A DNA stretch of 51,164 bases from an uncultured Eubacterium sp. (GTDB lineage: Bacteria; Bacillota; Clostridia; Lachnospirales; Lachnospiraceae): assembly GCA_947384955.1 (NCBI GenBank), contig CANDJC010000017.1, forward strand, positions 1-51,164, given 5' to 3'. Under the pieces are notes generated by a model, which was not told the origin of the DNA, did no database searches, and saw only the letters and a list, made by a program, of their open reading frames with translations. Both the position numbers and the translations under genes were made by a program. Of the stretch, positions 1 to 51,164 are shown one piece after another (within the stretch, counting starts at the first letter, position 1; the number at the start of each line of letters is the position of its first letter).

Positions 1-200
1 AGAATCCCTTAGCATTCTGCCCGATAACCAGGCGGCGAAGCCGTAGCGGCACCGGTAGCTGCTGGCTGCAGGCCAGGGCGAATAGGTGCCGCGTCCCGTC
101 CGGGGCCACAGCGCAGATGCAGAATGCTTAGGGATTCTTAACATTCTGGAACCGCCGCAGAAAGACCATGCAAATCCCCTATCCCGGCGTCCGAGGGGCC
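1..200 (+). repeat. Palindromic element, copy A (left outer arm outside the window)
   Basis: This is the first of four copies of a structured repeat (others at 44499-44757, 45288-45547 and 51111-51164). The inner stem pairs 1-20 (AGAATCCCTTAGCATTCTGC) with 119-138, with one mismatch. A nested stem pairs GCGGCACC (46-53) with GGTGCCGC (85-92), and an apical hairpin pairs CTGC (59-62) with GCAG (68-71). The right outer arm is 154-188, and the element ends in GGCGTCCGAGGGGCC (186-200). The matching left arm should lie just upstream of base 1. Confidence 0.8.
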
Positions 201-306
201 ATATTGTCCCCGCCCTTGTCTGTAACGTTACGGATAGATTGCAAAGATTTTGGCTTCTGTATAGATTTCTTATTCAAATACGGCCGGATTTCTGATATAC
301 TGAATA

Positions 307-336
307 GCAGAAGCAGAAGCAGAAGCAGAAGCAGAA
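307..336 (+). repeat. Five tandem copies of hexamer GCAGAA
   Basis: A perfect 6-bp microsatellite lies between element A and the AAA-ATPase gene. It falls upstream of the preferred start at 432, so it would sit in the leader. If translation instead began at the in-frame ATG at 168, it would encode a run of Arg-Ser. Hexamer slippage would not shift frame. Confidence 0.9.
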
Positions 337-431
337 GGCTGGAAAGAAGGCGGAAAGTGCCTGATACTGCTGCAGCGAAGAGAAGAGCTGTGCGAAAAGA
401 CAATATCTGGAGCCAGGAGGCGTGTATATTT

Positions 432-2153
432 ATGAAACAGGCTGTTTCGATAGGGAATCAGGATTTTAAATCAATAAGGGAAAATGGGGCATTTTATGTC
501 GATAAGACTCTATTTATAAAAGAATGGTGGGAAAACCAGGATACCGTGACCCTGATTACACGTCCCAGGCGTTTTGGAAAAACTCTGAATCTGAATATGC
601 TGATGTATTTCTTTTCGAATCAGTGGAAAGATGAAGGCAGTATATTTGAGGGTCTTTCGATATGGCGGGAAGAAAAGTACCGGAATCTGCAGGGGAGTTA
701 TCCGGTCATCTTTCTTTCCTTTGCGGATATTAAGGAGCAGTCGTATCAGAATACGAGGCAGGCGGTTATCCGGGCAGTGGCTGAACTTTATAAAAATCAC
801 GCATATCTTTTAAATGGGGATATTTTAAACAGAGATGAAAAGGAATATTTCTGCTCATTCAGCGGTTATGCGGCAGATAGTTCGCCGGATTATCAGATTG
901 AAGATACGTTTGTTGCCAGAGCGGTAAAACAGCTGGCTTTTTATCTGAGCCGTTATTTTGGAAAAAAGGCGCTGGTGTTTTTAGATGAATATGATACACC
1001 GCTTCAGGAGGCATATGTAAATGGATACTGGGAAGAACTGTCTGGTTTTATGCGCAGTCTGTTAAATTCCGCCTTTAAGACAAACCCTTATATGGAGCGC
1101 GGGCTGCTGACAGGGATTACGCGTGTAAGCAGGGAATCTATTTTTTCAGATTTAAATAATCTGGAGGTCATTACGACAGCTTCTGAAAAATATAGTACCC
1201 GGTTTGGGTTTACCGAAGAAGAGGTTTTCCGTGCGCTGGAAGATTTTGGCTTGCAAGGTGAGAAAGAGAATGTAAAGAAATGGTATGACGGTTTTATTTT
1301 TGGCAGTCAGAAAAATATTTACAATCCCTGGTCTGTTACGTTATTTTTAGAAAAGGGAGAATATGCGCCTTACTGGGCGAATTCGAGTTCAAATGCGCTG
1401 ATAAGCAGCCTGATTCAGCAGGGGGCACCGGAAACGAAGATGAATATGGAACGGCTTTTAGGCGGGGAATCACTGGAAATGGAGCTGGACGAGGAAGTCG
1501 TATTCAGCCGGCTTCTAAAAAAACGGGGAGCGCTTTACAGCCTTCTTCTGGCTGCCGGATATCTCAGGATGGAATCGAGGGTATTCAGACAGGAATCAGG
1601 CAGGTTTTACTGCCGCCTTGCCATCACAAACCGGGAAGTCCGGCTGATGTTTGAGGATATGATAAAAGACTGGTTCGCCGGCGAGGATGTTCCGTATCAG
1701 AATTTTTTAAAAGCCTTTTTGCAGGGTGATGTGGATTATATGAATGAGTATATGAATGAAACAGCGGAACTTATCTTCAGCTCTTTTGATACAGGGAGGA
1801 AGATGTCAGAAACTGCGAGGCCGGAACGGTTTTATCATGGGTTTGTGCTGGGGCTTATTGTGGAACTGGCTGGAACGTACAGGATTTCTTCGAACCGGGA
1901 GAGCGGTTTTGGGCGGTATGATGTGATGCTTGAACCGGCAGACCGCCGAAAGAAGGCATATGTGCTGGAATTTAAGGTGCGGAATCCGAAAAAAGAAAAG
2001 GCGCTGGAGGTTACGCTGCAAAAGGCGCTTTTACAGATAGAAGAAAAAGAATATGACAGGGAGCTTACAGCGGCGGGAATTCGTAAAGAAAATATCTGCC
2101 ATTACGGATTTGCGTTTGAAGGAAAAAAGGTGCTGATTGGAAGTTCTTGCTGA
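432..2153 (+). CDS. AAA-ATPase-like / PD-(D/E)XK nuclease family protein, intact
   Basis: The 573-residue product has the two-domain build of the AAA-ATPase-like (PF09820) plus PDDEXK_9 (PF08011) family. The N-terminal half has a Walker A-like RPRRFGKT at residues 44-51, with K50, and a Walker B LVFLDE ending at D185-E186, followed by the family's LLTGITRVSRESIFSDLNN stretch. The C-terminal domain carries D497 in GRYDVM and E513-x-K515 in LEFKV, which fits a PD-(D/E)XK nuclease core. I chose the ATG at 432 because AGGAGG ends 12 bases upstream and family members start just before this point. An in-frame ATG at 168 would add 88 low-complexity residues. The family is typically multicopy in gut Firmicutes and Bacteroidetes, with no settled function. 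Two broken relatives lie at 10727-11616 and 43781-44392. Confidence 0.85.
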   Translation: MKQAVSIGNQDFKSIRENGAFYVDKTLFIKEWWENQDTVTLITRPRRFGKTLNLNMLMYFFSNQWKDEGSIFEGLSIWREEKYRNLQGSYPVIFLSFADIKEQSYQNTRQAVIRAVAELYKNHAYLLNGDILNRDEKEYFCSFSGYAADSSPDYQIEDTFVARAVKQLAFYLSRYFGKKALVFLDEYDTPLQEAYVNGYWEELSGFMRSLLNSAFKTNPYMERGLLTGITRVSRESIFSDLNNLEVITTASEKYSTRFGFTEEEVFRALEDFGLQGEKENVKKWYDGFIFGSQKNIYNPWSVTLFLEKGEYAPYWANSSSNALISSLIQQGAPETKMNMERLLGGESLEMELDEEVVFSRLLKKRGALYSLLLAAGYLRMESRVFRQESGRFYCRLAITNREVRLMFEDMIKDWFAGEDVPYQNFLKAFLQGDVDYMNEYMNETAELIFSSFDTGRKMSETARPERFYHGFVLGLIVELAGTYRISSNRESGFGRYDVMLEPADRRKKAYVLEFKVRNPKKEKALEVTLQKALLQIEEKEYDRELTAAGIRKENICHYGFAFEGKKVLIGSSC

Positions 2154-2370
2154 TGCTGCCAGAGAATCTGCGCTTTATGGAAGAGTGTTCTGGACTGAGC
2201 ATGGACAGAAGGCGGGGAAAACAGCGCTTTGGAGCAAGACGCAGGAAATACGGCTCTCTGAAGAAGAAAAGAAAAAGTTCCGGGCTGCCGTGGAGCCGGT
2301 ATATGAAAAATACAGGAAAGAGTACGCAGATGATATTGAAAAGATACAAAAGCTTGCCGGGACAGGATGA
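2137..2370 (+). pseudogene. C-terminal remnant of a TRAP transporter binding protein (DctP family)
   Basis: The reading frame overlapping the end of the AAA-ATPase gene ends in LSEEEKKKFRAAVEPVYEKY followed by RKEYADDIEKIQKL. That matches the usual last helices of DctP-type TRAP solute-binding proteins, where an acidic EEK segment precedes a (F)(R/Q)xAVxPxYEKY motif. Only about 75 of some 330 residues remain. There is no signal peptide, no binding domain and no ribosome binding site. The rest, and any partner membrane subunits, are absent. This fits insertion or deletion by the AAA-ATPase segment into a former TRAP operon. The family call comes from this short motif only. Confidence 0.6.
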
Positions 2371-2389
2371 GTTTTGTGCAGTTTTCGCA

Positions 2390-2418
2390 TTGCAGGCCGG
2401 TTTACGGTGTGTTAGAAT
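2390..2418 (+). promoter_or_regulatory. Probable sigma-70-type promoter for the HPr-like gene
   Basis: TTGCAG (2390-2395), a 17-base spacer and TAGAAT (2413-2418) lie about 70 bases before the start at 2491. Confidence 0.5.
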
Positions 2419-2490
2419 AGCGCTTGAAACAGGAAAAAGGTGAAAATGAAAAATGTGCGCCGTATCCGCGGCAGAATGGAGGCATTTACA

Positions 2491-2736
2491 ATGAAAATGA
2501 CAATGTACAAAGTGGATGATCCTGAAAAATTCCTTGATATGATTAAGCAGTGCAAAGGGAGTGTGGAGCTTGTATCCAAACAGGGAGACCGCCTGAATTT
2601 AAAATCTGAGCTTACAAAATATATTGCAATCAGCAAACTTTTTTCAGATAACACATTTATAAATGATATGGAGCTGATTGCTTCGGAACCGGAGGATATT
2701 AAATTTTTATTACAATACATGATGGAAGGCAGATAA
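2491..2736 (+). CDS. Small HPr-fold-like protein
   Basis: This gene encodes 81 residues, starting MKMTMYKVDD. The ATG at 2491 has GGAGG eight bases upstream, so I prefer it to the in-frame ATG at 2440. The order of elements, with SVELVSKQGDRLNLKSELTK, then a hydrophobic turn, then MELIASEPEDIKFLLQYM, resembles the second half of HPr phosphocarriers. No catalytic His-15 equivalent is visible, so it is unlikely to carry phosphate in the phosphotransferase system in the normal way. Comparable HPr-like proteins without the histidine occur widely in Clostridia, and their role is unknown to me. The gene stands alone between a promoter (2390-2418) and a terminator (2752-2787). Confidence 0.7.
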   Translation: MKMTMYKVDDPEKFLDMIKQCKGSVELVSKQGDRLNLKSELTKYIAISKLFSDNTFINDMELIASEPEDIKFLLQYMMEGR

Positions 2737-2751
2737 CTGTCTGATGAAAGG

Positions 2752-2787
2752 ACCGGTATGGCTGAATTTTGGCTGTGCCGGTTTTTA
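2752..2787 (+). terminator. Rho-independent terminator after the HPr-like gene
   Basis: ACCGGTATGGC pairs with GCTGTGCCGGT (one mismatch and two G-T pairs), followed by a run of five T. It separates the small gene from the rhamnose regulator. Confidence 0.7.
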
Positions 2788-2844
2788 TCATACGTAAAGT
2801 GAAAAAGAAGCCGGACTGCGGATTTTGGAAAGGAGATACAGCAG

Positions 2845-3828
2845 ATGGATGAATGGCTGCTCGGACAGATGCAGAAAATCACGCCGGAGGAACAGATGTA
2901 TCTGGACGGGGATGTTTCTGTGATAAAAGATTTTTATACAAGAAAAGAAGATTTTGAGGCTGATTCCCAGGTGCTTTTAGAGCAGGGGAAGCTGATTACG
3001 GTTCGCCAGCACGCCCGTTTTGTGGAATTTCCGGTCCATAAGCACAATTATGTGGAGCTGGTATATGTATTTGCCGGGGAAATTACGCACTATATTGACG
3101 GAAAGGCGCTGGTAACGCGTCCGGGAGACCTTCTTTTGATGAATCAGCATGTGAAACACAGTGTAAAGCGTGCGCAGGCCGGGGATATTGCGATTAATTT
3201 TATTATTCTGCCGGAATTTTTTGATATCCCGCTGCAGATGATAAAGAAACAGAATGTACTTGCTGATTTCCTGGCTGGGACGTTTCGCAGGCAGGTTTTA
3301 GTGCCGCAGTATCTGCTGTTTCAGCTGGGCAGGCAGCTGCAGATTCTCAATCTGATGGAAAATATGATAAGGTCGCTGATTTGCCGCACGGAATACGAGG
3401 ATGTGATTAACCAGTATTCTATGGGGCTTGTTTTTCTGTACCTGATTAACCATATTGATAAGCTGGCGGAAAATTCTTCTCAGAATTATGAGGGGCTGGT
3501 GATTCAGGCTGTTTTAAAATACATAGATACGCAGTATCAGACTGCTTCTTTGAATCATCTGGCAGAGGATTTGAAACAGTCCCAGCCGGTAATTAGCAGA
3601 ATGATTAAAAAAAATACCGGATTTACGTTTCAGGAGCTGCTGATGCGCAAACGGTTTCAAAAGGCCGTGGTCCTGCTGATGGAAACAGACCTTTCGGTGG
3701 AAGAAATAGCTGTAAATGTCGGTTATGAAAACAGGAGTTATTTTTACAGGCAGTTTAAATCGCGCTATGGTGTTACGCCGAAGCAGTACCGGGTGCAGCA
3801 TCAGAATGATAAAACTGTCAAAATTTAA
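2845..3828 (+). CDS. AraC-family regulator, probable rhamnose operon activator
   Basis: The 327-residue protein has an N-terminal cupin-like sensor domain (HKHNYVELVYVFAGEITHYI, then RPGDLLLMNQHVKHSV, about residues 65-120). Its C-terminal AraC double helix-turn-helix covers about residues 225-320, including LSVEEIAVNVGYENRSYFYR and the family signature FKSRYGVTPKQYR. The ATG at 2845 has AGGAG nine bases upstream. It lies 149 bp before rhaB in the same direction, and a 7-bp inverted repeat sits in that gap. By analogy with RhaS and RhaR it probably binds L-rhamnose and activates rhaBAD-fucO. The ligand is inferred from context only. It shares no special sequence trait with E. coli RhaS that I could verify, so I leave the symbol empty. 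Confidence 0.85.
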   Translation: MDEWLLGQMQKITPEEQMYLDGDVSVIKDFYTRKEDFEADSQVLLEQGKLITVRQHARFVEFPVHKHNYVELVYVFAGEITHYIDGKALVTRPGDLLLMNQHVKHSVKRAQAGDIAINFIILPEFFDIPLQMIKKQNVLADFLAGTFRRQVLVPQYLLFQLGRQLQILNLMENMIRSLICRTEYEDVINQYSMGLVFLYLINHIDKLAENSSQNYEGLVIQAVLKYIDTQYQTASLNHLAEDLKQSQPVISRMIKKNTGFTFQELLMRKRFQKAVVLLMETDLSVEEIAVNVGYENRSYFYRQFKSRYGVTPKQYRVQHQNDKTVKI

Positions 3829-3888
3829 ATAGGATTCTTTTACAATTATGAATATAGTCTTTCTGCAAAAATAGACACATTTTTAGTC

Positions 3889-3928
3889 ATGACAGGACAT
3901 TATATACAGTGTTTCTGTCATTTATAAT
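3889..3928 (+). promoter_or_regulatory. Candidate operator and -10 box of the rhamnose operon
   Basis: ATGACAG (3889-3895) and CTGTCAT (3915-3921) are perfect inverted half-sites 19 bases apart. The second abuts TATAAT (3923-3928), 50 bases before rhaB. No good -35 box is visible, which is common where an AraC activator supplies polymerase contacts. Confidence 0.5.
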
Positions 3929-3977
3929 ATAGCCAGCTGATTGATGAAAGTAACTGACACACAAAAGGAGGATATCA

Positions 3978-5393
3978 ATGGCTGCATATTATCTGGCGGT
4001 GGATATCGGCGCTTCGAGCGGCCGCCACATACTGGGACATCTGGAAAACGGGAAGCTTGTGCTTGAGGAAATTTACCGTTTTGAAAATGGCATGGATAAA
4101 CGGGATGGAAAGCTGCTGTGGGACACCGGGCGCCTGTTTTCGGAAATTATAAACGGCATGAAAAAGTGTAAGGAAATAAACAAAATACCAGTCAGCATGT
4201 CGCTTGACACATGGGCTGTGGACTATGTGCTCTTAGATGAAAAAGACCGGATTGCGGGGGATGTATACGGTTACCGCGACAGCCGCACGGCAGGCATGGA
4301 TGAAGAGGTGTACCGCCTGATTCCGGAAAAGGAGCTGTATGCGCGCACAGGCATTCAAAAGCAGATATTTAATACGATTTATCAGCTGATGGCTGTGAAA
4401 ATACAGACACCTGAAGTGCTGGAAAAGGCGAAAACATTTTTGATGCTGCCGGATTATTTTCAGTTTCTGCTGACCGGGAATAAACTGTGCGAATATACGA
4501 ACGCGACCTCCACGCAGCTTGTGAGCCCTGAGAATAAGCAGTGGGACAGACAGCTGATACGTCTTCTTGGCTATCCGGAGGAAATGTTCGGGACGCTGCA
4601 TATGCCCGGGACAGAAGCCGGAAATTTAAAAGAGGATATAAAAAAGCAGACTGGCTTTGACTGCAAAGTAATCATGTGTGCCAGCCACGATACAGCCTCG
4701 GCTGTTATGGCTATGCCTGTGTTAAAAGGAGACGGTTTGTACATCAGCTCCGGCACCTGGTCGTTAATGGGAACAGAATTGATGCAGGCCGACTGCAGTG
4801 AAAAAAGCCGTCTGGGTAATTTTACAAATGAGGGCGGTTATGATTCCCGTTTCCGTTATCTTAAAAATATTATGGGGCTTTGGATGATTCAGTCGGTACG
4901 GCATGAGCATGGGGATGCGTGGTCATTTGCACAGCTTTGCGCGATGGCGGCCCAAAACGGTGATTTTCCTTCCCGCGTGGATGTCAATGACGCAGTATTT
5001 TTAGCGCCGGACAGTATGACAGAAGCTGTGCGGGATTACTGCAGGAGGACAAAACAGCCTGTGCCTGAAACTGCGGGCGAGATTTCAGCCGTGATTTATG
5101 CAAGCCTGGCAGCGTGTTACGGGGAAACGGTTCAGGAATTAGAGCGCAATACCGGGAAAACATACAGCGGCATTCATATTATCGGAGGCGGCTCGAATGC
5201 GGATTATTTAAACCAGCTGACGGCGGATGCAGCCGCAAAGACTGTCTATGCGGGCCCGGGAGAAGCAACGGCAGCCGGGAATTTAATGGCGCAGATGATA
5301 AGCGCCGGGGAATTTGCGGATTTAGCGGAGGCAAGAACATGTGTTTATGATTCGTTTGGAATTCAGGTGTACGAGCCTCATCTCACAGCGTAA
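3978..5393 (+). CDS. rhaB: Rhamnulokinase
   Basis: RhaB phosphorylates L-rhamnulose to L-rhamnulose 1-phosphate with ATP in the cytoplasm. The 471-residue product has the FGGY-kinase N-terminal phosphate-binding motif DIGASSGRH near residue 7 and DTWAVDYVLLD near residue 77. The second ATPase-fold half carries SSGTWSLMGTEL and the C-terminal glycine-rich IHIIGGGSNADYLNQLTADA, both characteristic of rhamnulokinases. The length is near the 489 residues of E. coli RhaB. AGGAGG lies six bases before the ATG. rhaA follows after 23 bases, so the two are almost certainly co-transcribed. Its place between an AraC regulator and rhaA makes the call secure. Confidence 0.96.
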   Translation: MAAYYLAVDIGASSGRHILGHLENGKLVLEEIYRFENGMDKRDGKLLWDTGRLFSEIINGMKKCKEINKIPVSMSLDTWAVDYVLLDEKDRIAGDVYGYRDSRTAGMDEEVYRLIPEKELYARTGIQKQIFNTIYQLMAVKIQTPEVLEKAKTFLMLPDYFQFLLTGNKLCEYTNATSTQLVSPENKQWDRQLIRLLGYPEEMFGTLHMPGTEAGNLKEDIKKQTGFDCKVIMCASHDTASAVMAMPVLKGDGLYISSGTWSLMGTELMQADCSEKSRLGNFTNEGGYDSRFRYLKNIMGLWMIQSVRHEHGDAWSFAQLCAMAAQNGDFPSRVDVNDAVFLAPDSMTEAVRDYCRRTKQPVPETAGEISAVIYASLAACYGETVQELERNTGKTYSGIHIIGGGSNADYLNQLTADAAAKTVYAGPGEATAAGNLMAQMISAGEFADLAEARTCVYDSFGIQVYEPHLTA

Positions 5394-5416
5394 AACAGAA
5401 AATGGAGGAAAAGAGT

Positions 5417-6673
5417 ATGACAGTAAAGGAACGGTATGCTTCTGCAAAAGAGATTTATGCGAAAGCAGGTACAGACACCGATGCGGCAATCGCAAAATTA
5501 AAGGAGGTTCCGGTTTCACTGCACTGCTGGCAGGGGGATGATGTCATTGGATTTGACCATGACGGCCCGCTGACCGGAGGCATTCAGACAACCGGCAGTT
5601 ATCCGGGAAAAGCCCGTACGCCGCAGGAGCTGATGCAGGATATCGAAGAGGTATTAAAACTTACCCCTGGAAAGAAGAAGCTGAATCTGCATGCCAGCTA
5701 TGCGGTTTTTGAAAACGGGAAATTCGCGGACCGGGACAGACTTGAGCCAGAGCATTTTGCAAAATGGGTGGAATTTGCCAAAGCACATCATATGGGCCTT
5801 GATTTTAACCCGACATTCTTTTCGCATGACAAAATGAAAGACGGGCTGACTCTTTCAAGCCCGGATGAGGAAACAAGGAGGTTCTGGATTCAGCATGGCA
5901 GGGCATGTATCCGCATTTCGGAATATTTTGCAAAAGAAACCGGGATGCCGTGTGTGATGAATATCTGGACAGGCGACGGCTCGAAGGATGTTCCGGCGGA
6001 CCGCTTAGGACCGAGAGAACGCTATAAGGCATCGATTGAGGAAATCATCGCGCAGCCGCATGACCCGAAGCTGGTAAAGCCATGCGTGGAATCCAAGGTA
6101 TTCGGCATCGGCGTGGAGTCCTATACCGTAGGAAGCGCAGAGTTTGCATTATCCTTTGCGGCTTCACACGAAGGATGTCTGCCGTTAATGGACAACGGGC
6201 ATTATCATCCGACGGAAATGGTATCCGATAAAATTCCGGCACTGCTTGCATTTTTCCCGGAAATCGCGCTGCATATTACCCGTCCGGTCAGATGGGATTC
6301 TGACCATGTGGTACTGTTTGATGATGAAACAAAGGAAATGGCGAAGGAAATTGTCAGAAATAACGCATTGGGGCGTGTCCATATGGCACTGGATTATTTT
6401 GACGCCAGCATTAACCGCATCTGCGCATGGACGGTCGGCTTCCGCAGCTGGCAGAAGGCTCTGCTTCAGGCAATGTGCACGCCGTATGAGAGTCTGAAGA
6501 AGCTGCAGGACGGGGCGCAGTGGACGGAGCTTATGGTACGCCAGGAAGAGCAGAAGATGATGCCGTTTGGCGATGTCTGGAACGAATACTGCGAACAGTG
6601 CGGCACGCCGGAAGACAGCTGGTTTGAAGAAGCGCTGCGTTACGAAAAAGAGGTGCTCGCAAAAAGGGTTTAG
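5417..6673 (+). CDS. rhaA: L-rhamnose isomerase
   Basis: RhaA interconverts L-rhamnose and L-rhamnulose and needs divalent metal. The 418-residue product matches the usual length (419 in E. coli). Recognisable RhaA segments are VSLHCWQGDDVIGFD near the N-terminus, LDFNPTFFSHDKMKDGLTLSS, NIWTGDGSKDVPADR and, later, LMDNGHYHPTEMVSDK and WDSDHVV, which supply the metal and substrate ligands of this TIM-barrel enzyme. I chose the ATG at 5417, with GGAGG eight bases upstream, over an in-frame ATG at 5402 that overlaps that ribosome site. It sits between rhaB and rhaD, spaced 23 and 30 bases, in one transcription unit. Confidence 0.96.
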   Translation: MTVKERYASAKEIYAKAGTDTDAAIAKLKEVPVSLHCWQGDDVIGFDHDGPLTGGIQTTGSYPGKARTPQELMQDIEEVLKLTPGKKKLNLHASYAVFENGKFADRDRLEPEHFAKWVEFAKAHHMGLDFNPTFFSHDKMKDGLTLSSPDEETRRFWIQHGRACIRISEYFAKETGMPCVMNIWTGDGSKDVPADRLGPRERYKASIEEIIAQPHDPKLVKPCVESKVFGIGVESYTVGSAEFALSFAASHEGCLPLMDNGHYHPTEMVSDKIPALLAFFPEIALHITRPVRWDSDHVVLFDDETKEMAKEIVRNNALGRVHMALDYFDASINRICAWTVGFRSWQKALLQAMCTPYESLKKLQDGAQWTELMVRQEEQKMMPFGDVWNEYCEQCGTPEDSWFEEALRYEKEVLAKRV

Positions 6674-6703
6674 GATAAAAGAGAGAAAGGCGGAAGGATA
6701 AGA

Positions 6704-7528
6704 ATGAAAGTATTAGATGCAGAATTTGTACAGGGATTTATCCGTATGGCAGACGACGGCTGGAAACAGGGATGGCATGAGCGCAACGGCGGTAATCTTT
6801 CCTACCGGATAAAGGAGCAGGAAGCAGAGTCCGTAAAGGAAAACTTTGAGCCGAAGGAGTGGCAGCCGATTGGAACGAGTGTGCCGAAGCTGGCAAGGGA
6901 ATATTTTCTTGTAACGGGAAGCGGGAAATATTTTCGCAATGTAAGCATAAAACCGGAAGATTCTGTCTGTATCATTGAGCTGGACGATAAAGGGGAGAAT
7001 TACCGCATTGCCTGGGGCCTTGTAAACGGCGGGCGTCCGACCTCGGAGCTGCCGAGCCATCTGATGAATCATGAAGTAAAAATGGAGGCATCCGGTGGAA
7101 AGCACCGCGTGATTTACCATGCGCATACAACGAATACGATAGCGCTGACATTTGTGCTGCCGCTAGAGGATAAGGTATTTACAAGGGAGCTTTGGGAGAT
7201 GGCGACGGAATGTCCGGTGGTCTTTCCTGACGGAATCGGCGTGGTGCCGTGGATGGTTCCGGGAGGCAGGGACATTGCTGTCGCAACAAGCGAGCTGATG
7301 AAAAAATATGATGCAGCCATATGGGCGCACCATGGGATGTTTGCATCCGGCGAAGACTTTGACCTGACATTCGGACTGATGCATACGGTAGAAAAGTCAG
7401 CAGAAATTCTGGTTAAAATGCTGTCCATGCGCCCGGATAAGCTGCAGACCATTACGCCGCAGAATTTCCGGGACCTGGCTGTGGATTTTCATGTAACCCT
7501 GCCGGAAGAGTTTTTGTATGAAAAATAA
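6704..7528 (+). CDS. rhaD: Rhamnulose-1-phosphate aldolase
   Basis: This class II aldolase splits L-rhamnulose 1-phosphate into dihydroxyacetone phosphate and L-lactaldehyde. The product has 274 residues, the same as E. coli RhaD. Visible motifs are ERNGGNLSYRI (phosphate-binding loop), YHAHTTNTIAL, with two zinc-ligand histidines, and AIWAHHGMFASG, with the third. It follows rhaA after 30 bases. A 152-base gap then precedes fucO, longer than the other gaps in this operon, and holds the inverted pair AGTCTG (7616-7621) and CAGACT (7634-7639). That pair could tune fucO expression, though there is no T-run to make it a terminator. Confidence 0.96.
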   Translation: MKVLDAEFVQGFIRMADDGWKQGWHERNGGNLSYRIKEQEAESVKENFEPKEWQPIGTSVPKLAREYFLVTGSGKYFRNVSIKPEDSVCIIELDDKGENYRIAWGLVNGGRPTSELPSHLMNHEVKMEASGGKHRVIYHAHTTNTIALTFVLPLEDKVFTRELWEMATECPVVFPDGIGVVPWMVPGGRDIAVATSELMKKYDAAIWAHHGMFASGEDFDLTFGLMHTVEKSAEILVKMLSMRPDKLQTITPQNFRDLAVDFHVTLPEEFLYEK

Positions 7529-7680
7529 GCGTAACAGTTCAAACTTTTTATGGGCTGGATGAATGATATGGATTGAATTCGAATGCAGTTTCATATAAAA
7601 TATATTTACAGCCTGAGTCTGCATCCTGAAGTTCAGACTGAATCATACGAATCTAATAATTAAAGGAGGATTTAAGTATT

Positions 7681-8826
7681 ATGGTTAACCGTTTTGTACT
7701 GAATGGCGTTTCCTATCATGGAAAGGGAGCAATTGCTGAGATTCCTGGAATTATTAAAAGCAGAGGATTTAAAAAAGCGTTTATTGCAACTGACCCGGAC
7801 CTTGTGAAATTCGGCGTTACAAAGAAAGTAACAGACCTTTTAGACGCAGAGAACCTGGCTTATGAAATTTATTCCGGCATTAAGCCGAATCCGACAATCG
7901 AGAACGTGAAATCCGGCGTAGAGGCATATAAGAAATCGGGCGCTGACTATATGATTACAATTGGCGGCGGCTCTTCCATGGATACGGGAAAAGCCATTGG
8001 CATCATTATCAATAACCCGGAATTTGCAGACGTGCGTTCCTTAGAAGGCGTGGCGCCGACCAAAAATCCGACGGTCTTTACGATTGCCGTACCGACAACA
8101 GCGGGAACCGCAGCAGAAGCTACGATTAATTACGTTATTACAGATGTTGAAAAGAAACGTAAATTTGTCTGTGTCGATACCAATGATATCCCGAATGTTG
8201 CGGTCGTTGACCCGGATATGATGGCAGGCATGCCGAAAGGACTTACCGCGGCAACTGGAATGGATGCGCTGACCCACGCCATTGAAGGGTATACAACAAA
8301 AGCTGCCTGGGAGCTGGCTGACTGCCTGAACCTGGAGGCTATCCGCCTGATTGCAAGAAATCTGCGCCAGGCTGTTGAAAATGACCAGGAAGGACGGGAA
8401 GGCATGGCTTTAGGCCAGTACGTGACAGGCATGGCTTTTTCTAATGTCGGCCTTGGCATCGCGCATTCGATGGCGCATACACTCGGGGCTTCTTACGATA
8501 CGCCGCATGGCGTGGCATGTGCGATGATGCTTCCGATTGTGATGGAATATAACGCGCAGTGCAGCGGGGAAAAATACCGTGAGATTGCACGCGCGATGGG
8601 AGTGGAAGGCGTGGATAACATGACGCAGGAAGAATACCGGAATGCGGCAGTGGAGGCAGTGCGTGCATTGTCAAAGGATGTCGGAATTCCGCAGAAGCTG
8701 GAGGCTTTGAAGGAGGAAGATTTGGATTTTCTTGCGGAGTCCGCATTTGCAGATGCCTGCTGTCCGGGGAATCCGAGGGATACAAGCGTGGAAGATTTGA
8801 AAGAGCTGTTCCGTAAGATAATGTAG
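7681..8826 (+). CDS. fucO: Lactaldehyde reductase (1,2-propanediol oxidoreductase), iron-type alcohol dehydrogenase
   Basis: FucO reduces the L-lactaldehyde made by RhaD to 1,2-propanediol with NADH, disposing of electrons during anaerobic rhamnose use. The 381-residue product has the group III alcohol dehydrogenase cofactor motif GGGSSMDTGKAIGI. It also has the metal-ligand segments DALTHAIEGYTT, GIAHSMAHTLGA and DTPHGVACA. Its length equals that of E. coli FucO to within two residues. AAAGGAGG lies eight bases before the ATG. The gene ends with TAG, followed by 36 further sense codons in the same frame before a TAA (see findings) and then a terminator at 8958-8999 that closes the rhamnose unit. 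Confidence 0.94.
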   Translation: MVNRFVLNGVSYHGKGAIAEIPGIIKSRGFKKAFIATDPDLVKFGVTKKVTDLLDAENLAYEIYSGIKPNPTIENVKSGVEAYKKSGADYMITIGGGSSMDTGKAIGIIINNPEFADVRSLEGVAPTKNPTVFTIAVPTTAGTAAEATINYVITDVEKKRKFVCVDTNDIPNVAVVDPDMMAGMPKGLTAATGMDALTHAIEGYTTKAAWELADCLNLEAIRLIARNLRQAVENDQEGREGMALGQYVTGMAFSNVGLGIAHSMAHTLGASYDTPHGVACAMMLPIVMEYNAQCSGEKYREIARAMGVEGVDNMTQEEYRNAAVEAVRALSKDVGIPQKLEALKEEDLDFLAESAFADACCPGNPRDTSVEDLKELFRKIM

Positions 8827-8957
8827 GAAAATGCTGCTGAAACATATGCAAAACTGCAGATACAGTACATTTCTTTAAAAGCGCTGCTCAGCAGCCTTGG
8901 TGTAAACATGGCAGAAATTGACAGAATCAAAGAATAACAGCATAACCGTTAAACCAG

Positions 8958-8999
8958 AGTGTAAAGTCTGCTGAATTGCCAGGGCTTTACACTTTTTTT
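8958..8999 (+). terminator. Rho-independent terminator closing the rhamnose operon
   Basis: AGTGTAAAG (8958-8966) pairs exactly with CTTTACACT (8985-8993), and the T-run continues to 8999. Confidence 0.85.
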
Positions 9000-9084
9000 G
9001 TGCTTTGGCTTGCCGGCTCTTCGTTTTCTGTTTCTGAATTCGGGAGGCTGCGGATGGCTGCCAGAAAAGTTTTCCCAAAACAGA

Positions 9085-9112
9085 TGATTTTTTCTAAAAC
9101 ATGCCGTATAAT
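9085..9112 (+). promoter_or_regulatory. Possible promoter for the DUF3788 gene
   Basis: A consensus TATAAT lies at 9107-9112, 34 bases before the start at 9146. The only -35 candidate, TGATTT at 9085-9090 with a 16-base spacer, is poor. Confidence 0.4.
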
Positions 9113-9145
9113 GAGAATACAGCGAACACAGAGGGGGTGAAGGAT

Positions 9146-9565
9146 ATGCTGGATTTGCTGAATAAAGATTCGGCGCCGGTTTTAGAAGAAATTGCGCAGT
9201 ACATCAGAAATCCGCTTTTTATGCAGTTTTGTACACAGCTGAAACAGAAATATCAGTGCATGGAAAAAATAGAATTCAGTTCCTGCAGCTGGGAAAAGGG
9301 ATGGAATGTGAAATTTAAAAAATCTGGAAAGACCTTATGCACCATTTATCCAAGAGAAGGATATTTTACAGTTATGACGGTGATTGGGAAAAAGGAAAAA
9401 GATGCGGCTGAGGCCATACTGCCGGAATGTGATGCCGGGCTGCAGGAAATTTATGCACAGACCAAAGAAGGAAACGGGCAGAAATGGCTGATGACGGACT
9501 TAGAAGACGACGGACAGCTGTACCGCGATATTTTCCGCCTGATTGAGATTCGCAGAAAGAGCTGA
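9146..9565 (+). CDS. DUF3788 family protein
   Basis: The product has 139 residues and looks like a soluble cytoplasmic protein with no signal peptide or membrane segment. The pattern is that of DUF3788 proteins of Firmicutes: CSWEKGWNVKFKKSGKTLCTIYPREGYFTVMTVIG, given here as two blocks (CSWEKGWNVKFKK, then LCTIYPREGYFTVMTVIG), and the C-terminal WLMTDLEDDGQLYRDIFRLI. The family's function is unknown. The ATG at 9146 is preceded by GGGGGTGAAGG. An in-frame ATG at 9101 lies inside the likely promoter and is less likely. The next gene begins 58 bases downstream with no terminator between, so the two may be co-transcribed. Confidence 0.75.
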   Translation: MLDLLNKDSAPVLEEIAQYIRNPLFMQFCTQLKQKYQCMEKIEFSSCSWEKGWNVKFKKSGKTLCTIYPREGYFTVMTVIGKKEKDAAEAILPECDAGLQEIYAQTKEGNGQKWLMTDLEDDGQLYRDIFRLIEIRRKS

Positions 9566-9622
9566 ACACTGTTCGGAAAGACGACGGGCAGAAGAGAGGA
9601 AGCAGAGAGGAGAAGTGTATTG

Positions 9623-10624
9623 ATGGAGAAGGAATTTTTACAAAGAGGGCCTGTGCTGAATCAAAAAGGACACCCGAATCCGGGATATTCCAAAAAAAGT
9701 CTGTTAGTGTATGACAGAAAGGACATAAAAGCCGCACCATGGAGAAGGAAGGAGTGGGATTTTTACCAGGTATCGAATCAGCATCTGTGTCTGCAGTTTA
9801 CCATCGGGCATGCAGCTTATGCAGGGCAGGTGAGCCTGATGCTGTTTGATTTTGTAAAAGGAGAGAAATATCTGGACCTCAGCCAGATGCTTGTGCTGCC
9901 GTTTAACCGCCTGCATATGCCGTGTGATGCAGAAAAAAGCCATGTACTGTCCTATGACAAAGACGGTGTGTTTATGAAATTTGAAGTTAAAAAAGAGGTA
10001 CGAAGGCTCAGATGCAGATGGAACGATGTACAGGCGGAGATTTATCTGAAACGCTGCTGTCCTGATTCGCTGGTGATTAATGTGCCTTTTGATGAAAACC
10101 CGCGTGCTTTTTATTACAATCAGAAAATAAACTGTATGACTGCAGAAGGCTATGTCCGTACGAAAGAGAAAGAATGGAGGTTTGAGAGAAAGGATTCTTT
10201 CGGGCTGCTGGACTGGGGACGCGGTGTGTGGCCATTTCATAACGAATGGTACTGGAGCAACGGCACCGGATATCTGGACGGAGTTATGTTTGGATTTAAT
10301 TTAGGATGCGGATTTGGAAACACGGATACGGCAAGTGAGAATATGCTTTTTTATGATGGAAAAGGGCATAAGCTTGGGAAGGTTAGCTTTACGCTTGGAA
10401 AAGACTATATGCAGCCCTGGCGGCTGACAGACCGGGAAGGAAGGCTGGACCTTGTGTTTAAACCGTCTTATGACAGGACGACTGCGGTAAAAATGCTGTG
10501 GGTCGATAACTGCTGCCATCAGATGTTTGGGACATTTAGCGGAAAGGCTGTGCTGGATGACGGGAGAGTTCTGGAAGTAAAGGACGTGGTTTCCTTTGCA
10601 GAGCATGCGGTAAACAACTGGTAA
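9623..10624 (+). CDS. DUF2804 family protein
   Basis: The 333-residue product resembles DUF2804 proteins, which form two beta-rich lobes related to lipocalin-like or CrtC-like folds and have no established activity. Typical segments are the start RGPVLNQKGHPNPGYSKKSL, the central SFGLLDWGRGVWPFHNEWYW and the end CHQMFGTFSGKAVLDDGRVL. There is no signal peptide, so it probably acts in the cytoplasm. GAGGAGAAG lies about ten bases before the ATG at 9623, and a TTG three bases earlier would add one residue. After the stop there are 102 bases of no clear content before the decayed gene on the other strand. Confidence 0.8.
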   Translation: MEKEFLQRGPVLNQKGHPNPGYSKKSLLVYDRKDIKAAPWRRKEWDFYQVSNQHLCLQFTIGHAAYAGQVSLMLFDFVKGEKYLDLSQMLVLPFNRLHMPCDAEKSHVLSYDKDGVFMKFEVKKEVRRLRCRWNDVQAEIYLKRCCPDSLVINVPFDENPRAFYYNQKINCMTAEGYVRTKEKEWRFERKDSFGLLDWGRGVWPFHNEWYWSNGTGYLDGVMFGFNLGCGFGNTDTASENMLFYDGKGHKLGKVSFTLGKDYMQPWRLTDREGRLDLVFKPSYDRTTAVKMLWVDNCCHQMFGTFSGKAVLDDGRVLEVKDVVSFAEHAVNNW

Positions 10625-10726
10625 ACCGGATGATAAAACGGCAGTATGGATAGCAGTCTGGCGAAGCAGATATTGCTGGCCAAAAGAGCTGCATGGCCGC
10701 CAAAATCTGCTTTGCAGGAATGTGAA

Positions 10727-11616
10727 TCAGGAATTTATATTTAAAATCTCTGCCTCACAGCTGTGTTTTTTGTTCTTTTTATCATACGATATGCCGACAG
10801 CAAGAATTCGTCCGGTATATTTTTGCTTTTCTCCCGGCTTTGCCTGGAATTTCATTGCATAACGGCGGTCTTTAAGCTGCTGAAGAGCAATTCACCGTAT
10901 TTTTCTTCCGAGGCCATGGTATATTCGCAAAACATGTTCAGTTCAGAGCCGCTTGAATATTTGGCAATCGGAAGAATGCCTGTCATATAAACAAGCTCTG
11001 CATAAGGCTGGTCTTTGAAAAGACTGCTTAGAAAATCCAGGAAAGCAGCCTTATCTTTTTCAGTAATAAAATCACGATGAAAGATAAAGTCCCACTCGTC
11101 CAGAACGAAAATGAATTTTTCGCTGTTTCCGAATTCGAGAATGCTGTTAAATGCATCCCATAATGCATCATTTTCTTCAATCGGAGCATCAGGAAATTCC
11201 CGTATCAGGTCATGCAGCAGCCTTTTTTTAATACGGGATATATACTGTGTGTAAGAACTGCATTCGTCAGGAAGCTCGTTAAACATGATGTGCACTACAT
11301 TGTGTTTATTCAGGTGTGTTTCATACCACGGATAAGCGGACACGGCCAGGCCCTGAAACAATGCATGGCTGTCTGCGCCTTTTCCAAAGTAAGCGGAAAT
11401 CATACTGGCGGCCATCGTTTTTCCGAAACGCCGGGGTCTTGTGATGCAGATGTATTTGATATCCCTGCCCTGTGCTGCGCAGTCTGCTGCCGGATTCTGA
11501 CAGCCCAGCGCCGGAATCAGTTCGGCTATCAGCTGGCTTTTATCGGCAAAGTATCTGGCAGAACGGTTTTCCTGAAACATTAAATACGGTTTTTGGCTGT
11601 TTAAATATACGCCCAT
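10727..11616 (-). pseudogene. AAA-ATPase-like / PD-(D/E)XK gene with internal deletion and frameshift
   Basis: Reading from 11616, about 245 residues encode a good AAA-ATPase-like domain. It has a RPRRFGKT Walker A-like loop, FIFVLDEWDFIF as Walker B and AYAELVYMTGILPIAKYSSG-type sequence up to ASEEKYGE. Near 10889-10894 this frame leaves the family and hits a stop at 10852. In another frame the sequence resumes as the family's typical C-terminal end: ALQQLKDRRYAMKF, then YTGRILAVGISYDKKNKKHS, ending at 10727. Roughly 250 residues, including the nuclease catalytic residues, are missing between the two parts. An ATPase-only 254-residue product remains possible. No palindromic element lies upstream of this copy. 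Confidence 0.8.
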
Positions 11617-11734
11617 TGGTATGTCCTTTCGAAAAATACGCCAAATCAGATGCGTTTATGTTTTCATTATAGCCTGTTTTATGGAGGGTGTAAAGGACTG
11701 GATTTCCCTTTGCTTTTTTAGTTTATAATTCGGG

Positions 11735-11763
11735 TTGTGCGGATGAAATAAATCGTGTATAAT
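11735..11763 (+). promoter_or_regulatory. Promoter of the SIR2/DUF262 pair
   Basis: TTGTGC (11735-11740), a 17-base spacer and a consensus TATAAT (11758-11763) lie about 75 bases before the start at 11840. Confidence 0.55.
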
Positions 11764-11839
11764 TGAACTATAGATGCTGTCATGCGATAACGAGGAAACC
11801 AATACAGAGGAGTTTCAGAAAATTTTTGGGGAAAAAATA

Positions 11840-12868
11840 ATGAAAGATGTATTAATCGTATTAGGAAATGGATTTTCGATAGATTTTGTAAATTTTATTC
11901 AAAAAAAAGAAAAGATAAATTTAACAAATCTGTTTTGTAATGGAGATAAAGTATTATGGCCGGCGGATAACTATCCAGGATTTTTGTCAAAATACAGATG
12001 TCCGGCGCTGTGGGAGTTAGGAGCAAGACCAAACAGTGATGCAGCGCAGTCAGCAAAAATTATAGAAGATATCATTACATGTGCAAATGTAAGTGCATCT
12101 TCGGAACATCCTGCAATCAATAGTGAAAATACGAATGTATATATAAGAGCATATCATGAACTTGTTATATATTTGAAATATTTGTTTATATATTATAATG
12201 GATTGATTTGTGATGCGGATTTTGATAAAGCAATCACTGACAAGTGGGGATGGGCACAGATGATAAAAAATCTGAGTGTGTCATCTGAGGTTGAATCTGT
12301 TACAATTATTACATATAATTATGATATTATTTTAGAAAGGCTTCTGGATAGAATGAACATTGAATTTCAGATGGCAGGATTTCAGACTGTACAAAAGAAA
12401 TTCAGCATTATAAAACCTCATGGCTCCATAGGCTTTCGTTCCAAAAAGATATATGATAAACAGTCCTTTTCTATCAAATATAACAGAGATTCCTTAGGCG
12501 GTTCGCTGGAAGATTTAGTTTTTGATTTAGATGCCGGTTATGAAAAAATTTCAAACATAAATACAATGATTCCGCCTGCTGGTGAATCTGGACGGTATAA
12601 GCTTTTCTGGTCAAAAATATTAAAAGAGCAGGCGGTAGAGGCTGCATGCAGACTGCAGGATGATGATGATGTCATTTATGGAGGAATATCATATTGTAAT
12701 GTAGACAGAGGAGAAATCGATGAACAGATTATATGCTTGAATTCAGATGTAAATTTCAGAATTATAAATCCAGATTCTAAAAGTACATTTTGTGCTGTTA
12801 TTTCAAGTTTATTCAAACAGTATATACATTATACGCAGTCAGAAGTGTTAGGAGGGCTATATAAATGA
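11840..12868 (+). CDS. SIR2-like NAD-binding domain protein, candidate defence effector
   Basis: The 342-residue product starts MKDVLIVLGNGFSIDF, with the nucleotide-binding GNGF loop at residues 9-12. TYNYDIILERLL places N160 and D162 where SIR2-like proteins have the catalytic Asn. KPHGSIGF gives H194 where they have the catalytic His. In phage-defence systems such domains usually hydrolyse NAD+ to stop infection. AbiH-type proteins share a similar GNGF start and are the main alternative. I preferred the ATG at 11840, with a weak GGGGA site, because the family begins right at the GNGF strand. The in-frame ATG at 11774 would add 22 residues. The stop overlaps the next start as ATGA, so the two are translationally coupled. 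The gene is visibly richer in A+T than its neighbours, suggesting transfer. Confidence 0.75.
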   Translation: MKDVLIVLGNGFSIDFVNFIQKKEKINLTNLFCNGDKVLWPADNYPGFLSKYRCPALWELGARPNSDAAQSAKIIEDIITCANVSASSEHPAINSENTNVYIRAYHELVIYLKYLFIYYNGLICDADFDKAITDKWGWAQMIKNLSVSSEVESVTIITYNYDIILERLLDRMNIEFQMAGFQTVQKKFSIIKPHGSIGFRSKKIYDKQSFSIKYNRDSLGGSLEDLVFDLDAGYEKISNINTMIPPAGESGRYKLFWSKILKEQAVEAACRLQDDDDVIYGGISYCNVDRGEIDEQIICLNSDVNFRIINPDSKSTFCAVISSLFKQYIHYTQSEVLGGLYK

Positions 12869-13914
12869 TAGATTTTTTGGATATGGACAGCAATAAACTG
12901 GTCATTTCTGAGTTTTATGAAAATGATAAAGCTGGAAAATATGAATATTCTACAGTGTATCAAAGAGAAAAGGTTTGGAGCGAAGATAAAAAAAGTTTTT
13001 TAATTGATTCTATTTTGAAAAATTATCCAATCCCGCCAGTTTTTTTTCGCATGAAGATTGACCCTGACACAGGAATTACCAAATATGATGTGATTGATGG
13101 CAAACAGAGACTGACGACAATCAGGGATTTTGTAGATGGCAAGATAAATCTGCCAGAAGATTTTGGAGATGATTCTATTGGAAATCCAGAATTAAATGGT
13201 GCGTCATTTGAAGATTTGGATAAATTAGATAAATATAAAAAACAGTTTTGGAGATACCGGATACCGATTATATTTATTGAAACAGAAGATAATGCACTTA
13301 TAAAGAATGTATTCGACAGGCTGAATCGAAATGGAGAGCCTTTGGCAGCGCAGGAACTAAGGCATGCACAATTTAGTGAAACAGCATTTTATAAATTGAT
13401 AGAAACATTAGCATCCAGACATGTCTGGAAAGAATACTTTGATGATGTTCTGGAAGTTGACAGAATGGAAGATAAAGAATTTACTTCTGAGTTATTAATC
13501 TTAATGCTTGAAAATAAAATACTGTCATATACAAAAGAAACTCTGGATGAGTATTATAAAAAGTGGTCAGATGTTGAGGCAGAGGAAATTGAAAAGAAAT
13601 ATACTGATGTAATGGAATATATTTTTAAAATGAAACTGGATTATAGTCCCCGCCTGGCACGCGTGAGTCACTTGTATGCTATCTGGGCACTTGCGGTACT
13701 AGCCTGCGAGCAGGATATAGATTCGCAGCAGCTGGGAAGAACTGTTAATAGTTTTTATCATGCATATTTTTCGAAGGAGAAAGGCAGCTGTTTTGAGAAT
13801 TATAAAAGAAGTATGAGTTCTTCTACCAAAGAAGCATCCAGCCGGAGAAGAAGGGTCAGGGCATTGTTAGATTTTTGCAGTAATAAAGGAATTCGTATGA
13901 AAATGACATTATAA
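12865..13914 (+). CDS. DUF262 domain protein (GmrS/ParB-like), partner of the SIR2-like protein
   Basis: The 349-residue product has a clear DUF262 N-terminal domain. It shows TVYQREKVWSEDKKSFLIDS near residue 31, KYPIPPVFF-like NYPIPPVFFRMK, then YDVIDGKQRLTTIRDF with the family's DG(K/Q)QR motif near residue 75, and FDRLNRNGEPLAAQELRHAQ near residue 150. DUF262 is the nucleotide-binding and nuclease-associated part of type IV restriction enzymes (GmrSD, BrxU) and of SspE-like effectors. No DUF1524/HNH nuclease motif is visible in the mostly helical C-terminal half. It shares the A+T-rich composition of the SIR2-like gene and starts inside that gene's stop codon. A terminator follows at 13984-14027. 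Confidence 0.85.
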   Translation: MIDFLDMDSNKLVISEFYENDKAGKYEYSTVYQREKVWSEDKKSFLIDSILKNYPIPPVFFRMKIDPDTGITKYDVIDGKQRLTTIRDFVDGKINLPEDFGDDSIGNPELNGASFEDLDKLDKYKKQFWRYRIPIIFIETEDNALIKNVFDRLNRNGEPLAAQELRHAQFSETAFYKLIETLASRHVWKEYFDDVLEVDRMEDKEFTSELLILMLENKILSYTKETLDEYYKKWSDVEAEEIEKKYTDVMEYIFKMKLDYSPRLARVSHLYAIWALAVLACEQDIDSQQLGRTVNSFYHAYFSKEKGSCFENYKRSMSSSTKEASSRRRRVRALLDFCSNKGIRMKMTL

Positions 13915-13983
13915 TCTTTTTTCTTTAGCAGTCAGCATTCTCTATCAAAATTAAAAATAAGTAACAGTATTCACAATATCGGG

Positions 13984-14027
13984 CTGTGCAGAAAAGGGTT
14001 TTTCATCTTCTCTGCACAGTCTCTTTA
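13984..14027 (+). terminator. Terminator after the SIR2/DUF262 pair
   Basis: CTGTGCAGA (13984-13992) pairs exactly with TCTGCACAG (14011-14019), followed by a T-rich tract. Confidence 0.75.
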
Positions 14028-14046
14028 TATTTTATATCCGGCCTAT

Positions 14047-14086
14047 AAGCATCGTATCAAAAAGTGTACTTTTTGATACGATGCTT
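14047..14086. repeat. 40-bp palindrome, left member of a pair before tadZ
   Basis: Two perfect 19-base arms, beginning AAGCATCGTATCAAAAAGT, flank a 2-base centre. The core shares TATCAAAAAGT-NN-AC(T/C)TTTTGATA with the palindrome at 14168-14195. The stem is A+T-rich and lacks a T-run after it, so an operator or recombination site fits better than a terminator. Confidence 0.7.
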
Positions 14087-14167
14087 GTCTTTGCTTACTC
14101 TACCACATATACTTGTCAAAATCAATCACTTTATCCAAATTTTTGTAATTTTATGCATCTTTTGCAG

Positions 14168-14195
14168 ACTATCAAAAAGTACACCTTTTGATAGT
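14168..14195. repeat. 28-bp palindrome, right member of a pair before tadZ
   Basis: Arms ACTATCAAAA and TTTTGATAGT enclose AGTACACC. The centre is 115 bp from that of the first palindrome, close to 11 helical turns. It lies 67 bases upstream of tadZ. The stretch between and around the pair (13915-14262) holds no gene that I can support. Confidence 0.65.
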
Positions 14196-14262
14196 TCTGA
14201 TTCGAATCCTTTCGGATACGGCCGGAAATTGTCAAAAAGAGGTCAGAAAAAGGAGAAAAAAG

Positions 14263-15324
14263 ATGATACTAAAACTTGCAGCTGCAGCCGCAGACCGCAG
14301 TTATGTACAAAGACTGATGCGTGCGCTGGAAGAATATGATAATCTGCGCCTGTCTGTTTTTACAGACCAGGAGAGTCTGAAGCTGTCGCTTGCAGACAGA
14401 AAATATGATGTGCTGCTGTTTGACCCGGCTTTTTATGACCCGCAGGCATTTCAAAATGCCGTGACACTGCCAGTTCTGCTTCTGGATGAAAATTATATCC
14501 TGCCAGAATATTTAAAGGATTTTGCTAAAATCAGCCGCTATCAGAGGGTGAGTCAGATATACAAAAGGGTTTTGGAACTGTATTCTGAAAAGGCAGGCAG
14601 CGCCGGGAATCTATCAGAAACAGGCAGGGCCGGGGCAGCGGCATTTTATTCTCCGGCTGGCGGTACGGGAAAAACAACGCTGGCACTGGCCTGTGCGGCA
14701 AGGCTGGCGGCACAGGGAGTAAGGGTCTGTTATCTGAATTTTGAGGAAGCTGCATCGGAAGAGTGTTATCTTCCGCAGAAGGCGGAGCGCGGGCTTTCGG
14801 AGCTTTTAGGATGTCTCGGGGAGAATCTGAATTTTTCAATGAAGCTGCAGGGACTGCTGCAGAATAAAGGAGAAAATCTGTATTACCTGAATCACTTTGA
14901 TTCTCCGAATGATTTTTATGAAATGAAGGAAGAGGAGCTTGAAAAGCTGATGGAGGTCATTCAGGGCAGCGGGTTTTTTGATGCAGCTGTTATGGATTTG
15001 GGATGCAGCATGGAGCGTAAAAATCAGAAGCTGTTTGAACTGGCAGATACGATTGTGCTGGTGGAAGGATGCGGGAGGACGGCTGAGAGCAAGCAGAAGA
15101 TTTTCTATAATCAGATGCACATTCTGAATGCATACAGGGAGAAGATGGTGCGCGTGATTAATTTTGACACAGGAGAAAAACCCTCGCAAGAATCGGAGAT
15201 TCCGGTAATTGGGCGTATAAAAAGAATGGCGGAGTCCGATACGGCTCTGCTGGCTGATGCACTGGCACAGGGACCATATCTGAAGGCCGTTGCAGATGCA
15301 GTATATGGAAAGGAACGGGCATAA
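14263..15324 (+). CDS. tadZ: TadZ/CpaE-like ATPase of the Tad pilus
   Basis: TadZ proteins localise the Tad pilus machine and combine a receiver-like N-terminal domain with a MinD/ParA-like ATPase. In this 353-residue product the first 110 residues look receiver-like (KYDVLLFDPAFYD near residue 48). The ATPase half opens with FYSPAGGTGKTTLALACA, with K137 in the Walker A loop. The second MinD-type part, AVMDLGCS near residue 245, is also present. The ATG at 14263 has AAGGAG at 14250-14255. In-frame starts from 14188 lack a site. It overlaps tadA by one base, which points to coupled translation and opens the Tad operon. Confidence 0.85.
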   Translation: MILKLAAAAADRSYVQRLMRALEEYDNLRLSVFTDQESLKLSLADRKYDVLLFDPAFYDPQAFQNAVTLPVLLLDENYILPEYLKDFAKISRYQRVSQIYKRVLELYSEKAGSAGNLSETGRAGAAAFYSPAGGTGKTTLALACAARLAAQGVRVCYLNFEEAASEECYLPQKAERGLSELLGCLGENLNFSMKLQGLLQNKGENLYYLNHFDSPNDFYEMKEEELEKLMEVIQGSGFFDAAVMDLGCSMERKNQKLFELADTIVLVEGCGRTAESKQKIFYNQMHILNAYREKMVRVINFDTGEKPSQESEIPVIGRIKRMAESDTALLADALAQGPYLKAVADAVYGKERA

Positions 15325-16610
15325 TGAGGGATTTTTTTACAGAAGAAACGGCGCATATCCGCGAAATCATAAGCCGCGATCCGTCATATTCTGCATTATC
15401 GGATGATGAGCTGAGAGAAAGAATTGAACAGGCTATGCTTGTAAGGATTCGTCAGGCAGAACAGAAGGAAGCAGAAACGGCTGCTTATTATTCTTCGCTG
15501 TCTTTCCGCACAAGGAAGAGTCTGAGCAGTACGGTTTTTGAGTCTATCCGCGGTCTTGGGATACTGGGCAAAATTATTTCGGATAAATCGATTACGGAAA
15601 TAATGATAAACGGTTATGATACGATTTTTGTTGAGCGCGGAGGCAGATTAGAGCGCATACCGGATAAGTTTGAAAATAAAGAGGCATTCCGCAATATTAT
15701 CACGAAGTTTGTACAGGATATGGGCAGGTCTGTCAACGAGAGCAATCCGATTGTAGATACGCGTCTGGAAGACGGCTCCCGTGTAAATGTTGTGCTCGAC
15801 CCGGTTGCTTTAAACGGGCCGATTGTAACAATCCGGCGGTTCCCGGAAGAAGGGATGACGATTGAGAAATTAATACAGTACGGCTCTGTCACGCCGCAGG
15901 CGGCTTCGTTTTTGGAAAAGCTGATTAAAGCGAAATATAATATTTTTATTTCCGGCGGTACCGGTTCTGGAAAAACGACATTTCTGAATGCGCTTTCGAA
16001 CTTTATTCCGCAGACGGAACGGGTAATTACAATCGAAGATTCCGCGGAGCTTCAGATACGCCATATTCCAAACCTTGTGCGGCTGGAAACCAGGAATGCG
16101 AATTCCGCGGGTGCGGGAGCCATTACGATACGGGATTTGATTAAATCCTCGCTGCGTATGCGCCCGGAGCGGATTGTTGTCGGGGAGGTCCGCGGCGAGG
16201 AAGCGTTAGACATGCTGCAGGCTATGAATACCGGGCATGACGGTTCGCTTTCGACCGGGCACGCTAATTCCACGCGCGATATGCTAAGCCGTCTGGAAAC
16301 AATGGTATTAAGCGGTTCTCCCGGACTCCCATTAGAAGCGATACGCCAGCAGATTGCATCGGCAGTGGACATTATTATTCATCTGGCAAGGATGCGTGAC
16401 GGTACCAGAAAAACAGCAGAAATTGCGGAAGTGGCAGGAATGAAGCATGGAGAGGTTATATTAAATACGCTTTTTATATTTAAGGAAGATGAGAAAACGA
16501 CGGTGCAGAAAGTATCCGGCTCGCTGCAGCGGACAGAGAATCCAATGCTTCATCCAGATAAGTTTATAAACAGCGGAATTTATGATTATCTGGAAAAAGA
16601 AGAAAAATAG
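15324..16610 (+). CDS. tadA: TadA/CpaF secretion ATPase of the Tad pilus
   Basis: TadA is the hexameric ATPase that drives assembly, and possibly retraction, of Flp pili at the inner face of the membrane. The 428-residue product has the GspE/CpaF-type N-domain (ITEIMINGYDTIFVERGGRL near residue 90) and the Walker A ISGGTGSGKTTFLNA (G211 to T218). ITIEDSAELQ carries the Asp box acidic residues, RPERIVVGEVRGEEALDMLQ the Walker B, and NTGHDGSLSTGHANS the His box. All key residues are intact. It overlaps tadZ by one base and is followed after 49 bases by tadB. Confidence 0.96.
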   Translation: MRDFFTEETAHIREIISRDPSYSALSDDELRERIEQAMLVRIRQAEQKEAETAAYYSSLSFRTRKSLSSTVFESIRGLGILGKIISDKSITEIMINGYDTIFVERGGRLERIPDKFENKEAFRNIITKFVQDMGRSVNESNPIVDTRLEDGSRVNVVLDPVALNGPIVTIRRFPEEGMTIEKLIQYGSVTPQAASFLEKLIKAKYNIFISGGTGSGKTTFLNALSNFIPQTERVITIEDSAELQIRHIPNLVRLETRNANSAGAGAITIRDLIKSSLRMRPERIVVGEVRGEEALDMLQAMNTGHDGSLSTGHANSTRDMLSRLETMVLSGSPGLPLEAIRQQIASAVDIIIHLARMRDGTRKTAEIAEVAGMKHGEVILNTLFIFKEDEKTTVQKVSGSLQRTENPMLHPDKFINSGIYDYLEKEEK

Positions 16611-16659
16611 AAAGACAAAATAAAAAGAAGAAGCGAATGGAAGGAAAGGAGAACGCGTC

Positions 16660-17418
16660 ATGCAGATAACTATGCCGGATTATACAAAGTGCAGTATGAA
16701 ACCGGGCGCACATCTTGCAGTGTATCTGCTCAGCTCGCTGCTTGCCGGTACTGTGGTATTTCTTTTTTACCATCTGGTTCCGGTATCGGTTCTGCTGGGG
16801 CTTTTTTTAGGATTTTTTCTGGAAAAAATGTATGCAGATGCATCTGTAAAGAAACGCCAGAAAAATCTGAGGCTGCAGTTTCGGGATTTTATGGAGTCGA
16901 TGAGTGTTGCGGTAAGGGCTGGAAACGTGGAATATCAGGCCGTGAAATCGGCGCTTTTGGATTTAAAAGTATCTTATAAAAGGGATGCGGATATCGTAAA
17001 AGAAACAGAGCATATTCTTCAGGGCTATGAAAAAGGCGGTATCGAATTAAAGGTGCTGTTTGAGGATTTTGCGCAGCGCAGCGGGCTTGAGGACATTGAA
17101 AATTTTGCGGCAATTTATACTGTAATCGGAGGAAAGAGCGACCGTTTCGGGGATATTCTTTCGCAGACGCAGGAGATTATCGGCGATAAAATCGAGATTG
17201 AACAGGAGATTGAGACGGTTATCACTTCTGCGAAGTCCGAGACGTATATGATGCTTGTTATGCCGATTGTAATTGTAATTGCGATGTCGGCTATGGGCGG
17301 AGGGCTTTTGGATGCTCTGTTTACGACGGTGACCGGACATCTGGCGGCGACGATTGCGCTTGTGATATTTGCAGTGTCCTTTTTTATGGCAGTAAAGTGC
17401 AGCGATATTGAGGTTTGA
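16660..17418 (+). CDS. tadB: TadB-like inner-membrane platform protein
   Basis: TadB and TadC form the membrane platform that TadA acts on. The 252-residue product has two hydrophobic segments near the N-terminus (about residues 20-55, with LLSSLLAGTVVFLFYHLV and VSVLLGLFLGFFLE). A cytoplasmic helical T2SSF domain carries FRDFMESMSVAVRAGNVEYQ and ENFAAIYTVIGGKSDRFGDI. Two C-terminal membrane segments follow (MMLVMPIVIVIAMSA and LAATIALVIFAVSFFMAV). It lies between tadA and tadC. GGAAAGGAG precedes the ATG. Confidence 0.88.
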   Translation: MQITMPDYTKCSMKPGAHLAVYLLSSLLAGTVVFLFYHLVPVSVLLGLFLGFFLEKMYADASVKKRQKNLRLQFRDFMESMSVAVRAGNVEYQAVKSALLDLKVSYKRDADIVKETEHILQGYEKGGIELKVLFEDFAQRSGLEDIENFAAIYTVIGGKSDRFGDILSQTQEIIGDKIEIEQEIETVITSAKSETYMMLVMPIVIVIAMSAMGGGLLDALFTTVTGHLAATIALVIFAVSFFMAVKCSDIEV

Positions 17419-17501
17419 AGAAAAAGGGAAGCCGGCAGAATGCATGCTCAGATAAGATAAAGATGCGGCGGTATTGAGGCTTGGAGAAGGAGGGGAAGGC
17501 T

Positions 17502-18551
17502 ATGATTGTTTGTATGGCAGCCGGAACGGTTTTATTTCTGATTTTTGCGGGACTGATTCTGACGGCGGACAGCAGAACGTTCCGGGCAATGCTGCAGTGT
17601 TTAAAGGAACAGGAGCTGGAAAAGGCTGTAAATGCTCAGATACAGCTGCGGCAGACTGCGCTGGATATGAAAAAGAAGAATGATTTTAAAAATAAAAAGC
17701 AGATTCGAAAGGCGAAGGCGGTAAAGAAATCCATGGATGCGGCGAAAAAGCAGGCGCAGGCATATCAGAACGGAAAAATAAATCCGCTGGATATGATTCC
17801 GCTGGCCGGTTACCGTCTGATACAGCTGCTGAAATGGGATTATTCGAGTACGATGATTAAGGAGCTGAATAAAAAATGTATCCAGTTCAAAGAAAAAAAG
17901 GAAGCTATGAACTATACCTATTACCTTCTGGCTTCGCTGTTTGGATATATGCAGCTGGCTTTCTGCGCGTTTTTTGTGCTTCTAGGGACAGGGCTTGCAT
18001 TTGAACTGAAAAGCAGGTCTGTTCTGATGGCGGCAGCCGGATTTGTCATTTTTGCTTTATTAGGCTATGTGCCGTATGACAATGTAAATGCTGTTGTAAA
18101 GAAGAGGGAGCGGGAAATCGAGCGGCAGTTTCCGCAGGCGGTATCTAAAATGTCACTGCTGACAGTTGCCGGGCTGGAAGTAAATCAGGCGTGGAGGCTG
18201 GCCTGCCAGGGCGGAAAAGGGACGCTGTATGAAGAGATGGTCCGCGTTCTTGTCGATTTTGACAATAATGTGCCGCCTGCAGCGGCATACACAAAATTTA
18301 TTACACGATGTAATAATAAATATACGACGAAACTGGCAACGGCGATATTGCAGAACCTTTCCAAGGGAAATGCAGAGATTGTAAAGCTGTTTCGGGAGTT
18401 AAATGATGAAAGCTGGATGGAGCATAAGCACAGTGCGAGGCGTATGGGCGAGCAGATTCAGTCTAAGCTTTTGGTGCCGACGCTGCTGATGTTTTTAGGA
18501 ATCATCATTCTGGTTATTGTACCGGTCATGAGTGGCTTCAATATTATGTAG
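17502..18551 (+). CDS. tadC: TadC-like inner-membrane platform protein
   Basis: This is the second platform subunit, 349 residues long. It opens with a membrane segment (MIVCMAAGTVLFLIFAGLIL), followed by a basic, coiled stretch. Further membrane segments lie near residues 150-190 and at the C-terminus (LLVPTLLMFLGIIILVIVPV). The T2SSF-type core has EREIERQFPQAVSKMSLLTV and GLEVNQAWRLACQGG. The ATG at 17502 follows AAGGAGGGG. A TTG at 17481 would place that site inside the gene. The FQTKL-like segment SWMEHKHSARRMGEQIQSKL is typical of TadC ends. It lies 83 bases after tadB and 41 before the pilin. Confidence 0.86.
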   Translation: MIVCMAAGTVLFLIFAGLILTADSRTFRAMLQCLKEQELEKAVNAQIQLRQTALDMKKKNDFKNKKQIRKAKAVKKSMDAAKKQAQAYQNGKINPLDMIPLAGYRLIQLLKWDYSSTMIKELNKKCIQFKEKKEAMNYTYYLLASLFGYMQLAFCAFFVLLGTGLAFELKSRSVLMAAAGFVIFALLGYVPYDNVNAVVKKREREIERQFPQAVSKMSLLTVAGLEVNQAWRLACQGGKGTLYEEMVRVLVDFDNNVPPAAAYTKFITRCNNKYTTKLATAILQNLSKGNAEIVKLFRELNDESWMEHKHSARRMGEQIQSKLLVPTLLMFLGIIILVIVPVMSGFNIM

Positions 18552-18592
18552 GCTGGTGAATAATAAATTACATTATAAAAGGAGGAAAAGGC

Positions 18593-18817
18593 ATGTTTGA
18601 TTTTTTAGACCGCATGTATTTTAATATCAGATTTAAGACGGAGTCGTTTCTCAATGGCTTAAAAGAAGATGAGTCTGGTGTATCCGCATTTGTTGCAACG
18701 ATTCTTCTGATTCTGGTTGTCGTGATTTTATGTGCGATATTCTGGGAAAATATTTCGAAGTGGTTTAATGATACCTGGAAGGCAATTACTGGGGAAGCAG
18801 ATAAAATTAAGCGTTAG
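18593..18817 (+). CDS. Flp1-like major pilin candidate
   Basis: The 74-residue protein has a charged leader of about 28 residues ending KEDESG, then a single long hydrophobic helix (VSAFVATILLILVVVILCAI) and a short polar tail. This is the build of Firmicutes Flp1-like (PF16982) class III prepilins. The prepilin peptidase TadV would be expected to cut after Gly at the ESG-V junction. Unlike classical Flp pilins, position +5 of the predicted mature protein is Val rather than Glu. AAAGGAGG sits nine bases before the ATG. Its position between tadC and tadE, where flp genes often lie in Clostridia, supports the call. Confidence 0.82.
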   Translation: MFDFLDRMYFNIRFKTESFLNGLKEDESGVSAFVATILLILVVVILCAIFWENISKWFNDTWKAITGEADKIKR

Positions 18818-18922
18818 CAGCCCGGAGCTGATGAAGAAAACGGCAAAAGCAAAACGGGACGCCTGAGTTTTGAAGCATGTTTAGGAGCAGGGAAAGCAGA
18901 TATAGAAGACAGGAGGCATCTT

Positions 18923-19582
18923 ATGAAAAAATTATGGAAATGTGAAGACGGTCTGGCAGTTGTCGAAGCCACCATACTGCTTCCGGTCTGTATGCTGATG
19001 ATAATTGCATTATATTATGCCTCCATTTTCTTATGCCAGAGAGCGAATCTGCAGGCAAATCTGAATATTGCGCTTACTTATTATAAAAATGCCGAGTCCG
19101 ATACGTTTGTACAGGCAAAGGAACAGATGCAGTTTCAAAACACGGACAGTACCATCGGTGCTGTGGGAAGCAGCTACGGGGAGACTTCAAAGCTGTTTCC
19201 ATACCGGTTTTTTGGCATGCAGTTTCGCAGCGCCAGCTTTGAATCGCTGTTTCGAAGCATCTGCGGGAATATGTTTTTTGATACCGGAGAGAATGTCAGG
19301 CTGTCTGTAAAATCAGAAAATTTTGTCATATATAAAAAAATCACCGCATCCGCTGCGCAGACGGTAAGGCCTGCAGTCAGCCTGGCTGTGATTGGCATGC
19401 CGGAGGAAATGGAGATAACGGCATCGGGGGAAGCGGTTGTGACAGACGCAGACGAATTTATCAGGAATACGGATTTTGCAGCAGATTTAATCAGCAATAC
19501 CGCGCTGGGAGCCAAAATCGGGGATATCGCGGATTCTGTCTGCGGATTCTATAATAAATTCAAGGAAAAGTTTGGCATATGA
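18923..19582 (+). CDS. tadE: TadE-like pseudopilin
   Basis: The 219-residue protein starts MKKLWKCEDG, followed by LAVVEATILLPVCMLMIIAL. That is a class III leader ending in Gly, with Glu at +5 and one membrane helix, as in TadE-type pseudopilins processed by TadV. The rest is extracytoplasmic, with no other membrane segment. AGGAGG lies six bases before the ATG. It sits between the pilin and the DUF5702 gene. Confidence 0.85.
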   Translation: MKKLWKCEDGLAVVEATILLPVCMLMIIALYYASIFLCQRANLQANLNIALTYYKNAESDTFVQAKEQMQFQNTDSTIGAVGSSYGETSKLFPYRFFGMQFRSASFESLFRSICGNMFFDTGENVRLSVKSENFVIYKKITASAAQTVRPAVSLAVIGMPEEMEITASGEAVVTDADEFIRNTDFAADLISNTALGAKIGDIADSVCGFYNKFKEKFGI

Positions 19583-19618
19583 AGTAAAATTAGGATATAA
19601 ATTAAATTAAGATATAAA

Positions 19619-19687
19619 TGTAACAGTTCGGACAGGACTGTGCATGGATTTTCCATATAATAGTCAGGGTGTCTGAACGGCTGTATA
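19619..19687 (+). repeat. Intergenic hairpin with TGTAACAGTTC start
   Basis: TTCGGACA (19627-19634) pairs with TGTCTGAA (19670-19677), GACT with AGTC, and ATGGA with TCCAT around a TTT loop. The outer ACAG pairs with CTGT. A shorter hairpin of the same opening sequence occurs at 31091-31120. TATAAT at 19656-19661 inside it might also serve as a -10 box for the next gene. Confidence 0.6.
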
Positions 19688-19713
19688 TCAACAGGCAGAA
19701 AAGAGGATACAGG

Positions 19714-22113
19714 ATGAACATGTTCTTCAGGCAGACAAAAGGCTCCATTACAGTTTTGGTAACGCTGCTTCTTGTGCCGACGATATTTTTTACAGGATTT
19801 ATGACAGACCTTGCCAGAATCAAATGTTACAGCAGCCAGGCGGTAATGGCGGCGGATAATTATGGCGAAACGGTTTTGTCGCAGTACGATAACCTGTTAA
19901 AAGAACTGTACGGCCTGTTTGCGGTCACACAGGATGAAGAAGCAAAAAAAGCAGTAGAAGATTTAAAAAAATACATGGAATACTCGTTTCGCCCCGACGG
20001 AGACGGAAAGGCGAAAGGAAGCGGCTTTATGCCGTACCGGTCTGCGGAAATCGAGCTGAGTTTTGAAGCGGCAAAAGGGGCTGTGCTTTCAAATGAGGAT
20101 GTGTTTGCCACGCAGATTGGAGATTTTATGAAATTCCGCATTGCCCAGCAGATGATGGGAGAAGACAGCCCGGTGCTGGATGCCATAGATGAGATTGGGA
20201 ATGTGAAGGAAAGTGCAAAAGCCGCTCAGACGAAAATGGAACTGGATGAAAAGGCGTCCGATGCTTTAAAAATGATGAAGCCTTTTTATGAAGAAGCGGA
20301 TGAAATACAGAAATATCCGCAGTATATCGAGGGTATCAATGCCGCTATATCAAACGCGAAAAAAACAATACAGGATGTGGCGGCCAGCGAGGGTTATCAG
20401 AAATATAAAGCTTATGTAGAAAATGCGGATGCGATTGCAGCGGTGCTTGAGCTTCCGCAGGAGAGCCGGACGGAATCAGATCTGGCATATCTTGAGATAT
20501 TAACAGCATATCAGGAAGATGAATCCGCACACGAAGAAAATCTGCGCCAGGCGATGAGCGATGCGATTGATGCCATTGGGACCGCAGCGCAGGGCGGCGT
20601 GATTCATTTTCGTAATTTTGAAAAAAAGGCTCAGAATCTTTACGCGGATGCGAATCTGCTGGCGGATAAGCTGGCTGATATTACAGATATCCGGGCGGAA
20701 TTAGCTCAGCAGCTGAATGCCGAAGGAGTTTCTGAGGATTACCGCAATAAAATGAAAGAAGAAATCAGCATGCTGGACGAGCTGTCTGGCGGAGGCAGAT
20801 TTTGCGGAGACCATTATGTGGAAATGGCGGCTGATATCCGCGGCAATATCGAGGTAAACCGAAGCTTTGAGAGCCAGACGCAGTCTGCGTCTCTTGCGTT
20901 AGAGTCTGTCATGGAAAGCCTTCTGGCTGTAGAAGAACCGACGGAAGATTTCCCGGAAAATCTGAACCAGAGCAGGTGGTTTGATTTCGAGGAGCATCCG
21001 GTTTATGAAGGGATTTATCAGAGCCTGAAAAAATGCTTCGAATCCGAAAATGAGGAAGCCGTAACGAGAGCGAAAAATAAAAAAAAGGAAGCGCAGAACC
21101 TTTCAGACCAGTTTCATAAACAGATGAAAGGGGATGAGGAGACAGCAGCACGCGATATACCGCAGGGCTTTTTACTGAATCAGACGAAAACAGGAAAGAT
21201 ACAGAATTTTAAAGTATCTAAAATATTTGATACGGTCAGTGCATATTTCAGCAAGGGAAGCCTGGGAGCCGCGGGCAGTGAGCTGCTTCATACGTTTTAT
21301 ATGATTCAGTATGACATGGGGATGTTCACAAGCAGGGTAACGAATGTAAAAAAAGATGCACAGGGGAAGGCCGAAGGTCAGGAAGCAAGCCTTACCGGGG
21401 TGCCGTTTGCGAAGAATGTCAATTACTTATACCAGGCGGAGCTGGAATATCTCGTCAGCGGCCATTACAGCTCGAAGGATAATCTGACGGAGACGAGAAA
21501 TCAGATTGTAATGTTTCGGTTTTTGATGAATTTTTTAAGCACGTATATGACGGATGAAATCAATCAGGCCATAAAGGCGGTTTCCAAAGCGGCTTCTGCT
21601 GTGAATCCGGTACTCGGGATGACCGTCAGCGGTGCGCTGCGTCTGGGCGTGGCGGGGCTTGAGAGCGGAGCGGACTGGGCACAGTTAAAAGAAGGGGAAA
21701 AAGTCACTGTCTTAAAAAAGGAACTGAACCAGTTTTCCTGCGCGGATATCGGAGGACTGCTCGGCATAGAGGTTACATCAAAAAAAACGGACAGCTTCGG
21801 GCTGGATTATAAGCAGTATCTGCAGATTATGATGCTGATGATGACCAGTCCCGGGGAAATTGCAGCGCGTACGGCAAATCTGGTGACCTTGAATGTCAAT
21901 GAGGTCATGCAGCACTCGCCCGATACGCTGTCCGAGCTTTTGTTTCAGCTGGATAAAGCAGTTACGGCAGTGGATGTGACCTGTTCGGTGCATCTTAATT
22001 TTGCCGTTATGCCGGACGGATTTGCGAAAAAAACTGCAGAGCCGGGTACATACGGGGAGCTTGTGGAATTTGAGAAAAACCATTACAGGTATACCGTTAC
22101 AAGAGGGTACTGA
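19714..22113 (+). CDS. DUF5702 protein, large TadG-like pilus-locus component
   Basis: The 799-residue product begins MNMFFRQTKGSITVLVTLLL, a leader with Gly followed by a single membrane helix, as in TadE/TadG-type proteins, but without Glu at +5. The long extracytoplasmic part is helix-rich (repeated EEA/KKA segments between residues 100 and 480) and resembles DUF5702 proteins. These occur in Clostridia Tad loci and are thought to be minor pilus or assembly components. I chose the ATG at 19714, preceded by AGAGGATACAGG, over an in-frame upstream start at 19669 inside the hairpin repeat. The next gene starts 14 bases after the stop. Confidence 0.82.
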   Translation: MNMFFRQTKGSITVLVTLLLVPTIFFTGFMTDLARIKCYSSQAVMAADNYGETVLSQYDNLLKELYGLFAVTQDEEAKKAVEDLKKYMEYSFRPDGDGKAKGSGFMPYRSAEIELSFEAAKGAVLSNEDVFATQIGDFMKFRIAQQMMGEDSPVLDAIDEIGNVKESAKAAQTKMELDEKASDALKMMKPFYEEADEIQKYPQYIEGINAAISNAKKTIQDVAASEGYQKYKAYVENADAIAAVLELPQESRTESDLAYLEILTAYQEDESAHEENLRQAMSDAIDAIGTAAQGGVIHFRNFEKKAQNLYADANLLADKLADITDIRAELAQQLNAEGVSEDYRNKMKEEISMLDELSGGGRFCGDHYVEMAADIRGNIEVNRSFESQTQSASLALESVMESLLAVEEPTEDFPENLNQSRWFDFEEHPVYEGIYQSLKKCFESENEEAVTRAKNKKKEAQNLSDQFHKQMKGDEETAARDIPQGFLLNQTKTGKIQNFKVSKIFDTVSAYFSKGSLGAAGSELLHTFYMIQYDMGMFTSRVTNVKKDAQGKAEGQEASLTGVPFAKNVNYLYQAELEYLVSGHYSSKDNLTETRNQIVMFRFLMNFLSTYMTDEINQAIKAVSKAASAVNPVLGMTVSGALRLGVAGLESGADWAQLKEGEKVTVLKKELNQFSCADIGGLLGIEVTSKKTDSFGLDYKQYLQIMMLMMTSPGEIAARTANLVTLNVNEVMQHSPDTLSELLFQLDKAVTAVDVTCSVHLNFAVMPDGFAKKTAEPGTYGELVEFEKNHYRYTVTRGY

Positions 22114-22127
22114 CAGGGAGGAGATTT

Positions 22128-22934
22128 ATGGAGGCACAAAAGAATAACGAATCGGGAATGATGGCAGTAGAAGCGGTGCTTTCCTTTATGGTGTTTCTTA
22201 TGGCAGTGCTTTCGATTATTTCCCTGATTAATGTGTTTATGGTTCATAATAAAGTACAGGCTGCGATAAACAGCGCCGCGCATGAGCTGGCCAGCTATAC
22301 CTATCTGTATGAAGCCACAGGGCTTCACAGTGCGGCGCAGACAGTACATGCGGACGGGGCGCCTTATGTCACCGGGCTTCAGGAAAAGATAACGAATCTT
22401 ACCGATACCTTCAATAAAATGCAGAAGGTTTATACCAGTATCCAGGGCTCCCAGCCGGGTGAAATCGGAAATTCCATCCAGGAGCTGCAGACGGCTGCGG
22501 ATATCACAAAAGGAGATCTGAAACATGTGATGGAAAATCCCAAAGACGTCCTGGCAGGCGCGATTTATATGGGCGCGGAATATGCGGCACAAAAGCTGTC
22601 GGGTGCGGCTGTGGCAGGCGCCGTAAAGGGCTTGTCCCAAAAATATCTGGTGCAGTACGGCGCCGGAGGGAGTATCGCAAAGGATGCAGATGCTTTTTTA
22701 ACAGGCTATGGCATCAAAGACGGCTATGCGGGGCTTGATTTTTCCGGTTCCAGCTTTCTGCAGGACGACAGGGGGAAGATGATTGACGTTATGGTTTCTT
22801 ATGATATGGAAATCAGTTTTTTAAAGATTCTGAAAAAAGACCCGTCCGTGCGTGTAATTCAGCGGACGACAGCGGCAGCATGGCTGGACGGGGACGGAAA
22901 AAAGCTGTCGGATTATGGAATAAAACGAAAATAA
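22128..22934 (+). CDS. Second TadE/TadG-like pseudopilin
   Basis: The 268-residue product has a short polar leader ending KNNESG. The mature-type start MMAVEAVLSFMVFLMAVLSI follows, with Glu at +5 and one membrane helix, the class III pseudopilin arrangement. The extracytoplasmic remainder is about 225 residues. It ends in a beta-rich segment, MIDVMVSYDMEISFLKILKK, like the tail of other Tad-locus pseudopilins. GGGAGGAG lies six bases before the ATG. It is tightly packed between DUF5702 and tadV. Confidence 0.8.
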   Translation: MEAQKNNESGMMAVEAVLSFMVFLMAVLSIISLINVFMVHNKVQAAINSAAHELASYTYLYEATGLHSAAQTVHADGAPYVTGLQEKITNLTDTFNKMQKVYTSIQGSQPGEIGNSIQELQTAADITKGDLKHVMENPKDVLAGAIYMGAEYAAQKLSGAAVAGAVKGLSQKYLVQYGAGGSIAKDADAFLTGYGIKDGYAGLDFSGSSFLQDDRGKMIDVMVSYDMEISFLKILKKDPSVRVIQRTTAAAWLDGDGKKLSDYGIKRK

Positions 22935-22962
22935 GCAGATTTGAAATAAGCAGGAGAGCAGA

Positions 22963-23616
22963 ATGAGGATTTTATCAGGGGGAATGGGAGCGGTTCTGGA
23001 ACTATTGTGTTATGCAGGAGCCCTTGTGATACTGGAACGAAAGATGCAGCTTCCGATACACGCGCACGGCGGGAAAATCCCGGATAAAGGAATTATGGCA
23101 GCCGGTTTTCTGCTGGCTGTTACGGCATTTGCATACAGTGTCTGCAGGGCGCAGGAAGCAGCATCCGTGCTGTATTTTATGACAATGGTTCTGCTGTGGG
23201 CGATGGCTGTCTTAAGCATTACAGATGCGAAAATGCAGCGTATTCCGAACCGGATGCTGCTGTTTTTGCTGGCTGTATGGGCGGTGTTTTTAAGTATACA
23301 GGTGATTTTGGAGCCTTCGCGCGGGACGGCGCTTTTCGCACTTTCTGCTGCGGGAGGACTGACGGGAGGGCTGGCGTTTTTATTGTGCTATCTGATTTCG
23401 AAAGGACAGCTGGGCGCCGGAGATGTCAAGCTGTCGGCTGTGATGGGGCTGTATCTGACGGGGCAGAGAATTATTGGAGCCGTATTTTACGGCGTTTTGC
23501 TCTGCTGCATTTATTCGCTCATTTTATTGTGCCGCAAAAAAATCGGGCTTAAGGACGGCGTGCCCCTGGTGCCGTTTTTATATGCCGGCGTGTGTATAAC
23601 ACTGCTGGCGGTGTAG
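22963..23616 (+). CDS. tadV: TadV-type prepilin peptidase (A24 family)
   Basis: TadV cuts the leader from Flp pilins and TadE-type pseudopilins. The 217-residue membrane protein carries both A24 catalytic aspartates: D88 in SITDAKMQRIPN and D154 in the GxGD motif GAGDVKLS. About six membrane helices are visible. As usual for TadV/CpaA it lacks the N-terminal four-cysteine domain. A free-standing protein with just that domain is encoded on the other strand at 27341-27814. It follows the pseudopilin genes by 28 bases. Confidence 0.92.
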   Translation: MRILSGGMGAVLELLCYAGALVILERKMQLPIHAHGGKIPDKGIMAAGFLLAVTAFAYSVCRAQEAASVLYFMTMVLLWAMAVLSITDAKMQRIPNRMLLFLLAVWAVFLSIQVILEPSRGTALFALSAAGGLTGGLAFLLCYLISKGQLGAGDVKLSAVMGLYLTGQRIIGAVFYGVLLCCIYSLILLCRKKIGLKDGVPLVPFLYAGVCITLLAV

Positions 23617-23704
23617 CAGCAGGAGTGTGAGAATTCAGACAGGCCTGTGCAGAGCCCGCCGCACTGGGTATTTGCTGTACAGGCCGTACGAAAGTGGTAA
23701 TGGT

Positions 23705-25048
23705 ATGAATAGGAAAAAAGGAATGCTGGTATTGTGTATGGCTGTTTTGCTGGCAGCCAGCTGGATGTTTGTGTTAAAAAAGGCATCCGGGACGGAGGAA
23801 AGGAAAAAGCAGGAAGCGCTTGTAAAAGATGCGGACCGGTTTTTTGAGCAAAAACTGTACGTAAGGGCAATTCCGCTGTATGAAGAGTCGCTTGCTTATC
23901 AAATCCGGCCGGAAGAGGAGTCCGAAAAACAAAGCCGTGCCGCAGTCGAGCAAAAGCTGCTGGGAGCATATCTGAATTATGGAGATATGGAGTCTTATAG
24001 CGCGCTTGTCAAAAGCAGGATAAAAAACGGCACGGCACAGGAGGAAGAATGCCTGACTGCCGCGGATTATTATCTGGACAGCCGGAATAGTAAAGATGCG
24101 ATGGAGCTTTTAAAAGATGCAGTACGAAAGCTCCATTCACAGGCGCTTGCGGACTGCTATGAAAAGAACCGGTATGAATACCAGATACGGGTGACACCGT
24201 GGATAGAAATTACACCGACGGCTTCCAATGAACGGATGCCGGCCTTTGATGGAAAAAACTGGTATTTTGTAAACGATTCCGGGCAGATTCTGCTGGAAGG
24301 CGGGTATGAGGCGGCTCTTCCTTTTGACAGTGAAGGCTATGCCGTTGTGCGCACGGACGGCGGATATGTGACAGTTTTGGAAAACGGAGACTGGTATGGC
24401 AGGGCCGAAGAAGGAATTACGGATGTGTATGCGCTCAGCTGCGGAAGGATTCTGGCACAAAAAGACGGCGCTTACAGTTATTATGACTATGATTTTATGC
24501 CCCTTGCCGAAAGCCTTCAGTATGAAGCCATAACGGCAAATGCATGCGGAGCGGCTGCTGTGAAACAAGGCGGCAGGTGGGGGATTATTACGGATGAAGG
24601 AGAAACAGCCGCTGATTTTATCTTTGAGGATATTGCGGTGAATTCCCTTGGCAGCGCGTTTGCGGGCGGTGCGGCAATGGTAAAAGCAGATGGGAAGTGG
24701 TTTCTGGCGGATACGCAGGGAAACCGGATTTCTGAAAACAGCTTTGCGGATGCGAGGGCACCGGAATCAGAAAATGGTTATATCGCAGTTGCGGATGAAT
24801 CCGGCAGATGGGGCTTTATAGACCGGACAGGCAGCCTGGTGATTCCGTGCCGGTATGAGGATGCCCGTTCCTTTTCCTGCCACCTGGCGCCGGTCTGTTT
24901 CAGGGACAGATGGGGATACCTAAGTGAAAACGGAGAGCTGGTCATTGACGAGCCGTTTGAGGATGCGCAGCCGTTTCATAACGGAAGGGCACAGGCTCTG
25001 CTTGCAGGCTATGAGACAGTTTTGGAATTATCCTATTTTGAGGAGTAA
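23705..25048 (+). CDS. Membrane-anchored WG-repeat protein
   Basis: The 447-residue product begins with a signal anchor (MLVLCMAVLLAASWMFVL). A helical TPR-like segment follows (about residues 35-150, FEQKLYVRAIPLYEESLAYQ). From about residue 190 it has repeated WG units: GRWGIITDEG, GKWFLADTQG, GRWGFIDRTGSLVIPCRYED and DRWGYLSENGELVIDEPFED. WG repeats form beta-propeller-like binding surfaces, and here they would lie outside the membrane. The start at 23705 is preferred because it places the hydrophobic anchor at the N-terminus, though its ribosome site is weak. It ends five bases before the FHA gene. Confidence 0.78.
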   Translation: MNRKKGMLVLCMAVLLAASWMFVLKKASGTEERKKQEALVKDADRFFEQKLYVRAIPLYEESLAYQIRPEEESEKQSRAAVEQKLLGAYLNYGDMESYSALVKSRIKNGTAQEEECLTAADYYLDSRNSKDAMELLKDAVRKLHSQALADCYEKNRYEYQIRVTPWIEITPTASNERMPAFDGKNWYFVNDSGQILLEGGYEAALPFDSEGYAVVRTDGGYVTVLENGDWYGRAEEGITDVYALSCGRILAQKDGAYSYYDYDFMPLAESLQYEAITANACGAAAVKQGGRWGIITDEGETAADFIFEDIAVNSLGSAFAGGAAMVKADGKWFLADTQGNRISENSFADARAPESENGYIAVADESGRWGFIDRTGSLVIPCRYEDARSFSCHLAPVCFRDRWGYLSENGELVIDEPFEDAQPFHNGRAQALLAGYETVLELSYFEE

Positions 25049-25053
25049 GAACG

Positions 25054-26568
25054 ATGAAAAATTTTAACATTGCATTTCAGCAGACGGTGGAAGCATGTTA
25101 TTTAACATTGAAAGCAGAAAGGCCGGAGGCATTAGACCGGGTAACACTGAATGTAAATCTGAAGGACTGTCCGGATTTTCTGCTTCCGTTTAAGGCAGTC
25201 CGTTTTAACAGCGAAACGGTATTGCGGTACAGACAGCCGGAGCATGCAGTATCGCTGCAGTATAAGGATATGGTTTTGAATAAAAAGGAATTTGTGCGGC
25301 TGTATGCAAACCTATTGATGCCTTTTATCAAAGGAAAGGACTGGTTTTTGGATTACCATAATCTCTACATTCATCCGGCTTACATTTTTATTGATAAAAA
25401 GACCGAAACTGCCAGCTATATGTACCTTCCGGTGCAGCAGGCCGTGCATACGGACGCGGAGATTCTTGCTTTTTTTAAGAAGCTGCTGACCAAAGCGGAT
25501 ATTAAGGACGACCGGAAATTCCTGGTAAATCTGTTTCAGTATTTTGAACGCGGGAATGCGACGCTGTTAAGTCTGTACCAGTTTCTTTTAAAAGAGACAG
25601 ATACCGTGCAGCCGTCCGGCCAGCCATATGTGCCAGAGACATCGGAACGAAACACCGTTCAAAAGCTGGTACAGGAGATTCCGGCAAAATTAGAACAAAT
25701 CGAAGTGAAAAAGCCGCAGAAGGCAAAGCACGTATTTCCGTTTCAAACAGGAAAAAATAAATCAGAGGATTCTTCAGACGCTTTGCTGACGGCAGAATCC
25801 TTTGAAACGGACAGGCTGCAGGAGGATTTGAGCGAAGACGAGATAATCAATGCTCTGTTTGGAGAAAAACCGGCAAGAGCAAAACGTATGAAAGAAAAAC
25901 CGCAGAAAGAAAAATCACGGAACGAAAAGCTGCAGAATGAAAAATTACAGAATGAAAAACTGCAGAATGAAAAATTACAGAATGAAAAACTGCAAAAAGA
26001 AATGATTTCTTCAGAAAAAAGCCCGGATTCTATAGTAAGAAGCCCCAAAGAAAAGAGGACAGAAGAAAAGAAAACGCTGTTTGGAAGATTTTTTGGCGGG
26101 AAAAAGGCTAAGCAGGAGCCGGAAAGCCCGGGTCTGACACCTGAGCATCTGCGGCAGATGCAGAATCAGCTCCGGGAGGATGACTTTGACGACGGCCATA
26201 CAGTTGTGTTAGAAGACAGCCCGGCGGAAGGCGGATGCTGCCTGCGCCTGGTGTTTTCTTCGATGACGGGGGCGCCGGAAAATATCAGAATTACGCCGTC
26301 AAAGGACTTTATTACGATTGGCAGGATATCCAGGGATGAAAACAGGCCGGATGCAGCGTTTCCGCCAGATTTCAAGGGTGTCGGGAGAAAGCATGCCAGG
26401 CTTGAGCGCAGGGCGGATTCTTATTATCTGGTAGACCTTGGTTCCGTCAACCATACTTATCTGGACGGGGAGGCTTTGATTCCAAACCGCCCGTATCTGT
26501 TAAAAGCCGGAAGCGAAGTAGCCTTTACCTCTGTAAATCCGATTACTTACCGGGTTGTCATGGAGTAA
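25054..26568 (+). CDS. DUF6382-like domain plus FHA domain protein
   Basis: The 504-residue protein has an N-terminal globular domain of about 190 residues (VSLQYKDMVLNKKEFVRLYA and KDWFLDYHNLYIHPAYIFID). That is the pattern of DUF6382 proteins in Clostridia Tad and type VII-like loci. A charged, low-complexity linker follows. The C-terminal FHA domain, about residues 410-504, has ITIGRISRDENRPDAAFP, GRKHARLERRADSYYLVDLG and SVNHTYLDGEAL, which include the phosphothreonine-binding Arg, His and Asn positions. The linker has a 15-bp tandem repeat at 25921-25995 encoding NEKLQ five times. It probably reads phosphorylation by the kinase at 28116-31079. It lies between the WG and PP2C genes. Confidence 0.82.
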   Translation: MKNFNIAFQQTVEACYLTLKAERPEALDRVTLNVNLKDCPDFLLPFKAVRFNSETVLRYRQPEHAVSLQYKDMVLNKKEFVRLYANLLMPFIKGKDWFLDYHNLYIHPAYIFIDKKTETASYMYLPVQQAVHTDAEILAFFKKLLTKADIKDDRKFLVNLFQYFERGNATLLSLYQFLLKETDTVQPSGQPYVPETSERNTVQKLVQEIPAKLEQIEVKKPQKAKHVFPFQTGKNKSEDSSDALLTAESFETDRLQEDLSEDEIINALFGEKPARAKRMKEKPQKEKSRNEKLQNEKLQNEKLQNEKLQNEKLQKEMISSEKSPDSIVRSPKEKRTEEKKTLFGRFFGGKKAKQEPESPGLTPEHLRQMQNQLREDDFDDGHTVVLEDSPAEGGCCLRLVFSSMTGAPENIRITPSKDFITIGRISRDENRPDAAFPPDFKGVGRKHARLERRADSYYLVDLGSVNHTYLDGEALIPNRPYLLKAGSEVAFTSVNPITYRVVME

Positions 26569-26575
26569 ACGGGCT

Positions 26576-27346
26576 ATGGATACGGATTGCAGGTTAAACA
26601 TCAGCGGCGGATGCGCGACGGATATCGGAGCGGTCAGGAAAGTAAATCAGGATGCCGTGTTTTTTCAATGCCTGTGCCAGCAGGGAGAATGCTTTGCCGT
26701 GGGAGCGGTATGTGACGGCATAGGAGGAATGCAGGCGGGAGAAGAAGCCTCCGCGCTTGTGATAGAAGGAATCGGGCAGTGGTATTCCCAGGTATGCTGC
26801 TGGATTGATATTCCAAACGCGGACCAGGATGTCCTGTTTTCGCATATGAAAGATGCGGCGGAACAGTGGAACCGGGATGTTTTGGATTTTTGCCTGAAAC
26901 GCGGGATAAAGAGCGGTACAACCATGTCTGTGCTTATGATTTTAAGAAACCGGTTTTATATTCTGCATGCGGGAGACAGCCGGATTTACCGTTATCATTA
27001 TTATCTGGAACAGCTGACAGCAGACGATACGGTAGTCCGCGTACATAACGGAAAAGAAAGGGTATATCTGAGCAATTATCTGGGAAAATCTGAACAGCTT
27101 CATTTTACATCGGTATGCGGCGGGTTAAAAAAGGGGGATTTATTTTTATACTGCTCTGACGGATTTTATCACAGGCTGCAGGAAACAGATGTCCGGGGAT
27201 ACCTGAATGACTATAGGAAAAGACTGCCCTTAGAGCAAATCTGCAGGAAGGCGGTGCTTCAAATGAAAGAGCGCGGTGAAACGGATAATATCTCCGCGGG
27301 CATTCTGATAGCGGGCGCTTTGAAAAGCAGAATTGGATTTTTATAG
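26576..27346 (+). CDS. PP2C-type Ser/Thr protein phosphatase
   Basis: The 256-residue cytoplasmic protein carries the PP2C metal-centre motifs in order: RKVNQD with D26, VCDGIGGMQAGEEA with D47-G48, HAGDSRIYRY, YCSDGFY, and TDNISAGI with D237-N238. It should dephosphorylate proteins modified by the large kinase encoded nearby and so reset the FHA-read signal. I used the ATG at 26576, with GGAG upstream, rather than a TTG at 26555 inside the preceding gene. Its last bases overlap, tail to tail, the minus-strand gene at 27341. Confidence 0.92.
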   Translation: MDTDCRLNISGGCATDIGAVRKVNQDAVFFQCLCQQGECFAVGAVCDGIGGMQAGEEASALVIEGIGQWYSQVCCWIDIPNADQDVLFSHMKDAAEQWNRDVLDFCLKRGIKSGTTMSVLMILRNRFYILHAGDSRIYRYHYYLEQLTADDTVVRVHNGKERVYLSNYLGKSEQLHFTSVCGGLKKGDLFLYCSDGFYHRLQETDVRGYLNDYRKRLPLEQICRKAVLQMKERGETDNISAGILIAGALKSRIGFL

Positions 27347-27814
27347 TATAGAAGGCAGGAAGAACAAAAAAGCAAGCAGGAGAAATTCTATGATATTCAG
27401 TATCAGGGAAATACAAAGCTCCTGGAAAAACCGTGTTCTGCGAATGCCGAATCTGCAAAGAAAGCAGAGCTTTGTCAGTTCAAAAAGAACAAGGTCTAAA
27501 AAAAAGCCCGTCCAGGAAAACCTGGTAAGAACTGCAGCCAGCGTCATTGCAGTAAATAAAAATGCTTCCAGAAACAATTCTGTCTTGGGAATCCGGCTGC
27601 CGCAGGACTTGCAGCTGCCTTTGTTTCGGATATAAGAAACAATCGGAATCTGGTGTCTGAGTAAAATCCGCCGTCCGCACTGCGGGCAAAAGCAGGAGGG
27701 CGAAAGGATGGACGTTTCGCAGCCGCAAAGCAGACGCAGAATATCGGTTGTAGAAAAGGCGCTCAGGATATAGAGTGCAAATATGGTACAGATATGAATC
27801 AATGCTGCCTGCAT
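27341..27814 (-). CDS. Stand-alone four-cysteine prepilin-peptidase N domain (DiS_P_DiS-like)
   Basis: The 157-residue membrane protein has C43-x-x-C46 (CFCPQCGRRILLRHQIPIVS) and C68-x-x-C71 (IRNKGSCKSCGSRIP). This is the four-cysteine signature of the N-terminal domain (PF06750) of PilD/GspO-type prepilin peptidases, the part linked to N-methylation of the mature pilin. The aspartate-bearing A24 peptidase half is absent, and after residue 80 only further membrane helices follow. AGGAGG lies eight bases before the ATG at 27814. An in-frame ATG at 27859 lacks a site. It is the only minus-strand gene within the Tad locus and converges on the PP2C gene. It may supply the domain missing from TadV, which is inference. 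Confidence 0.75.
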   Translation of the reverse strand: MQAALIHICTIFALYILSAFSTTDILRLLCGCETSILSPSCFCPQCGRRILLRHQIPIVSYIRNKGSCKSCGSRIPKTELFLEAFLFTAMTLAAVLTRFSWTGFFLDLVLFELTKLCFLCRFGIRRTRFFQELCISLILNIIEFLLLAFLFFLPSIL

Positions 27815-27906
27815 AACAGATTCCTCCTTTTGTATCTGGCTGTAAGAGAATTGTAACACAAAGTCCGGCGGATGAAAATGATTTTTTGAAAACGGGAGAG
27901 GAATTT

Positions 27907-28089
27907 ATGAAAGAATGGATGAGCTTTGACTGGTGGTTTTACGGCGGGATTTTTGTTATGGCGTCCGCGGGGATTCTGTTTGCGGTGCAGACGGTTTTGT
28001 TTGCGGTAAAAAGGAAACGCATTGGCAGGAGGATGGATGAAGAATACGGGCAGCCTGGGAAATATCATAATGAAAGCAGCCAGTCATGA
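27907..28089 (+). CDS. Small single-span membrane protein
   Basis: This gene encodes 60 residues. They include MSFDWWFYGGIFVMASAGIL, continuing as one hydrophobic helix to about residue 32, then a basic polar tail. I do not recognise the family. GGGAGAGGAA precedes the ATG at 27907, and the stop overlaps an ATG (28086) in frame with the downstream kinase, so co-expression is likely. It may be an accessory subunit of the kinase or pilus. Confidence 0.6.
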   Translation: MKEWMSFDWWFYGGIFVMASAGILFAVQTVLFAVKRKRIGRRMDEEYGQPGKYHNESSQS

Positions 28090-28115
28090 TACAGACGACA
28101 GAAAGGAAGCAGAAT

Positions 28116-31079
28116 ATGTCCAAAATCATTGCAGGCATTTATGAAACAGACTGCGAAATCGGTTCCGGCGGCGGAGGAATTGTTTATCTTGGACGCCACA
28201 CAAGACTTAATAAACAGATTGTATTAAAAGCGGACAGGCGCAGGCTGAGCGCCGGGGAAGAAAAGCTGAGAAAGGAATCAGACCTGTTAAAAGGGCTGAG
28301 CCATACCTATATCCCGCAGGTGTACGATTTTGTGCAGGAAGGGGACACCGTCTATACAGTTATGGACTATGTGGAAGGGGAAAGCCTGGACAAGGTACTG
28401 GCGCGCGGGCAGAAGATACCGCAGAAAATGATCGTGAAATGGGCCTGCCAGCTGCTGGAGGCTTTAAACTATCTGCATCAGCAAAAGCCGCACGGGATTC
28501 TGCACGGCGATATCAAACCGGCCAACATTATGCTCCGCCCGGACGGCAGCATCTGCCTGATTGACTTTAATATAGCGCTTGCGCTCGGCGAGGATGGCGC
28601 CGTAAGAGTCGGATACAGCAGGGGTTATGCTTCCCCAGAGCACTATGGCTCTGAAGGGGCAGATTTGAATCCGTTTTCCAAAAGCCGCATGCATGGCTCT
28701 GTGCCGGGCACAGGCAGTGAAAAAGATTCTGGCATAAGCGATACACTTATCTTAAATCCAAAAGAACACAGAGGGAAACGCAGCGGCATGTCAGACGGTT
28801 CCTCGTCTTCGGGCAGGAAAGTGCTTTTGGATGTACGTTCGGATATTTACAGTCTCGGAGCTACGCTGTACCACCTGCTGAGCGGGAAAAAACCGGCGGT
28901 AAGGGCGGCAGATGTTACGCCGTTAAATGAAAGCTGCTGCAGTCTGCAGATTGCTCAAATCATAGCAAAGTCTATGAACCCGGATGCATCCAGGCGCTAC
29001 CAGTCCGCAGAAGAGATGCTGGATGCCTTTTTGCATCTTAGGACCAATGACAGGCGCGTAAAGAAAAATAAAAGGCACTATATCATAGCTGCGGCTGTAT
29101 CTGCATGTCTGCTTTTTGCGGGAGCGGCCGGCGTATTTATCGGAATGAAGCAGAAGGAAAATTATCAGGAGTCATTTGCGCTTGCGGGCGATTCCCAGCT
29201 GCTGCTTGCAGACGGAGATACGAAATCAGCAGTCCGGCAGGCTGTCCGGGCGCTGGATACCGGAGAGGGCATTTTTAAAGTTCCGGTTCCGGCAAAAGCG
29301 CAGAAGGCGCTTTCGGATGCGCTTGGTGTCTATGATTTATCAGACGGATTTAAGCAGGAGGATATTCTTACGCTGCCGGCGGCACCGTTTGCGCTGGAGG
29401 TTTCTCCGAAAGGGACGCGCTTTGCAGCGGTGTATGCATATGAAGCTGCCGTGTATTCTGTGGGCAGCGATACGCCGGATGTCCGGTGCCATCTTAAGGA
29501 ATCAGCGTTTTCAGACTGCCTGTTTCTGGATGAAGATACGATTGTATATGCCGGACAAAAGGGCGTGGAGGCTTACAGCATTCCGCAAAAGAAAGTGCTC
29601 TGGACAGGGGACGAAGCGGCGTGTCTTACGCTTTCCGGCGACGGCAGTACCGTAGCGGCATTAAATGTCAGGGATGATTATGCGGTTTTATACAATGCAG
29701 CGGACGGGAAAAAGAAGGCAGAGTGCCGGTTTCACGGACGCAGGATGCTTGCGGATGTGAATGATATTTATGTGGACTGGCAGAATTATCTGTTTGCATT
29801 GGATAATACGGGAGACTGGCTGGCTGTCAGCTTTACAAACGGCGGATTAAGCGTGTTTGATACAAAGGATGAAGATAATGAACTGATTTTGTACGACGAA
29901 TCGGATTATGACAGATTCAGCGGCGGTTTCTGCGGAAAGATGTTTGCTTACGCGGCAAATGGAAGCAGCGGGAATTTTTTCGGCGTTCTGGATACAGAAG
30001 AACCTGCAATGGCTGGGAGCATGGAGTCGAGGGACAATGTAATCTGCCGGGCAGACGAAAACGGTATCTGCCTTTCAGATGGCAATCTGCTGGCACGGTT
30101 TGCACCGGGCACGCTGGAAGAGACAGAGCTTGCTTATACGCAGGGAAATACGATTGCAGATTATGACGCGGGGGAGCGTTTTACTATGGTAGTGACGGAT
30201 GATGATGCGGTGTCATTTTATGACAGGGCAGCCAATCTGGTCAGCAGCATTGCATTTGAAAACGGTCATGATTTTATCCGTCTGGCTGGAAATTATGCGC
30301 TTGCCGCCAGCAGAGAGGAGCCGAAGGTACGCATTCTGCAGCTGGAAGAGCATGAGGAGGCACAGCTGGCCTGTTATGATGCCGGTTATGCTCATGATGA
30401 GGCGAGAGTCAGTGCGGATGGAGCATCGGTCATGCTGTTTGATTATAAGGGGTTTCGTACCTATGGATGTGACGGAACGCTGATAAGCGAATGCAGCCTG
30501 CCGGACGCGGAAGCTGTTTATGACCAGCAGTTTATCCGCAAAGAGGGGGACTCTTATCTGGAGGTAATCTGGTATGACGGCACGGTGCGCCGCTACGGCA
30601 TGGACGGGACGCTGCTGGCAGAAAAAGATACAGAAGAAAAAGAAGAAAGTCCGAAGGAAAGAACGGAAGAGGAATCACAGATAAAGAAGGAAGCGCCGGA
30701 TAAAAATCTGGAAGAGGAATTTCTGACAGACCGTTACCGGATTGTTTCTAAGCTGCATGAACCGCCCATGGTGTATGAAAAAGAGTCTGGAAAATCTGCG
30801 GGGCAGCTGGAAGAGGATGCGGAGCTTGCGTATGTGACGCAGTTAGAGGGCGGATGCATTATGACAGAATATGTCAGCACGAAGCTGCAGCGTTACGGAC
30901 TGCTTTTGGATGAGGACTTGCAGACACTTGCGTATCTGCCGGATATCTGCGATGTGTACGGGGATACGGTGGTATTTGATTATCATAACGGTTCGATACG
31001 CGCTTGCAGTATTTATTCGCTGGAAGAACTGGCAGCACTCGGGCAGGCAGCAGGGGAGGTGGTAGGAAAAGGAATGTAA
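28116..31079 (+). CDS. Membrane Ser/Thr protein kinase with extracellular beta-propeller-like sensor
   Basis: The 987-residue protein opens with a Hanks-type kinase domain: IGSGGGGIVYLG glycine loop, K38 in VLKAD, HGDIKPANIML with catalytic D132, and YASPEHYG near residue 174. The metal-binding motif is DFN (D150-F151-N152) rather than DFG. A basic stretch and one membrane helix follow (HYIIAAAVSACLLFAGAAGV, about 321-344). The outer part, about 640 residues, is beta-rich with WD40-like repeats and an acidic EKEE linker near residue 845. It probably senses something at the surface and phosphorylates targets read by the two FHA proteins. PP2C would oppose it. I chose the ATG at 28116 after GAAAGGAAG. 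An ATG at 28086 overlaps the preceding stop and is also possible. Confidence 0.88.
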   Translation: MSKIIAGIYETDCEIGSGGGGIVYLGRHTRLNKQIVLKADRRRLSAGEEKLRKESDLLKGLSHTYIPQVYDFVQEGDTVYTVMDYVEGESLDKVLARGQKIPQKMIVKWACQLLEALNYLHQQKPHGILHGDIKPANIMLRPDGSICLIDFNIALALGEDGAVRVGYSRGYASPEHYGSEGADLNPFSKSRMHGSVPGTGSEKDSGISDTLILNPKEHRGKRSGMSDGSSSSGRKVLLDVRSDIYSLGATLYHLLSGKKPAVRAADVTPLNESCCSLQIAQIIAKSMNPDASRRYQSAEEMLDAFLHLRTNDRRVKKNKRHYIIAAAVSACLLFAGAAGVFIGMKQKENYQESFALAGDSQLLLADGDTKSAVRQAVRALDTGEGIFKVPVPAKAQKALSDALGVYDLSDGFKQEDILTLPAAPFALEVSPKGTRFAAVYAYEAAVYSVGSDTPDVRCHLKESAFSDCLFLDEDTIVYAGQKGVEAYSIPQKKVLWTGDEAACLTLSGDGSTVAALNVRDDYAVLYNAADGKKKAECRFHGRRMLADVNDIYVDWQNYLFALDNTGDWLAVSFTNGGLSVFDTKDEDNELILYDESDYDRFSGGFCGKMFAYAANGSSGNFFGVLDTEEPAMAGSMESRDNVICRADENGICLSDGNLLARFAPGTLEETELAYTQGNTIADYDAGERFTMVVTDDDAVSFYDRAANLVSSIAFENGHDFIRLAGNYALAASREEPKVRILQLEEHEEAQLACYDAGYAHDEARVSADGASVMLFDYKGFRTYGCDGTLISECSLPDAEAVYDQQFIRKEGDSYLEVIWYDGTVRRYGMDGTLLAEKDTEEKEESPKERTEEESQIKKEAPDKNLEEEFLTDRYRIVSKLHEPPMVYEKESGKSAGQLEEDAELAYVTQLEGGCIMTEYVSTKLQRYGLLLDEDLQTLAYLPDICDVYGDTVVFDYHNGSIRACSIYSLEELAALGQAAGEVVGKGM

Positions 31080-31090
31080 AGGATTTTTTA

Positions 31091-31120
31091 TGTAACAGTC
31101 AGGGGAGCTGAACTGTTGCA
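31091..31120 (+). repeat. Intergenic hairpin, TGTAACAGT type
   Basis: TGTAACAGT-CAG pairs with CTGAACTGTTGCA, leaving one unpaired base and one G-T pair. It shares its opening with 19619-19687. It may end the kinase transcript, although no T-run follows. Confidence 0.55.
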
Positions 31121-31171
31121 GGAGTACAGTACAGATGAAAGAAGAGTACAGATGAAAGGGGAAAGCGGAGG

Positions 31172-34100
31172 ATGAATAAAATCAAAAAGGCAGCGGCCCT
31201 GCTGCTGTGCATGGTGATGTGCATGCCCGGACTGACGGCGGCACAGACCTATGCTTCGGCGAATGAAGACGCTGAGGTACAGGCATCCGGGCAGAATGGA
31301 ACAGATGCAAATCTGCCGGGACAGGATGCCGGGATGCCAGGGCAGGGGGAAGCTTCCGGGCAGGAGGATGCGGTAAGGTTTAATACCGGAAGGTTTGAAT
31401 ACCAGGTTATGGAACCCTCTCAAATGGAATCGCTGGCGGAAGAATTCGAGCGTAAATACGGTGCGGCAGTATCGGATCTGGAAGCGTATGAACAAAACGA
31501 AGATGCGGTGGCAGAGGCGAAGGCATTTGAACATTATACCGCGTATGATGAGGATGGAAGATGCCGGATTTCGATTGAAGAAGATGCTTTTTTCCCGTAT
31601 GAGGTTCAGTTTTCTTATGACGGGGAAGTAACAAGCGAGTGGTTTTTAACAAGAGAGGATACGGTAAATATCAAAGGGCATGAGTTCTATCTGGATGCGC
31701 CTGTTACCGGGAAGGTGCTGACGCAGATGAGCCTGAATGTCGGCGGGGATGCGGTGACGGTTTACCCGGAGGAGAAGGAGTTTACGGATGAAGAAGGCGG
31801 ACAGACGGATACGGCATCGCTGCTGCCGCTGAAGGAAGTAAGCCTTTCTGTGGATTTGACGGGGTATACACCGTTAAGTATGACAAAAGTTTCACTCTGG
31901 ACAGTTTTTGGAAATACACAGGGACTGCCGCAGGATATGGCAGCGATGTGGAGGACATGGGGAGTTAATGACAGTACAGATAAGGATACAGATTATCATA
32001 TCGTATCTATGAAAGATAAGCTTGATTTGTCATTTGCTTCCAGATTAGAGGTGATTGCAGGGAAGGCAAGCCAGCTTGCATCAGATAACATTCGTTATTT
32101 TGTTTCACTGAAGATGGACGGGGCTGAAACCTGGCTGGAGCCAGAGATTTATGTAGATAAACAGGGAAGCTGGCAGGCAGCGGACGTGGGAGCATTATAC
32201 CGCAATACACATCTGACTTATGTGGATGGACGGGAAAAAGACGTACATATGCTGGACATGCAGATTGCTGAGGAAGAAGAAGGAGAACGTTATTTTTTAA
32301 GCCTGAATATGGACCTGAATATGTATCCGCAGGGAAAGACAATCAGGGTGTATGAAGGTGAATGGACAGAGGACAGTCTGAAAGAGGGAGCTAAGGACAT
32401 TACAAATGAAATATGTGATGTAAATATGCTTGCTGCCGGCAGCGGATATCCGATAAAACCGAATATGTCGGGGAATATCACGATTGTTTCTTATGAGAAT
32501 AATGAAATAACAGGATGCCTGCCAGTAATGCTGATGCTGGATATTACCCGTGCTTCTGTCAGTATTGATCACAATATCTACCAGAAAGAAAGTAATGGAA
32601 CATTTCTCGCACAGGGTTACTGGAACGGATATGCAGAATATGAAAACGGATTAATGGAATATACCTATCGTCTGTTTTTCGGTCCGGCAGACGGAAAATA
32701 CTTTGCGCGTTTTACATGCAGGAAAAACGGCGGAGATGACAGTGCACGTTCTGATTTGTCTGCATATATTGGCCGTTATGAGTCAGCGGAAAAGGCACAG
32801 GCATCCGGCGCACAAAATATAAAAGACAGTCTGTTTGGGGATGGATATGAGGCAGATTACAGCCAGGGTGTCATATTCAGTGTTTTTATTGGTTATCGGA
32901 AACAATATTACTGTATAAAGACCGAAGAAGCTGCCGGAACTGAAGGCGGAGAGAAACTGAACGGCTCGACCTGGGTAAGATTTCAGGGAGTTATGGCAGG
33001 GAGCGAAAGTGCTCCTGTTGATACGGAAGCATATATTTCCAGGCTGGATTCCTATGGAGACAATAATTTTTACACGATATTTGCAGACAGGGAGACAGAA
33101 GACGGAACAGAAATTAATTTAAATCACCTGGCTATGGATTTTGAAACAGAGCCTGGTGTGACCTTATATAAGGGAAAAAGCTCAACGGGGACTCCTGTCA
33201 AAAGCTGTGAGACATTTATAGATTTTTCCGGCGGAATGGTGCAGTTTACAGCTGTGTCAGAAAATAAAGAAAATTCAGAAAACTATTATATCCGGGTGCT
33301 GCAGCCCAAAACGGCCGAAGAAAGCAGTGCGGATAATGAAGAACAGCCTCTGTATATTAACAGTCTGGAGCATGAAAGTGCACAGACGCAGACGGGTGCA
33401 GACGGGGTCCTGATTTCAAAACGTGAAATCATGCTTGATTCGCGTCATGAGAACCGCCATAATATATTGCTGGTAAATACGGCTGTTACGACAATGTCAG
33501 CTTTGAAAGCGGAATTAAATTCTGATTATCTGGTAATGGATGAATACTGGAATCTGGAAGGAAAAGAAGCTTCGGATCTGAGCGGATTTACGACAGCCAG
33601 AGTACAGGACGGGCTTAAATATGGAACACTGCCCAATCTGGCACAGCTGCGGCTGAGGGCAAAGAGCAGTGATATCGAGCCAAATGATTATGATAATCTT
33701 GGAACACTTGTGATTACATCAGGTTCCAAAACGCTGATGATACTGAATCTGTCAGGGACAATTGGTGATCCGCATATTACGACAGAGGATAAGGATATCA
33801 AACCTCTGACACAATATGTTCCATATGGAACGGTGATTGAAAATAGCAATAAATATACCTATAAGAACAGAGTTTCTTATTCTTACACAGGCACTCTGCC
33901 TAAAGGCATGAATCTTGCACCAAGCGGAGAGTTATATGGCGTTCCCATGGAAACAGGTACATTTACATTTACGGTAACACTGCATAATCATTACCAGGGC
34001 TTAAAAAATACAAGCAAGACATTCCATATAACGGTTCAGGAGAATACTGACAGCAATGTAAATGGTGCTCAGGATGCCGGATATGAAATTACCGAACCGA

Positions 34101-35566
34101 TTCTGAGCATTGAGGATACAGATGCGGATGGCAATTATCAGCTTTTATCAGTGGGTATGTTTCAGGAGTTTTTTGAACTGTATATTGACGGAGAAAAGCT
34201 GGTAAAAGGAACTGATTACTGGGCGCGGGAAGGAAGCACGCGTATCACGATTGCATCGCAGTCTCTTAAAAAAACGCCAGGCAGGCATACGATTGGCGTG
34301 GAGTTTCATAAAGACCGCAAAGACAGGCAGATAAGGGCCGGGGCACAGAATTATTATGCCGGCAGTTCTGGAAATAATACGGGCAGCTCTGGCGGCAGTT
34401 CCGGCTCCGGTTCCGGCAGCAGCTCTGGCGGAAACCCTGGTGCGGCACTGATTGGCAAAAACCCGCCGGCACCATCCAATCCGACAGTCACTCCGCCGGC
34501 ACCATCCAATCCAGGAAGCACACAGCCGTCTGTCCCGCCTGTACAGCCTGAACCGCAGGAGCCTCCGGTAAGCCGCGTCATCCAGCAGGCAAAGACTTAT
34601 ACAGTGAAAGCAGGCGATACGCTTCGAAGCATTGCCAAAAAATACTACGGCAAAGCAAGTCTGTGGAAACGGATTTACGATGCAAATAGTGACAAAATTC
34701 CGGATTCCAGGAACCTGAAACCGGGAACAAAGCTGGTCATTCCGGCATTAAGCTATACGGTGAAAAAAGGCGATACTATTCAAAGCATTGCAAAGAAATA
34801 TTACGGCGGACAGAGTAAATGGCAGCAGATTTACAATGCCAACAAAGATGTGCTTTCTTCACCGCAGCAGTTAAAGCCGGGCGATAAGCTGGTTTTGCCG
34901 GTTCCGGTGGTAAGGACTGTTTATAAGGTGCGCAAGGGGGATACATTACAGAGCATTGCACAGAATTTTTATGGCGATACGGACAGATGGAAGCTGATTT
35001 ATGAAGCAAATAAGAGCAAGGCATCCGCTTCCGGGAAAGTAAAAGCGGGCAGGACGCTGCTGATTCCGGCAATGGCTTATACGGTCAAAAAAGGCGATAC
35101 GACTAAGGATATTGCAAAGAAATATTATGGCGCACAGGGAAAATGGAAAATCATTTATAATGCCAACAAAGATGTAATTCCGTCTTCGCAGAAGTTAAAA
35201 ACAGGCAGTAAGCTTGTGATACCGGTTCCGCTCTGCAGAAAGGTTTATCAGACTGCAAAAGGGGATACCTTAAAGAGTATTTCAAAGAAATTTTACGGGA
35301 AAGAAAGCAAGTGGAAGAAGATATACAGTGCGAACCAGAATAAGGTATCCGCATCCGGCAGGGTAACGGCGGGAAGAAAACTGGTGATTCCGGCGCTAAA
35401 CTGCACGGCTGCAAAAGGCGACAGCTTAAAGAGCCTTGCTAAGAAGTATTATGGAAAAACTGACGGCTGGACGAAGATTTATAATGCAAACAGGGATGTG
35501 ATTCCTGCTTCGAAAAAAATAGAAAAAGGCATGAAACTGGTCATTCCGGTTCCGGCTGAACTCTGA
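31172..35566 (+). CDS. Large secreted protein with Ig-like segment and six LysM domains
   Basis: The 1464-residue protein has a signal peptide (AALLLCMVMCMPGLTAAQTY, cleavage near residue 30). About 870 residues of beta-rich sequence follow that I do not recognise. A putative-Ig (He_PIG-like) segment lies near residue 908 (LPKGMNLAPSGELYGVP), then a Gly/Ser-rich and a Pro-rich linker (about 1063-1135). Six LysM modules occupy about 1141-1464, each with the pattern YTVKxGDTxxSIAKKYYG, NANKD and KLVIP. Modules 2, 4 and 6 resemble each other, as do 3 and 5, so the array grew by doubling a two-module unit. LysM binds peptidoglycan, so the protein probably stands on the wall near the pilus. Its stop overlaps the start of the FHA gene by one base. 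Confidence 0.85.
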   Translation: MNKIKKAAALLLCMVMCMPGLTAAQTYASANEDAEVQASGQNGTDANLPGQDAGMPGQGEASGQEDAVRFNTGRFEYQVMEPSQMESLAEEFERKYGAAVSDLEAYEQNEDAVAEAKAFEHYTAYDEDGRCRISIEEDAFFPYEVQFSYDGEVTSEWFLTREDTVNIKGHEFYLDAPVTGKVLTQMSLNVGGDAVTVYPEEKEFTDEEGGQTDTASLLPLKEVSLSVDLTGYTPLSMTKVSLWTVFGNTQGLPQDMAAMWRTWGVNDSTDKDTDYHIVSMKDKLDLSFASRLEVIAGKASQLASDNIRYFVSLKMDGAETWLEPEIYVDKQGSWQAADVGALYRNTHLTYVDGREKDVHMLDMQIAEEEEGERYFLSLNMDLNMYPQGKTIRVYEGEWTEDSLKEGAKDITNEICDVNMLAAGSGYPIKPNMSGNITIVSYENNEITGCLPVMLMLDITRASVSIDHNIYQKESNGTFLAQGYWNGYAEYENGLMEYTYRLFFGPADGKYFARFTCRKNGGDDSARSDLSAYIGRYESAEKAQASGAQNIKDSLFGDGYEADYSQGVIFSVFIGYRKQYYCIKTEEAAGTEGGEKLNGSTWVRFQGVMAGSESAPVDTEAYISRLDSYGDNNFYTIFADRETEDGTEINLNHLAMDFETEPGVTLYKGKSSTGTPVKSCETFIDFSGGMVQFTAVSENKENSENYYIRVLQPKTAEESSADNEEQPLYINSLEHESAQTQTGADGVLISKREIMLDSRHENRHNILLVNTAVTTMSALKAELNSDYLVMDEYWNLEGKEASDLSGFTTARVQDGLKYGTLPNLAQLRLRAKSSDIEPNDYDNLGTLVITSGSKTLMILNLSGTIGDPHITTEDKDIKPLTQYVPYGTVIENSNKYTYKNRVSYSYTGTLPKGMNLAPSGELYGVPMETGTFTFTVTLHNHYQGLKNTSKTFHITVQENTDSNVNGAQDAGYEITEPILSIEDTDADGNYQLLSVGMFQEFFELYIDGEKLVKGTDYWAREGSTRITIASQSLKKTPGRHTIGVEFHKDRKDRQIRAGAQNYYAGSSGNNTGSSGGSSGSGSGSSSGGNPGAALIGKNPPAPSNPTVTPPAPSNPGSTQPSVPPVQPEPQEPPVSRVIQQAKTYTVKAGDTLRSIAKKYYGKASLWKRIYDANSDKIPDSRNLKPGTKLVIPALSYTVKKGDTIQSIAKKYYGGQSKWQQIYNANKDVLSSPQQLKPGDKLVLPVPVVRTVYKVRKGDTLQSIAQNFYGDTDRWKLIYEANKSKASASGKVKAGRTLLIPAMAYTVKKGDTTKDIAKKYYGAQGKWKIIYNANKDVIPSSQKLKTGSKLVIPVPLCRKVYQTAKGDTLKSISKKFYGKESKWKKIYSANQNKVSASGRVTAGRKLVIPALNCTAAKGDSLKSLAKKYYGKTDGWTKIYNANRDVIPASKKIEKGMKLVIPVPAEL

Positions 35567-36339
35567 TGAGCCGCCGCAGTTCACCAGCGGACTTTGCCAG
35601 GATACAAAAAAAGGCTGCAGCTGTATTTACAGCAGTTTTCTTTCTGCTGATTCCGGCGCCGGTTTATGCGTCCTGGCCGGCAGCGGCGGAATCATATCTG
35701 GCGGAAAGTACAGCTTCTTCCATAGATATGAAAGGTGAAAAGGAAGCGGCAGAAGTATCCGGAGGTATGAAAATATCTGTATTTTTGATAATACCTGCTG
35801 CGGCTGCAGTTTTGGGCTTCACATTCCTTTTCATCCGAAAGAAAAGTGCGGTGCAGAAGGGCAAAGAAATACAGGCTGATTCTGCCCGGGAAACGGAGTT
35901 TTTGTATTCAGCAGACTCTGACAGGGAATCACTGACGGTCTGCGATGAAGAGGATGCAGTAACAGAGATAATACAGGAGGGTCAAAACGATGTTACCTGT
36001 ATGATGTGGAGTGAAAACGCCGGTATGTATGCGGTACTTACAGATATCAGTCTTCCCGGCAGGGTATTTCAGGCACCGCTTGGGGATGCTCTGATTATCG
36101 GAAGAAACCCGCGGCTATGCGGGATTACGATTGGCTATGACCGTTCGGTATCCGGGAGGCATTGTGAAATTACAGCCCGCGGCGGGCGTTATTTTATCAA
36201 AGATTTAAACTCTTCAAACGGTACCTGTGCAGACGGAATTGAAATTACGTCCGAAACGGAGATTTGGCCGGGCAGTGTGATACGCATGGGAACACTGGAA
36301 GTAAAATTTGAAATTAAAAAGCTGTCAGAATCAAGCTGA
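35566..36339 (+). CDS. Membrane-anchored FHA-domain protein
   Basis: The 257-residue protein has an N-terminal signal-like segment (AAAVFTAVFFLLIPAPVYAS) and a second hydrophobic helix near residue 70 (ISVFLIIPAAAAVLGFTFLF). An acidic cytoplasmic linker leads to a C-terminal FHA domain, about residues 165-250. It shows ALIIGRNPRLCGITIGYDRS, VSGRHCEITARGGRYFIKDL and NSSNGTCADGIEI, with the Arg, Ser, His and Asn residues that bind phosphothreonine. It is the second FHA reader in the locus and could carry the kinase signal to the membrane. Translation is coupled to the LysM gene by a TGATG overlap. A probable terminator follows. Confidence 0.85.
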   Translation: MSRRSSPADFARIQKKAAAVFTAVFFLLIPAPVYASWPAAAESYLAESTASSIDMKGEKEAAEVSGGMKISVFLIIPAAAAVLGFTFLFIRKKSAVQKGKEIQADSARETEFLYSADSDRESLTVCDEEDAVTEIIQEGQNDVTCMMWSENAGMYAVLTDISLPGRVFQAPLGDALIIGRNPRLCGITIGYDRSVSGRHCEITARGGRYFIKDLNSSNGTCADGIEITSETEIWPGSVIRMGTLEVKFEIKKLSESS

Positions 36340-36354
36340 TGGCGCAGATGAAAG

Positions 36355-36391
36355 AGTCAGTTGTGCAGTTTTTGCATGACTGGCTTTTTTG
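36355..36391 (+). terminator. Probable terminator of the Tad/signalling locus
   Basis: AGTCA pairs with TGACT and, inside it, TGCA with TGCA, with a 4-base bulge on the left side. A run of six T follows. The bulge lowers confidence. Confidence 0.5.
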
Positions 36392-36407
36392 TTTCCATTC
36401 CTCCATA

Positions 36408-36436
36408 TTGAAATTTAACTGCAAATATGCTAGAAT
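36408..36436 (+). promoter_or_regulatory. Promoter upstream of the first chemoreceptor
   Basis: TTGAAA (36408-36413), a 17-base spacer and TAGAAT (36431-36436) form a good sigma-70-type promoter. Transcription would start near 36443. Confidence 0.6.
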
Positions 36437-36452
36437 TCTGCATAGTATCTGT

Positions 36453-36623
36453 ATGGTTCAGGTTCTTCGGATTCAAAATACAATACGAAAACAGCTTTTT
36501 CAGGAACCTTTGGAAAAAGCGCTGCAAAACAGCAAAAAGCACAGGAAATGCCTGGAAAAAACAGCTGAAAAAGCTGCGGGAATGATGAAAAAGAATCAGG
36601 ACGGCCTGATGAATACGGCATAA
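36453..36623 (+). CDS. Possible small amphipathic protein ahead of the chemoreceptor
   Basis: The 56-residue frame starts about ten bases after the predicted transcription start and has no ribosome binding site, so it would need leaderless-type initiation. Its second half ([20 protein letters not shown], then [10 protein letters not shown]) looks like an amphipathic helix. The frame stays open upstream to 36339. It may be chance coding in a leader of about 220 bases. I do not recognise it. Confidence 0.22.
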
Positions 36624-36666
36624 TAAAAAAGCCTGGTTAGGAATGGCAGAAAGGAATCATTCTCTT

Positions 36667-38694
36667 ATGAAAACAATTATGAAAAATCGGAAACTAGCCT
36701 CAAGAATCAGCATTCTGACAACGGTAATTACGCTGTCCGGCATGCTGCTGCTGTGGCTTGTCATTGCTTATAATACAGAATCTATGGTCCGGCGCAGTAT
36801 TACGAGCCAGATGTCTAATGCAGTAGAATCAAGGGCTGTGATTATTGATGATTATGTGAAATCGGCAGAAGAATATCTGACAGCATTTGCTTTAAGCGGC
36901 GAAGTGCGGGACCTTTTAAAAGACCCGGACAATCCGCTGCTTCGGGAAAAAGCCAGTCAGTATACGATAGATTATGCAGATATCAAGGGGATTTTTGAAG
37001 GGCTGTATATTGCGAAACCGGATACCTATGTTCTGACACATACGGCCCCGGAAGCGGTCGGAATTACAACCAGGGAAGGCGAATCGCTGAAAACGTTTCA
37101 AAAGACGATTCTGGCCGGCAGAGAGCTGACGAATCTTGGAATCATGCAGTCTCCGGGGACAGGAAATATGGTTATTTCGATGTACTGCCCGGTTTATGAG
37201 CAGGAGACATGCATTGGATATGTGGGAGCCGGCGTATATGCCAGCCGTTTAATGGACGCGCTTTTGGATTTGGAGCTGAAAGGGCTGCCGGACAGCAGAT
37301 ATGTGTTTATGAATGCTGAGACGGGCGTTTATCTTTATCATGAAGACGAGTCAAAGCTGAATACAGAAGTGAAAGAAAAAGGGCATGCAGAGATTATCAG
37401 CCGTGTCCGGGAAGACGGCAGTACCGGGGCACAGACCTATACTTACCGGGACGAAAACGGCAGAAAACAGCTTGCTGTCTATAAATATCTGGATAACCGG
37501 GGCTGGATTTTTATGGTTCAGGCGGATTCCGGCGAGGTATATCAGTCGGTGCGGCTGGTGCGGATTTTAATGGGTGCGGCCTGCGCAGTGGTGGCGGCCA
37601 TGATTATTCTGGTAACGCTGCTGATTTTGAGAAAGACCGGAAAAGAACTGATGGCTGTGGAAAAAGCGATTGCGGATTTGAGCGAATTTAATCTTTCGGC
37701 GGATGAAGGGCTGGAAATCTTTTATGGAAGAGCAGATGAAATCGGCCTGATTGCAGAAGCTGCGCATAATGTATGCAGCCATCTGCGGGCGGCGATTGAG
37801 GATATCGGCAGAATTTTAAGCGAAATTGCCGACGGAAACCTGACGGTGGATGTTCATAAAAATGAAGCATATTATATCGGCGGGCTGAGGATGCTTACAG
37901 GAAGCTTACAGGCAATCCAGTCTAAGCTTACAAAAGTGCTGAAAGAAATTTCGTATGTTTCCAGCCAGGTAAATGAAGAAGCAGGGCAGGTGCTGTCCAG
38001 GGCGGAATCGCTTTCTCACGGAGCGGAGGAGCAGTCTGTGTCGGTGCAGGCGCTTGGAACTGCTGTCAGCAATATCGAACAGCAGGCAGATTCTACAGTC
38101 AGTTATGCGGGGCGTGCCAAAGAAGAAAATTTACTGACACATCAGAGAATTGAAACATGCAGCAGCGACATGAGGAACCTTGTGGGCGCTATGCAGACGA
38201 TTGATGAAAAATCAAAGGAGATTATTAAAGTAGTAAAAACAATTGAAGATATTGCATCTCAGACCAATATTCTGTCACTGAATGCGGCAATAGAAGCGGC
38301 ACGTTCCGGTGAAGCCGGCAAAGGCTTCGCCGTCGTAGCTGAACAGGTCCGCACCCTTGCAGGCCAGTCTGCGGAAGCCGCCAGAAGCACAGCGGCTCTG
38401 ATCGGGGACACGGTAACGGCAGTAGAAACAGGAACCCATATTTCGGACATTACAAATAAAGCGCTTCAGGAAGTGGCAGAAAGCGCGAAGAATGTATCAA
38501 AGGCCGTGGATTCTATTTTTGAAGCAGCCGACGGACAGTCGGGTGCGCTCAGCCGCATTTCGCAGGAACTGAAATGCATTTCGGATGTCGTGCAGATAAA
38601 CAGCGATGCCGTAAAAGATTCCGCAGCGGTCAGTGAAAAAATGTCGGACCAGGCCGCAATGCTCAAAAGCCAGGTATCCAAATTCCAGCTGTAG
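36667..38694 (+). CDS. Methyl-accepting chemotaxis protein with periplasm-type Cache sensor
   Basis: The 675-residue receptor has one membrane helix near the N-terminus ([20 protein letters not shown]). A dCache-like extracellular domain covers about residues 50-290 ([36 protein letters not shown]). A second helix ([20 protein letters not shown]), a HAMP-like region and a C-terminal signalling domain follow. The conserved hairpin tip reads [20 protein letters not shown] and then [20 protein letters not shown], which contacts CheA and CheW. I prefer the ATG at 36667, with AAGGA 11 bases upstream, because the in-frame ATG at 36643 sits directly on its only purine-rich site. No che genes are nearby. 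Confidence 0.9.
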
Positions 38695-38732
38695 ACAGGC
38701 TTGTATTTATTTCCGTTATAACCAGATTATTG

Positions 38733-38761
38733 TTGAAAACGGACATTAAACATAGTAACAT
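38733..38761 (+). promoter_or_regulatory. Probable promoter of the second chemoreceptor
   Basis: TTGAAA (38733-38738), a 17-base spacer and TAACAT (38756-38761) lie about 60 bases before the ATG. Confidence 0.5.
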
Positions 38762-38822
38762 AGACTGTGGAGAGGGTTACTAAGTCAATGTATTTTTCTA
38801 CATATCTGAGGAGGAAGAGTAT

Positions 38823-40505
38823 ATGTTTAAAAAACTGGAAGGAATGCGGATGCACAAGAAACTGAATTTTGGCTATGCCGTTGTAATCACAATGATGATT
38901 TTTTCAGGGCTTGTAAGTTTTGCCGGATTAGGAAGCCTGTATTTTGAGCTTCAGAGTGTCAATGAGGTGCAGAAAGCGGATACGGCGGTAAAAGTATGCA
39001 GAATCAATGTAAATGTAGCTGCGCGTAATATTCTGCAGATGGCGTTAAGCGATGACACGGATACATACAGCGGATATAAGGAGACGGTAGAAGACCGCCT
39101 GAATGAGCTTTACACGGAGATTGAGACGCTGCAGGAGGTGGATTTTCTCACAGATGAAATGCGCAGCCAGTATATTAACGCGTTAAATGAATGGGGGCCG
39201 ATTGGCTATCAGATTATTGAATTAATAGAAGCAGGAAACAGGCAGGAAGCGGTTTCGAGTATTTTTATGGAAAGCGCTCCGGCGCTTGATAAAGTGGTGA
39301 CAGTCTCAAAGCAGATAGATGAAGCGATAGCCGCAAGGAAGAAGCGTGCAGTCTTTCTGGGGCAGATTATTGCCGTGGTAGGATGTATTTCCATTCTCGG
39401 CTTTATTGCCGCGGCATCGGTGCTGGCGGCCAGAATCGGCAGACGCATTGTAAAATCCGTCCAGACGCCGCTTCAGGAGCTTGAAGAAGTGGCCGGGGCG
39501 CTTTCAGACGGAAACCTGCATCTGGAACTGAAATATCATTCAGATGATGAATTTGGCAGCATGGCAGACCACCTTCGCAATGCCGTCAGTATTCTTTCTT
39601 CTTATGTCGATGATATTTCAAACACGATGCAGGAATTTTCAAACGGCAATTTTGATGTGCATCCGTCTGTAGAATGGAAAGGAGATTTTAGGAGTATTCA
39701 GGATTCCCTGATGCAGTTTGAAGAGAGCATGGCTGATACGGTAAAAGGCATTCAGAGCGTGGCAGACCGGGTATCCTACGATGCCCAGCAGGTAGCGGGC
39801 AGCTCAGCCGGACTTGCTCAGGGGGCTGTAGAACAGACAGCGATTACAAGCGATTTATCAGCAACGCTGTCTTCTGTATCGGAACAGGTTTCACAGAATG
39901 CGCAGAATGCGGAGCAAATCAGCCGGAAAGTAGATGAGCTTGGCCGGGAAATTATCGACAGCAACCAGAAGATGCAGGAAATGGTAGACTCCATGAGCGA
40001 AATCAATGAAGCGTCTATGGAAATCGGCAAAATTATCGCGACGATTAACGATATTGCCTCACAGACAAACCTGCTGGCGCTGAATGCTTCGATTGAAGCC
40101 GCGCGTGCCGGGGAAGCAGGCCGGGGCTTTTCGGTAGTTGCAGATCAGGTATCGGTGTTAGCAGCGCAGAGCTCGGATGCTGCCAAAGAATCGACATCCC
40201 TGATCGGCACATCTGTAAAGGCAGTGGAAAAAGGCATGGTGATTGCGGATGAAACGGCGCAGAAGCTGAAACGGGTCGTGGATGATTCCAAATCTATTAC
40301 AGAAGAGGTAAGCCATGTGGCTTCTGACCTGGAAGCGCAGACAGATGCAATTATGCAGATTGACGACGGAGTAGTGCATATCAACGATGTCGTAAAAACC
40401 AATTCCCAGGCCGCAGAGGAAAGCGCATCGGCAAGCCAGGAGATGAGCAGTCAGGCAGAAAGCTTAGAGGGGCTGATTCGCCGGTTTAAGGTAGGGAAAT
40501 TTTGA
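38823..40505 (+). CDS. Methyl-accepting chemotaxis protein with four-helix-bundle sensor
   Basis: The 560-residue receptor has an N-terminal membrane helix (AVVITMMIFSGLVSFAGLGS). A helical extracellular domain follows, of the 4HB_MCP type (about residues 35-175, ending VVTVSKQIDEAIAARKKRAV). A second helix near 180-200 and a HAMP domain (SVQTPLQELEEVAGALSDGN) come next. The signalling domain has the tip IASQTNLLALNASIEAARAG followed by EAGRGFSVVADQVSVLAAQS. GAGGAGGAAG precedes the ATG. It follows the Cache receptor by 128 bases with its own promoter and a terminator at 40509, so the two are probably separately expressed. Confidence 0.92.
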   Translation: MFKKLEGMRMHKKLNFGYAVVITMMIFSGLVSFAGLGSLYFELQSVNEVQKADTAVKVCRINVNVAARNILQMALSDDTDTYSGYKETVEDRLNELYTEIETLQEVDFLTDEMRSQYINALNEWGPIGYQIIELIEAGNRQEAVSSIFMESAPALDKVVTVSKQIDEAIAARKKRAVFLGQIIAVVGCISILGFIAAASVLAARIGRRIVKSVQTPLQELEEVAGALSDGNLHLELKYHSDDEFGSMADHLRNAVSILSSYVDDISNTMQEFSNGNFDVHPSVEWKGDFRSIQDSLMQFEESMADTVKGIQSVADRVSYDAQQVAGSSAGLAQGAVEQTAITSDLSATLSSVSEQVSQNAQNAEQISRKVDELGREIIDSNQKMQEMVDSMSEINEASMEIGKIIATINDIASQTNLLALNASIEAARAGEAGRGFSVVADQVSVLAAQSSDAAKESTSLIGTSVKAVEKGMVIADETAQKLKRVVDDSKSITEEVSHVASDLEAQTDAIMQIDDGVVHINDVVKTNSQAAEESASASQEMSSQAESLEGLIRRFKVGKF

Positions 40506-40508
40506 AAC

Positions 40509-40555
40509 ATACGCCGCTGTGGAATGATTCTGCATGCGGCGTATATTATTTTACT
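40509..40555 (+). terminator. Terminator between the chemoreceptor and the M56 gene
   Basis: ATACGCCGC (40509-40517) pairs exactly with GCGGCGTAT (40536-40544), followed by an A/T tract. It could serve the + strand gene and, more weakly, the convergent gene. Confidence 0.7.
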
Positions 40556-40580
40556 GCCGGCCGTCAGGGAAAGAAAGGAT

Positions 40581-42224
40581 TTAAGGGATATACTGCTCCT
40601 GTATGTGAACGATTTCCTGGTTCTTTACCGTCAGATGATAAGGAATATTCGTTCCTTCACGTTCTTTTAAAACAGAAGAAAATTCTTCCGCAGTCACTTC
40701 TATCGGTTCGTAAGAATCTGTCCAGCTTAATATGCTGCAGACACAGTTCTCAGCAGCCGGCAGCATTGCCAGGGAAGGCTCTTCGTTATACACATAAAAA
40801 CCGGAATCCATATGCTCCCCTTCGATGCCAAGCTCGGAAGCCCGTTTCCCGGGCACAGTCACCCATTCAACGGCATCAAACGTAACTGTCCGGCTGTCAA
40901 AATCTTTAATATAAGCAAGAAATTCTTCCGTATTATTACTTTGAGAAGAGGTCTGGCCTTCTTTTGCAGTCTCTTTGGAAGAAGGCGTATCTTTTACATC
41001 GGTTTCTTTGGAGGAAGACGCATTTTTTACATCTGTCTCTTTGGAAGAAGGCGTATCTTTTACATATGCATTTTTAGAAGCAGACGCATCTTTTGCATCC
41101 GTATTTTCAGAGGCAGCTGCTTTAGAGTGCTGCGTGCTGCCGGCTGACTGCGCTGCCAGATTCTGTGCGGGTGATTCATGGAAAGAGCATCCGGTCAGAA
41201 AGCTCAGGCTGAAAGCCGCGGCAGCAGCAAAAAGTAAAAATGCAGTTTCATTTTTCCCGGTTTTATTTATCAGAATATTTTGAAATCTTTTCTTCATAAT
41301 CTGTTTCCCTCCATAAAATTGTGCGGATATCATGCTGCGTTTGGTACATGTTTTGTGCAGCGCAGATAAAAGCGTTTCCGTATATGCCTTTCGAAAGGCA
41401 AAATCCATGTCCTGAACAACCCTCTCATCACAGGCCAGCTCCATATCGACCGCTGTTTCCTTCTGCATGAAAAATACAAAAGGGTTAAACCAGTGCAGGC
41501 AGCCTGCAGCGGTCAGCAGCAGTTTTATCTCGTTATCCCGGTGTCTGAAATGAACCAGCTCATGCCTTAATATAAAAAATAATTCCTCCGTGCCATAAGC
41601 TGTATCGGGCAGTACCAGAACCGGATGCAGAAAACCAAAGAGCATCGGGCTATCCGCCCTGGGATAACGGATAACAGACAGTCTGCGTTTTATATGCAGA
41701 AAATCCGATAATTCCTGAACCAGAGCTGATACAGAGTTCTCCTCTTCAAGCCATCCTTTTGTAAAAATTTCTTTTTTTAAATGCAGATAACTGCGAACAT
41801 GCAGTGCCGCAAAAACAAAAACGCCAGTCACCCAGAGCAGAGCCGCTGCATCTAAAAATGTGATGCCCGCCTGTATCTTTTCGGAATATGGTGCGGCAGG
41901 TACTGTCAGCTGCTGCGGTATCGTCACGGTAATAGAGGCCTGCGACAGGACGGGGCCAGATACTGCTCCGCCGGAGCTCAGCACAGATTTACCATATCTT
42001 CCAGCCTGTGCCAGCATATGCAGTACAGGCTGGAAAAACACTGCTCCGTTTACAGGAATGAGAAGACGCGCGGCAGGGAATATCCACAGACGGCATTTCC
42101 ATTTTGCAGCATAGCGGCTGCGTATAAACGGCGATGCGATAAGGAGCATCAGTATAGTCAGGCTGGCTGTGAAGGAAACGGATAAATTGGTCAGGAACAG
42201 GGTTTTTATGACGGGATGAATCAT
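40581..42224 (-). CDS. M56-family (BlaR1/MecR1-like) membrane metallopeptidase with repeat linker and extracellular domain
   Basis: The 547-residue protein has N-terminal membrane helices (FTASLTILMLLIASPFI and further ones near 60 and 135). The cytoplasmic M56 zinc site H221-ELV-H225 lies in LRHELVHFRHRDN, with the downstream acidic VDMELACDERVV. A further membrane helix lies near 330 (LLFAAAAAFSLSFLTGC). Outside it carries an 11-residue repeat linker (about 373-419, units like SSKETDVKD) and a C-terminal domain of about 110 residues that is not a penicillin-binding domain. In BlaR1 such peptidases cleave a BlaI repressor, but no BlaI-like gene is adjacent. What the outer domain senses is unknown. 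Its promoter lies at 42291-42319. Confidence 0.85.
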   Translation of the reverse strand: MIHPVIKTLFLTNLSVSFTASLTILMLLIASPFIRSRYAAKWKCRLWIFPAARLLIPVNGAVFFQPVLHMLAQAGRYGKSVLSSGGAVSGPVLSQASITVTIPQQLTVPAAPYSEKIQAGITFLDAAALLWVTGVFVFAALHVRSYLHLKKEIFTKGWLEEENSVSALVQELSDFLHIKRRLSVIRYPRADSPMLFGFLHPVLVLPDTAYGTEELFFILRHELVHFRHRDNEIKLLLTAAGCLHWFNPFVFFMQKETAVDMELACDERVVQDMDFAFRKAYTETLLSALHKTCTKRSMISAQFYGGKQIMKKRFQNILINKTGKNETAFLLFAAAAAFSLSFLTGCSFHESPAQNLAAQSAGSTQHSKAAASENTDAKDASASKNAYVKDTPSSKETDVKNASSSKETDVKDTPSSKETAKEGQTSSQSNNTEEFLAYIKDFDSRTVTFDAVEWVTVPGKRASELGIEGEHMDSGFYVYNEEPSLAMLPAAENCVCSILSWTDSYEPIEVTAEEFSSVLKEREGTNIPYHLTVKNQEIVHIQEQYIP

Positions 42225-42282
42225 GTGGTCTGCCTCCGGGGTGTTAATTTTAGGAAACTTCAGTAACTTAAGTTATGCGTTT

Positions 42283-42319
42283 GTATAATTATTATACGTC
42301 TGCATAATAAAAATGTCAA
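42283..42319 (-). promoter_or_regulatory. Consensus promoter with overlapping palindromic operator for the M56 gene
   Basis: On the minus strand TTGACA (42319-42314), a 17-base spacer and TATAAT (42296-42291) match the sigma-70 consensus perfectly. The 15-bp palindrome GTATAATTATTATAC (42283-42297) covers the -10 box, and TAACTTAAGTTA (42264-42275) is a second palindrome just downstream. A strong promoter with an operator over it suggests repressor control. Confidence 0.75.
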
Positions 42320-42389
42320 CTGGAAATTCTGATTAAGTATTACCGCCTTCCAGCATACACCCCAATTCACCACCGTGCTTAAAGGCATC

Positions 42390-42414
42390 CACGTAAAACT
42401 TTAGAAAACCAGCC
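42390..42414 (+). repeat. Isolated left-flank fragment of the palindromic element
   Basis: These 25 bases match 22 of the 25 bases at 45275-45299, immediately left of element copy B (shared CA-GTAAAACTT-AGAAAA-CAGCC). No core follows, so it looks like a scar or a target-like sequence. The rest of 42320-42473 holds nothing I can name. Confidence 0.5.
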
Positions 42415-42473
42415 TTTTTTTGTCTAAACATCCACTGTCATGCCCCTCCCCGGCAAAACAGAGGAATTAAAAG

Positions 42474-42502
42474 TTGATTAATCGGATGAATAGCGATATA
42501 CT
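42474..42502 (+). promoter_or_regulatory. Promoter of the DUF1622 gene
   Basis: TTGATT (42474-42479), a 17-base spacer and TATACT (42497-42502) lie about 155 bases before the start, leaving a long leader with no structure that I recognise. Confidence 0.6.
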
Positions 42503-42657
42503 ATAACTAAAACTTGCTTTGCTGCAGAATCTGCGAATTCTCATTAAGCACCGGAAGCCAGGCTGGAGCAAAAGAGGCAGCAGATTCAGCGTCAGGAGTC
42601 AGATTTCATGACAGAGCCGGGTGCGTGTATTGAAAAGCCGGGTGAAGGAGATTATCT

Positions 42658-42987
42658 ATGGAGATTATCAGTATACTGGAAATACTGCTTCATCATATTG
42701 TGGAAGCAGCGATTTTAATTTTTGAATTTATCGGGGTCGGGATTATTATTTTCTCAGGACTGCAGGGATTTCTTCTCTATTTAAAACAGTCCCCCGCTAC
42801 CAAACTGACACTTGCAAAAGGGCTTGCAATGGGACTGGAATTTAAGCTTGGAAGCGAGATACTAAGAACCGTTGTGGTAAGGGAATGGATGGAAATCGGA
42901 ACAGTGGCAGGAATTATTGTGCTGCGGGCGGCTCTGACCTTTTTGATTCACTGGGAGATTAAGGAGGAGGAAAAAGGGATAGAGTAG
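42658..42987 (+). CDS. DUF1622 membrane protein
   Basis: The 109-residue protein has three hydrophobic segments: VEAAILIFEFIGVGIIIFSG, a central amphipathic stretch with LTLAKGLAMGLEFKLGSEIL, and VAGIIVLRAALTFLIHWEI. The central KGLAMGLEFKLGSEILRT stretch is the mark of DUF1622 proteins, small integral membrane proteins of unknown function found across bacteria. GAAGGAGA lies eight to nine bases before the ATG. It stands alone between divergent and convergent neighbours. The next gene, on the other strand, ends six bases away. Confidence 0.85.
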   Translation: MEIISILEILLHHIVEAAILIFEFIGVGIIIFSGLQGFLLYLKQSPATKLTLAKGLAMGLEFKLGSEILRTVVVREWMEIGTVAGIIVLRAALTFLIHWEIKEEEKGIE

Positions 42988-42992
42988 CATGT

Positions 42993-43784
42993 TTATGAAA
43001 TTCTCTTTTTCAATGCAGCCAGAGCGCCGTAATGCAGGATATCAAATTCCATGGGAGCAGTGCGTGCCAGCAGCTGCCGGTGTTCCCGTTCCCATGCAGC
43101 GGTTTCTTTTTCAGAAAGAGAAGCGCCGACGCCTCTGCAGGCTTTCATTCTGCCATTCCAGGATTCGCGCGTGAAATGAACCTTTAACGGGAACTCTTCA
43201 TGAAAGTCGGGGTCAAATTTTTCATAATAACAGCCTGGGATATGGACTGGGTGCATGGTTTCGCCCGCGCCGCTCCATCCGGGATTATATTTTAGCACAA
43301 GGTTTTCACTGGCCTGTGCGGTCTTATCTTCAAAAGGCAGCCAGGCCATATATAAGATAAGAATACGTCCGTTCGGTTTTAACATACGGAAAAGCTGTGG
43401 CATAATCTGTGCGTGGTTAAAATACCAAAAGCACTGGCAGGCGGTAATCACGTCAAAAGTGCCGTCTGGAAAATTTGTGTTTTCCGCTGACCGGACATCG
43501 TAATCAATATCCATTCCTTTCGAAAGTTCTCTGGCCATTTCAATCTGATTTTCTGAAATATCCGTTCCCGTCCATTTAGCCCCGTAACGGTACAGGTTCC
43601 TGGGAAGCACGCCGGTTCCCGTTCCAAGGTCAAGTACCTTCTGGCCCTGGACGCAGAGTCCGCGGTTTATTATCCTGTCATAAAATTCCTGCGGATAAAT
43701 ATCCCGGAACTTTGCATAGTCTTTCGAAACCCGTCCCCAGTCAAACGCTTTTCCTCCGTCTATATTTTTATCTGTAAGATTCAT
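42993..43784 (-). CDS. Class I SAM-dependent methyltransferase
   Basis: The 263-residue cytoplasmic enzyme has motif I VLDLGTGTGVLPRNLYRYGA near residue 48, with an acidic motif II region (WTGTDISENQIEMA). FDVITACQCFWYFNH and MLKPNGRILILYMAWLPFED follow, as in Methyltransf_11/25-type enzymes. The substrate cannot be told from sequence. The start at 43784 has AGGAG nine bases upstream on the minus strand and overlaps the stop of the truncated AAA-ATPase gene by four bases, so it is now expressed in its wake. That junction is probably secondary, since the upstream gene is cut short exactly there. Confidence 0.88.
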   Translation of the reverse strand: MNLTDKNIDGGKAFDWGRVSKDYAKFRDIYPQEFYDRIINRGLCVQGQKVLDLGTGTGVLPRNLYRYGAKWTGTDISENQIEMARELSKGMDIDYDVRSAENTNFPDGTFDVITACQCFWYFNHAQIMPQLFRMLKPNGRILILYMAWLPFEDKTAQASENLVLKYNPGWSGAGETMHPVHIPGCYYEKFDPDFHEEFPLKVHFTRESWNGRMKACRGVGASLSEKETAAWEREHRQLLARTAPMEFDILHYGALAALKKRIS

Positions 43785-44392
43785 TCTTTTTCTCCTCTTG
43801 TGCAGCAGGGACCCCTTTCCCGCTGTCTGAATCTGTCTTTTAATAGAAAACGCAGAAAATCAAGGTATTGTTTTTGAAGAGTGTCATCGGTCTGCCTTTC
43901 ACGTATTACGCAGTCCCATTCATCTATCAAAAATATAAATTTCTTTCCGGTTTTGATATAAATTCTTTTTAATGTATCGACAAGCCCCCTGTTCTGTCTT
44001 TTCAGGCAGTCACCGTATTCTTCCAAAAGTTCCTCGAGAACTTCCTGTTCCAGATACTGTGTCAGCTCCTGCTCTTTTGCACCGATTAAAAACTGCTGCA
44101 TATTCAGAAAGATGACATCATATTGATTCAGGTGCTTCTCAAAACTGCTGCAGCGCGAAAGAGAAAGACCCTGAAAGAGTTCTCTGGAACTGCAGCCGCG
44201 GCTGTAGTAGGCAGCAAGCATTTTTAATGCCATGGATTTGCCAAAGCGCCTGGGCCGGCTGATACAGATATATTTTTCTTCGGTATGAATCAGTTTGTTT
44301 GTACATGCGGCAAGGCCGGTTTTGTCTACGTATATCTGAGAGTTTATGGATTCACGGAAGCCGTCGCTGCCTGGATTTAGATATATTCCCAT
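43781..44392 (-). pseudogene. AAA-ATPase-like / PD-(D/E)XK gene, 3'-truncated
   Basis: The 203-residue frame contains the start of the family (MGIYLNPGSDGFRESINSQI), the RPRRFGKS Walker A-like loop near residue 48 and the Walker B FIFLIDEWD near residue 155. It follows the family to LRFLLKDR, then ends in an unrelated FRQRERGPCCTRGEKE. The family would continue with the MTGILPI segment and the nuclease domain, about 300-350 residues that are missing. It is closer to the decayed copy at 10727-11616 than to the intact gene at 432. Element copy C lies 107 bp upstream, with the same end facing this gene as copy A shows toward the gene at 432. Confidence 0.82.
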
Positions 44393-44480
44393 GTAAATGC
44401 ATCCTTTCTGAGGGAGGGGGTGAAGATAAGGCTGGTTTTTTTATTTTAGCATATTTTGGGGGAGGTCACAACTGGTATTT

Positions 44481-44497
44481 GGGGGGGGGGAGGGGGG
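44481..44497 (+). repeat. Homopolymer G tract (ten G, one A, six G)
   Basis: The tract lies between the truncated AAA-ATPase start (44392) and element C. A run of ten G is prone to slippage. It could alter spacing in the leader of the minus-strand gene. Confidence 0.9.
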
Positions 44498-44498
44498 T

Positions 44499-44757
44499 GG
44501 CTGGGCGGACGCCGGGAGAGGGGATTTGCACGGTCTTCCCGCGGCGGTTCCAGAATGTTAAGAATCCCTAAGTATTCTGCGGTCAGGCTGTGGCTGCGGA
44601 CGGTCGCGGCACCTAGTTCGCCCTGGCTTACAGCCATAAGCTAAAGGTGCCGCTTCGGCTTCGCCGCCTGGTTTTTGAGGCAGAATACTAAGGGATTCTA
44701 AACATTCTTCCAATGCCGCGGGAAGACCGTGCAAATCCCCTCTCCCGGCTGGTTTTT
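44499..44757 (-). repeat. Palindromic element, copy C
   Basis: This copy is complete and inverted relative to copies A and B. The outer arms 44511-44545 and 44715-44749 are perfectly complementary over 35 bases. The inner arms 44552-44580 and 44680-44708 (29 bases each) pair with two mismatches at conserved spots. The central part has the same GGCGGCGAAGCC and GCGGCACCT hairpins as copy B. The right end reads GGCGTCCGCC on the minus strand, and the left end is AACCAGCCGG. Confidence 0.9.
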
Positions 44758-44821
44758 GGGAAGCGTTACAGCTGCATGAAGTGACGGGAATGTATGAGTG
44801 GATGGAGGGTAGGAGTTAATG

Positions 44822-45025
44822 AAAGATATAAGTTATTGGCGGGGATATAAATTATTGGCGGGATATAAGTTATTGTAAGACATGAGTGAATGTAAGATAT
44901 AAGTTCTTGTAAGATATGAATGTAAGATATAAGTTCTTGTAAGATACGAGTGACTGTAAAATATAAGTTCTTGCAAGATACGAGTGACTGTAAAATATAA
45001 GTTCTTTTAAATATAAGTGACTGTA
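44822..45025 (+). repeat. Degenerate tandem repeats of an A+T-rich ~34-bp unit
   Basis: Units built of TAAGATATAAGTTCTTG and TACGAGTGACTG recur about six times with variable spacing. The best two neighbours lie between 44935 and 45003. There is no open frame of note. Confidence 0.75.
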
Positions 45026-45039
45026 AGATGTAAATAGCC

Positions 45040-45274
45040 TGAATGAATTATTTATATGTTTGGCGATATTCTATTGCACTAGTTTTCAATTTTTTGATTC
45101 TATGTTATATGTAGATTATACTGCCAGTATACATGATATATTTCAGATATCGCAAAAATACGTATGAATTAAATAAACTGATAAACTGTATTATTCTCCA
45201 ACAAATTATACAAAAATCAAATTATAATATAAATAAATTTCAAATTTGAATCTATCAAATCCTTCGCAGATTTT
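45040..45274. other. A+T-rich intergenic stretch without gene
   Basis: There is no supportable frame here. I see a perfect TTCAAATTTGAA palindrome (45239-45250) and widely spaced GCGATAT and ATATCGC inverted copies. Composition contrasts with the G+C-rich elements on both sides. Confidence 0.5.
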
Positions 45275-45287
45275 CATGTAAAACTTG

Positions 45288-45547
45288 AGAAAAACAGCCG
45301 GATGACGGGGAGATGCGCTGGATTCCTGTGACGTTGGAAGAATGTTTAGAAGCCCTTGGTATTCTGCTCGACAAACAGGCGGCGAAGCCGAAGCGGCACC
45401 TTTAGCTTATGGCTGTAAGCCAGGGCGAACCAGGTGCCGCGTCCGTCCGGTGCCACAGCATAAATGCAGAATGCCTAGGGATTCTTAACATTCTGGAATT
45501 GGAACAGAATCCAGCGCATCTCCCCGTCATCTGGCGTCCGAGAGGCC
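45288..45547 (+). repeat. Palindromic element, copy B
   Basis: This copy is complete and in the same orientation as A. The outer arms 45301-45325 and 45507-45531 are perfectly complementary over 25 bases but unrelated in sequence to those of copy C. The inner arms are 45339-45367 and 45466-45494. GCGGCACCT (45393-45401) pairs with AGGTGCCGC (45432-45440). The apical hairpin GCTTA and TAAGC closes a TGGCTG loop. The right end is GGCGTCCGAGAGGCC. Confidence 0.9.
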
Positions 45548-45703
45548 AAAAAACCATTCACCTTGTCCCCCGCAATAAATATCCCCCAGGGAGGCTTGTG
45601 AAAAGATTTTTTAAATGAGAAAATAAGGAATATCTGCAGGCATCCCGCTTCAGAACATCCGCTTGCAAATAAAGTGAAAACGAAAAAAGGAGCATTTTAA
45701 GTT

Positions 45704-47251
45704 ATGAAGAAATTTACTGCATTTTTATCTGCATTTATCCTTTTATCAGTTCTGTCAGGCTGTGGCAGCAGTATGGATTCTGCAGCAGATACAGTACAGT
45801 CTGTGCTGACTTATGGCAGCGGGGATTATACCAGAATTAACCCGGCTATGGATGAACACGGCGAAATAAATATTTTACTGTTCAACGGTCTTACGGCACA
45901 TAACGGTAAAAATGAAGTCGTGCCCTGCCTTGCAAAAAGCTGGGAATTTGATGAAGCGTCCTGTACCTATACATTTCAGCTGGAAGAAAATGTAACATGG
46001 CATGACGGGGAAGCGTTTACGGCAGATGATGTTAAATTTACGATAGAAGAGATTATGAACCCTGAGAATGGTTCTGAAAATGCGCCGAATTTTGAAGATG
46101 TGGAGGAGGTTACAGCTGTGGATGCGCATACGGTTTCGTTCCGGCTGGCGGCTCCTAATACTGCATTTTTGGATTATATGACAATGGCGGTGCTGCCGGA
46201 GCATCTTTTGGCAGATGAGGATATGCAGGAGTCTGAGTTTTTCCGTGCGCCTGTGGGGACGGGGCCTTACAGACTGGAAAAATGGGAGGAAGGGCAGGAG
46301 ATTATCCTTGCAAAGAATGAAGACTATTTTAAAGGAGAGCCGCACATTGACCAGATTATTTTTAAAATTGTGCCGGATGACCATGCCAGGGCTGTTCAGA
46401 TGGAAACCGGGGAATTAGACCTTGCGCTGCTGACGCCAAAGGATGCCCAGTCCTTTGATGCAAAAAAGGGGGTTGTGCGTTATGTTATGAAGACATCGGA
46501 TTACCGGGGAATTATGTTTAATTTTCAAAATGAATACTGGAAAGAAAATCGGGATTTAATTCCAGCGGTCTGTTATGGGATAGACCGGGATGCGATTGTC
46601 AGGGCGGTGCTCGAAGGCCAGGGGGAGGCAGCATACGGGCCGCTTCAGCGTAATATTTATAATAATGAAAATGTGAACCATTATGATTATAATCCGGGGA
46701 AGGCAAAAGAGATTTTAGAAAAATCCGGCTGGGTTATGGGGGAAAACGGCTTTTATGAAAGAAACGGCCAGACCGCCGGATTTGTGCTGAACACCGGTGC
46801 GGGGGACCAGGTACGTGCGGATATTGCGCAGGCAGCGGCTCAGCAGCTTCGTGAAATTGGAATTGACTGCAGCGTTGAGATTCCGGTCCGTACAGACTGG
46901 GCCGGGCAGATGGCTTATTTAATCGGATGGGGCAGTCCGTTTGACGCGGATGACCATACCTATAAAGTATTTGGAACCGGCAAGGGGGCTAATTACAGCG
47001 GCTATTCGAATGCGTCTGTGGACCGTTATCTGCGAAAGGCCCGTCAGTCAGATGATACGAAAGTCCGTTCGCAGGCGTATGATAAATTTCAGGAGGCATT
47101 AGCAGATGACCCGGCGTTTGCATTTATCTGTTATGTGGATGCGAATTATGTGGCAGATGCAGCAATAGAAGGGATTACGCCGGATACGGTTATGGGGCAT
47201 CATGGCGTGGGGATTTTCTGGAATGCGGCTGAATGGACAATAAACCGTTAA
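45704..47251 (+). CDS. ABC transporter solute-binding lipoprotein, peptide/nickel family
   Basis: The 515-residue protein starts with a lipoprotein signal (AFILLSVLSGC, lipid anchor C20). It then follows the SBP_bac_5 family (DppA, OppA, NikA): LAKSWEFDEASCTYTFQLEE, NVTWHDGEAFTADDVKFTIE, GTGPYRLEKWEEGQEIILAK and the C-terminal FQEALADDPAFAFICYVDAN. It should bind a peptide, nickel chelate or similar ligand outside the membrane and pass it to the permease. The ligand cannot be fixed by eye. AAAAGGAG lies 12 bases before the ATG. It begins 157 bases after element B. A 394-base repeat-rich gap separates it from the ATPase gene, which is unusual for such operons. Confidence 0.92.
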   Translation: MKKFTAFLSAFILLSVLSGCGSSMDSAADTVQSVLTYGSGDYTRINPAMDEHGEINILLFNGLTAHNGKNEVVPCLAKSWEFDEASCTYTFQLEENVTWHDGEAFTADDVKFTIEEIMNPENGSENAPNFEDVEEVTAVDAHTVSFRLAAPNTAFLDYMTMAVLPEHLLADEDMQESEFFRAPVGTGPYRLEKWEEGQEIILAKNEDYFKGEPHIDQIIFKIVPDDHARAVQMETGELDLALLTPKDAQSFDAKKGVVRYVMKTSDYRGIMFNFQNEYWKENRDLIPAVCYGIDRDAIVRAVLEGQGEAAYGPLQRNIYNNENVNHYDYNPGKAKEILEKSGWVMGENGFYERNGQTAGFVLNTGAGDQVRADIAQAAAQQLREIGIDCSVEIPVRTDWAGQMAYLIGWGSPFDADDHTYKVFGTGKGANYSGYSNASVDRYLRKARQSDDTKVRSQAYDKFQEALADDPAFAFICYVDANYVADAAIEGITPDTVMGHHGVGIFWNAAEWTINR

Positions 47252-47300
47252 AAAATCCGTAAATACAGAATTAACATATGGAATAAAAAAGCCTGGGAAG

Positions 47301-47455
47301 AAACTTTTTAAAAGAAACTTTTTAAAAGAAACTTTTTAAAAGAAACTTTTTAAAAGAAAGTTTATAAGAGAAAGTTTTAAAAAAGAGTTTATAAGAGAAA
47401 GTTTTAAAAGAGAGATTATTAAAAGAAAGTTTTAAAAGAGGTTTATAAGAGAAAG
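47301..47455 (+). repeat. Tandem 14-bp repeat AAACTTTTTAAAAG, decaying downstream
   Basis: Four exact units (47301-47356) are followed by diverged copies such as AAAGTTTATAAGAG to about 47455. They lie in the 394-base gap between the binding protein and ATPase genes, which holds no gene. Each unit is nearly self-complementary (CTTTTTAAAAG), so the transcript could fold into many weak hairpins. Confidence 0.85.
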
Positions 47456-47645
47456 TCTTTGAAATATATTAAAGAAGAATATAATAAAAAGAATATAATA
47501 AAAAGAATGTTTGAATGAAAGTTTTTAATTAAGAAAACATACGAAGAGAAAGCTTTCTTATAAAGATGCAATGATATAACAAATAGGAAAGAAAGCTTCC
47601 AGAAAAGCACGCATTTGAAATAGCAGGGGAAAGGAAAGAGAGCCG

Positions 47646-49886
47646 GTGGAAAGAAATGAGACAGAAAATCTTTTGGAAGTGAAGCATCTGTCGGTTAGCT
47701 TTGATACGGAAAAAGGGGAGGTGCAGGCCGTCCGGGATGTGAGTTTTACGCTGAAACGGGGCGAGATTCTTGTACTGGCCGGGGAATCAGGAAGCGGAAA
47801 AAGCGTGCTTTGCAAGAGCATTATGAAGCTGCTGCCGTCTTCGGCGAGAATAAAATCCGGCAGCATTACGGTATGCGGTACGGATATTACAGGATATCGG
47901 GAACGGGATATGCGCAGGCTGCGCGGAAGGCTGTTTTCTATGGTATTCCAAAATCCTATGACGTTTCTGAATCCGTCTATGACTGTCGGAGCACAGATTG
48001 CGGAGGCGGTGAAAGTGCATAATCCGGCTGTATCGAAAGCAGAGCTGGAGGAACGGGTGGAAGAGCTGATGCGTTTAACGGGCATAGATTCTGTAAAAGA
48101 ACGCAGATGCCAGTATCCGCACCAGTTTTCCGGCGGTATGCGCCAGCGTGCGGTTCTGGCTGCCGCGCTCGCGGCGGACCCGGATATTTTGTTTGCTGAC
48201 GAACCGACGACCGCGCTGGATGTTACGATTCAGGCACAGATTCTGGATTTGTTCCGGGAAATCATAAAAAAGCTGGGTGCAGCTGCAGTGTTTGTGACCC
48301 ATGACCTGGGAGCGGCTGCAAGGGCAGCAGACCGGGTGGCCGTGATGTATGCCGGGAAAATCGTGGAGACCGGGACAGCGGAAGAGATTTATTATGACCC
48401 GAGACATCCGTATACCTGGGGGCTGATGCAGTCGCTTTTAGCAAACGCGAATCATGCGAAAGATAAGCAGGCGTTAAATGTAATTCCCGGAATGCCGCCT
48501 GTTATGATAAACCCTCCAAAGGGCGATGCCTTTGCCAGCCGGAATGTATATGCCCTTCGAATTGATTATGAAAAAGAACCTCCGATGTTTCAGATTACGG
48601 ATACGCATTTCGCCGCATCCTGGCTGCTGGATGAGCGTGCTCCAAAGATACCAGTTCCTCCTGGCGGCAGATGCTGGCAGGATATCAGGCAGAACATTCT
48701 GCAGGAAAACATACAGCCGCCGGAAAGTGCAGAAGAAAAAGCGTTTCACGCTGAGCAGCCTGAGCGGGCAGGCGGAAAACAGCTGCCGGAGTGTGCAGAG
48801 GAAAAAACGTTTCACGCTGAGCAGACAGGCAGGAAGCAGCCGCCGGAAAGTGTAGAAGAAAAAGCATTTCACGCTGAGCAGCCTGAGCAGACTGGCGAGA
48901 AACAGCTGCTTCAATGCGCAGGAGAAAAAGCGCTTCGCACTGTACATTCTGAGCAGACAGCCGGGATATTTAAGAAAGAACACGCAGAATGTGAAGTTTC
49001 AGGGCCTGATATACTGCTGGATGTGCGGCATTTGTCCCATGTATTTTATGTGAATAAAAAAACAGCCGTCAGGGCGGTGGATGATGTATCGTTCCAGATA
49101 AGAAAAGGAGAGATATTTGCCCTGGTGGGGGAATCGGGCAGCGGGAAGTCGACGATTGCCAGATGTGTGATGAATATTGTGAAACCTTCCGGCGGCAGTA
49201 TTTTTTATAAAGGGCTGAATGTATGCGACGACAGAATATTTCGAAAAAACAGGAAACATTTAATGGCTGTGCGGCAGATGATTTTTCAGGATTCGGATTC
49301 CAGCCTGAATCCGCGCATGAAGGTATGTGATATTATTGCGGAACCGATGCGGATACATCACCGAAAACCGAAGCGGGGCTCTTACCGCAGAGAAGCGGAA
49401 TTTCAGATGTATCATGCCGGGCTGGACTGCGGCTATCTGGGTGCGTATCCCTATGCATTATCCGGAGGGCAGCGCCAGCGTGTGGCAATTGCCAGGGCGC
49501 TGGCGATGGAACCGGAGCTTTTGGTGGCAGATGAGCCGACGGCTTCTTTGGATGTCTCCATTCAGGCTCAGATAATCAATCTGTTCAGACATCTGCAGAA
49601 GGAACATGGATTTTCGTTTTTATTTATTTCTCATGACCTGCCAGTGGTGGAATATCTGTGTGACCGGGCAGGCGTATTATATCGCGGGAAACTGGTAGAG
49701 TGTGCCCCTGTGAAAGAACTGTTTTCCAATCCGCAGCATCCGTATACCAGGTCTCTTCTGTCAGCAGTTCCGCTTCCAGACCCGTTAAGAGAGCGGAACC
49801 GGAAAATGACGGTATTTCATGAGAAAGATTTTGTGCGCGGAGCAGAGTGGATACAGACTGGCCCCGGTCATTATGTGCTGCAGTGA
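47646..49886 (+). CDS. Fused double ABC ATPase, peptide/nickel type (DppD-DppF fusion)
   Basis: Two complete ATPase domains are joined in one 746-residue chain. Domain 1 has Walker A GESGSGKS (residues 46-53, K52), the signature FSGGMRQR and Walker B DILFADEPTTALD, and ends with the oligopeptide-type extension (PRHPYTWGLMQSLLANANHA, then PPVMINPPKGDAF). Domain 2 has GESGSGKST, with K501, ALSGGQRQRVAIARAL and LLVADEPTASLDVS, and a similar tail (PQHPYTRSLLSAVPLPDP). The linker (about 357-445) holds four imperfect repeats of about 21 residues, each with EEKAFHAEQ-like sequence. The start is GTG at 47646 with AAGGAAAG upstream, and no in-frame ATG is near. Separate DppD and DppF proteins are the norm, so the fusion is notable. 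Confidence 0.92.
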   Translation: MERNETENLLEVKHLSVSFDTEKGEVQAVRDVSFTLKRGEILVLAGESGSGKSVLCKSIMKLLPSSARIKSGSITVCGTDITGYRERDMRRLRGRLFSMVFQNPMTFLNPSMTVGAQIAEAVKVHNPAVSKAELEERVEELMRLTGIDSVKERRCQYPHQFSGGMRQRAVLAAALAADPDILFADEPTTALDVTIQAQILDLFREIIKKLGAAAVFVTHDLGAAARAADRVAVMYAGKIVETGTAEEIYYDPRHPYTWGLMQSLLANANHAKDKQALNVIPGMPPVMINPPKGDAFASRNVYALRIDYEKEPPMFQITDTHFAASWLLDERAPKIPVPPGGRCWQDIRQNILQENIQPPESAEEKAFHAEQPERAGGKQLPECAEEKTFHAEQTGRKQPPESVEEKAFHAEQPEQTGEKQLLQCAGEKALRTVHSEQTAGIFKKEHAECEVSGPDILLDVRHLSHVFYVNKKTAVRAVDDVSFQIRKGEIFALVGESGSGKSTIARCVMNIVKPSGGSIFYKGLNVCDDRIFRKNRKHLMAVRQMIFQDSDSSLNPRMKVCDIIAEPMRIHHRKPKRGSYRREAEFQMYHAGLDCGYLGAYPYALSGGQRQRVAIARALAMEPELLVADEPTASLDVSIQAQIINLFRHLQKEHGFSFLFISHDLPVVEYLCDRAGVLYRGKLVECAPVKELFSNPQHPYTRSLLSAVPLPDPLRERNRKMTVFHEKDFVRGAEWIQTGPGHYVLQ

Positions 49887-49984
49887 GAAGGGAACAGGCA
49901 AAGAGGGGCGGGGTGAAGGGGACAGAAAGCATGTGCGGCATTCAGCTTTTTGTGACAGGCAGCATGGCAAAAGGAGGGCAGGAT

Positions 49985-51100
49985 GTGAAAAAACAGGATA
50001 GAAGTCAGGAAAAAAGGCCGTTTGCCGGGCAGGCTGGGAAGCAGGAGCAGCGGACGGAAACAGGGCCGGAAGAGAGGCCGGAAGAAAGACCGGAAAAAAG
50101 ACAGAATAGGAAACAGGAAAAAATGTTTTATTATACTGGAAAATTCCTCTTTTTTCTGTTAAGCATTCTGTTTTTATCCGCAGCGGTCTTTTTCATTTCC
50201 CGTCTTGCGCCAGGGGAGCCGCTGGTATCTTATTATGGAGAGCGGGCTGAAAAAATGAGCCCCAGAGAACAGGAATGGGCAAGGGAGAAGCTCGGGTTAA
50301 ATCATCCGCTTCCGGTTCAGTACGCCAGATGGCTTGCAAATGCTGTCCGGGGAAATTTTGGCATTTCGTATAAATATAAAATGGATGTTACAAAGGTTAT
50401 CGCGGGGCGAATCGGAAATACGCTGCTTTTAGGCGGAACCGGATTTCTGCTGATTTTTGCCGCAGCGCTGCTCCTGGGGATTTTCTGTGCATGGAAGGAA
50501 GACAGCCTGGCAGACCGTATTATCTGTAAAACAGGCACTGCATTAAGCTGTATACCGGAATTCTGGCTGTCTTTGTTACTGATTCTGATTTTTGCAGCCG
50601 GGCTGAAGTGGCTGCCCAGCAGCGGTGCATATGACACAGGCGGCAAAGGCGATGTCTGCGAACGCATCCGGCATCTGATTCTCCCTTTAACGGCAGTGGT
50701 CAGCAGCCATTTGTGGTATTATGCTTATATGGTGCGCAATATGCTTTTGGAGGAAGTGAAGGCTGATTATGTACTTTTTGCAAAATCCAAAGGACTCTCC
50801 AAACGGGAAATTATGTTCCGGCACTGTCTTGGGAATGCGGCTCCGGCTTATTTAAGCATGATGGCGCTGGCAGTTCCGCATATTCTTGGAGGGACTTATA
50901 TTATAGAAACGGTGTTTTCTTATCCGGGAATCGGGACGCTTGCTTATGAGAGCGCGAGGTATCAGGATTATAATCTGCTGATGCTGCTTTGTATTCTTAC
51001 GGGGACTGTGGTGATTTTCTGTAATATGGCGGCGGAGATTATGAATGAGAAAATTGACCCGAGATTGCGGGGAGAGGGGAGATGGGGGAGGTTTGGATAG
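49985..51100 (+). CDS. ABC transporter permease, peptide/nickel type (DppB/NikB-like)
   Basis: The product has 371 residues, counted from a GTG at 49985 that has AGGAGG seven bases upstream. The first 45 residues are charged and repetitive (EERPEERPEKRQNRKQEK) and unusual for the family. A start at ATG 50123 would give the normal MFYYTGKFLFFLLSILFLSA beginning. The core has about six membrane helices, LGLNHPLPVQYARWLANAVR and GNFGISYK. The EAA-type loop reads DYVLFAKSKGLSKREIMFRH. The family normally ends near DPRLR, and here GEGRWGRFG follows, encoded by a G-rich stretch next to element D. A second permease subunit would be expected directly downstream but element D is there instead. Confidence 0.88.
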   Translation: MKKQDRSQEKRPFAGQAGKQEQRTETGPEERPEERPEKRQNRKQEKMFYYTGKFLFFLLSILFLSAAVFFISRLAPGEPLVSYYGERAEKMSPREQEWAREKLGLNHPLPVQYARWLANAVRGNFGISYKYKMDVTKVIAGRIGNTLLLGGTGFLLIFAAALLLGIFCAWKEDSLADRIICKTGTALSCIPEFWLSLLLILIFAAGLKWLPSSGAYDTGGKGDVCERIRHLILPLTAVVSSHLWYYAYMVRNMLLEEVKADYVLFAKSKGLSKREIMFRHCLGNAAPAYLSMMALAVPHILGGTYIIETVFSYPGIGTLAYESARYQDYNLLMLLCILTGTVVIFCNMAAEIMNEKIDPRLRGEGRWGRFG

Positions 51101-51110
51101 GGGAGGTGCT

Positions 51111-51164
51111 GGCCTCTCGGACGCCGGGTGACGGGAAGATGCACCGGCTTCCTGCTCCGGCTCC
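51111..51164 (-). repeat. Palindromic element, copy D (cut by the window end)
   Basis: On the minus strand this gives the right end GGCGTCCGAGAGGCC and a right outer arm (about 51122-51150) related to that of copy B. The sequence breaks off just before the inner stem. It is inverted relative to A and B and begins 11 bases after the permease stop. Confidence 0.8.

Follow-up and report, generated by a model that had tools for sequence, protein, structure and literature searches.

A facing pair of palindromes in the window

The window, that is, the whole stretch of 51,164 nucleotides that was analysed, coincides with contig C17 and contains four copies (A to D) of a palindromic element with nested stems, two of which, A and D, are truncated by the contig ends (Table 1). 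An AAA-ATPase_like/PDDEXK_9 gene adjoins copy A (168-2153) and a shorter AAA-ATPase_like frame adjoins copy C (43781-44392). Folding, alignment and placement of the four copies bear out an earlier interpretation of this DNA made from its letters alone (the sequence-only reading), which had described the copies, their stems and their truncation at the window edges. That reading had taken the unit to be ~260 bp; the copies themselves are real, but the true unit is larger. Given that C lies on the minus strand and must be reverse-complemented to align to B, B and C are the halves of one facing pair, with the left ends (CAGCCGG) turned inward and the right ends (GGCGTCC / GGCGTCCG...) turned outward across a spacer of ~530 bp, in which ORF calling gave no frame of at least 80 amino acids. 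The arrangement of a minus-strand hairpin, a spacer and a plus-strand hairpin recurs in the host genome (G000) and in sister species, and the inner-flank motif of C, GTTAC, recurs in other facing pairs.

Table 1. Positions of the element and its parts in the window, with the end repeat
Feature	Position	Strand	Basis or remark
Facing-pair unit: hairpin C, AT-rich spacer, hairpin B	44499..45548	.	nhmmer placement
Hairpin C, type II outer stem	44499..44762	-	inward left end at ~44757, outer right end at 44499
Hairpin B, type I outer stem	45284..45548	+	outer right end GGCGTCCGAGAGGCC at ~45547
AT-rich spacer between both left ends	44763..45283	.	29% GC
Inner-flank motif of C, GTTAC (reverse complement GTAAC)	44765..44769	-	sequence
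Inner-flank motif of B, TTTTCATGTAAAAC	45271..45284	+	sequence; consensus
Conserved core of B (apical hairpins and a mid stem containing T.T mismatches)	45339..45494	+	covariance model R1
Conserved core of C	44552..44708	-	covariance model R1
Copy A, type II	1..199	+	5' part absent, contig begins inside copy
Copy D, type I, outer end only	51110..51164	-	contig stops inside copy
End repeat: GTAACAGTTCAGATAGGG in this genus, GATTCGGGTGTCAAAAGG in other genera			

Copy number and pairing in the host genome

The high genomic copy number that the sequence-only reading had expected was found: the host genome (5.06 Mb) gave 113 forward and 112 reverse matches (~225, some of them partial copies) to a 23-base core pattern with up to three mismatches, and the reversed control gave none. 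Forty copies scored by BLAST had 85-89% identity to B, the self-match of B being excluded. The repeat is the likely reason why contigs of this genome stop inside copies.

The outer stem exists in two types, I and II. Among 28 facing pairs read by eye at loci drawn as best matches to B, both left ends were readable in 24, and all 24 combined a type I with a type II hairpin; a differently drawn sample contained four same-type pairs (one each in L088 and L103, two in L104). The units lie between called ORFs, and their flanking genes are divergent, tandem or convergent. While the hairpins are well preserved, the spacers, AT-rich and ~110 bp to 2.4 kb long, have aligned pieces common to some only and mostly align poorly, and the end repeats described below are rarely recognisable. 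Among the long spacers listed, none was found to contain a transposase gene. That of L089, which measures 2.4 kb, contains a ParE-type toxin gene as well as an 85-aa frame that looked by eye like an IS3 fragment and had no Pfam hit.

At the facing pair upstream of rpoB in the host genome (L076, contig C1), a 33-bp piece of the hairpin right end is repeated about eight times in tandem between the pair and rpoB (~10822-11116), and similar right-end duplications were seen by eye in L031, L039, L050, L053, L059, L088 and L222. A short inverted repeat of unrelated sequence (CCTGTAAAGTTTAAAT ... ATTTAAACTTTACAAGG), perhaps another MITE, is nested in the spacer of the same pair, between positions 9953 and 10558.

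Distribution in the genus and beyond

In a scan of one genome per genus of the bacterial family (n = 299), only the host genome and a single two-mismatch match were returned, and the reversed control also gave one match. Ten of the 13 genomes of the genus had matches (9 of 12 without the host genome), G309 by a 39-base piece only and G299 with two matches, while six others (G300, G301, G302, G305, G306 and G307) yielded 43 to 546 first-look candidates each (~220 in G307), of which the best 40 at most were scored per genome. Phage, plasmid and viral-contig searches, from which records close to the window may have been left out, gave no match.

Facing arrangement prevailed too in the four sister species sampled further: of 39 neighbouring pairs no more than 2 kb apart, 35 faced each other (17/17 in G302, 6/7 in G307, 7/10 in G306 and 5/5 in G301), two of the 39 being overlapping fragments. 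Read by eye, each of the four shows a flank consensus of its own, as separate bursts would lead one to expect. At the rpoB site, compared in 10 of the 12 sister genomes (all but G301 and G309), G000 and G306 each carry a facing pair, with opposite type order. In G299, G300, G302, G303 and G304 there is no pair, and the upstream gene is, by eye, rplL at plain rplL-rpoB spacing. The site has an apparent deletion scar in G307, rplL and another repeat in G305, and other sequence in G308 and G076. Upstream of rpoB, a histidine-kinase gene takes the place of the usual neighbour (rplL by eye in five sister species) in G000, and in G307 another gene replaces it where the element scar sits (L137).

These comparisons bear on the idea that the palindromes are immobile and of old, vertical inheritance, acting at operon boundaries as terminators or regulatory hairpins and homogenised by gene conversion. 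Many outer ends in the host genome are indeed separated by 10-80 bp from the end of a converging gene (by ORF calls only), and a copy stands directly upstream of the same solute-binding-protein gene in G302 and G000, but flanks and copy numbers are species-specific, rpoB sites without the element exist, and target duplications occur in G303 and G306. Vertical inheritance thus seems a quite improbable account of the element as a whole, and we leave it open for part of the copies in the host genome.

Terminal repeats and target duplications

Units in G303, G305 and G306 end in inverted repeats, variants of GTAACAGTTCAGATAGGGTGTTAC. A pattern search for these terminal inverted repeats (TIRs), allowing up to three mismatches, found them in 5 of 13 genus genomes (70 + 82 in G306, 6 + 6 in G303, 8 + 1 in G301, 1 + 2 in G305 and 2 + 2 in the host genome; control 0). 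After repeated pairs and pairs near locus ends were dropped, 17 TIR pairs were counted in the sister species, 7 of which had 8-bp target duplications (at least 6 of 8 letters identical; 6/13 in G306, 1/2 in G303, 0/2 in G305), compared with ~0.6 expected from shuffled flanks; the other 10 had none. Three duplications are perfect (AATCATTG in L276, TCAAAACG in L284 and CTTAAGAG in L403), three match at 7 of 8 letters (L376, L379 and L408) and one at 6 of 8 (L405). Among these units, L276 (676 bp) and L376 (747 bp) carry two hairpins and L284 (320 bp) and L379 (465 bp) one, while L403, L408 and L405 have no hairpin by the hairpin model, L403 retaining stem pieces. Given that duplications also occur at these hairpin-less units, the ends, and not the hairpins, define the moving unit. 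This does not support the option, named by the sequence-only reading, that the element is moved as a hairpin, whereas the broader option of a non-autonomous mobile element agrees with the TIRs and target duplications of the sister species, in which mobility is well supported.

The host genome does not extend this support. A TIR end was kept (at least 11 of 14 letters) at 5 of 106 outer flanks and at 0 of 135 shuffled flanks, and among 30 pairs, taken after exclusion of those with flanks shorter than 40 bases, target duplications did not exceed the shuffled-flank level. In G302, the species with the most candidates, no conserved outer end was found past CGTCC. We read the copies of the host genome as older than those of the sister species, with eroded ends.

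Inverted-repeat ends combined with 8-bp target duplications point to a transposase acting in trans, probably of the DDE type, which would have inserted the TIR-bounded units of the sister species, whether these carried two, one or no hairpins. The copies of the host genome may derive from the same TIR-bearing ancestor and would now be old.

Search for a partner transposase

In draft assemblies, often without insertion sequences, no transposase could be tied to the TIRs, either at Y1 and IS66 loci or among the neighbours of TIR-end copies. A TIR beginning with GTAA together with an 8-bp target duplication is the signature of the IS66 family, and the element shares both traits. It differs in that IS66 transposase had no match in the carriers G000, G302, G303, G305 and G306 and in that 10 IS66 loci, checked with up to ~1.5 kb of flank, had no TIR-like ends. 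IS66 matches were present in G299, G300, G301 and G308, with two below the cut-off in G307 and G076. With no match in these carriers, descent of the element from IS66 is not supported. A gene beside TIR-end copies in G301 that looks like a transposase of the IS1634 type was judged a neighbour. Separately, G299 had 91 IS66 (PF03050) and 54 Y1 (PF01797) matches, fragments included, versus only two matches to the element.

REPINs are inverted palindrome doublets between genes, and the element likewise consists of two related facing palindromes dispersed between genes, which invites comparison with a REPIN/BIME-like system, in which a Y1 (RAYT) transposase moves paired palindromes in single-stranded form. 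Y1 matches were indeed found in 11 of 13 genus genomes, and at one Y1 locus (L253, on contig C131 of G302) a copy of the element lies ~190 bp away on one side, with a fragment at the contig start. However, L253 is the only one of the 30 Y1 loci listed (L240-L269) to show the element, neither Y1 locus of the host genome does, and G307, despite its many candidates, has no Y1 match. The palindromes are also far longer than those of REPINs, and the sister-species units have target duplications with TIRs, which are not generally expected of Y1 enzymes. We therefore consider a Y1-driven system highly improbable.

Kinship to TwoAYGGAY

When compared with Rfam, the window copies gave nothing at the gathering score and no match to RF01731 (TwoAYGGAY; gathering cut-off 43 bits) even at an E value of 10. 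The link to this family arose instead from a search with the core covariance model across 397 genomes of the bacterial family, followed by a second Rfam scan. With the best seven candidates at most taken per genome, the model reached seven genomes outside the genus, and the nine loci inspected proved to be RF01731 at 53 to 120 bits. Other copies of the host genome pass the cut-off (minus-strand copies of L098 at 44.4 and L070 at 47.8 bits), and the plus-strand copy of L098 stays just below it (42.0 bits); a fast-filter Rfam scan listed none of the L098 and L070 copies. In a scan that left out L383 and L104, L278, a member of a TIR-bounded pair, scored 50.5 bits. An intermediate is provided by L497 of G305, which joins window-type ends and mid stem to AYGGAY-type hairpins and matches both RF01731 at 116 bits and, over nearly its full length, the window-type HMM (3.5e-17). 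RF01731 itself matched 65 of the 397 genomes, the host genome included (63 above the cut-off; 59 of 334 genera), versus 0 of 14 control genomes. Within the genus, 6 of 13 genomes had matches (19 in the host genome, 20 in G301, 40 in G305, 7 in G306, 16 in G308 and 9 in G309).

The element and TwoAYGGAY agree in the mid stem (TTAG...CTTAG.A.TCTG / CAGA...CTTAG), in having an outer stem that is long and variable and two hairpins at the apex, and in the outward-reading strand. They differ in that the element has lost the AYGGAY loops, its window copies score below the cut-off and it reaches ~225 copies in the host genome, while Rfam types TwoAYGGAY as cis-regulatory, without a mobility label. As far as sequence comparison can tell, it is well supported that the element is a diverged relative sharing descent with TwoAYGGAY. 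Given that this homologous lineage has lost the name-giving loops, we do not count it as an ordinary member. The sequence-only reading could match the copies to no named element; that the element is unnamed no longer holds, given that other copies of the family match Rfam, although those of the window do not, and that the scores of L098 and L070 and the intermediate L497 establish the kinship. Four further loci of the host genome (L500, L506, L512 and L518) form a second subfamily with RF01731 matches of ~212 nt at 72-76 bits and apical hairpins that appear altered by eye; facing pairs of similar length lie on contigs C14 and C9.

TwoAYGGAY, an orphan RNA family, was described in 2010 and is listed as probably RNA, probably not cis-regulatory, and present in human gut, gamma-Proteobacteria and Clostridiales sequences (PMC2864571). 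In 2014 it was one of two families put forward as the first CsrA-binding sRNAs outside Gammaproteobacteria, as a prediction for Clostridia that was unvalidated there (PMC4333381). Its structure is treated in PMC11701678, PMC7657543 and PMC11661157.

Fold, covariation and strand asymmetry

As RNA, copies B and C have predicted folds of -147.2 kcal/mol (z -12.4) and -165.5 kcal/mol (z -15.05), respectively, and in neither case was any of 200 shuffles as good. Across 119 full copies (91 from the host genome and 28 from sister species, with incomplete copies and duplicates dropped), all four Watson-Crick types occurred at 17 of 32 outer-stem pairs, and outer stems paired at 98.5% versus 84.5% when 3' arms were swapped within group, the sister species being pooled. 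For the copies of the host genome alone, they paired in 98.95% of cells versus 87.1% with 3' arms swapped within type. In the same 119 copies, G.T was present in 40 paired columns and A.C in 20 (p = 0.0135, with one event counted per column and one fixed G.T column excluded), whereas unpaired columns had no such bias (82 versus 79). The excess was found in the host genome (29 versus 8) and in the sister species (28 versus 16), and a hand count in the genus-wide core of 54 sequences gave G.U in 17 columns (43 cells) and A.C in 6 (7 cells). Given that a G.T pair becomes A.C when the opposite strand is read, the excess favours a fold formed by the outward-reading strand, be it RNA or single-stranded DNA; with related sequences, p-values serve only as a guide.

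In most of the 54 aligned copies, the small apical hairpin (for example, window 45378-45390) reads GGC-GNA-GCC (N = A, G or C); the two L124 copies (AAA) are among those that deviate. In DNA, GNA triloops with a closing C-G pair have unusually high stability.

The structured RNA that the sequence-only reading had named as one option is partially supported by the strong covariation and the one-strand G.T excess, which come from sequence and predicted fold and still leave room for an RNA role. In its strongest form, this option makes the hairpins primarily functional, outward-transcribed structured RNAs of the TwoAYGGAY type carried by a transposon, with selection on the RNA maintaining them while TIRs and spacer decay. 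Stem pairing above the arm-swap level, the preference for G.T over A.C confined to paired columns and the agreement of the Rfam strand with the outward-reading strand all fit such a function. However, the spacers show no promoter-like excess (103 sites in 83 spacers versus 96 expected, a value reached by 18 of 100 shuffles), the orientation of flanking genes is mixed, the events counted are non-independent, and a hairpin of single-stranded DNA would give the same asymmetry. In addition, AYGGA, the supposed CsrA site, is present on the outward strand in 1 of the 119 window-type copies, none having two, versus 23 of 119 on the other strand; among RF01731 loci, with the better strand taken, 69 of 77 have an AYGGA and 47 of 77 have two. 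By these AYGGA counts, window-type copies mostly lack the GGA in outward-strand hairpin loops that a CsrA-binding sRNA should have, and some copies of G307 have GGA in the small apical loop. Overall, we regard primarily functional RNA hairpins as rather unlikely.

Possible mobility of the TwoAYGGAY family

RF01731 copies themselves occur in facing pairs. In the genus, 15 of 17 neighbours within 3 kb were arranged minus/plus and two plus/plus, with no other arrangement, in a hand count that includes two rows of window-type copies. In other genera, the same distance gave six minus/plus and one plus/minus among the matches listed (the best six at most per genome). Given that 2 of 30 added other-genus loci had a scored partner inside the locus, most other-genus copies seem solitary among the candidates scored. 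A GGTGTCAAAA-like core (at least 8 of 10 letters) was found on both sides in 23 of 77 RF01731 loci, versus 0.6 in shuffles, the core having been picked after some of the same loci had been viewed.

Target duplications of at least 8 bp were seen at three of 38 other-genus loci (L430, L432 and L452), a count made without a control. In the set of 77 loci, 37 of which are shared with the former, duplications of 7 bp or more were listed in L432 and L492 (9 bp each), L455 (8 bp), L452 (7 bp) and L430 (7 bp, at a different site from before), with control values of 0.2 at 8 bp or more and 0.5 at 7 bp. The duplication of L455 and the 7-bp one of L430 were set aside, their sites lying inside longer inverted repeats. 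This leaves accepted duplications at the palindrome ends of L432 and L492 (9 bp), L452 (7 or 9 bp) and L430 (8 bp). One TwoAYGGAY copy elsewhere (L416, on contig C2 of G326) has an outer stem paired at 115 of 116 positions and, with 130-bp flanks, folds to -333 kcal/mol.

For some of the TwoAYGGAY family, these data give good evidence of mobility; for the family as a whole, the evidence is weaker. In the literature passages covered, no mention of TwoAYGGAY mobility or its description as a transposon was found. Tentatively, and with somewhat less than even confidence, we suggest that TwoAYGGAY, rather than a regulatory RNA standing on its own, is a transposable-element family moving structured RNA genes, singly or as facing doublets, with selection on the folded outward strand, and that in this genus a lineage without the CsrA-like loops spread to hundreds of copies between operons.

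Conclusions

We consider it likely that the element represents a palindromic DNA transposon of the non-autonomous, MITE-like kind, as a genus-specific lineage present in many copies and of common descent with RF01731 TwoAYGGAY. It resembles MITEs in its TIRs and 8-bp duplications (in sister species), lack of evident coding capacity, high copy number and shortened forms, and differs from them in that its units hold up to two branched palindromes of 260 nt, which in the host genome outlast the TIRs. Complementary changes would keep the stems closed, perhaps because the outward strand folds into a useful RNA or because template switching repairs the palindromes. The element is a case, open to testing, in which the palindromes inside a transposon survive longer than its ends, and mobility of even part of the TwoAYGGAY family would change how the positions, the covariation and the supposed regulation of that family are read.
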